IMG/VR virus record: IMGVR_UViG_3300046471_000044
Coordinates: 1-24,621 of that record
Length of the DNA stretch: 24,621 bases
Strand: one strand, 5' to 3'
Origin: a virus
Positions 1 to 24,621 of this stretch are shown in pieces. The notes under the pieces are model-generated. The model did no database searches. It saw only the letters and a program-made list of their open reading frames with translations, and had not been told where the DNA came from. Made by a program: the position numbers and the translations under genes. Position 1 is the stretch's first letter. Every line of letters starts with the position of its first letter.

Positions 1-5
1 TGCAT

Positions 6-84
6 CTACGAGATGCCTCTCCGATCGACAGAACAAGTGACCTTGACAATCACTATTCTCCCCGATCAGAGGGGCATTTCGTCT
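6..84 (-). other. Left-edge interval after the gp10-like gene
   Basis: No convincing gene. A GTG at about 53 opens only 15 codons. A weak hairpin (CCCC, 7-base loop, GGGG) is present at about 58-74. The last five bases contain an ATG (5-3) preceded by a GGAGAGG, which may be the start of the next tail gene beyond the window. Confidence 0.3.
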
Positions 85-348
85 CTACGACGCCAGCTCA
101 ACACCCCGCACCATCGGCGGATCCAGGTTAAGCGCCGCCCGACCACCAGTGCCACCGGGGCCACCGGATGGGGACGGCAGTGCCAGCGTCTCCCGCACCT
201 GGGCGACCGCCTCGACACCGATACCGCGCATGCGCTTCCGCAGCGACCGCATCAACGCGGGGTCGAACGCCTTTACCGTGTTCGCGAAACGAAACCACTC
301 AGACGGGTCGATTACAACATCAAACCCGCCCGAACCACCAGCGGCCAT
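85..348 (-). CDS. HK97 gp10-like (head-tail/tail completion) protein, short
   Basis: 87 aa, directly after the tail tube gene; its ATG overlaps the tube stop as TGATG, so the two are probably translated together. The central segment (RMRGIGVEAVAQVRETLALP followed by a Gly/Pro/Ser-rich stretch) resembles the start of HK97 gp10-family proteins, which sit at the head-tail joint or help finish the tail. Family members are commonly 120 to 150 aa, so this one is short. It stops at a TAG (85-87), after which the same frame stays open for 28 codons to the window edge. Either the protein is naturally short, or it is broken near its C-terminus. Family assignment is moderate; the position after the tube gene rather than before it is slightly unusual. 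Confidence 0.55.
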   Translation of the reverse strand: MAAGGSGGFDVVIDPSEWFRFANTVKAFDPALMRSLRKRMRGIGVEAVAQVRETLALPSPSGGPGGTGGRAALNLDPPMVRGVELAS

Positions 349-1370
349 CAGATCGCCGTTTCAGCAGTCACAATCGCGACATACAACGCAGACGCAGCAA
401 CGCGGTTATCCAAAACCGTGAACGGAATAGTCTGGGTGATAACGTCTCCACCGTTCGGCTTCGGCATTTCCCCATCAAGGCGAATATTCGGAATGGTGAA
501 CTGAAGCGTCGGGAAGTTCGCACCCGAAATCGCAGTCGTCGTGGCGAACGTGAGAACCAAAGCAAGGTCGGTCTGATTCTTGTAAGCGTCCCGAAGAATG
601 TCCGAGTCATACTCAACGGTCAGAGTCCCCGAACCGGCACGCTCACCAAGGGCAGGCTTACGGGTCCGCTCGCCCGACGACCCCAGGTTCCACCCATTCC
701 CGTCAAGCTCATTGCTCCACGTGAACTGAACCTCTTGCACGTTGCCGGCAGAAGTTCCACCAGTCGCCAACGCGGTAGTCGTCGGAACGGTGACCGAACC
801 GCCCACGCGGATTGAACCGCCCACAAACGAGAAGGGCTCCATCGTCGCCGGGTAAGACGGAGACGTGTAGGCGGTAGCCGTGGTGACCGACTGGCCAACG
901 AAATTGAACTTAAGCGACGGAATAGCCGTGTTACCGGCAGTCAGCTCGAAGCCCGAACACACCATCCCGTCATATGTTTGGGCAGACGCCGCACCGCCAC
1001 CAAGCGGTGGAACGCCGACCTGCACCGTGTATGACGGCAGGTAATCGGTCGTCGTCGGGGTGAACAACTGCTGATACGAAGTACCAGTGATCAGTGTCGA
1101 TGTGCCCGAACCGAGGGCTGCTTCAAAAAGGATGCCCATACCCTTGGTGTAAGCCTCAAGTTCGAGCGAACCAGACGGCTCTACCTTCGTCAGGACGCGA
1201 CGATCGGCGGCACCGACGACGCGGCCTACGCGCATGCCGGCGGTCTTAGTGAACGTCGGATTCCAGTCGAAATCCTCAGACGTAAACTCGGGGAAATGAT
1301 CCGGAGTAACGGCGGTACCGAACGAAGCTTCCTTCTTAATACCAACCGACGCGTCCTGCTGTGTAGTCAC
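348..1370 (-). CDS. Major tail tube protein
   Basis: 340 aa structural protein, probably the subunit of the hexameric rings that make the siphovirus tail tube. The N-terminus (VTTQQDASVGIKKEASFG) is the typical opening of phage tail tube proteins of actinophages, and the body is rich in Thr, Ser, Gly and Val with beta-strand character. The C-terminal part (LTVEYDSDILRDAYKN and IPNIRLDGEMPKPNGGDV) fits the tube fold. The start codon is GTG, overlapping the previous gene stop as GTGA. Size and place between connector genes and the gp10-like gene agree with the role. No frameshifted tail assembly chaperone pair is seen before the left edge. Assignment rests on family resemblance and order. Confidence 0.82.
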   Translation of the reverse strand: MTTQQDASVGIKKEASFGTAVTPDHFPEFTSEDFDWNPTFTKTAGMRVGRVVGAADRRVLTKVEPSGSLELEAYTKGMGILFEAALGSGTSTLITGTSYQQLFTPTTTDYLPSYTVQVGVPPLGGGAASAQTYDGMVCSGFELTAGNTAIPSLKFNFVGQSVTTATAYTSPSYPATMEPFSFVGGSIRVGGSVTVPTTTALATGGTSAGNVQEVQFTWSNELDGNGWNLGSSGERTRKPALGERAGSGTLTVEYDSDILRDAYKNQTDLALVLTFATTTAISGANFPTLQFTIPNIRLDGEMPKPNGGDVITQTIPFTVLDNRVAASALYVAIVTAETAI

Positions 1371-1531
1371 TTGCTCGCACCCTTCTCAATAACCTGCTGC
1401 CAGTTCGTTGGCTGACCAACAAGTGACTCTGCCTCTCCATCGGACACTTCGAAAACCTCGCCGTGCGCGACCACGCGGCCGATCAACGGAAGGTCAAGAT
1501 CGCCCAGCGGCGACACATTTTTGATCTTCAT
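1367..1531 (-). CDS. Small head-tail region protein
   Basis: 54 aa (MKIKNVSPLGDLDLPLIGRV at the start). The chosen ATG at 1531 has AGGAG four bases upstream and lies 7 bases after the stop of the neighbouring gene; the longer reading frame would overlap that gene by 40 bases. The protein is acidic with a C-terminal KGASK. Small proteins of this type, with a 'pleg..dlplig..v..Ge.fev' pattern, are common between the connector/tail terminator and tube genes of actinobacterial siphoviruses. The function is not known; the place suggests a structural or assembly role. Its stop overlaps the GTG start of the tube gene. Confidence 0.75.
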   Translation of the reverse strand: MKIKNVSPLGDLDLPLIGRVVAHGEVFEVSDGEAESLVGQPTNWQQVIEKGASK

Positions 1532-1538
1532 GGGGCTC

Positions 1539-2006
1539 CTAATTCGTGATACGCGCAAGCGCGGTGAAACGGGCAACACAATCGATTTGGCGACCCTTCG
1601 CCAACAGGCTGCGGTCCGTTAGGCCTTCAGATTCGCTTCCCGTGAGGAAGCACTGCCGGACCACGCCGCCAAGAGTGGTGTCGGTGGTGCGTACATAGTT
1701 TTCGAGCATCCCCAACAACTCGTACACTCGCTCAGTTGGGACCCGATCGTTGTCGAGTTCGCCGGCACGCATCGACCGAATATAGATATCCAACGTCAAC
1801 GACTCTTCACGCGACCGGTTCGTCGCAGATAAATTCGCAATGTCCTGCGTTGTAGAAACGTTGAGGAAACAAATCAGGTCGTCGTTGTTCTGAGTACCGG
1901 GATGACCATACGAAACAAGAACCTGGGGGTCATCATGGAACATGTCCACGGCCACCTGATAGAACGAGTCCTTAAAGGCTGCCGCAACAGTAGAGGTACT
2001 AGTCAC
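1539..2006 (-). CDS. Probable tail terminator / neck protein
   Basis: 155 aa starting at a GTG that overlaps the preceding stop as GTGA. A longer start 33 bases upstream exists but would run deep into the previous gene. The protein has an alpha/beta pattern with a central segment YGHPGTQNNDDLICFLNVST and a C-terminal segment reporting variable residues around a single Cys. Length and order (connector, this gene, small protein, tube protein) match tail terminator or tail completion proteins that cap the tube and join it to the head. No catalytic motif is present and none is expected. The role is inferred from order, not from a recognised motif. Confidence 0.6.
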   Translation of the reverse strand: MTSTSTVAAAFKDSFYQVAVDMFHDDPQVLVSYGHPGTQNNDDLICFLNVSTTQDIANLSATNRSREESLTLDIYIRSMRAGELDNDRVPTERVYELLGMLENYVRTTDTTLGGVVRQCFLTGSESEGLTDRSLLAKGRQIDCVARFTALARITN

Positions 2007-2575
2007 GCGAACCCGCCAATCGCCTGATAGGGGGCGCACAACTCCATCACACGCTTAGGCACGGCAAAACCCTGCGGCGTGTAAGACATCGACTCGACAC
2101 CATCGCCGAACTGTGGAGCCTGAGACTGCATCCCCTGCTGCACCCAGAAGCGCACCAACTCTCGCGCCGCGAGCTGCAACGTCTGCGGGACGGACGCCAT
2201 GCCCGCCAGGTACGTAACAACGACGTTGAACACGCCGGGGGTGAAAGTGCGGCTCACGGATGATGTGCCGGCATAGAGCAACCCGGCAATCGGGTCAAGG
2301 GTGAAACCGGCCGAGGTGACACCCGACTCGGTGACAGAAGTAATCGACTGAACCCGATCATTCAAGATGATCACCGAACCGCCACCGTCAAAAGTGCGCG
2401 TCTTCGATACGGGCAAAACCGAACCAACAATATCTTCGATCACGGGCGTCGCGGCCTTGACATAAGTGGTCACGTCAGCGTCACGATCTACGTACTTGCC
2501 AGCACCAACATCCTTGTACTGCAACCCCGTAGAAGCATACTCAAGCGTGATCAAACCACCCGCGATATCAGTCAT
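2003..2575 (-). CDS. Head-tail connector / adaptor protein
   Basis: 190 aa; ATG overlaps the previous stop as TGATG. The middle part contains DRVQSITSVTESGVT and a following GLLYAG, and the C-terminal half contains PQTLQLAARELVRFWVQQG with SYTPQGFAVPKRVMEL. This is the usual layout of the gp6/gp15-type head-tail adaptors of HK97-like phages, which form a ring under the portal: a beta-rich front and helices that end with a conserved motif near the C-terminus. It lies two genes after the capsid, as in related phages. Family call is fairly sure; exact name of the ring (first or second adaptor) is not. Confidence 0.7.
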   Translation of the reverse strand: MTDIAGGLITLEYASTGLQYKDVGAGKYVDRDADVTTYVKAATPVIEDIVGSVLPVSKTRTFDGGGSVIILNDRVQSITSVTESGVTSAGFTLDPIAGLLYAGTSSVSRTFTPGVFNVVVTYLAGMASVPQTLQLAARELVRFWVQQGMQSQAPQFGDGVESMSYTPQGFAVPKRVMELCAPYQAIGGFA

Positions 2576-2793
2576 CAGCGCATCGAAGCTTTCGTCAGAC
2601 CCTTACGAGTTTCAGGCTTCGGCGCGACTGCCTTCTCAACAATCGGCTTGGTCGTCTGTTCAACCGCACGGGCAAAACCATTAGCGATTAGTTCAGCACC
2701 CTCAATGTTTGGAACATCGACAACACCGCCTAAACCGGGCCAGTCGGCGCCATCGCGGGTGCCACTGATAACTGCGGTCATCTGAACCTTCAC
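2575..2793 (-). CDS. Small post-capsid protein
   Basis: 72 aa, GTG start with a strong GAGGAGG seven bases upstream. N-terminal part (VQMTAVISGTRDGADWPGLG) and the following VVDVPNIEGAELIANGFA form a small beta-alpha module that is seen again and again directly after capsid genes of actinophages, followed here by a Lys/Pro/Ala-rich tail. The role of the family is not known; a structural or assembly role is likely from its place. It is preceded by a stable hairpin (2821-2847) that separates it from the capsid gene, and its stop overlaps the next start. Confidence 0.72.
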   Translation of the reverse strand: MKVQMTAVISGTRDGADWPGLGGVVDVPNIEGAELIANGFARAVEQTTKPIVEKAVAPKPETRKGLTKASMR

Positions 2794-2820
2794 GGTGAAT
2801 CCTCCTCAGGAAATATGGGG

Positions 2821-2847
2821 GGGGCGGGCTCTTATGGAACCCGCCCC
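2821..2847 (-). terminator. Hairpin between capsid and small post-capsid gene
   Basis: On the minus strand an 11-bp stem (GGGGCGGGTTC with GAGCCCGCCCC, one G-T pair) closes a 5-base loop. It lies 16 bases after the capsid stop. It is followed by a C run and then ATATTTCC, not by a U tract, so it is more likely an mRNA-stability or partial-termination structure than a full terminator. Confidence 0.6.
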
Positions 2848-2863
2848 AACGGAACGAACTAGA

Positions 2864-4081
2864 TCAGCTCGCGCCACCGATGAAGTGCTTCACTGCACCG
2901 GTCTGGTCGATCAGCAGACCATCACCGCGGATAATCGCGCGGAACGTGGTCTGGTCGGTGTTGAACGAGTAGTCGTCGGAACGCTCGAAGCGGATACCCG
3001 CAACAATGCGAACCGCGTACGACGACAGGTCACCGAACAGAACCGACTTCGCACCAATGGCGGTCGCGGCAACGTTCGGGTCAGTCAGAACCGGCTTCGA
3101 CAGAAGCAAGTCAGGCTGCCCAGCAACGATCGACGGCTGCCACAGGTACGCACCAGTACCAGAACCCTCACGGAACTTGCGAATAACCGCAGCCGTCGAG
3201 TCCTTCATAAGCCACTGAGCAGCCGACTTGTTGCGGTACGGGGCAATGACCGAGTAGTACAGGTCGATCAGGTTGTCCAGCGTCGGAACGCCAGCAACCG
3301 ACGTAGCACCAGTAACACCAAGGGTCGACGAAACGGTGATACCAGTCGGCTCAGTCGAACCCGCACCAGTGATCAGCTTCGCACCGAAAGCGTTACCCAC
3401 GTTCTGTCCGACAACCCGGGCGAGGAAACCCTCAAGGTCGAACGCGCCGTCCTGAACAAGCTCCGAAGAAATCTGGACAAGCTGACCGAACTTGTACGCA
3501 CCAAGAGTCCGCTTACCGAACGCCGGGTCCGACTCGGCAAGCGCAGCGGCCTCAGCAACCGCCGCAGCCGCACCAAACGAAGTCGTGATCGGCACATCAA
3601 TGTTCTCGCCAGATGACGTGTTGAGAACCGTTGCGCCACCCGAAAGCAGCGTAGCGTTCTCGCGCAGGTGCTCCCAAATCTTCGAGTACATCGACGTGGG
3701 CACAGTGTTACCACCGGCCGTCGCGGTGCCCTTCGAAAGGTCACGAACCTCAGACGCAAACGGTTTCGCGTCGTAGAACTTCGCTTCACCAGCGAAGAAC
3801 TTACGCAGCTCGTCGTCACCCTCGGGCTTATCCGAACGCTCCGGACGCTGAGCGATCAGCGAACGAAGCGACTCCTCAGACGCCTTAGCGTTGCGCTCGT
3901 CCTCAATGTACTTATCAGCCTTAGCGCGCAGCGTTTCGAGATCGCTCGTCATCTTCTGATAAGAAACCTCCTCCTCTGCGGTAAGGTCGCGCTTCTCTTC
4001 GGCAGCGTGGTCAAGGAGTGCCTTGGCCTGCTCCCATGTGTTCGCCCGCTCTTCAAGCAGACGCTTTGCAATATCGCTCAT
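2864..4081 (-). CDS. Major capsid protein, HK97 fold
   Basis: 405 aa. Residues 1 to about 85 are charged and helical (coiled-coil-like, many Glu, Lys and Ala), as in the scaffolding delta domain of HK97-type capsids, which is removed by the protease encoded just upstream. The rest is the HK97-fold capsid domain: GTATAGGNTVPTSMYSKI after the N-terminal region, then NTSSGENIDVPI, a long mid helix and the C-terminal FGDLSSYAVRIVAGIRFERS followed by RGDGLLIDQTGAVKHF. Length and order (protease then capsid) are standard. The gene has its own leader with a terminator-like hairpin (4105-4135) and an SD GAGAGG, so it can be expressed at a level different from its neighbours. Confidence 0.96.
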   Translation of the reverse strand: MSDIAKRLLEERANTWEQAKALLDHAAEEKRDLTAEEEVSYQKMTSDLETLRAKADKYIEDERNAKASEESLRSLIAQRPERSDKPEGDDELRKFFAGEAKFYDAKPFASEVRDLSKGTATAGGNTVPTSMYSKIWEHLRENATLLSGGATVLNTSSGENIDVPITTSFGAAAAVAEAAALAESDPAFGKRTLGAYKFGQLVQISSELVQDGAFDLEGFLARVVGQNVGNAFGAKLITGAGSTEPTGITVSSTLGVTGATSVAGVPTLDNLIDLYYSVIAPYRNKSAAQWLMKDSTAAVIRKFREGSGTGAYLWQPSIVAGQPDLLLSKPVLTDPNVAATAIGAKSVLFGDLSSYAVRIVAGIRFERSDDYSFNTDQTTFRAIIRGDGLLIDQTGAVKHFIGGAS

Positions 4082-4104
4082 CGCGATGATTCCTCTCTAG
4101 GAAT

Positions 4105-4135
4105 GCAAAAAGCCCCGGCTGACTAGCCAGGGCTT
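4105..4135 (-). terminator. Rho-independent terminator-like hairpin before capsid
   Basis: On the minus strand a 10-bp stem (AAGCCCTGGC with GCCGGGGCTT, one T-G pair) and a 6-base loop are followed by TTTTT and then GCATTCCT. This is a good intrinsic terminator form between the protease stop (4181) and the capsid start (4081). It probably acts as a partial terminator or a 5' stabiliser of a capsid transcript. Confidence 0.75.
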
Positions 4136-4180
4136 GAGTGAAATGGGGGATTTGCGAGTGGTCGTCTACCTGCTCACGGT

Positions 4181-4873
4181 TTACTTCTGTTTCAGCAGCT
4201 CATGCTGCCGTTGCAACAGCGAAATGGTCGGGTGGGTGTCGCCCTGCCCGCCATCCGGATGGTGCTCTCCCCGCTTCTCGGCGGGCAGTTCAATAGGCTC
4301 GCCCAAGATCAGCGAGCGAAGTTCAGCAGTCGACGCATGTGAAACCTTCTCAACATCGACATCAAGCCGATCCGCAAGAGACCGCATACCGGCGGTCGAA
4401 TCGAGGTAGGCCGGACTATTCACCGGGGCCACATCCACAAGCTGAACTGAAAGAAGCGTGCGCAGAGGAAAGCCCTGCTCGGTAACCGACCACTCGTCCT
4501 CCAGCGTGTAGAACGCAAAAGACGAATAACGGACATCACCGCGCTTAGCAAGAACGGAAACATCCTTGCCGCTCGACGTGTCGGGAAGGTCAACCTCATA
4601 ACCAAGACCAATATCGTCGGGCACCAAACGCAACGTCTGCGCCTCGGTAGTGCCGAGCAGATAGTTGTCATCATGGTTATACCGACACAACACCGCCAAG
4701 TTGTCTCCCAGCGACTTGGCGAAAGCGCCAGGGGCAACCTGCTCAACGAAACCACCCAAGTTCTGTGAGTACTTGTTGAACGATGCGGCATACCCGAACA
4801 ACACACCGGGTCCGCTGCCGGCCGCCCGGTACTCGACCGGCTTCGCGATGTGCCGGCGCTCTAAATCAAGCAT
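4181..4873 (-). CDS. HK97-family prohead protease
   Basis: 230 aa serine protease (family U35) that cuts the delta domain off the capsid protein and itself during prohead maturation. The likely catalytic His is H67 in RYNHDDNYLLGT, and the Ser is S117 or S118 in DVRYSSFAFYTLED; the family motif VDVAPVNSPAY lies at about 147-156. The last 60 residues are a charged, low-complexity extension (ELPAEKRGEHHPDGGQGD) and a Gln/Leu-rich end, likely the part that packs into the prohead. The ATG is preceded by AGGAGACATA, 8 bases after the portal stop. The order portal, protease, capsid is classic. Confidence 0.93.
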   Translation of the reverse strand: MLDLERRHIAKPVEYRAAGSGPGVLFGYAASFNKYSQNLGGFVEQVAPGAFAKSLGDNLAVLCRYNHDDNYLLGTTEAQTLRLVPDDIGLGYEVDLPDTSSGKDVSVLAKRGDVRYSSFAFYTLEDEWSVTEQGFPLRTLLSVQLVDVAPVNSPAYLDSTAGMRSLADRLDVDVEKVSHASTAELRSLILGEPIELPAEKRGEHHPDGGQGDTHPTISLLQRQHELLKQK

Positions 4874-4881
4874 TATGTCTC

Positions 4882-6036
4882 CTAGCTCGGAACAGCAGGT
4901 TTGATCGGTCTGCTGACTGTCTGGTACAAAGCCAACTGTTCAGGCGTGAGCGGTTCCCGCTCTTCAAGCGCACGCGCCTCATCGATCGTCTCGAAACCGG
5001 CACCAATAGCGATCTGATGCGCCGTGTAACGCGTCTGCAAATCAGACCGTGCCGCAGCATCAAGGTTGAATTTAAGGTACTGACCGGCCACAAAATGGCG
5101 GTTGAACACCGACTCGAACCTGGTCGACCACGGCTGCAACGTGCGCACGGCGAACTTGATCTGATCCTGCTCCAAGTTCTTATACGTCAACGCCGTACCG
5201 TTCGCCTCACCGCCAACATCCTCAGGAGCAACACGGTAAACAGCCGCTATCTGGTTCGCGGTCGCCTTGATACCAGTCAAGAACGACGCATCCCCAGCCG
5301 GAAGGGTAATAGCCGTGTAATCCCAGTCATTACCAGAAACAAACGGTTCAGCGGACGACACCGACGCCACGAAACGCGACTTAGCAGTCTGCGCCTGCTC
5401 AGCAGTGATCGTCTTCGCTATGTTTTTCAAAAAGCCAGACGGAACCGTGCCCCTCCGGAAGAACTTCTTCCCAAAAGCCTGCGCCTCCATGCCTGTCTCA
5501 ATCTGCGCACGGAACAAACCGATAGGACTAAGGCCCTTCACCGACCCCGGAAGCACGTACCCGGGGATGTGCAACAGGTTCTCGCGCGGAATCAGGCGCC
5601 CATTCCAATAGAACCGGGCCGGACCATTGGTCTCATCAATCTCAACTTCATCCGGTTTTAACCAAACAACAGTCGCCGGAGTTTGCAGGCGGTCCCGGGT
5701 GAGTATGTAACCGTACGCATTGCCCTGCAAAAGCACCGAAGCCGCCGCTTGAAACTTCCACGAGTACAGATCAAGGTCATCATTCCCTGGGTCCGTGACC
5801 AGCCGCGGCTGAACCTCAAGCTTCTTCGGCACACCAGAGGACTTCGAGAACACAGACCAAGGGGCAGTCGCGAGCTGGTCAGCAATCAATGACGTGGCCG
5901 CATAAACCGGACCAAGACGCAACGCCGCCTGCACAGAACCAGCACGAAGCGGCTGATCGCCACCCGAACCCCACACATCTTGGAACGAAATGCTGCGCTC
6001 CTCGGAACCATCAGCCTTACGAAACAGGAGACTCAT
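4882..6036 (-). CDS. Portal protein, HK97 type
   Basis: 384 aa. The dodecameric portal sits at one vertex of the head and is the channel for DNA packaging and exit. Recognisable parts are VYAATSLIADQLATAPWSVF (about 44-63), SWKFQAAASVLLQGNAYGYI, LIPRENLLHIPGYVL with GLSPIG, and APEDVGGEANGTALTYKNLE followed by RTLQPWSTRFESVFNRHF, all typical of the Phage_portal family. Length is normal. ATG overlaps the stop of the small membrane protein by four bases (ATGA). Next comes the protease, as expected. Confidence 0.95.
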   Translation of the reverse strand: MSLLFRKADGSEERSISFQDVWGSGGDQPLRAGSVQAALRLGPVYAATSLIADQLATAPWSVFSKSSGVPKKLEVQPRLVTDPGNDDLDLYSWKFQAAASVLLQGNAYGYILTRDRLQTPATVVWLKPDEVEIDETNGPARFYWNGRLIPRENLLHIPGYVLPGSVKGLSPIGLFRAQIETGMEAQAFGKKFFRRGTVPSGFLKNIAKTITAEQAQTAKSRFVASVSSAEPFVSGNDWDYTAITLPAGDASFLTGIKATANQIAAVYRVAPEDVGGEANGTALTYKNLEQDQIKFAVRTLQPWSTRFESVFNRHFVAGQYLKFNLDAAARSDLQTRYTAHQIAIGAGFETIDEARALEEREPLTPEQLALYQTVSRPIKPAVPS

Positions 6037-6173
6037 TTAGCGATCCCCCGAGACACCAAAACCAACCCAAAACCGCCCGCAATGAACGCAGCCGGCCAGA
6101 AAATGAACGCAACACCAGCCACAATCAAGCCAATACCCGCGAGCTCAAGCACGGTCGTCACGACCTCACGCAT
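6033..6173 (-). CDS. Small membrane protein between terminase and portal
   Basis: 46 aa, missed by a length cut-off. AGGAGGCGGT precedes the ATG at 6173 and the stop overlaps the portal start as ATGA. After a short charged N-terminus (MREVVTTVLE) there are two hydrophobic segments, LAGIGLIVAGVAFIFWPAAF and IAGGFGLVLV, ending in SRGIAK. It should be a one- or two-span inner-membrane peptide. Similar tiny membrane proteins occur at this spot in other actinobacterial phages; their function is unknown. G/C-ending codons and the perfect SD support a real gene. Confidence 0.85.
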   Translation of the reverse strand: MREVVTTVLELAGIGLIVAGVAFIFWPAAFIAGGFGLVLVSRGIAK

Positions 6174-6181
6174 ACCGCCTC

Positions 6182-7657
6182 CTAATAGAACGAATCGTCC
6201 ACGTCATAATCGCCAATCGACTGGTAGACCCACCACGCCTCAGTCGCAGCACGAAGTGCCGTGATATCGACCGTCGATTTGGGCTGCGACCACAGGTAAA
6301 GTCCCTCTTGCCCGTAGGTCCGCTTCACCGCGCCGGCCACAGCGGCATTCAAGTGCTCGTTGTTTGTGTGGTGTACGCGCCTATTCACCAGCGCATCAGT
6401 GATGGAAACGGCACCGTTGGCCATGTCTCGAGTGTTCAGCTTCACCACCCGGACGCCACGGTCCTCAAACTTTCGGATCAGCAGCTCGTTTTCAGCAAGA
6501 TTGTCAACCGCCACACTGCCGATACCGCGCTTATCGAGGATTTTGCACGTCTCATCGACTACGTAATCCTCGGACCACTCAGCGTTGATACCCGTTTCGT
6601 AATGCACAATGTGCACCAGACCCGCGCCATCAGCATCAGCGCCGGCCGCAGCGACCACGAAGCACTGCTTCAGGCCCGTACGCATGTCAACTGCGATGAT
6701 CGGGTCACGAACAATCGCGGCGTCGGGTGCGGCCTGCTTGGCCCACACCCCAGTTGGGAAGATGGACTCCCCACCCAGCTTCTCCCAGATCCCGAGACGC
6801 TCGCGGCGGAACTGCTTATCGTCGCCGTCCTCGAGAACGAACGTGTCCAACTCGTCTTGGATGAACTCTTCACTGATCCGGTAACCCAGACCAGGATTCG
6901 CCCGATACCAAGCCCTCCGATCATCTGAAGCCGCGTCCTCGTCCGCAGACCACTCAAAATAGGCGAGACGGTCCGACGATTTGTCGATTCCCTGCTTCCG
7001 ATACGAAGCCAAAAGGTCCGAATCGGGCATTCCCGCCGACGAAGTGAACCAAATCTGCGGGTTGCCATCAAGCGATTTCGCTGCCATCGTCGGCACCAAC
7101 GCCGCGATTTCCTCGATTTTCAGGGCGTAAGCCTCATCCAATACGACCAAATCACCCGTGAACCCACGCCCGGACCCCTTAGAACGAGCCGCGTAAACCA
7201 GCCGGTTGCCGTTTTTCAACGTGATAGACGGGTCAGAATTGCCCGTTTTCATCCCGCGAAGGTCCTTGTCGGGCTCGCCCTCATCGAAACCGGCGACCTG
7301 CTCGAGCAATTCGGGTGCATCCTTGATGCGCTGCATCAAAGAGCGCATCGACTCCTTGGTGGTCTTGAACTCATGGGCCGTATGGAAGATCAGCTTCTCG
7401 TTGAAGAGGAACATCCCCGCCAGCTCACGCGCCTCTAGGAGTGCGTTCTTCCCGTTCTGCCGCGGCACTACCACGCACGCACGAAACGCCGCCCACTTGC
7501 CGTCACGCCGCTCCCCGAGGGATGCCCGCAAGATGTGCTCCTGCCACGGGTCCATAACCAGACCAGCCACAGCAGCCAGGTCGATCGCATCATCACCAGC
7601 AGTGGTGTGGAATAGCGGATACGACTCAATTCGCGGCTTCTGCGAGCCTTTGCGCAC
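6182..7657 (-). CDS. Terminase large subunit
   Basis: 491 aa packaging motor: ATPase plus nuclease. Taking GTG at 7657 as start, the Walker A-like motif is VVVPRQNGKN (about 62-71) and Walker B is LVVLDEAY (170-177, D174 E175), followed by a coupling motif WFTSSAG (203-209). Nuclease acidic residues are likely D324 (IIAVDMRTG) and D385 (VAVDNLAEN), plus a C-terminal Asp in STVDITALRAA. The start fits the family beginning (PRIESYP followed by LVMDPWQ). It overlaps the small terminase by 32 bases; the longer frame to 7762 would be an artefact inside that gene. No clear SD is seen, so translation may be coupled. Confidence 0.94.
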   Translation of the reverse strand: MRKGSQKPRIESYPLFHTTAGDDAIDLAAVAGLVMDPWQEHILRASLGERRDGKWAAFRACVVVPRQNGKNALLEARELAGMFLFNEKLIFHTAHEFKTTKESMRSLMQRIKDAPELLEQVAGFDEGEPDKDLRGMKTGNSDPSITLKNGNRLVYAARSKGSGRGFTGDLVVLDEAYALKIEEIAALVPTMAAKSLDGNPQIWFTSSAGMPDSDLLASYRKQGIDKSSDRLAYFEWSADEDAASDDRRAWYRANPGLGYRISEEFIQDELDTFVLEDGDDKQFRRERLGIWEKLGGESIFPTGVWAKQAAPDAAIVRDPIIAVDMRTGLKQCFVVAAAGADADGAGLVHIVHYETGINAEWSEDYVVDETCKILDKRGIGSVAVDNLAENELLIRKFEDRGVRVVKLNTRDMANGAVSITDALVNRRVHHTNNEHLNAAVAGAVKRTYGQEGLYLWSQPKSTVDITALRAATEAWWVYQSIGDYDVDDSFY

Positions 7658-8021
7658 GACGTTTGGCGAGCTGGTCAAGAGTGCTCTCCTTGGGCTTGTT
7701 CGCTCCCTGCAGTCGCGCCACCCTGCCGGCCAATTCCTCGCGGCGTTTCGACAAACCGGCAATCGAGTTTGCCGGCGCTTCTCGCATGGCAGCCACCACT
7801 ATGCGCAAGTTCTCAAGCGCGTCACCCAGTTCATCCACAATCTCGGGAGTTGGTTCGTCCAGAACGGCCAAAGCCACAACCGCTGCAGACGCGTCGCGAC
7901 CAGCATCAGAACGTGCCTGCTTCTGCTCCCTTGCGGCAGCAGCACAGGCATCATCAACCGGCTCATCGTTACGAAGGTGACGCCTGTAAGCGGCGTACGT
8001 TCCACACGGCTTCAACGCCAT
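7626..8021 (-). CDS. Probable terminase small subunit
   Basis: 131 aa from ATG 8021 (a GTG at 8033 is possible). The N-terminal motif MALKPCGTYAAYRRHLRNDE and the following VDDACAAAAREQ is a small helix-turn-helix-like unit often found in actinophage small terminases and other phage DNA-binding proteins. The rest is helical (LDELGDALENLRIVVAAMRE-like pattern and a coiled-coil segment of Glu, Arg and Leu) and would make the oligomeric ring. Lying directly before the large terminase and overlapping it by 32 bases, it most likely recognises the packaging site. No SD better than GGTGGTGA is seen. Confidence 0.7.
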   Translation of the reverse strand: MALKPCGTYAAYRRHLRNDEPVDDACAAAAREQKQARSDAGRDASAAVVALAVLDEPTPEIVDELGDALENLRIVVAAMREAPANSIAGLSKRREELAGRVARLQGANKPKESTLDQLAKRRAQRLAEAAN

Positions 8022-8033
8022 CAGGATCACCAC

Positions 8034-8102
8034 CAGCGAATGTCAGACCAACGAATAATCAGGGGTAGGAAAAGCGGAAAATGCCGCGGTCTACCGTCGT
8101 GC
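8034..8102 (-). other. Intergenic segment before the small terminase, possible packaging site
   Basis: This 70-base gap is the only space between the HNH genes and the terminases. On the minus strand it holds GCGG-CATTT-TCCGC followed by TTTTCC, a weak hairpin with a short T run. Cos sites of phages with HNH-terminase pairs often lie hereabouts, but no symmetrical nick site can be proved from sequence alone. Confidence 0.25.
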
Positions 8103-8651
8103 TCACCCTAAAAAAATTTGGGCGGACTGCATGCGTGCGAGGCGTCGACCTGTTTGCCATTCGATGATCGTTAGGCCGCCCTTGCTTGAGTTGCATCGCC
8201 TGCATGCCGGTGTGAGGTTGCCCTCATGGTTGGTGCCGCCTCGTACCAGTGGGATCACGTGGTCGATGGTGTCTGCCGGTTGATCGCAGTACGTACACGT
8301 TGTGTGTTGTGTCTTCCACCGATTGAGCATGCGCGCTCTCGCCTTGTTGCTCATGCCTGGTGCGTCACGCTCGCGGTGCCCGCGCACCACACGGTTGTCG
8401 TCTGCCGCACGGATCATGCGGCGTGCACCGTCAGCACGTGCGAAGCAGGTGAGACTGCAGTACTTGTAGCCCGTGCGTACACGCTTGAACTGTTTGTCGC
8501 AGTGTGCGCATGTCATGGTGTGCAGCTCGCGTACGGTGGGTCGCGCTCGTCTGCACGGGTGGCATCTAGCTTGACCTGCGGGTAGCGAGGTGGAGCCACG
8601 CCACATGAGTTCACCGCACTGGGAGCATGGCATGTCTTTGCGACGGGGCAT
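8103..8651 (-). CDS. HNH endonuclease next to terminase
   Basis: 182 aa. Two or more Cys pairs in the N-terminal half (C9/C12, C30/C33, C48/C51, C65/C69) suggest zinc-binding modules. The HNH domain is C-terminal: C119/C122, then D130-H131 in IDHVIPLVRGG, N145 in GNLTP, C150/C153 and N154. This is the form of HNH proteins that act with the terminase in DNA packaging of HK97-like cos phages, although a homing endonuclease role is also possible. SD AGGAGG overlaps the stop of the upstream HNH gene. The C-terminus runs through a seven-T stretch just before the stop. Confidence 0.85.
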   Translation of the reverse strand: MPRRKDMPCSQCGELMWRGSTSLPAGQARCHPCRRARPTVRELHTMTCAHCDKQFKRVRTGYKYCSLTCFARADGARRMIRAADDNRVVRGHRERDAPGMSNKARARMLNRWKTQHTTCTYCDQPADTIDHVIPLVRGGTNHEGNLTPACRRCNSSKGGLTIIEWQTGRRLARMQSAQIFLG

Positions 8652-8660
8652 CGTTGCCTC

Positions 8661-8954
8661 CTACCAGTTGGGGTCATGCCACCTGTGTGGTGGTGTGGCT
8701 CCCTTGCGTTTGGCGTTGGTGCGGCGTGCTCCGTCGCCCATGTTGCAGGCGGGGCATTCGGGTGCGAGGTTGGCGGGGTCTTCTGCTGGTCCGCCGTCTT
8801 CGAGTGCGATGATGTGGCCGATGGTCACTGAGTGTGGGTGCGGCCATGTGAGTGTGGGGTCTAGCCATTTGCCGCAGCGCCAGCAGTTGGTTGCGTTGGC
8901 TTTGATTTGTTTCTTGAGGCGTTCCCAGGGGCGACCGGTTCGACCGTGAGTCAT
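8661..8954 (-). CDS. Second small HNH endonuclease
   Basis: 97 aa. The whole protein is the HNH unit: C24/C27 (NCWRCGKWLD), G46-H47 in VTIGHIIALEDGG (Gly replaces the usual Asp before His), N62 in ANLAPEC, C67/C70 and N71 in ACNMGDG, then a basic tail NAKRKGATPP. Its ATG overlaps the stop of the hydrolase-like gene (ATGA) and its stop runs into the SD of the next HNH gene. Two consecutive HNH genes before the terminases are unusual but known; one may be the packaging partner and the other a homing enzyme. Confidence 0.85.
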   Translation of the reverse strand: MTHGRTGRPWERLKKQIKANATNCWRCGKWLDPTLTWPHPHSVTIGHIIALEDGGPAEDPANLAPECPACNMGDGARRTNAKRKGATPPHRWHDPNW

Positions 8955-9442
8955 GGCTTGTCGACCCAGTTGAAGTCGTAGAACACTTGCCCGATGTCAC
9001 CGGGTACGACAGCACCTGGTGGTCTGTGATCCCGGAACAGGTGTACGCCGGCGTGTTGGTATGCGCTGTCTGCGAGCTGGCTGCAGATCATGGTGTGTTG
9101 GTCGCTGATGATACGTTCGAGCCAACGGGGTGTTGCCCATCTGGTGAGGCGTGATACGCCGATCCAGAGGTAGGTGAGGACACCGTATGGGACTCCGACT
9201 TCTGCGAGCGCGTAGGCAATGATCTTGGCCTGTTGGCGGTCGGTTAGTGGGAAGTCGCTCCATGCCACATTGGTGAAGTGCGTGACGGGCAGTATCGCAA
9301 CGCCGGTTGTCTCTGCGCTGACTACGTTGTGTTCTGACACGCGCACGATCACATGGTTGAAGTCGGAGTGGGTGACTATGCGGATTAAACATGAGCTGAG
9401 CCCTGTGGTGCGTACGAGACCGATTTGGGCCAGCTCGTCCAT
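8951..9442 (-). CDS. Permuted NlpC/P60-like (YiiX/C92-type) cysteine hydrolase
   Basis: 163 aa. The order of catalytic residues is reversed relative to normal papain-like enzymes: H30 (HSDFNHVIVRV) and E44 come first and C120 (MICSQLADSAYQHAG) comes late, as in the circularly permuted NlpC/P60 group. The segment GVPYGVLTYLWIG and the C-terminal VPGDIGQVFYD also fit. Members of the group cut amide or lipid-amide bonds, so a role on cell wall or membrane lipids is possible. No signal peptide is visible. The gene sits between HNH genes directly before the terminases, an odd place for a lysis enzyme. The substrate cannot be told from sequence. Confidence 0.7.
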   Translation of the reverse strand: MDELAQIGLVRTTGLSSCLIRIVTHSDFNHVIVRVSEHNVVSAETTGVAILPVTHFTNVAWSDFPLTDRQQAKIIAYALAEVGVPYGVLTYLWIGVSRLTRWATPRWLERIISDQHTMICSQLADSAYQHAGVHLFRDHRPPGAVVPGDIGQVFYDFNWVDKP

Positions 9443-9443
9443 G

Positions 9444-9916
9444 TCACTCTTCTCGTTTGGCCTGGTATCGCTTCCGCATGTATTCGCGCATGTAATCTCG
9501 GCGTTGTTCGCGGAGACAGATCAGACACCCTCGCGGTTTGCCCTTAGACATGGCGATGTCGGTGATCGTGAGCACATGGCCCGCGGCACACTCTTTACCT
9601 GGTTCGTACATGTGGATGACTCGGTTGCCGCGTAGGATGTTCTCGTGATTGGTGACGGGTTCGAGGTGGTCCGGGTTCACGCACGCGGGTGTGCGGCACA
9701 GATGATCGAGCACTAGGCCTTCGGGGATCGCGCCCTTCGCGAGCACGTAGGCTACGCGGTGTGCTCGGTAGGTTTCGCTTAGTGATGCCGATGTTTCCGT
9801 ACCCGCCATGGTCCAGCGCTCCGGTCCACATCCAGCAGTCACCGGACTTATCTATACGGGATTCGAATCGGGTCGAGCTGCTCGGCAGTCAATGCGGGGA
9901 TGGGCAATGCGTACAT
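9444..9916 (-). pseudogene. HNH endonuclease broken by two single-base frameshifts
   Basis: A perfect AGGAG lies seven bases before ATG 9916, which begins MYALPIPALTAEQLD and then runs into a TAA after 22 codons. Dropping one C from the CCC at 9870-9872 moves to a frame reading RFESRIDKSGDCWMWTGALD, and dropping one A from the AAA (TTT on the plus strand, 9773-9775) moves to the third frame: TYRAHRVAYVLAKGAIPEG, LVLDHLCRTPACVNPDHLEP and a basic C-terminus. Joined, this is a full homing-type HNH enzyme (HNH_3 type) with the N-terminal WTG..GYG motif, DH and N..H motifs. Only the last frame is long enough to be called as a 132-aa gene, and it has no good start. Either a decaying mobile gene or sequence errors. 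Confidence 0.85.
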
Positions 9917-9938
9917 GTTTGTTCTCCTGAGGAATGCG

Positions 9939-9969
9939 AAAGCCCCAACGCTCAGGACGTTGGGGCTTT
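9939..9969 (-). terminator. Strong bidirectional hairpin at the head of the late operon
   Basis: A perfect 12-bp stem (AAAGCCCCAACG with CGTTGGGGCTTT) and a 7-base loop. The T tract is short on both strands (TTTC). On the minus strand it is followed by GCATTCCT and the SD of the HNH gene, the same order as before the capsid gene. Confidence 0.7.
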
Positions 9970-9979
9970 CTATCGCGGG

Positions 9980-10008
9980 TAATTAGTCCGCGAGTTCTAT
10001 CGGGTTAA
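9980..10008 (-). promoter_or_regulatory. Candidate late promoter between two hairpins
   Basis: On the minus strand TTAACC (10003-10008) and TAATTA (9980-9985) are 17 bases apart. A short inverted repeat CGCGG/CCGCG (9974-9978, 9988-9992) brackets the -10-like box. The place, after the terminator of the middle operon and before the late genes, is right for a late promoter, but the boxes are weak. Confidence 0.35.
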
Positions 10009-10013
10009 ACAGA

Positions 10014-10048
10014 ACAGCGCTCAACCGTGAGGCTGAGCGCTTTCTGTT
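10014..10048 (-). terminator. Terminator of the middle operon
   Basis: Stem AGCGCTCA/TGAGCGCT (10016-10023 with 10034-10041), extended inside by CC/GG across one mismatch, GTGA-type loop. On the minus strand it is followed by GTTCTGTTT. It begins immediately after the TAA of the 87-aa gene, so it ends that operon. Confidence 0.7.
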
Positions 10049-10310
10049 AGCTGTAGTCGTGATCTTCTGGGGCCACGCGCATGCGTTGAATCATCTCGAG
10101 CGTGATGTCTGGTCGTCCTCCGCGGTGGTGGCGGGCGAGCCAACTGTCGATGTCGTTGGCGGCTTGTGTCTCGGTGGAGTAGGTGCAGATCGTGACGCGC
10201 TTACCTGTTGCGGTGTCGATGATCTTGAACCGTGGTGCTAGCAACCGTTCGATTCGGTCTGCTGCTTCTGTCAACTGGTGCAGATCATGCACGTGTTCGT
10301 TTGCGTCCAA
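10047..10310 (-). CDS. Small hypothetical protein
   Basis: 87 aa from a TTG start at 10310, chosen because GGAGG lies seven bases upstream. Charged and mainly helical; the middle reads FKIIDTATGKRVTICTYST and then NDIDSWLARHHRGG, which could be a small alpha/beta fold. No recognised domain. Last gene of the middle operon, followed at once by a terminator. A 47-base gap separates it from the gene upstream. Confidence 0.65.
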   Translation of the reverse strand: MDANEHVHDLHQLTEAADRIERLLAPRFKIIDTATGKRVTICTYSTETQAANDIDSWLARHHRGGRPDITLEMIQRMRVAPEDHDYS

Positions 10311-10357
10311 ACCATGACCTCCATGTGAGGATGCGCCAATACCGTTTGAACGTCAGG

Positions 10358-10615
10358 TCAGTCAACGGCGTCGTAGGTTGCTTCGAAGATGTCGGGCTTG
10401 CACGTGTAAAACTCGCCCTGCACTCCCTGGATGGCGTAGTCGCCAACGGAGACGCGCATAAGGCCCTCGGGCGTGACGATGTGGAACAGTGGGTCGAGGT
10501 TCCCCAGCCGCGCCTCACCTCCCGCGGCGATGATCCATCTGATGATCACGTCGCGGTTGGTTCCATCGAAAGCAACGGCTTCGATCTCAACGGGCTTCTT
10601 GCGGTACTTGCTCAT
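10358..10615 (-). CDS. Small actinophage protein (YRKKPVEIEA type)
   Basis: 85 aa beginning MSKYRKKPVEIEAVAFDGTN. A GGGAGAAG precedes the ATG, which overlaps the previous stop as ATGA; the longer frame upstream is an artefact. The family, marked by 'YRKKPV.vEAv.f.g' at the start and a C-terminal segment like VSVGDYAIQGVQGEFYTCKP and then IFEATYDAVD, is very common in phages but has no known function. It is probably a small beta-rich protein. It may bind a ligand or another phage protein; nothing in the sequence decides this. Confidence 0.8.
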   Translation of the reverse strand: MSKYRKKPVEIEAVAFDGTNRDVIIRWIIAAGGEARLGNLDPLFHIVTPEGLMRVSVGDYAIQGVQGEFYTCKPDIFEATYDAVD

Positions 10616-10728
10616 GGTCGCTTCTCCCGGTCTTTGTTTTCGCAGTCTCGAGCCATTGACGGCACCACGTACGCTTGCCCGCACACTTGACATTGCCACC
10701 GGTCTAGGTTGTCCACGTTGGCGCTCAT
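10612..10728 (-). CDS. Tiny zinc-finger-like protein
   Basis: 38 aa: MSANVDNLDRWQCQVCGQAY and a short charged remainder with a further Cys. The CxxC (C13, C16) and later C29 may hold a metal, but a full Cys4 site is not present. Both ends overlap neighbours as ATGA, which is the main reason to accept it. No strong SD. Function unknown. Confidence 0.65.
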   Translation of the reverse strand: MSANVDNLDRWQCQVCGQAYVVPSMARDCENKDREKRP

Positions 10729-10988
10729 AGTGGTGTCCACATGCAGTTGGTTCGGTCGTGGAGGATGGTAACACCTTGCCCACATTTCACTTGACCGCCG
10801 CCGATGATGTAGCGAATCCAGCCGGCGCACACTTTTTGGGTGAATCCGCACGGGTAGAGGAGGTCGTATTCGGCGTCACTGTTGTTATGGCGTTGAGTGT
10901 CTTTGCCGTGGAGGTGGTGCTCGCATTTGGGTGCGAATTCGTCTTCTAGGTCGGTGAGTTCGTCAACGTCTGGTTCTGCGAGCAACAT
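10725..10988 (-). CDS. Small Cys/His-rich protein, paralogue of the gene at 23377
   Basis: 87 aa. Opens with LLAEPDVDELTDLEDEF, then C22, H24, H25 and H27, and further Cys at about 47, 54, 69 and 82. The Asp/Glu-rich start with DVDEL and the later Cys/His pattern match the protein at 23377-23643, so the phage carries two diverged copies. A metal-binding role is likely; the fold is unknown. ATG follows directly on the TAA of the DUF7455-like gene (TAAATG). Confidence 0.7.
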   Translation of the reverse strand: MLLAEPDVDELTDLEDEFAPKCEHHLHGKDTQRHNNSDAEYDLLYPCGFTQKVCAGWIRYIIGGGQVKCGQGVTILHDRTNCMWTPL

Positions 10989-11249
10989 TTAGGCGCTCGC
11001 ATCCAGTTTCACGTCTAACTGCCAACGCTCATCGAACTCGATGGTGTGTGCGAACCTGTCGCGGTGTTGTGCGCCGTGGTGGCCGCAGAACAACCATTCG
11101 CTGTAGTCGTCTTCAACGAAACGGAAGTACGCTCGTGCGCCGCATTGGTCACACCTGTGTAGGTTGGTGATGGTGGGCGTGCGTTCGGGCGTGATTGCTG
11201 CTGGTTCTTTTGGTACAGGCCTGTACGGGGTTGCCGTTGCGCCGGTCAT
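10989..11249 (-). CDS. DUF7455-like zinc protein
   Basis: 86 aa. The N-terminal third is Pro/Thr-rich and probably disordered (MTGATATPYRPVPKEPAAIT). The rest has the DUF7455 pattern RCDQCGARAYFRFVEDD, then LFCGHHGAQHRDRF: CxxC plus CxHH, a small zinc ribbon. This domain is common in actinobacteria and their phages; no function is established. ATG 11249 overlaps the previous stop (ATGA); the 147-aa frame upstream is an artefact. Confidence 0.78.
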   Translation of the reverse strand: MTGATATPYRPVPKEPAAITPERTPTITNLHRCDQCGARAYFRFVEDDYSEWLFCGHHGAQHRDRFAHTIEFDERWQLDVKLDASA

Positions 11250-11467
11250 GAGAGGACATCCCATGGGTTGGGCAGAACGCGGTGTGTTCGCTTCGACCAG
11301 AATCGTTCCGCTACCAGCCATCGTCCGGCGACTAGCGGGAAGTCTGTGTTCGCCCATTGGATGACGGGTGCGATGGGGTCTGCGAAAGGCAAGTTGGCGT
11401 TGATTTCGCGTACCTGTTGCAGTTCGCCCCATTGTGGTCCGAATGTTGCGGCGAGTTTGTCGGCCAT
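11246..11467 (-). CDS. Small hypothetical protein
   Basis: 73 aa from ATG 11467 with GAGG seven bases upstream. Contains LAATFGPQWGELQQVREINA and a Trp-rich second half (VIQWANTDFPLVAGRWLVAE) with a basic C-terminus. Not recognised. Overlaps the DUF7455-like gene by ATGA and follows the 42-aa gene by 9 bases. Confidence 0.68.
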   Translation of the reverse strand: MADKLAATFGPQWGELQQVREINANLPFADPIAPVIQWANTDFPLVAGRWLVAERFWSKRTHRVLPNPWDVLS

Positions 11468-11476
11468 GGTGCTACC

Positions 11477-11605
11477 TCACTTAAGGTGGGAGGTTTCCGA
11501 TTCGATGATCTTTTCGAGGATGCGTTTACCGGTAGGTGTGATCTCGTCTGGGTAGATGAGTTTCAACGCGGCGGTGAGACGTAGCAGAAGGTTCGCGTCG
11601 GTCAT
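11477..11605 (-). CDS. Tiny helical protein
   Basis: 42 aa: MTDANLLLRLTAALKLIYPD and then EITPTGKRILEKIIESE. ATG overlaps the stop of the DUF4406/DUF5664 gene (ATGA). Alternating hydrophobic and charged residues suggest two short helices. Not recognised. Accepted for the overlap, for G/C-ending codons and for the fit into the gap between two sure genes. Confidence 0.65.
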   Translation of the reverse strand: MTDANLLLRLTAALKLIYPDEITPTGKRILEKIIESETSHLK

Positions 11606-12390
11606 GACGTTTGCTTCGTTTGCAGTTGGGCGATGTCGGATGAGTTGTAACGGTCGTCGTTGCCTAGTCCGCGTTCGTGGAACGAGATCAACGCCAATCC
11701 CTGCCAGACGGCGTGTGCGAGGTTGAGGAGACCGGATTCTTCGTCGTAGTCGTCACCGTTCAACGCGTCTAACGTGTGGCGGAAGAGGGCGTCGTAAGCC
11801 AAAGACCAGTCGAACCCTTTGAGGTAGTTCAATCGGTCGTACTTTTCCGCACCGAACCCGGCAACCTCAGCTACACGCTTCAACGCGAGCGGGTCAAGTG
11901 CTGACACTTGGGTGCGTTTCTTACCCTTCATGCCGCCGGTGGATGAGGTGGTGCGCACCTCGGAGGAGGCCTTCTCCACCGCAACTCTTCGCTGATACTC
12001 GGTCTCAGACTCCAACGAGGTATCGACGGACGCGTTCTGGTAGATGATTTCTTTACCCAACGCTTTCGCTAACCCAATTTCGGCGGTGGCGCCTTTCGAG
12101 TTCTCCCACCCATCCAACATGTAGATGGCATCACACTTCGCAACCTGGTTGAGGTCCCACAGCAACGTGGCGGTCAGGTCAAAATCTTCGGAAGCTGCGT
12201 ACGTCATGAGGTCACCCTCAGCGCCCTCAAAATACGAACTCACCGAACCTGTGTCAAGGTCATGTTGGGCCGGGTTGACAACATCCCAACCCCCGATCGT
12301 CAAGGCCTTCGCGGCCTGGAAGAATTCAGGGAAGTTGAAGTTAGGCAAATTTGTCATCGGACCGGCTATGTAAATGCGCTTCTGGGTCAT
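11602..12390 (-). CDS. DUF4406 / DUF5664 (dATP/dGTP diphosphohydrolase-like) fusion
   Basis: 262 aa with two enzyme-like domains. Residues 1 to about 120 are DUF4406, a relative of nucleoside 2-deoxyribosyltransferases: KRIYIAGPMTNLPNFNFPEF at the start and a likely catalytic E104 in SKGATAEIGLAKALGKEIIY. Residues about 155 to 240 are the DUF5664 type (annotated as dATP/dGTP diphosphohydrolase, N-terminal): GFGAEKYDRLNYLKGFDW, RHTLDAL, DEESGLLNLAHAVW. A Ser/Thr-rich linker joins them. A role in changing the nucleotide pool or removing particular nucleotides is likely. SD AGGAG lies eight bases before ATG; the SD can pair with an upstream ACTCC (12398-12414). First gene of the middle operon. 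Confidence 0.82.
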   Translation of the reverse strand: MTQKRIYIAGPMTNLPNFNFPEFFQAAKALTIGGWDVVNPAQHDLDTGSVSSYFEGAEGDLMTYAASEDFDLTATLLWDLNQVAKCDAIYMLDGWENSKGATAEIGLAKALGKEIIYQNASVDTSLESETEYQRRVAVEKASSEVRTTSSTGGMKGKKRTQVSALDPLALKRVAEVAGFGAEKYDRLNYLKGFDWSLAYDALFRHTLDALNGDDYDEESGLLNLAHAVWQGLALISFHERGLGNDDRYNSSDIAQLQTKQTS

Positions 12391-12397
12391 GGTGCTT

Positions 12398-12414
12398 ACT
12401 CCTAGTGTGGGAGT
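12398..12414 (-). promoter_or_regulatory. Small hairpin that covers an SD
   Basis: On the minus strand ACTCC and GGAGT (12410-12414 and 12398-12402) can pair across a 7-base loop; the 3' arm is the AGGAG of the DUF4406/DUF5664 gene. It may limit its translation. Stem of only five pairs, so weak. Confidence 0.35.
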
Positions 12415-12435
12415 GATCAGAACCGTTTTCAGTTG

Positions 12436-12441
12436 TATGTT
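12436..12441 (+). promoter_or_regulatory. TATGTT -10 box of a leaderless-type promoter
   Basis: TATGTT lies six bases before ATG 12448, the spacing at which actinobacterial leaderless transcripts begin at the start codon. No clear -35 and no SD are seen. Confidence 0.4.
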
Positions 12442-12447
12442 TGTTAG

Positions 12448-12582
12448 ATGGCGGATGACGTGTGGGCGATGGTCGGGGAAATGTTCAACCTCGACCCGTT
12501 CACCCTGTTACGTCTCCGTAGGGAGTGGGAACGCGGCGACGCACTCTACGTTGTGGGTGTGCTCAGAGGAGCCGCCAGCTAG
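12448..12582 (+). CDS. Opposite-strand 44-aa gene
   Basis: The only plausible gene on the plus strand: 44 aa, MADDVWAMVGEMFNLDPFTL and then LRLRREWERGDALYVVGVLR. Codons end mostly in G or C, amino acids are well mixed and the composition looks like a small soluble helical protein. No SD, but a -10 box is at the right distance for leaderless expression. A hairpin (AGCGCG, 5-base loop, CGCGCT, 12584-12600) follows the stop. The minus strand here carries no reading frame that fits the operon. Not recognised; it could be a regulator or lysogeny-expressed gene. Confidence 0.55.
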   Translation: MADDVWAMVGEMFNLDPFTLLRLRREWERGDALYVVGVLRGAAS

Positions 12583-12583
12583 T

Positions 12584-12600
12584 AGCGCGAATGCCGCGCT
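12584..12600 (+). terminator. Short hairpin after the opposite-strand gene
   Basis: AGCGCG and CGCGCT with AATGC loop, two bases after the stop. No T tract on the plus strand, so a weak terminator at most. A second small hairpin (GGCCG/CGGCC, 12610-12628) follows the minus-strand gene that ends at 12634. Confidence 0.35.
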
Positions 12601-12633
12601 CCCACTACACCAAGGCCGACCGTCAGCGGCCGC

Positions 12634-12918
12634 CTATTCGTCGGCCCCGAACACGGCATCACGGGCGCGTTTAGTAACCCGGATAAGTTTCTGAACCTCA
12701 GACCGTTCAAGCGGGTCAGTGTAGAAAATCCCCCGCCGTTGCGGGGCCCCACCGGTGGCAATTCCGGCGAGATACCCAGTCATCTGTTCAACATCGAACT
12801 CGAACCCCAACTGCACATAATCCGCACCAGTAGGGCCACCCCAATGGATGCTTGACTCGACACCCTTACCGCGGGAGCCTCGCTCATCGCGGGCGAAATT
12901 GATCACTTCTTTAGGCAT
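12634..12918 (-). CDS. Hypothetical protein
   Basis: 94 aa from ATG 12918, GGGG-type SD (AAAGGGG) upstream. N-terminus PKEVINFARDERGSRGKGVE then SIHWGGPTGADYVQLGFEFD, and a C-terminal helix ERSEVQKLIRVTKRARDAVF. No recognised family. It stands alone between a long non-coding stretch and the opposite-strand gene. Confidence 0.65.
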   Translation of the reverse strand: MPKEVINFARDERGSRGKGVESSIHWGGPTGADYVQLGFEFDVEQMTGYLAGIATGGAPQRRGIFYTDPLERSEVQKLIRVTKRARDAVFGADE

Positions 12919-13186
12919 TGTTGCCCCTTTCGCTTAGCCGCATCGCGCGGCCTAACCTCCCATCGCGGGAGGAAGCCATAAAACGTCGGCAAGATTATGC
13001 ACTCAACGCATCAGTCGTAAGGTGCCGGGGTGGGGCTCGTGCTACCGTCCGGAAGACTGCCCCACCCCGCGCTGTTCAGTTTTCAGTTGACCCCACGGCC
13101 TGAGTCCAGGGATCATTCGCGGCAATCGACGCCGCTATTCAACCGACATGAACGCCGAGGCGTTAGCCGGGAGTATTGACCCATGC
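12919..13186. other. Non-coding, strongly structured interval
   Basis: No minus-strand gene with a start and SD. Stable stems are visible: CCTCCC-ATCGC-GGGAGG (12955-12973 area) and a 10-bp GGGGTGGGGC/GCCCCACCCC pair (13027-13036 with 13059-13068) that encloses 22 bases; the plus strand continues with GTTCAGTTTTCAG. This may be a terminator, an untranslated leader or a small RNA. Confidence 0.4.
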
Positions 13187-13258
13187 AGGAGGCGGCAGGA
13201 CTCGAACCTGCGTAACAACGCGACAACGCGTTGTGCCTTTCCTCTCAGCCACACCTCA
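13187..13258 (-). tRNA. tRNA-like element, anticodon unclear (possibly degenerate)
   Basis: Read on the minus strand: a perfect T-arm (GCAGG, loop TTCGAGT, CCTGC), a 7-nt acceptor strand CGCCTCC that pairs with TGAGGTG except at position 1 (with one G-T pair), T8 and G9, a 3-bp D-stem GCT/GGC with a GAGAGGAAA loop. No CCA follows (GCA). The anticodon arm is odd: CAACGCG-TTGT-CGCGTTG is a perfect palindrome-like stem, so the loop can be 4, 6 or 8 bases but not the normal 7. The specificity cannot be read. It may be a relict, a tRNA with an expanded loop, or a tRNA mimic. Confidence 0.55.
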
Positions 13259-13464
13259 CTGCACGGGAGAGAAAGCCCACGACTTACAGAGCCGCCACGT
13301 CAATGGCATCACTCACGCACGGGTTGTCGGCCTAGGTACGGGCTGTTACCGACATGGTTAGACCACGGAGTTGACGCTCCGGCCACGAAGTTATGCGCGA
13401 ATGTCAGGCCGCGACCAGTGCGACACCTGCACCCACTTCCGGAATCACCGCAATGACCCGACAA
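13259..13464. other. Non-coding interval beside the tRNA-like element
   Basis: No gene found on either strand. TGTCGG (13324-13329) and CCGACA (13349-13354) with inner GGTA/TACC pairs could form a cruciform or RNA stem. Downstream of the 55-aa gene, so it may be its 3' untranslated region. Confidence 0.35.
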
Positions 13465-13632
13465 CTAACACGTAACGTAAGGAATCGGATACGGCCGATA
13501 GACCTGCGTCGGGTACGGTGCGATCCAAGTTGGCGCGGGAAGCACGTACGGCACCTTGGGTGTTGAGGCGTTCTGTAGACGCACAATGGCTGCAGCAATA
13601 CGCTCAACATCTTCGTCGCTTAGCTTGCTCAT
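13465..13632 (-). CDS. Tiny Pro/Tyr-rich protein
   Basis: 55 aa: MSKLSDEDVERIAAAIVRLQ, then a tail with repeated Pro-Tyr (PYVLPAPTWIAPYPTQVYRP). GGGAG lies before the ATG, which overlaps the stop of the previous tiny gene (ATGA). The helical N-terminus and disordered Pro/Tyr tail could bind another protein. Not recognised. Confidence 0.72.
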   Translation of the reverse strand: MSKLSDEDVERIAAAIVRLQNASTPKVPYVLPAPTWIAPYPTQVYRPYPIPYVTC

Positions 13633-13745
13633 GTTCGCTCCCATTTGTCTGCGCGACCCGAAACCAGCCGACGCACCACATACACCACATCAACCAGAAG
13701 CCACCCAAAAGGCCGCAAAGCACGATGCTTGATGAACTTATCCAT
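13629..13745 (-). CDS. Tiny basic protein with a hydrophobic segment
   Basis: 38 aa: MDKFIKHRALRPFGWLLVDV then VYVVRRLVSGRADKWERT. The middle (GWLLVDVVYVV) is hydrophobic but too short for a sure membrane span. ATGA overlap with the 55-aa gene. SD GGAAG is fair. Not recognised. Confidence 0.65.
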   Translation of the reverse strand: MDKFIKHRALRPFGWLLVDVVYVVRRLVSGRADKWERT

Positions 13746-13801
13746 GAGGCTTCCAAACCTGATGCACGGGTGATCAGGTCAGAAGGCCTGAGGTCAAAAC
13801 G

Positions 13802-13822
13802 CTTATACAACGCGTATATAAG
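13802..13822. repeat. Inverted repeat, operator-like
   Basis: CTTATA and TATAAG around a 9-base centre, in an AT-rich island 57 bases upstream of the 38-aa gene. TATAAG or TATATA could also be a minus-strand -10 box. No matching -35 is convincing. Confidence 0.35.
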
Positions 13823-13928
13823 TGATCCAGTAGTTGCAACTCGTCCGCACTTTTTCAGAGGCTCGATGAAACCGGCCCACGATTGCTTTGTCTGCGGGTG
13901 GAACTGCTGGAAGTATTTGGGTGCACTG

Positions 13929-13954
13929 GGGTGGGCTGCTCTCACAGCCCACCC
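13929..13954. terminator. Strong hairpin after the metallophosphoesterase
   Basis: A perfect 10-bp stem with a CTCTCA loop, about 110 bases past the stop of the minus-strand phosphoesterase. No T tract on the minus strand; on the plus strand CAGTTTTGTT lies 15 bases away. Confidence 0.45.
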
Positions 13955-14063
13955 AGGCAGGGCGGCAGTTTTGTTCGGGAACTCACCCGTCAGACCACTG
14001 CATGAAACTGATCTAGTCGGCCTAATCTGACCCGGCGAGGAACCGACAAACTCGCGCGGGAAA

Positions 14064-15320
14064 CTAGAGGATCGTGAGGGATGACAGGTCGAACCCGTCA
14101 GACGTCACGTCGAAAATGAGAAGACCAGGATCAGAATCCCGGCCCGCCGTCTGTCTGAACCAGTCAGACCCGTTATCCAATGTGGGTGCACCCAACCAGT
14201 ACCGTTGCCGACCGGTGAGCGGGTTACGACCAGCAACCCCGGCACCAAAAGTGTGATAGTGGGCGGTTATAAGCACATCTGCGCGAGTGACAGCACCGGC
14301 ACCGAACGTTTGCTTCTCCCACCAACTGATCGCCTGCCCGGGACCGAACTGGTTGCCGTGGACAAGGCCGATGCTGGTGCCGAGGACATCGACTGCGACT
14401 GATTCGTCGTAGTCGTCGGGCAAATGCCATGTCGCACCCAACCGGGCGGCGTCAGCAACTTTCCGGACTTGACGGTGGACGAACAACCCAAGGTCGTCTT
14501 TCGGGCGACCCAGGTTTTGTTTCCCGTTCCGCCAAGCAGTGTGATTCGACAACACCGCAGCCACATCGACCGGTCCGTACGGTTGCATCACGTTCAGGAA
14601 CGAATAAATTTCGGTCCCGTACACGTCCATCTGATCAGCCAACGACAAATCGTTGGTGAACATGGGGTTACCGCCCGAGTTGAAGTTCTCGAACCCGTCA
14701 CCACCATCGGCAAGCATGGTGCGTTGCGGTTTCCGTGTTTTCAAACAGTCGGCCAGGCGTTCCCGTTTCTCGGCCATACGGTCCAACAGCTCAGGTGTGC
14801 CACCCCGCCGACCGGTTTTGCCGATCTGCGGGTCAGCGAGCACAACGATCGTGGCGCGGTCAGCCGGTTTCGTCGTCACCTTCGCGCGAGGTCTAACCCG
14901 GGCTGCCGCATACAAGGCGGGCAGGTCAACGCGTTCCTCAGATGCCGCCGCGGCTATTGGGCGAACATTGTTGAGTTTGTTCCAGAACCCGCCTGACGGG
15001 TTCGAGGTCCAACCCCACGTGAAAGTTACTTCGTCTGGGTTTTGACCGGTCGAGCGGATGAACGTGCGGTGGTCGTCGTATCCCCACGGTCTTTCACTGA
15101 ACCGCACATAGTTGGCGGAACCGTCAGCGTTGTGGGTTTCGGATTCGCCCGACGAACCGCTTGCGGCTGTGGGAAGTTCAACACCTTTGCGGATACGTGA
15201 ACGCCATTTGTTGACGGCCGATTTTGCGATGTTCCATTTGCGGCCGATTTCGCCGCCGGAAATGGTCTCGTCTTTGAGGTCGGTTACGAAGTCTGGGTTT
15301 TCGAGCAACGGTGTAGCCAC
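14064..15320 (-). CDS. Helix-turn-helix plus metallophosphoesterase (MRE11-like) protein
   Basis: 418 aa from a GTG with AAGGG six bases upstream. Residues 1 to 50 form a helix-turn-helix (ISGGEIGRKWNIAKSAVNKW and then SRIRKG). The catalytic half from 155 has the metallophosphatase motifs: D163-P-Q165 (VVLADPQIGKT, Gln instead of the usual His), GGDGFEN at 206-212, SNHT at 258-261, HGN at 321-323 and AHYH at 353-356. Actinophages often carry this protein; it may cut DNA ends or nucleotides. It has its own promoter-like sequence and a 5' hairpin, and is not overlapped by neighbours, so it is separately expressed. Confidence 0.82.
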   Translation of the reverse strand: MATPLLENPDFVTDLKDETISGGEIGRKWNIAKSAVNKWRSRIRKGVELPTAASGSSGESETHNADGSANYVRFSERPWGYDDHRTFIRSTGQNPDEVTFTWGWTSNPSGGFWNKLNNVRPIAAAASEERVDLPALYAAARVRPRAKVTTKPADRATIVVLADPQIGKTGRRGGTPELLDRMAEKRERLADCLKTRKPQRTMLADGGDGFENFNSGGNPMFTNDLSLADQMDVYGTEIYSFLNVMQPYGPVDVAAVLSNHTAWRNGKQNLGRPKDDLGLFVHRQVRKVADAARLGATWHLPDDYDESVAVDVLGTSIGLVHGNQFGPGQAISWWEKQTFGAGAVTRADVLITAHYHTFGAGVAGRNPLTGRQRYWLGAPTLDNGSDWFRQTAGRDSDPGLLIFDVTSDGFDLSSLTIL

Positions 15321-15340
15321 TTTTCACCCTTTCAGCACGA

Positions 15341-15374
15341 CAGGCCCCCTCAACGGTGAAAGTGAGGGGGCCTG
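15341..15374 (-). other. Leader hairpin of the metallophosphoesterase gene
   Basis: Perfect 12-bp stem (CAGGCCCCCTCA with TGAGGGGGCCTG) and 10-base loop, 20 bases before the GTG. No T tract, so more likely an mRNA-stability or translation-control structure than a terminator. Confidence 0.55.
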
Positions 15375-15395
15375 AGGGCAAAAGTAAAGCCCGGT

Positions 15396-15412
15396 GATTA
15401 GACGCACTAATC
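15396..15412. promoter_or_regulatory. Operator-like inverted repeat
   Basis: GATTAG-ACGCA-CTAATC, a 6-bp perfect repeat just downstream of the -10 box at 15426-15431, where a bound repressor would block transcription. Confidence 0.5.
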
Positions 15413-15425
15413 CCGAGCAATCCCA

Positions 15426-15454
15426 ATTTTAAGCGATATTCAACCGAATTACAA
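15426..15454 (-). promoter_or_regulatory. Sigma-70-like promoter for the metallophosphoesterase
   Basis: On the minus strand TTGTAA (15449-15454), a spacer of exactly 17, and TAAAAT (15426-15431), in a gap that is AT-rich relative to the window. The best promoter seen here. Confidence 0.65.
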
Positions 15455-15462
15455 GCGTGTAA

Positions 15463-16164
15463 CTAGGTCAGTTTCGCGAGAGCGTCTTCGATCGTCTCGT
15501 CAAGGTTCATCGCACCGATCGCTTTCGCCAACCATATCCACTGGTCCTTGGTCCAGATCAGGTCGCACGCATCACAGTGCGCGTCAACGATTTCACCCGT
15601 ATCAGGGTCTCGGCGAAACCACATCACCGGCACGTCCAGGGTTTCACCATCCACATCACGTTGCGCATACTGGACGCCACAACCCGGACACGGGGCGACT
15701 ATCTCCCGGGGCCGTGGAGGGTTGAAAAACGAACGCACCGCCATGTACCACGAGTACACCAAAGACTTGGCCGTGTATTCGCGTAGTTCCCGGAACACGT
15801 CACCATGAATGTTCGTCGCCTTCAACGACACGGTGACACGTTGCCCCTCCTCCACGCGGGCCGCCCACGATTGAACGTAATCCTCCGCGTGACCAAACGG
15901 CGTCGGTCTCGCATCAACGAGCGACAACGCTTCCGCTGCTTGCCTATCGATCTTGTCGAGCAAGTCGAATGCGTTGGATGCGAGCGGCAACTTTGACCCG
16001 AATGCTGAACCCGAGCCGCCTTCCATGCCACCTAGAACGGCCCCTCGCAATTGTTGCAAGAGGCCGTCTTCGGAAACGATCTGTTTACCAGAATCGGTAG
16101 ACACCGTGACTGGGTGAACCTTCGTCAGCTGGTCAACCATGTCCAGAAAAGTCAGGTCACTCAT
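15463..16164 (-). CDS. DUF7341-like zinc-ribbon protein
   Basis: 233 aa. N-terminal third is helical with SLVDARPTPFGHAEDYVQSW; the C-terminal third carries PPRPREIVAPCPGCGVQYAQ, then DPDTGEIVDAHCDACDLIWT, i.e. CxxCG and CxxC of a zinc ribbon, and a final helical tail. This is the common actinophage DUF7341 type, usually found near SSB and replication genes as here. No function is known; a nucleic-acid-binding role is plausible. Its ATG overlaps the previous stop (ATGA). Confidence 0.75.
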   Translation of the reverse strand: MSDLTFLDMVDQLTKVHPVTVSTDSGKQIVSEDGLLQQLRGAVLGGMEGGSGSAFGSKLPLASNAFDLLDKIDRQAAEALSLVDARPTPFGHAEDYVQSWAARVEEGQRVTVSLKATNIHGDVFRELREYTAKSLVYSWYMAVRSFFNPPRPREIVAPCPGCGVQYAQRDVDGETLDVPVMWFRRDPDTGEIVDAHCDACDLIWTKDQWIWLAKAIGAMNLDETIEDALAKLT

Positions 16165-16364
16165 CGGGGGCTCCTAATCCGTTGGATCATTTCAACCGCT
16201 TCGAACTGGATACGCGCATCCTCGATATACGCCTCCTGACCCAACAGGCCACGCTCATCCCACGTCGGCCGGAACACGCCAGGCTGAAACTCGGCACCCC
16301 ACCGTTTCGCATCCCGTGCAGCCGTGTACATCGCCAACTGCAACACATCATCATCAGAAGCCAT
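16161..16364 (-). CDS. Small hypothetical protein
   Basis: 67 aa, MASDDDVLQLAMYTAARDAK with EFQPGVFRPTWDERGLLGQE and a C-terminal helix EAVEMIQRIRSPR. ATG is linked by TGATG to the previous stop, and its own stop overlaps the next start (ATGA). Not recognised; the pattern looks like a small structural partner. Confidence 0.68.
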   Translation of the reverse strand: MASDDDVLQLAMYTAARDAKRWGAEFQPGVFRPTWDERGLLGQEAYIEDARIQFEAVEMIQRIRSPR

Positions 16365-16534
16365 CAGGGTTCAACTCCAATCTGGTCACACATCAGCTCA
16401 TACTCGACATCAGTCATACACGCCCGAGCCTGATCCTGATGCAAACAAAACCACTCCCGAAAACCAGCAGTAGGGCGACGGATACCAATCATGTCCGCCG
16501 CCCTACACGCCCAAAATTCGACACTGGCGTTCAT
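16364..16534 (-). CDS. Small Cys-containing protein
   Basis: 56 aa: MNASVEFWACRAADMIGIRR, then TAGFREWFCLHQDQARACMT. Four Cys at 10, 30, 39 and 49 could bind a metal. ATG 16534 lies three bases after the SSB stop; translation is probably coupled to SSB. Not recognised. Confidence 0.7.
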   Translation of the reverse strand: MNASVEFWACRAADMIGIRRPTAGFREWFCLHQDQARACMTDVEYELMCDQIGVEP

Positions 16535-16536
16535 GG

Positions 16537-16977
16537 CTAGAACGGCGACTCGTCGTCAGCAGGCGACCACTGCTGCTCGACCACAGTCGGAGTGCTCTGC
16601 GACTGGTTCGATGAGGCAGCACGTGTGACCGAGGCGGTCACATAACGCAGGTCCGGGCCGATCGCATCCACCTCAAGCTCAAAACTCGTGCGCTTCTCGC
16701 CTTCCTTCGTCTCGTAGGAGCGCTGCTTGAGGCGACCCTGGGCGATGACCCGGGAGCCCTTCGTCAGCGAACCGGCGACGTGCTCGCCAAACTCTTTCCA
16801 CACCGAAGCTCGGAGGAACAACGCTTCGTCGTCCACCCACTCGTTCGCCTGCCTATCGAAATGTCTCGGTGTCGACGCGATCGTGAAATTCGCCACCGCA
16901 AGCCCAGCCTGCGTATACCGCAACTCCGGATCAGAGGTCAGATTGCCAACCACCGTGATAACTGTTTCGCCCGCCAT
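16537..16977 (-). CDS. ssb: Single-stranded DNA-binding protein
   Basis: 146 aa. OB-fold at residues 1 to about 108: [74 protein letters not shown], then [16 protein letters not shown]. The last ten residues ([10 protein letters not shown]) are the usual acidic tail with a terminal Phe, which binds partner proteins. It coats ssDNA during phage replication and recombination. In the middle of the replication operon, between the DUF7341 side and the helicase-loader side. Confidence 0.96.
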
Positions 16978-16980
16978 TGC

Positions 16981-17241
16981 CTAACTCGCTTTCAGGGTTT
17001 CGTTGCGCTGCTCCCATTCGATGGACTCAGCAGCCATAATTTCGATTTCGTGTTCCGTCGCACGTTTACGACGCAGGTAAAAGAACGCATGCTGTGCCGC
17101 ATGCTCCGTCAACATTTCCCGCCAACCGGCAGACCCGGGACGTTCACCCGGACCGGGCGTCCCGAACCGTTCGTGTTCCAGACGGGTCGGGTCCAGGGAG
17201 GCCAAGAAGGTGTCCCACCCGTCACTTGAACTGGATTTCAT
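16981..17241 (-). CDS. Small hypothetical protein upstream of SSB
   Basis: 86 aa: MKSSSSDGWDTFLASLDPTR with a Pro/Gly-rich middle, then HAAQHAFFYLRRKRATEHEI and a Glu-rich C-terminal helix. ATG 17241 has GGAGG seven bases upstream and overlaps the loader gene by 20 bases. The 113-aa frame is longer only because it runs into that gene. Not recognised; charged-helix character suggests a nucleic-acid or protein-binding role. Confidence 0.68.
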   Translation of the reverse strand: MKSSSSDGWDTFLASLDPTRLEHERFGTPGPGERPGSAGWREMLTEHAAQHAFFYLRRKRATEHEIEIMAAESIEWEQRNETLKAS

Positions 17242-17593
17242 GTGCGTGCCTCCGTTTAGCGCGGGCTTCGGCGATGGCAATGTTGGTGAGCCGGTCGAAC
17301 TCAGCCCGGTCCAAACCCACACCCGGGGTTGGTGTGATCTGCCCCATGTTCTGGTACCGGGCCGACCGTGCGCGGCGTGTGCGGATCAGTTGCACGTTCG
17401 CGCGTACATGCGCTGGCAGTAGGTACGCTTGCGATTCGCGGCGGTGCATTGCGACGGCTTCGATTGCGTCTGCGTAGTCGAGGTCACCGATCGCTTCATG
17501 CCATTCGCGGAGGACTAACCCTTTGGAGTCGACTTCCCGGTTGTCACCGATCTTGATTTTTGCCAGGACAGCAGCAGTCTCCTGAATGTTCAT
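17222..17593 (-). CDS. Helicase-loader-like replication protein
   Basis: 123 aa. The pattern MNIQETAAVLAKIKIGDNRE, LREWHEAIGDLDYADAIEAV, AYLLPAHVRANVQLIRTRRA recalls small helical loaders/inhibitors of phage helicases (G40P loader type) of actinophages. The last quarter is basic (EARAKRRHAHEIQFK). ATG 17593 overlaps the previous stop (TGATG). Its place after the initiator-like gene is fitting for a loader. The partner helicase is not in the window. Confidence 0.62.
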   Translation of the reverse strand: MNIQETAAVLAKIKIGDNREVDSKGLVLREWHEAIGDLDYADAIEAVAMHRRESQAYLLPAHVRANVQLIRTRRARSARYQNMGQITPTPGVGLDRAEFDRLTNIAIAEARAKRRHAHEIQFK

Positions 17594-17778
17594 CAGATGC
17601 TCCTGTACGGGTTCACGCCAAGCCCGTTTCGGCCGACTCGCCATCCTTCGGCCCAGGCTTCGGCTTTCACCTTCGCCAACCAACGGTCAAATTCCGCGAA
17701 CTCGGCTTGAATGGACTTGGTGTAGTCGCGCGGGTAGTCGTGACGGACCTTCTCGGTCGTTGGCGTGTAGTCATTCAT
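17593..17778 (-). CDS. Small helical protein
   Basis: 61 aa: MNDYTPTTEKVRHDYPRDYT, then QAEFAEFDRWLAKVKAEAWA and GWRVGRNGLGVNPYRSI. The second half is typical of short actinophage proteins in which a Trp-rich helix precedes a GW..G.......NPYR end. Overlap of 8 bases with the XF1762-type gene. Function unknown. Confidence 0.68.
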   Translation of the reverse strand: MNDYTPTTEKVRHDYPRDYTKSIQAEFAEFDRWLAKVKAEAWAEGWRVGRNGLGVNPYRSI

Positions 17779-18232
17779 GTCCTGCCACCCATCTGGTCTT
17801 CGGTTCGGTCGGGTGATGGTCAATGCGCGGGCGATTGTCGCGGTCCCACGTGCCACCTGCCGTGTGCCCGGCCTCGAACCATCCACTTGCACGCAGTGAC
17901 CCGCCATCCTCAGATGCGAGGGTGTAGGTGATGATCTTCGACGGTTCGTAACCGAGCGCCACACCAGCTCGGCGCAACGCCCCGTAGAGCATCGAGCAGG
18001 CGTTCCGTGTCCCGTCCGTGGCTACCCTCACAACCTCGAGGTAGCCCTGGGCGTCAAGCGTTCGCGCCTTCGGTCGGCCAGCGATCCCCACGCCATGAAT
18101 GGTGCCGTCCTCGTCAACAACAGACACGCTGAACTTGTGACCAGTAACCGGGTCGTGATGCCGGTGAACGTTACGCACATACTCGTTCGCGGCCCGCAAG
18201 CTAATGGGGCGAAGTCGCAGGGAGTCGCTCAT
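17771..18232 (-). CDS. XF1762-type GNAT-like protein
   Basis: 153 aa from ATG 18232, overlapping the initiator stop by ATGA. Pattern ISLRAANEYVRNVHRHHDPV, TGHKFSVSVVDEDGTIHGVG, ARTLDAQGYLEVVRVATDGT, NACSMLYGALRRAGVALGYE and TYTLASEDGGSLRASGWFEA is the XF1762 family, related to N-acetyltransferases. Such genes are common in phages of actinobacteria and proteobacteria and often stand in or near replication operons. The substrate is unknown. Confidence 0.85.
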   Translation of the reverse strand: MSDSLRLRPISLRAANEYVRNVHRHHDPVTGHKFSVSVVDEDGTIHGVGIAGRPKARTLDAQGYLEVVRVATDGTRNACSMLYGALRRAGVALGYEPSKIITYTLASEDGGSLRASGWFEAGHTAGGTWDRDNRPRIDHHPTEPKTRWVAGHE

Positions 18233-18957
18233 TCGAGTGCCTTTCTTGTGTCCTGTTCCATCAACATGCGACCCTGCTCCAACACATCCACCAACTGATC
18301 CTCCTTCGACCGACGACCCACAACAGGAACCTTCGCGTTCCCCAACCACATCCGAAACGCAGCATCCCAATCCCGTTGACGCCGATCGTTCGCAGCCGCA
18401 TGCGCACGAAACTGTGCCTCCTCATGCGGGCCGTTCACACCACGTGTTGTGGCGTATGCAACATGGGATGGTTTCGGTTCCCAGTCGTCGGGGAGAGAGG
18501 TTTCTGGTTTGCGTGCGCCTCTCTTCTTCGTAGAAGAAGAGTTATCTTCTCTTCTCTTCTCTTTGCCATCGTTTGCTATCGTTTTGCCATCGGGATGCCA
18601 TCGGTTTGCCGCACCCTTGCTACCCGCCTCGGACCGTTTTATGCGCAGATCAGCCCTTTTCTCTTCGATTTCAGCGCGCGAGGGGTTGTGTTCCAGGAAG
18701 TCGTGGATCTCCCAACCACGGTCAACGCGCACCCAAGAGGGCAAATCGGGGTCGTTGTTAGACAGTTCGTCCGCTACCTTCTGACCCCACCGTTTCAACA
18801 CAACCCGTTCGTCGATCACCCCGTCATTTGTCATGCGTCGGGAGTAGAACAACGCTTCGAAGAACGCGCGGAACGCAGCATCGGATAGGCCGATGATCTT
18901 CGGGTGTTCGTCAATCTCGATTGAAATTTCCGCGTACAACCGACTGTCCTTAGCCAC
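18229..18957 (-). CDS. Replication initiation-like protein (helix-turn-helix)
   Basis: 242 aa. GTG 18957 is chosen because AGGAGG is eight bases upstream; the ATG at 18963 would be only two bases from it. Residues 1 to about 90: YAEISIEIDEHPKIIGLSDA, AFRAFFEALFYSRRMTNDGV, then a helix-turn-helix region up to RGWEIHDFLEHN. A charged low-complexity linker follows (SKGAANRWHPDGKTIANDGK and many Lys/Arg/Glu/Ser). The C-terminal domain (LPDDWEPKPSHVAYATTRGV, QRDWDAAFRMWLGNA) is typical of phage replisome organisers. It probably binds the phage origin and recruits the helicase loader. Confidence 0.75.
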   Translation of the reverse strand: MAKDSRLYAEISIEIDEHPKIIGLSDAAFRAFFEALFYSRRMTNDGVIDERVVLKRWGQKVADELSNNDPDLPSWVRVDRGWEIHDFLEHNPSRAEIEEKRADLRIKRSEAGSKGAANRWHPDGKTIANDGKEKRREDNSSSTKKRGARKPETSLPDDWEPKPSHVAYATTRGVNGPHEEAQFRAHAAANDRRQRDWDAAFRMWLGNAKVPVVGRRSKEDQLVDVLEQGRMLMEQDTRKALE

Positions 18958-19237
18958 CCACATCACCTCCTAGCGTTCGTTGCAAAATGCGCCATTCGGC
19001 AGCTTCGGCAGGTATGAATTGCTCGTACCCGCCGTTGTTCAGATTGTCGTGTAGAAGCACTAGACCGTGGACAAAATGTTCAACCGGGACAAGTAGCGGG
19101 TCTGCGTGTAACGAGATCGATATGCCGCGCCGTTTCGCCTCGGCTTGCCATTCCGAGTCCGACTCGATCAGCCCGTTAATGACCGACTCCAGCCACACAA
19201 CATTCGACAACCGGTGCTTACCTCGACGGCCACCCAT
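18950..19237 (-). CDS. Conserved small actinophage protein
   Basis: 95 aa from ATG 19237 (GGGTGGC upstream), beginning MGGRRGKHRLSNVVWLESVI. Then EWQAEAKRRGISISLHADPL, VPVEHFVHGLVLLHDNLNNG and a C-terminal helix. The composition and length look real; not recognised, perhaps DNA-binding because of the basic start. A longer GTG start at 19297 would overlap the WhiB-like frame by 130 bases. The overlap with the WhiB-like gene is 70 bases even with the short start, which is out of line with the rest of the map. Confidence 0.65.
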   Translation of the reverse strand: MGGRRGKHRLSNVVWLESVINGLIESDSEWQAEAKRRGISISLHADPLLVPVEHFVHGLVLLHDNLNNGGYEQFIPAEAAEWRILQRTLGGDVGG

Positions 19238-19416
19238 GCCACCCTGACGGTGCTGCGGGACCAGCTCGGGAACATCTTGACCAGTCCACGCGGACACGTG
19301 CCCTTCGAACCACCCTTATCAGGGGTGAAAATTTCCGGGTCCGCGGTCGCACAATTCGCTGCCGCACGCCAATCCAAACGCTCCGGAACCGGTTTCACGT
19401 CATACGGGGTACTCAT
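19168..19416 (-). CDS. WhiB-like protein, truncated or frameshifted
   Basis: 82 aa. The first 40 residues look like the start of a WhiB iron-sulfur regulator (VPERLDWRAAANCATADPEI, FTPDKGG) with the first Cys at 22. The normal CxxC plus C motif that completes the cluster is absent; Cys at 41, 70 and 74 are not spaced correctly. The second half looks like read-through in the wrong frame over the next gene. ATG overlaps the previous stop (ATGA), so the start is real. Probably a degenerate or shortened WhiB that cannot hold a 4Fe-4S cluster. Confidence 0.5.
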   Translation of the reverse strand: MSTPYDVKPVPERLDWRAAANCATADPEIFTPDKGGSKGTCPRGLVKMFPSWSRSTVRVAWVAVEVSTGCRMLCGWSRSLTG

Positions 19417-19961
19417 GAGGTGGGCTCCCTTCCGTCTCTAGCTGCGAGATATGCTTGACGAATTGATTCCAGGACGGTTGCTGATGCGCCGTCGGTGCTC
19501 GCGGATTTGCCGAGTGCGGCGAGCTTCTGAACGTCAACTCCGGCGGCTGCGATCTCTGCTGACCAGTCGCGTGGGACAAGTGGTGCGACGACGAACGGTG
19601 CACGTTTCCCGCGAGTGACAGTGAGGGGGACGGTGAGGTTTTCTTCGATGCCGGAGAGGTGGGAGATTTGGATACCGCCTACCTCGTCTTTCCCGAACCT
19701 GATTTTCGGGTTCCGGAACAACGTCATCTGCTGGCCCACATACGTGTCACTATCGAGACCCCAAGCGGACACGATCACCCGCCGCATCGATTTGGACGGT
19801 TTGTATGGGCGTGCTGGTCCGAACTCCTCCGTGACCACGTTCACGGGTTGCTCAGCTGACCCTTTTGTTACTTCGGTTACCGTGACGGTGCGGGGGCCTG
19901 CCATGAGGTCGTCCGCGTTGAGCTGGTCAGAGCGTGGTGCGATGCTGTCTGTGAGGTTCAT
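19413..19961 (-). CDS. Recombination-module protein of unknown function
   Basis: 182 aa from ATG 19961, coupled to the exonuclease by ATGA. Contains ADDLMAGPRTVTVTEVTKGS, VVTEEFGPARPYKPSKSMRR, AWGLDSDTYVGQQMTLFRNP, KIRFGKDEVGGIQISHLSGI and VTRGKRAPFVVAPL, then a helical tail. The beta-rich core looks like an OB-fold-type nucleic-acid-binding protein. In related actinophages this gene regularly follows an exonuclease of the RecE/Cas4 type, so it may be the ssDNA-binding or annealing partner. It does not resemble RecT or Beta. Confidence 0.65.
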   Translation of the reverse strand: MNLTDSIAPRSDQLNADDLMAGPRTVTVTEVTKGSAEQPVNVVTEEFGPARPYKPSKSMRRVIVSAWGLDSDTYVGQQMTLFRNPKIRFGKDEVGGIQISHLSGIEENLTVPLTVTRGKRAPFVVAPLVPRDWSAEIAAAGVDVQKLAALGKSASTDGASATVLESIRQAYLAARDGREPTS

Positions 19962-20815
19962 TCGATCATTCCTTCGGAGAACATCAGCCACGTGGGTGGC
20001 TGGATCGGGTCTGGGTTCGTTGGGTAACCTGGCCATTTACCACCATCGCCGGCGGCCATACACGCCGCATAAATGTGCAGCGCTTGCGCGACTCTCATCC
20101 GCGCCATTTCGGCGTACTCAGTTGCGAGCGGATACACACCGACCAGGTACGGTGCGTTCTTCTCAACAACAACGAACTTCATACGTGCCATGAAGTCCCC
20201 TGTTGCGAGTGCGTACGTTTGCAGGTACCACTCCTGTTGAATGTCGTACCTGTGGTCTGAAACGGTTTTCGAAAACCCATCCGGGGACGCTGATAGGGCT
20301 GTTGTTTTCAGGTCAACAGTCCACGGGTCAGCGACATTCAGGTCGGGGAGGTAGTCGAACCTTGCCCGCATCCCTACCCCCGTGGCGGGGTCTGTTGCGA
20401 ACACTGACGCCTCCGCAGTACCGGGCTGCTCAAACAACGTCCGCGCTACCGGGTGAGACAGGACCGCTTCGACCATGCCGTTGATCTCGTCCGCCTCTCC
20501 CTGCTTCACCGGGATACTCCCGACCGCGCGCGCATCCGCTATAAACGCTTTCGCTGCGGCCGTGGATGCTGCCCCGTTCGACGCGAGCACATCCGCGGGG
20601 ATCACGGAAATGGGCGCACCAATACCGAGCACTTTCGCATGCACAGCAGAACCAACATCGAACTGTTTCTTGTACGGTTCCGGATGTGTTTGCCGGTGAT
20701 GGAATCGTGCCGGGCTGTCCAAAATGAGACGCGCCCCGGTCGAACTGAGTTCGGGGCGCGTGTGGTAAGCCACTTCGTCAAGATCCGGGATGATACCGGT
20801 CAGCGTGTCAGTCAT
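19958..20815 (-). CDS. RecE/Cas4-like PD-(D/E)XK exonuclease
   Basis: 285 aa. Motifs in order: GSAVHAKVLG with H59, E135 in AEASVFA, D154 in GMRARFDYLPDL, D168 and K170 in TVDLKTT, and Q193..Y197 in QQEWYLQTY: the complete PD-(D/E)XK exonuclease pattern of phage exodeoxyribonuclease VIII-like (PDDEXK_1/DUF3799-type) enzymes. It should resect linear dsDNA for recombination. SD GAGAGG 11 bases upstream. Follows the methyltransferase and precedes its partner gene (ATGA overlap). Confidence 0.85.
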   Translation of the reverse strand: MTDTLTGIIPDLDEVAYHTRPELSSTGARLILDSPARFHHRQTHPEPYKKQFDVGSAVHAKVLGIGAPISVIPADVLASNGAASTAAAKAFIADARAVGSIPVKQGEADEINGMVEAVLSHPVARTLFEQPGTAEASVFATDPATGVGMRARFDYLPDLNVADPWTVDLKTTALSASPDGFSKTVSDHRYDIQQEWYLQTYALATGDFMARMKFVVVEKNAPYLVGVYPLATEYAEMARMRVAQALHIYAACMAAGDGGKWPGYPTNPDPIQPPTWLMFSEGMIE

Positions 20816-20822
20816 CGGGTCG

Positions 20823-21320
20823 CTACCTCTCCAATGGCACGTAGGTGCCGGCGAGTGTTGTGGTCTTCAATCGATCGGCATCTGCAGCACCGTATGCAAC
20901 CAGGCAGGAGGGGGCACCAGAGTTGGCCGCAGCACGCGAGCCGTCTGGCTTATGGAAGTAGAGCCGTCCGTGGAGGAACAGGACCGCATCCGCTTTGCCC
21001 CACACCTCGGACACGAACCCGACCGTTTCGGTGCGAGCGAAAATCAGTGCCGTACCCTTCCCGTGCCCTGCGAGCTTCGCCAACCATTTCCATGCGGCGA
21101 ATGAGTAGGGCGGGTTCAACCACACGCGCCCCGACCAGACGGCGGCTAAACCGTCCTCGGGAAGTTCAATGTGGCGGGTGGCTGTCGGCCAGGGTCGCGG
21201 CGATGGGGCCGCGCACGGGTCTAGATCGAACGGACCAAGCGCTTCCGTGATGTGGGGCGGTGTCAGCCATGTCGTTGTTTTCGCGCGAGATGACTGATGA
21301 GATCCCATTGCGCGCGTCAT
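20823..21320 (-). CDS. Phage N-6-adenine DNA methyltransferase
   Basis: 165 aa. Matches the phage Dam-type family (DNA_N-6-adenine_Mtase): TTTWLTPPHITEALGPFDLD then DPCAAP, LNPPYS (69-73, the catalytic NPPY), and KADAVLFLHGRLYFHKPDG with GAPSCLVAYG near the end. It would methylate adenine, likely as protection against host restriction or to mark phage DNA. ATG overlaps the previous stop (ATGA), which supports the longer start. No restriction partner is nearby. Confidence 0.9.
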   Translation of the reverse strand: MTRAMGSHQSSRAKTTTWLTPPHITEALGPFDLDPCAAPSPRPWPTATRHIELPEDGLAAVWSGRVWLNPPYSFAAWKWLAKLAGHGKGTALIFARTETVGFVSEVWGKADAVLFLHGRLYFHKPDGSRAAANSGAPSCLVAYGAADADRLKTTTLAGTYVPLER

Positions 21321-21427
21321 TCGTCGTCTACTCGTGCGATCAGCGCGGCCACGTATTCGGCGTTTTTGAGTTGGTGCTGGTCATATGCGAGCGCATCAGC
21401 AACCGTGAACTCATCCGGAACATTCAT
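21317..21427 (-). CDS. Tiny acidic protein
   Basis: 36 aa: MNVPDEFTVADALAYDQHQL and then KNAEYVAALIARVDDE. Linked by ATGA overlaps on both sides. Helical and acidic. Not recognised. Confidence 0.68.
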   Translation of the reverse strand: MNVPDEFTVADALAYDQHQLKNAEYVAALIARVDDE

Positions 21428-21639
21428 CTTTCGATCCGTTCCTTGATCTCTGAAACCCACGCCCACGAACGGCGACCTTTGGGGGTGCGCAGCCAGACGG
21501 CCGTCTCGCGGTGGGGGCGGTTGTCCTGATCGAATGCGACTTGCGGGAAGAACGATTCGATGGTCTGCGGCTGCCGTCGACCGCGCACGGTTACGGTGTC
21601 CCCAGGGAGAACTTCTACCCAGGCAATTGGGATCTTCAT
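21424..21639 (-). CDS. Small beta-rich protein
   Basis: 71 aa from ATG 21639, coupled to the previous gene by ATGA: MKIPIAWVEVLPGDTVTVRG, then QPQTIESFFPQVAFDQDNRP and RSWAWVSEIKERIER. The WVEVLPGDTV and GRRSWAWV pattern is a small SH3-like or beta-barrel look, perhaps a modifier or regulator. Not recognised. Confidence 0.68.
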   Translation of the reverse strand: MKIPIAWVEVLPGDTVTVRGRRQPQTIESFFPQVAFDQDNRPHRETAVWLRTPKGRRSWAWVSEIKERIER

Positions 21640-21797
21640 GCGGTTGGTTCCTGCCATTCGGGATGTCCTGCCGCGAGTGCGAACAGGAGTGCTTCTCCCC
21701 ACGTGTAGGCGAGTAGTTCGCGGTTGTGTGGGCCTGTGACCGTCCAGATTCCGTCGCGTTTGCGGATCAGCCACGGAGGCTTACGTGATCTAGTCAT
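21636..21797 (-). CDS. Small hypothetical protein
   Basis: 53 aa: MTRSRKPPWLIRKRDGIWTV, TGPHNRELLAYTWGEALLFA and LAAGHPEWQEPTA. Compact alpha/beta with three Trp. Overlaps the resolvase-like gene by 8 bases at its start and the next gene by ATGA at its end. Not recognised, though such 'W....DG.WtV..P' proteins are seen in many actinophages. Confidence 0.7.
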   Translation of the reverse strand: MTRSRKPPWLIRKRDGIWTVTGPHNRELLAYTWGEALLFALAAGHPEWQEPTA

Positions 21798-22158
21798 CGG
21801 TGACTCCTCCCATGAGTAAGGTCGTGAAGTCCTCTAAGGTGAGGGTCACGAATTGGTGTGCGGCAGTACCTTTGCCGCGCCTCTTGTGGACAACGACACC
21901 AAGCAGCGCGCCGTCGTTGCCTGCCTCAACGCGCGCCTCTTCGACCCACGCTCCGAGAGACATCTGGGCGACGTTCTTGCATTCGATTACGACGCGGTGC
22001 CCCATGAACCGGACACCGCTTATGTCGCCCTTGTCATTGACACCCCCCATGACACGCCGTTCGATACGGTCGTCATCAAGGCGGTCTTGCAAGAAGGCGG
22101 CCGCCAGCTGTTCGAACGATGCGCCGGCTTTCTTCGCAGACGCACGGTTGCGGGTCAT
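21790..22158 (-). CDS. Resolvase-like PD-(D/E)XK nuclease
   Basis: 122 aa. E16 in GASFEQLAAAFLQ, then D45 (GGVNDKGDISGVRF) and E59-x-K61 (HRVVIECKNV), with a helical end. This is the minimal PD-(D/E)XK core of archaeal-type/phage Holliday-junction resolvases and of the related actinophage HJR family. It would process branched DNA during replication or recombination. The overlap with neighbours (8 bases on the downstream side, ATGA with the 62-aa gene) places it in the same operon as the exonuclease. Confidence 0.78.
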   Translation of the reverse strand: MTRNRASAKKAGASFEQLAAAFLQDRLDDDRIERRVMGGVNDKGDISGVRFMGHRVVIECKNVAQMSLGAWVEEARVEAGNDGALLGVVVHKRRGKGTAAHQFVTLTLEDFTTLLMGGVTDD

Positions 22159-22343
22159 GACTCATCCGATCGGTGTGCGGCCACACAACCGCCGATAACA
22201 AACAGCAACCCAGTAGCCCCAGCCCACCCGTTACCCGACCATGCGGCTGTGGTGATAAGAACAATCGCGGCCACCCATAAGGCGACCGCGACCAGATTCC
22301 ATCGTTGCGAGCGACTGTAATGCCGCCCATGCGTTGTACTCAT
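22155..22343 (-). CDS. Small two-span membrane protein
   Basis: 62 aa: a basic start (MSTTHGRHYSRSQRWN), span one LVAVALWVAAIVLITTAAW, a short Gly/Asn turn and span two GATGLLFVIGGCVAA, with a charged end HRSDES. Both ends overlap neighbours as ATGA. Could be a superinfection-exclusion or holin-like peptide, but its place between early genes argues against lysis. Not recognised. Confidence 0.75.
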   Translation of the reverse strand: MSTTHGRHYSRSQRWNLVAVALWVAAIVLITTAAWSGNGWAGATGLLFVIGGCVAAHRSDES

Positions 22344-22690
22344 ATCGTGTCCCAGGGCCTAACCTTGTACGTGTAGATGGCGCCCGTGGCGTCCGTCATC
22401 CACGATGACGACACCGTTTGGTGGTGCGAATTCTCGTAGAGGGTCTTCCACGCACGTTCGACGGTTTCAAGCCAGCCGCCCTTGCCGTAGAGCCGCATGG
22501 CTGCGTCATCGCCTGTCGCCTTTGCGGCCGCCGCCATGCAGCGTTTGCACACGGTGTAGTAGTTGCGCTCTTCCAACCGCTCCCGCGTGAGAACTGCCTT
22601 CAGGCCACACAGTGCCGCGACCTCGTGACCGAGAATCACAGAGCGAGCGATGTCAGCATTGTCGAAGATGTGATCCCTCTTCTTGCTCAT
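22340..22690 (-). CDS. DUF3039-like small protein
   Basis: 116 aa. HIFDNADIARSVILGHEVAA, LCGLKAV and the following YTVCKRCMAAA resemble the actinobacterial DUF3039 pattern (H...Y......A...G..V.ALCG......CP.C). It therefore may hold one zinc with C28 and the CKRC pair. The C-terminal half (GGWLETVERAWKTLYENSHH) is helical and extra to the family. Family assignment is tentative. ATGA overlap with the membrane gene. Confidence 0.6.
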   Translation of the reverse strand: MSKKRDHIFDNADIARSVILGHEVAALCGLKAVLTRERLEERNYYTVCKRCMAAAAKATGDDAAMRLYGKGGWLETVERAWKTLYENSHHQTVSSSWMTDATGAIYTYKVRPWDTI

Positions 22691-22917
22691 GAGTCCTCCA
22701 AAAGTCTTTCAATTGCTTGCAAATACAGGCGGTGACCGGCCGGGCGGCGTTTATAAACCTGCCCGCCAACCCACACCTCAACGGTCACTGAATCAACTGC
22801 TTCGGCAGCATCACAGAGAGCTTGTTTACGGCTCGTGTCGTTGTGTGGGGTGCGGTAACGGGCGGTCATTTCCGACCGCACCTGATTGAAAATGTGGTCC
22901 ACAATGTCGTCAGTCAT
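22687..22917 (-). CDS. Small hypothetical protein
   Basis: 76 aa: MTDDIVDHIFNQVRSEMTAR, then QALCDAAEAVDSVTVEVWVG and a tail with RLYLQAIERLLEDS. ATG 22917 lies within an 8-base overlap with the previous gene; a GTG at 22926 is the alternative. Not recognised. Confidence 0.65.
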   Translation of the reverse strand: MTDDIVDHIFNQVRSEMTARYRTPHNDTSRKQALCDAAEAVDSVTVEVWVGGQVYKRRPAGHRLYLQAIERLLEDS

Positions 22918-23110
22918 CGCAATCACGGTCCTTGTCCGGGTCGGTCGTATCCATTTCGAACCTGTTGACCTGGCCGCATGACTTGCACGTGAAACCGTGG
23001 TCGGGGTTCATTTCCGGGTCGCGCCAAATGTCTTGACGGTCGATGATTCCGCAGCGTTCGCAATCCCAGGGGGCCACGAACTCGTCAGCAACCTGGCCGC
23101 TACTGTGCAT
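22910..23110 (-). CDS. Zinc-ribbon-like small protein
   Basis: 66 aa from ATG 23110: MHSSGQVADEFVAPWDCERC, GIIDRQDIWRDPEMNPDHGF, TCKSCGQVNRFEMDTTDPDK and an Asp-rich end. Two CxxC pairs 27 residues apart form a good zinc-ribbon. A longer GTG start (94 aa) adds another CFRC but would cover the whole 34-aa gene upstream in another frame; I prefer the short start because of the usual small overlap. Confidence 0.65.
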   Translation of the reverse strand: MHSSGQVADEFVAPWDCERCGIIDRQDIWRDPEMNPDHGFTCKSCGQVNRFEMDTTDPDKDRDCDD

Positions 23111-23204
23111 GACAGTCACCGTCATGCCCTGTGGTGAGTGGGCACGCATACCAAACCCAGCCGCCGTTGACACGCACCGGAAACAAACGAGCACAATCAG
23201 ACAT
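23100..23204 (-). CDS. Tiny Cys/His-containing protein
   Basis: 34 aa: MSDCARLFPVRVNGGWVWYA and CPLTTGHDGDCHAQ. The C.....H.G.C type motif recurs in the frameshifted gene at 23652 (C..YRHPTGEVGHDGG). ATG overlaps the previous stop (TGATG) and its stop overlaps the next start by 11 bases. A competing frame covers the same bases. Confidence 0.55.
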   Translation of the reverse strand: MSDCARLFPVRVNGGWVWYACPLTTGHDGDCHAQ

Positions 23205-23365
23205 CAGACCAGCCCCAGTTTCCGCAGAATCAGCAACCGCGCCTCGGGGTCACCAACACGCAACCCAACCAGCTCAGCCACCTTCCGCTTATTCACCTCA
23301 TACGCCGCTTGTTCCACTTCCGACTGGGCATCAATGTTCGACGCCACCCACTCCAACTGACGCAT
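23204..23365 (-). CDS. Small helical protein
   Basis: 53 aa: MRQLEWVASNIDAQSEVEQA, AYEVNKRKVAELVGLRVGDP and EARLLILRKLGLV. Good SD (GAGGGAG) before ATG. Mostly helical with coiled-coil-like periodicity. Not recognised. Confidence 0.75.
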   Translation of the reverse strand: MRQLEWVASNIDAQSEVEQAAYEVNKRKVAELVGLRVGDPEARLLILRKLGLV

Positions 23366-23376
23366 CAGAACTCCCT

Positions 23377-23643
23377 CTACAACTCAATGAAATTCAGGGT
23401 CGCCGGCCAAACAGACCGACACTGGGAACACGTCACAGCCGAATGCTCAGTCATCGCCGCCTCAGCAGACGGTGCACACCTGAACCCGGTCGTGTGACGG
23501 CAAGGACCAAACTGGTAGTAGCGGGCATCACCGCGATGCGGGACGCCCGCAGCTTCACCGTGGTCATGCCACGCCGACGCACACCGCCACGGTTCGTCCA
23601 ACTCGGACAACACCAACTCGTCAACATCCGTGTCAGCGAACAT
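23377..23643 (-). CDS. Small Cys/His-rich protein, paralogue of the gene at 10725
   Basis: 88 aa from ATG 23643 (AGGAG five bases upstream; its SD begins at the stop of the preceding gene). Starts MFADTDVDELVLSELDEPWR, then C21..H26, H28, H36, C48..H50, C56 and a CSQC near the end. Many Cys and His suggest one or two metal sites. The DVDEL start, length and Cys/His arrangement match the gene at 10725-10988. Function unknown. Confidence 0.72.
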   Translation of the reverse strand: MFADTDVDELVLSELDEPWRCASAWHDHGEAAGVPHRGDARYYQFGPCRHTTGFRCAPSAEAAMTEHSAVTCSQCRSVWPATLNFIEL

Positions 23644-23651
23644 GACCACTC

Positions 23652-23817
23652 CTACAGTTCGACCAGGACGACATCACGGCCGTCGCGCGCGCAGCAGAAA
23701 CTTTGCGGGGCCACCGTCATGCCCAACCTCACCGGTCGGATGCCTGTACCCCTCACAAGGCGGCTCCAACGACAAGTCCACGTCCACCACCACTTCGACC
23801 AACGTGTCAGTGGACAT
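23652..23817 (-). pseudogene. Small Cys-rich protein with a single-base frameshift
   Basis: From ATG 23817 (GAGGG upstream) the frame reads MSTDTLVEVVVDVDLSLEPP, CEGYRHPTGEVGHDGGPAKF, then LLRARRP and a TGA at 23674-23676. Removing one T from the TTT at 23698-23700 gives AKFCCARDGRDVVLVEL and TAG at 23652-23654, which leads straight into the SD of the next gene. The restored version adds the two missing Cys and ends at the position expected for operon spacing. Either a real -1/+1 frameshift, a fresh mutation or an error. Confidence 0.65.
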
Positions 23818-23905
23818 CACAGCCCTCATATCTCGACTCAAGTTGCGTGACGATCTGGATGCGCCACTCAGCCATCTGGGTGTGCCAGATATCGGTGGGG
23901 ATCAT
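23807..23905 (-). CDS. Tiny protein after the repeat protein
   Basis: 32 aa: MIPTDIWHTQMAEWRIQIVT and QLESRYEGCDVH. ATG lies two bases after the stop of the DUF7666-like gene; its end overlaps the frameshifted gene by 11 bases. Short, so only moderately sure. Confidence 0.5.
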   Translation of the reverse strand: MIPTDIWHTQMAEWRIQIVTQLESRYEGCDVH

Positions 23906-23907
23906 GG

Positions 23908-24621
23908 TCACAGCTCGTTCCCGTTGATATCAACCTCCGCGAGAACCCGCGCCGACTTCGCCTTCAACTTCGGCGCACCCTGCGTATTCCCGTCAATTAT
24001 CGACAGTTCCGACACCTTCACCGCCACCTTCAAAAACCGGGTAGCCGCATCGAAGTAGTACTGGGCGTGAACGGGGGTTGGTGAGAAATGCAGACCAGAC
24101 CCGCAGAAATCACCAGGTGCCCAATTCGGGTCCGTCACAGTCTCACCGACCGGATACGCGAACCCGCGACCAGACTTCAAATCCTTGTCAACAGCTTTGT
24201 AGACGATAAACTCACGAGCCTTCCCCGCGCCCACCGTTTCGACGCCGTGATATTTGCGCCACCCCTTCGGATCGGTTCGATCGATCGCTGCCACGTTGAT
24301 CACCACGCCCCCGTCGGCTGTCGCCCGCGACGAGTGGAGGTGGACTGCGACGTATGGGGAAGCCGTCACCGTAGACGAGCCGTAAGCCCTCACCGTAGAC
24401 GAGCCGTAAGCCGTCACCGTAGACGAGTCGGAAGCCGTCACCGTAGACGAGTCGTAAGCCGTCACCGTAGACGAGCCGGAAGCCCTCACCGTAGACGAGT
24501 CGGAAGCCCTCACCGTAGACGAGCCGTAAGCCCTCACCGTAGACGAGTCGGAAGCCCTCACCGTAGACGAGCCGTACTCCGTCACCGGCGACGAGTCGTA
24601 AGCCGTCACCGTAGACGAGGC
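23908..24621 (-). CDS. DUF7666-like protein with octapeptide repeats, partial
   Basis: At least 237 aa; the frame runs off the right edge, so the true start is missing. The first 85 or so visible residues are tandem 8-aa repeats (SSTV-T/R-A-Y/S-G/D). Val and Ala fall at fixed positions, as in a right-handed beta-helix or solenoid. After VAVHLHSSRATADGGVVINV comes a globular part resembling DUF7666: FIVYKAVDKDLKSGRGFAYP, CGSGLHFSPTPVHAQYYFDA, FLKVAVKVSELSIIDGNT and a last strand SARVLAEVDINGNEL. Proteins of this design are frequent in actinobacterial phages; function is unknown, perhaps structural or ligand-binding. Confidence 0.75.
   Translation of the reverse strand, partial: ASSTVTAYDSSPVTEYGSSTVRASDSSTVRAYGSSTVRASDSSTVRASGSSTVTAYDSSTVTASDSSTVTAYGSSTVRAYGSSTVTASPYVAVHLHSSRATADGGVVINVAAIDRTDPKGWRKYHGVETVGAGKAREFIVYKAVDKDLKSGRGFAYPVGETVTDPNWAPGDFCGSGLHFSPTPVHAQYYFDAATRFLKVAVKVSELSIIDGNTQGAPKLKAKSARVLAEVDINGNEL
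24355..24621 (-). repeat. 24-bp tandem repeat coding for octapeptides
   Basis: Eleven units of the form TCGTCTACGGTG-ASG-GCT-TMC-GRC are visible, continuing past the edge. The repeat is in frame (8 codons). Changes are almost confined to three codons: ACG/AGG (Thr/Arg), TAC/TCC (Tyr/Ser), GGC/GAC (Gly/Asp). Two units near the edge deviate (CCG for ACG; GAG TAC). Confidence 0.95.

Follow-up and report, generated by a model that had tools for sequence, protein, structure and literature searches.

A probable orphan small-protein gene opposite the minus-strand genes of a likely actinobacterial phage

Introduction

Small phage genes that lie on the opposite strand and lack an SD sequence are easily missed by annotation. 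One candidate for such a gene occurs in a 24,621-base virus record, the whole of which was analysed here and is called the window. A sequence-only reading of this DNA had placed all other genes on the minus strand and had singled out one 44-codon frame on the plus strand. This locus raises the question of whether the plus-strand frame is a gene with a transcript and a product of its own, a chance opening in an intergenic gap, or the by-product of an RNA made from the other strand.

Results

The small frame lies in a gap between minus-strand genes

Every tested gene that matched a PHROG or Pfam family is encoded on the minus strand, in agreement with the sequence-only reading, and their products include terminase, portal, protease, capsid, tail, exonucleases, replication initiator, RusA and DUF4406, among others. 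The nearest named genomes for the exonuclease are those of Leifsonia, Arthrobacter and other actinobacteria, and the host of the phage is therefore likely to be actinobacterial, as judged by sequence. The small frame sits in a 243-base gap. A small gene on the minus strand of the gap was considered and rejected, as the longest minus-strand frame within it has only 19 aa. The features of this region are as follows.

11602 to 12390, minus strand: gene for a 262-aa fusion of DUF4406 and the dATP/dGTP diphosphohydrolase N-terminal domain (dGTP_diPhyd_N), with AGGAG before its ATG; divergent neighbour of the small frame
12391 to 12447, no strand: AT-rich spacer of 57 bp that separates the small frame from the divergent DUF4406 gene, 44% GC vs 58% for the window
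12448 to 12582, plus strand: 44-aa frame, a probable orphan small-protein gene, with a coding signal and a predicted three-helix bundle (residues 2-13, 17-29 and 32-43)
12634 to 12918, minus strand: gene for a 94-aa protein of unknown function, phrog_10659; convergent neighbour of the small frame

Codon use, rather than length, sets the small frame apart

Direct reading of the sequence confirmed the 44-aa plus-strand frame. It begins with the ATG at 12448-12450, ends with the TAG at 12580-12582, and its 44 codons encode MADDVWAMVGEMFNLDPFTLLRLRREWERGDALYVVGVLRGAAS. Because an in-frame TAG (12445-12447) immediately abuts the ATG, no start farther upstream is possible.

Codon use within the window was trained on minus-strand ORFs that we chose ourselves rather than took from annotation; these assumed gene sets comprised 43 ORFs for the per-codon ranking, 40 for the shuffles and total score, and 42 for GC and start signals. 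Per codon, the small frame had the top coding score among the 151 plus-strand ORFs of 35 or more aa. By total coding score it ranked seventh of 268 unassigned ORFs of 30 or more aa, and two of the six ranked above it are longer plus-strand frames antisense to genes. When the gap (12391-12633) was shuffled 20,000 times with dinucleotide content preserved, a plus-strand frame at least 44 codons long arose in 6843 shuffles, so the length of the small frame is unremarkable and its codon use carries the weight: length and codon use together were matched in 8 of the 20,000 shuffles. In a separate test of real against spurious frames, the training set for codon use was 720 long ORFs from 60 related phage loci, namely those among 80 loci whose GC was 54-64%. 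The small frame outscored 502 of 720 44-codon pieces of these real ORFs, pieces that were themselves in the training set, and of 2294 spurious ORFs, 22 scored as well or better (17/1320 antisense and 5/974 on the same strand). Together, the per-codon rank, the shuffles and the spurious ORFs bear out the good codon use noticed earlier. GC at the three codon positions was 67/42/76%, a pattern like that of the assumed genes (62/48/65%), and the overall GC of 61% vs 58% for the window shows no marked shift pointing to a foreign insert.

Four short minus-strand frames of 42-53 aa (11477-11605, 6033-6173, 23204-23365 and 21317-21466) had coding scores above that of the small plus-strand frame, and are probably genuine small genes themselves.

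The predicted product is a confident three-helix fold with no detected relatives

AlphaFold2, given the 44-aa peptide as a single sequence, returned the three helices listed above with a mean pLDDT of 96.2 and a pTM of 0.72. The control, one 44-aa chance ORF of the same window (10183-10317, plus strand), gave 56.1 and 0.23, a wide difference, though from a single comparison. Since the predicted fold takes in residues 2-43, it favours the ATG at 12448 as the start. The model had no significant fold match in BFVD or the PDB, and by sequence the peptide matched nothing at E up to 10 in the PDB, Pfam, NCBIfam, PHROGs or PADLOC. A possible likeness to a tail-assembly-chaperone fragment was considered and set aside; the peptide has no PHROG match.

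The divergent layout across the AT-rich spacer would suit a helix-turn-helix (HTH) mini-regulator whose binding to the 57-bp spacer would control the operon headed by the DUF4406 gene. The stretch VGEMFNLDPFTLLRL looks HTH-like by eye, and 6 of 24 weak fold-library rows were HTH proteins, BldC among them. However, none of those rows had an E better than 4.7, and none reached a TM of 0.4. VIA-align put none of three PDB chains at Z of 2 or more, and the lack of any Pfam, NCBIfam or PHROG match also counts against such a regulator. Because of the six weak rows and the appearance by eye, we built profiles from 27 HTH_17 and 27 HTH_3 domains of six actinobacterial genomes. Among 4782 reported small ORFs, the peptide ranked 200 with the HTH_17 profile (2.1 bits) and 336 with the HTH_3 profile (0.9 bits). 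With ranks this poor the helix-turn-helix reading of the peptide is not supported, and we regard the regulator as very improbable.

Searches with tblastn found no homologue: the lowest E was 5 among 50,697 phage records and 4 among 72,556 plasmid records, and 103 phage loci gave nothing better than E 0.46 over 19 residues. DNA-pattern and peptide-pattern scans of viral_contigs found none either. Among 398 genomes from the family of the Leifsonia genome, 66 gave hits with E no higher than 1, the lowest being 0.0225, but the best ten of these were chance-like when read residue by residue, three of them with an internal stop. Two matches at E 0.00287 among 396 genomes of the phylum were both rejected as lying within longer unrelated frames. 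Homologues with a conserved frame, which the sequence-only reading had proposed to seek by tblastn and whose absence it had named as one half of its own refutation, thus did not appear in any collection searched, and the small frame seems private to one genome as far as these searches reach. Frame conservation therefore cannot support the gene, though such privacy fits an accessory gene.

A frame opened by chance in unremarkable intergenic DNA would account for the missing homologues, for a length that shuffled sequence reaches so often and for the spurious ORFs that score equally well. It does not sit easily with the rarity of shuffles that match both length and codon use, nor with a pLDDT of 96 where the one chance ORF had 56. 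We therefore consider a chance frame unlikely.

The start resembles that of a leaderless transcript

Two short features flank the small frame within the gap.

12436 to 12441, plus strand: TATGTT, a candidate -10 box from which leaderless transcription would start at about 12448; a consensus match only, six bases before the ATG
12584 to 12600, no strand: perfect 6-bp hairpin, AGCGCG (12584-12589), AATGC, CGCGCT (12595-12600), starting one base after the stop and lying between the small gene and the convergent 94-aa gene

If transcription begins at the A of the ATG, TATGTT occupies -12 to -7 and its ANNNT core -11 to -7. No SD-like tetramer occurs upstream of the ATG, so that both the box six bases before the start and the missing SD were found as previously described. 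A TANNNT 5-8 bases before the start occurs in 7 of 275 ORFs of 35 or more aa on both strands, and in none of the 42 assumed minus-strand genes. Its presence at leaderless spacing appears mildly unusual by sequence, which is not proof. In the study PMC6448022, ANNNT lies between -13 and -6 in 4,833 of 6,090 M. smegmatis promoters, and leaderless transcripts make up 24%. By the leaderless actinobacterial criterion drawn from this study, namely ANNNT at -13 to -6 with no SD, the small frame qualifies. The hexamer GTGATC (12413-12418), 17 bases 5' of TATGTT, matches TTGACA at three of six positions by eye. No clear -35 was seen, and a promoter scan for sigma-70-type sites lists neither the TATGTT site nor GTGATC. 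Thus, of the leaderless-type promoter that had been proposed, the box stands, placed as in leaderless actinobacterial transcripts, but the scan lists no site there.

The hairpin that had been noticed after the stop is present and perfect over 6 bp. However, it is followed by CCCACTACACC, without a T run, and is not among the sites listed by a terminator scan, and so is no classic terminator.

The minus strand of the gap also folds

A longer repeat overlaps the 3' part of the small frame and the hairpin.

12524 to 12606, no strand: 14-bp inverted repeat read from the sequence, arms 12524-12537 and 12593-12606

On minus-strand RNA the arms pair perfectly with one G-U, whereas on plus-strand RNA there is one A-C mismatch. 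The minus-strand RNA of the gap (12391-12633) folded with a z of -5.47, and none of 200 shuffles was as good; plus-strand RNA from 12448-12625 gave a z of -4.04. Since the minus strand folds in this way, a structured RNA has to be weighed as a rival to the small gene: the gap would belong to the DUF4406 gene as its 5' leader or as a processed spacer, and the plus-strand frame would be a by-product. The fold z and the full pairing of the repeat on the minus strand speak for such an RNA. Against this, a tile scan of the window, done on the minus strand only and with fewer shuffles (20 per tile), placed the gap tile only 4th of 101 (z -3.6). There is no Rfam family at the gap, and no related DNA that could serve for a covariation comparison was found among the phage loci compared. 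Moreover, a structured RNA leaves the codon use and the confident protein fold unexplained, and we judge it improbable as the whole explanation of the locus. A folded leader or intergenic RNA may nevertheless coexist with the small gene.

The related phages examined lack the small frame at the corresponding place

The nearest phage found, L012, has an exonuclease 73% identical to that of the window phage and several downstream genes in common with it. Its corresponding interval, from the exonuclease to the shared downstream genes, carries tRNAs (tRNA-Gln and tRNA-Phe) and other sequence instead. Two further relatives, L015 and L103, have DUF4406-plus-dNTP-hydrolase genes and no comparable gap, the DUF4406 frame overlapping or directly abutting the frame upstream. 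The small gene is thus absent from the same place in the relatives examined. The other material in L012 and the missing gap in L015 and L103 speak for an accessory character of the small frame.

The window has a tRNA gene of its own at 13185-13259 (minus strand), for which ARAGORN prints a two-base anticodon only and which scores 37.5 bits with the Rfam tRNA model. By this tRNA, a 58-nt stretch at 13117-13176 (minus strand), apparently non-coding, is 88% identical to L012 6118-6175 and contains a GC-rich hairpin; among the viral contigs, its core pattern was found in that of L012 alone. A 98-column block at about 13823-13917 (minus strand), directly beyond the exonuclease gene, is 87% identical to L012 5686-5780 and closes with a long perfect stretch, after which divergence is sharp. 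A short frame in this block encodes FQQFHP...KCGRVATTGS, and its exact core was found only in the contig of L012.

The favoured reading is an independently transcribed accessory gene

The coding signal, the codon-position GC, the confident fold, the promoter-like box and the AT-rich spacer favour a real gene. We therefore hold it reasonably probable that the small frame is an independently transcribed orphan accessory (moron-like) gene of a tailed actinobacterial phage. In the mechanism that the sequence suggests, the TATGTT box in the AT-rich divergent spacer would direct RNA polymerase to initiate at the ATG or beside it. Translation of the transcript would need neither leader nor SD, and the transcript would end near the hairpin between the convergent genes. 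The predicted product is a soluble 44-residue three-helix protein. From its size, fold type and placement, it would most likely act by binding to another protein, either of the host or of the phage. As the sequence-only reading proposed, the gene may be expressed while the rest of the phage is silent, or its transcript may be antisense to the leader of the DUF4406 gene.

A bolder version combines both strands. The frame would belong to an unseen family of three-helix mini-proteins, be expressed leaderless when the minus-strand programme is off, and have a transcript that also runs antisense to a folded leader, that of the DUF4406/dNTP-hydrolase operon. One short locus would then provide an antisense switch as well as a protein directed at the host. 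We give this combination very little credence.

The probable small gene resembles morons and leaderless small ORFs

Morons are accessory genes of temperate phages that have their own promoter and terminator and are expressed from the prophage; a base composition unlike that of the phage is a common, though not universal, mark. Like these, the small gene is single, has the opposite orientation and a candidate promoter of its own, and the relatives examined do not carry it at that place. Unlike them, it has only a candidate promoter and a hairpin, its GC is close to that of the window, and no lysogeny gene was seen in its 24.6-kb fragment, where the gene products tested included neither an integrase nor a repressor.

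The likeness extends to the leaderless small ORFs of M. smegmatis described in PMC6448022: the ATG lies at the predicted transcript start, ANNNT lies at -11 to -7, and there is no SD. There, 5' ends were mapped, whereas the small gene here is known from sequence alone.

If real, the small gene is ordinary in kind, one more of a known and common kind, and by itself it settles no long-standing question. If expressed, it would provide a testable case in which an actinobacterial phage makes an orphan mini-protein from a leaderless transcript, and would show that the confidence of single-sequence folding is useful for filtering candidate genes of this sort.

Other features of the window

A perfect 11-bp inverted repeat, CGGGGTGGGGC / GCCCCACCCCG, with its arms 22 bases apart, lies at 13026-13069, in non-coding DNA ahead of the 94-aa gene. 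For 17771-18370 (minus strand), the product matches phrog_1384, a family of Mom-like DNA modification proteins, at E 3.5e-32. At 23908-24621 (minus strand), a gene truncated at the end of the window codes for numerous YGSSTVRASDSSTVTA-type repeats, and its product matches phrog_15773.

Follow-up and report, generated by a model that had tools for sequence, protein, structure and literature searches.

The window, that is, the whole stretch of viral DNA that was analysed (24,621 bases), ends inside a gene on the minus strand. The respective open reading frame (23908..24621; 237 residues plus stop, phrog_15773 family) has lost its 5' end at the contig end and encodes, from its N-terminal side onwards, an octapeptide array of eleven tandem 24-bp units (24358..24621, minus strand; delimited by TRF and in-phase translation, and cut by the contig end), a linker from the array to the domain (24208..24357, minus strand; delimited by alignments), including a PYVAVHLHS segment conserved in relatives, and a DUF7666 domain (PF24703; 23926..24207, minus strand) assigned by profile search, hhalign and AlphaFold. 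The Pfam model matched the domain with E 5.4e-12 and 46.5 bits, against a curated cut-off of 27, and with 48.5 bits in a second search, and what had been proposed earlier as fusion to a DUF7666-like domain is thus a fusion to DUF7666 itself. Genes for Dam, a DUF3799 nuclease, SSB and an exonuclease lie on the same strand of the window. Elsewhere, the array gene has RecT as a neighbour in MW202485 and WhiB near Che8 gp59, and bbp36 of BPP-1 adjoins exonuclease and ssDNA-binding genes; no tail genes were found beside the array gene in the annotated neighbourhoods examined (window, BPP-1, MW202485 and Che8).

The array was reported by TRF at 24360-24619 (10.8 copies, 89% matches, score 394), inside the open frame, as expected from the in-frame 24-bp tandem repeat claimed in the earlier note. 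Read in phase, the order of the units is ASSTVTAY, DSSPVTEY, GSSTVRAS, DSSTVRAY, GSSTVRAS, DSSTVRAS, GSSTVTAY, DSSTVTAS, DSSTVTAY, GSSTVRAY and GSSTVTAS, with the pattern [GD]SSTV[TR]A[YS] in 10 of the 11 units when the first one, which begins with A, is counted. A degenerate 24-mer for the unit (at most three mismatches) matched 10 times, always within the array and with 0 matches expected by chance, and detected no copy of the unit anywhere else in the 24,621-base window. The three switch codons are ACG/AGG (T/R), TAC/TCC (Y/S) and GGC/GAC (G/D), each pair differing by a single change at the second codon position, and six of the eight possible combinations were seen among the eight units scored; both the single-base switches and their recombination in various combinations were therefore borne out. 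The constancy of SSTV.A with three variable codons, which had also been claimed, was found in 10 of the 11 units and broken solely by DSSPVTEY (24574..24597, minus strand), which differs from the other units by T to P, A to E and one silent change and, as the second unit from the contig end, could be either a real variant or an end-of-contig error. Equally unforeseen was residue 1 of the outermost unit, at the very end of the contig, which is A (GCC) and not G or D.

Since the contig ends inside the array, the count of eleven units is a lower bound. Contig ends at most 1 kb from the locus were found on the array side in 30 of the 80 viral loci and on the other side in 2 (p 2.5e-7), and in the bacterial genome loci the respective values were 8 of 11 and 0 of 11. 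Because contigs break on the array side, the window most likely stops at an assembly break within its array, and such arrays explain a recurrent assembly break of viral metagenomes, in which contigs stop inside the array.

Relatives were collected from phages, viral metagenomes and bacteria. In the phage collection, 31 records were matched by tblastn, mostly mycobacteriophages and all annotated as hypothetical; two scans of IMG/VR yielded 13 and 80 viral loci, respectively, and a scan of bacterial genomes with a 10-row alignment yielded 11 loci. Among the matches listed, the array lies directly upstream of DUF7666 in nearly all of the 80 viral loci, and the product of complete genes begins with a cap, about 40 residues long (VRTQAELDKAIADKVDWIEIRSPAGVWLEV in one), followed by the array and the DUF7666 domain. 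The octapeptide alphabets of relatives include SSTV[TR]A[YCS][DG], SATV[TR]A[YS][DG], SSHV[EV]A[WR][DGE] and SAQV[TR]A[YS][DG]. Arrays of 30-bp decapeptide units, for example SSQPHV[EV]A[WR][GE], equivalent to the octapeptide plus two extra residues, also adjoin DUF7666 (L076, L083, L084, L092, L096, L097, L098 and L103-L106). Octapeptide arrays without DUF7666 were detected in L011, a Porphyromonas phage and Gordonia phage BillDoor, and in degenerate form in microviruses.

Among the mycobacteriophages, Che8 gp59, Redi gp44, SkinnyPete gp38 and Squirty gp51 have the cap, octapeptides and DUF7666 and show 42-43% identity to the window; Che8 gp59 and its kin, annotated as hypothetical, use the alphabet SA[HR]V[EV]A[WR..][GD], and some have only 3-4 units. 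A second type of repeat, that of Tweety gp54 and Che8 gp57, resembles the window in having in-frame repeats that differ in number between close phages, with third codon positions invariant and first and second ones variable (PMC2884959), whereas its units are tetrapeptides with two fixed alanines and no DUF7666 match. Che8 gp57 (L015:4668-5531), the homologue of Tweety gp54 with an AAGS/AAWS-type tetrapeptide array, lies two genes from gp59.

The Tweety gp54 repeat was compared by Pham et al. with variable region 2 (VR2), a 24-bp element in the gene bbp36 of Bordetella phages (PMC2884959); the VR2 repeat was described by Liu et al. 2004, as cited in PMC2884959, and the variation of bbp36, which is reported as non-essential, apparently does not track host tropism (PMC2884959). 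Bbp36 was found to carry DUF7666 (E 1.7e-10) ahead of its array of GTATAG plus YR/ES/NY/EK (bbp36 of BPP-1, L020:8777-9706). The numbers of units in BPP-1, BMP-1, BIP-1 and vB_BbrP_003 are 14, about 20, 20 and 7, respectively (Bordetella loci L020, L025, L026 and L027; BMP-1 record AY526908), with a different order of units and nearly identical protein ends. Like the window, Bbp36 combines DUF7666 and an in-frame 24-bp octapeptide array in one protein with DNA-metabolism surroundings. The two differ in domain order, the array following the domain in Bbp36 and coming before it in the window and its Che8-type relatives, and in the units, which vary by multi-base two-residue cassettes in Bbp36 and by single-base switches at three positions in the window. 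As Bbp36 consists of DUF7666 and a variable array, the window belongs with an already described phenomenon.

Turnover of the arrays was estimated from near relatives. The nearest relatives of the window, L028 and L029, are 96.6% identical in the DNA of the domain and agree at 111 of 113 bases of the cap, but their arrays contain 23 and 16 units, respectively, in unrelated order. Similarly, the domains of L040 and L043 are 100% identical but their arrays are not, a single unit distinguishes L036 from L038, and the arrays of Redi, Rebel and Raymond7 differ although these phages are 99.6-99.9% identical over 2.9 kb. The gain, loss and rearrangement of units therefore proceed faster than change in the flanking sequence. 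For the window phage itself, no near-identical copy was found, and the variation in number and order is that observed in its relatives. The comparison of repeat number and order among relatives had been named beforehand as a possible refutation of the earlier note; both were found to differ, and the claim stood. Recombination within the array is the simplest explanation for the differences in unit number and order among near relatives, which supports in part the proposal that unequal crossing-over is the source of new combinations; on its own, unequal crossing-over is insufficient in view of the shortage of silent changes described below.

The alphabets of the arrays were then mapped onto a tree built from 60 domains. 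The T/R alphabet required 15 changes, compared with a shuffled mean of 15.8, and is thus unclustered, and all alphabet labels together required 31 changes against 36.3 for shuffled ones, a slight clustering. The window (T/R) groups with L028 and L029 (E/V) with a support of 99/88. As the labels were obtained with a coarse regular expression that left 13 rows unlabelled, the tree shows no more than a near lack of clustering by alphabet, and does not give the number of switches; to this extent the array alphabet is independent of the phylogeny of the DUF7666 domain.

For the determination of variation within arrays, 51 arrays with at least six units each were used. Variation sits at codons 5, 7 and 8 of the unit, and codons 1, 4 and 6 (residues S, V and A) show none, which is due in part to the search pattern that demands them. 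The piN/piS ratio within these arrays is 7.2. At the three switch codons, the single-base alternatives comprise 149 amino-acid changes and 2 silent ones, with 23% silent expected, and the changes are concentrated at second codon positions, i.e. at nucleotides 14, 20 and 23 of the unit. The shortage of silent alternatives gives a binomial p of 3e-15, a naive value because the alternatives are made non-independent by the common ancestry of arrays and the copying of units. In any one array, variation is restricted to two or three positions and nearly always consists of amino-acid switches by a single base. From phage to phage, silent differences are seen in the fixed codons, e.g. TCG, TCC and AGC for the first serine; therefore every array has been homogenised on its own with the switches retained. 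The combinations are mixed, typically 4-7 of the eight being present per array, and linkage between switches inside units is weak, yet above that of shuffles. No serial correlation of units was found at lags 1-8, so that neither 16- nor 24-residue coils are visible in the sequence. Unequal crossing-over alone is insufficient for this pattern, because it makes the units of an array uniform and does not distinguish silent from amino-acid changes; that hardly any alternative is silent (2 of 151) requires a further factor, either selection for diversity or targeted mutation. Diversity-maintaining selection on the arrays is well supported.

Structure prediction was carried out by AlphaFold for the domain and for a full-length relative. 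The DUF7666 domain, modelled with 60 relatives, reached a pLDDT of 91.8, and its VIA-align neighbours were mostly members of the ADP-ribosyltransferase (ART) superfamily (KptA/Tpt1, Arr, PARPs, tankyrases and the anti-CRISPR 6kyf) with Z from 4.2 to 7.2; the corresponding Foldseek matches were weak (best E 0.06), and no relative with a solved structure was convincing by sequence for the protein or the domain profile. As these Z values are below 8, where common arrangements also score, an ADP-ribosyltransferase-like fold of DUF7666 is suggested rather than shown. K55 and H91 are invariant and E142 is nearly invariant in the DUF7666 alignment, in the same order as the ART triad, and from the strand order K55/H91/E142 may be the counterpart of the catalytic triad. 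The strand-1 residue of DUF7666 is the invariant K, in contrast to H or R in ADP-ribosyltransferases (Tpt1/KptA, Arr, PARPs and AcrIF11), and bbp36 is by eye without the E of the K/H/E set. The CGxGLHF motif of DUF7666 is similar to the GxGIYF motif of PARPs.

In the model of the full-length relative L004, a cap helix precedes the strands and each octapeptide forms one 5-residue strand, T-V-x-A-x, followed by the turn [DG]SS. From the strand alternation, V and A would point inside and positions 5 and 7 outward, with D/G in the turn. The structural neighbours of this model are right-handed parallel beta-helices with Z 8-11, to which residues 1-173 align at about 3 Angstrom, and three octapeptides per coil would fit a beta-helix. 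The proposed beta-solenoid, for which an AlphaFold prediction had been put forward as a check, is favoured by one strand per octapeptide and by these neighbours, and is weakened by the pLDDT of the array, only about 54-81; the array is thus predicted with moderate confidence to fold as a right-handed beta-helix. Pectate lyases, alginate lyase and tailspikes would have the parallel beta-helix in common with it, the array being distinguished by its nearly exact octapeptide repeat.

Against viral structures, the best Foldseek matches of the domain were RIIB proteins (E 1e-6, TM about 0.6), followed by other DUF7666 proteins, giant-virus ankyrin-repeat proteins and a pentapeptide protein; the DUF7666 domain thus recurs on different repeat scaffolds. 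When the 60-row DUF7666 profile was aligned by hhalign with T4 RIIB alone (L113, P0002), residues 201-289 were matched with a probability of 90 and E 1.6e-6, and all decoys (60 shuffles, the reverse and 15 window proteins) remained below 1; the Pfam DUF7666 model did not detect T4 RIIB. By eye, T4 RIIB keeps the K, H and E of the conserved DUF7666 motifs (YAWK, CSRGLH and YEVV). DUF7666 and the C-terminal domain of T4 RIIB are related, and the homology is limited to that domain: the N-terminus of T4 RIIB is HTH-like, and the protein lacks an octapeptide array, whereas DUF7666 relatives have a cap and octapeptides (the window itself being cut off). RIIA and RIIB counteract RexAB exclusion of lambda lysogens, and divergent rII modules do likewise (PMC9391042, PMC11879866); in one review RIIB is treated as a transcription factor (PMC7824862). 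The literature searched contained no paper on DUF7666, none linking VR2, RIIB and DUF7666, and none calling RIIB an ART, and to our knowledge, within that literature, the links between VR2, DUF7666 and RIIB and the family-wide asymmetry between silent and amino-acid changes are new.

The explanation that we prefer, at about even chances, is that the locus encodes a recombining, diversity-selected beta-helix arm attached to an RIIB-homologous DUF7666 domain, as an early gene product with a putative role in counter-defence or host manipulation. The phage gene of which the window holds the 3' part would then belong to the early (DNA-metabolism) region, and the complete product would consist of a short N-terminal cap, the beta-helix array and the C-terminal DUF7666 domain. 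Units would be shuffled by recombination between them (unequal crossing-over, conversion and slippage), and selection would keep several surface states alive. The least certain steps are that the protein may act inside the host early in infection, in an RIIB-like manner, and that the variable arm may set or hide contacts with a host partner, with DUF7666 as the effector or docking part. The random order of units does not favour recognition of one fixed target, and slightly favours an arm that evades, or only needs a mixed composition, over one that recognises. The broader version, in which an RIIB-related, ART-like effector on a recombining beta-helix arm is aimed at intracellular host immunity, not at receptors, in many lineages, appears doubtful. 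If diversity-maintaining selection acts on the arrays, they mark a fast-changing host interaction inside the cell, and the broader version, if true, would represent a second general way, besides retroelements, to hold a phage protein surface hypervariable. VR2 (2004) and T4 rII (1950s) now fall into a single domain family, together with dozens of phages that bear arrays, which opens comparative tests for each.

The random order and the many combinations present per array are equally expected if the arm is a spacer or scaffold and the mixture merely balances its composition, a uniform array being too charged, sticky or aggregation-prone and the order carrying no information. This balancing would also explain the intermediate frequencies and the rapid turnover of order, and it agrees with a net charge near zero (mean -0.16 per unit) and with the finding that, from array to array, positive charges per unit correlate weakly with negative ones (rho 0.39, p 0.01). 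However, like charges co-occur within units beyond shuffles (variance 0.751 against 0.633, sd 0.031), so that local charge balancing was rejected, the variance of unit charge being above that of shuffles and not below it; L046 is almost uniform, with 34 units of three types, so that uniformity is tolerated; and the Y/S, W/R and Y/C switches at intermediate frequency are not obviously explained. Balancing of composition is on the whole a tentative and rather improbable reading. Less probable still, and unlikely, is neutral slippage of expendable arrays, which would drift in unit number, order and letters, with variation at the three positions only because change is tolerated there. The non-essential nature reported for bbp36 (PMC2884959) and the arrays reduced to 3-4 units (L065 and L067) or almost none (L058 and L059) are consistent with it, whereas drift predicts silent changes at least as often as amino-acid ones, against the 2 of 151 seen and the piN/piS of 7.2, and S, V and A are invariant in the scored arrays, partly by the defining search pattern.

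Switches written by a diversity-generating retroelement or another site-directed mutator would account for the clustering at the second codon positions, and a retroelement is present in the VR2-bearing Bordetella phages as well, but no template repeat was found elsewhere in the window, which is a fragment, the switch bases include C/G, A/T and C/T and not adenine only, and the alphabets differ from phage to phage; such targeted mutagenesis is very unlikely. Hardly more can be said for a virion part with octapeptides like those of the C-terminal triple-stranded beta-helix of T4 gp5, a trimeric needle. That gp5C is also made of octapeptides and that Pfam Gp5_trimer_C (PF22178) gave weak matches (E 0.0004-0.03) speak for it, but the matches fall below the cut-off of 30.9 bits (window 17.3, best 20.9), the gene lies among DNA-metabolism genes and not tail genes, and the structural neighbours listed are single-chain right-handed beta-helices. 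Bacterial ice nucleation proteins contain a 16-residue repeat, AGYGSTQTAGEESSLT, with an outward TxT (PMC9418140), and stacked arginines in R-coils. Both features speak for an ice-nucleation-like solenoid assembling into fibres, and the bbp36-like protein of Burkholderia phage Mica was annotated by its depositors as 'ice nucleation protein'. Nevertheless, letter permutations of the octapeptide against the published consensus gave P 0.15-0.21 for the window type and P 0.04 for the bbp36 type, no Pfam ice-nucleation match was obtained, and we regard this assembly as highly improbable.

Several minor observations were made on related loci and on the window. In L058 and L059 (about 3695-4390), the array of the DUF7666 gene is shrunk to nearly nothing, with one partial unit. 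Porphyromonas phage 005b (L017:4644-5417), without DUF7666, has an array built from two fully linked types of unit, SATVRAWG and SATVEACD, which are also silently marked; a length polymorphism between 005a and 005b, which are 36 bases apart, was considered and rejected, because 005a reads N over the array. In the microvirus PQ007169 (5.4 kb; L022:3354-3908), a degenerate octapeptide array lies between the genes for the replication initiator and the pilot protein. In the window, a row of short open reading frames on the minus strand at 8103-9842 is HNH-type endonuclease-like by eye, and an 11-bp tandem repeat of 4.5 copies (TRF score 63) is located at 18562-18610 within a gene region.
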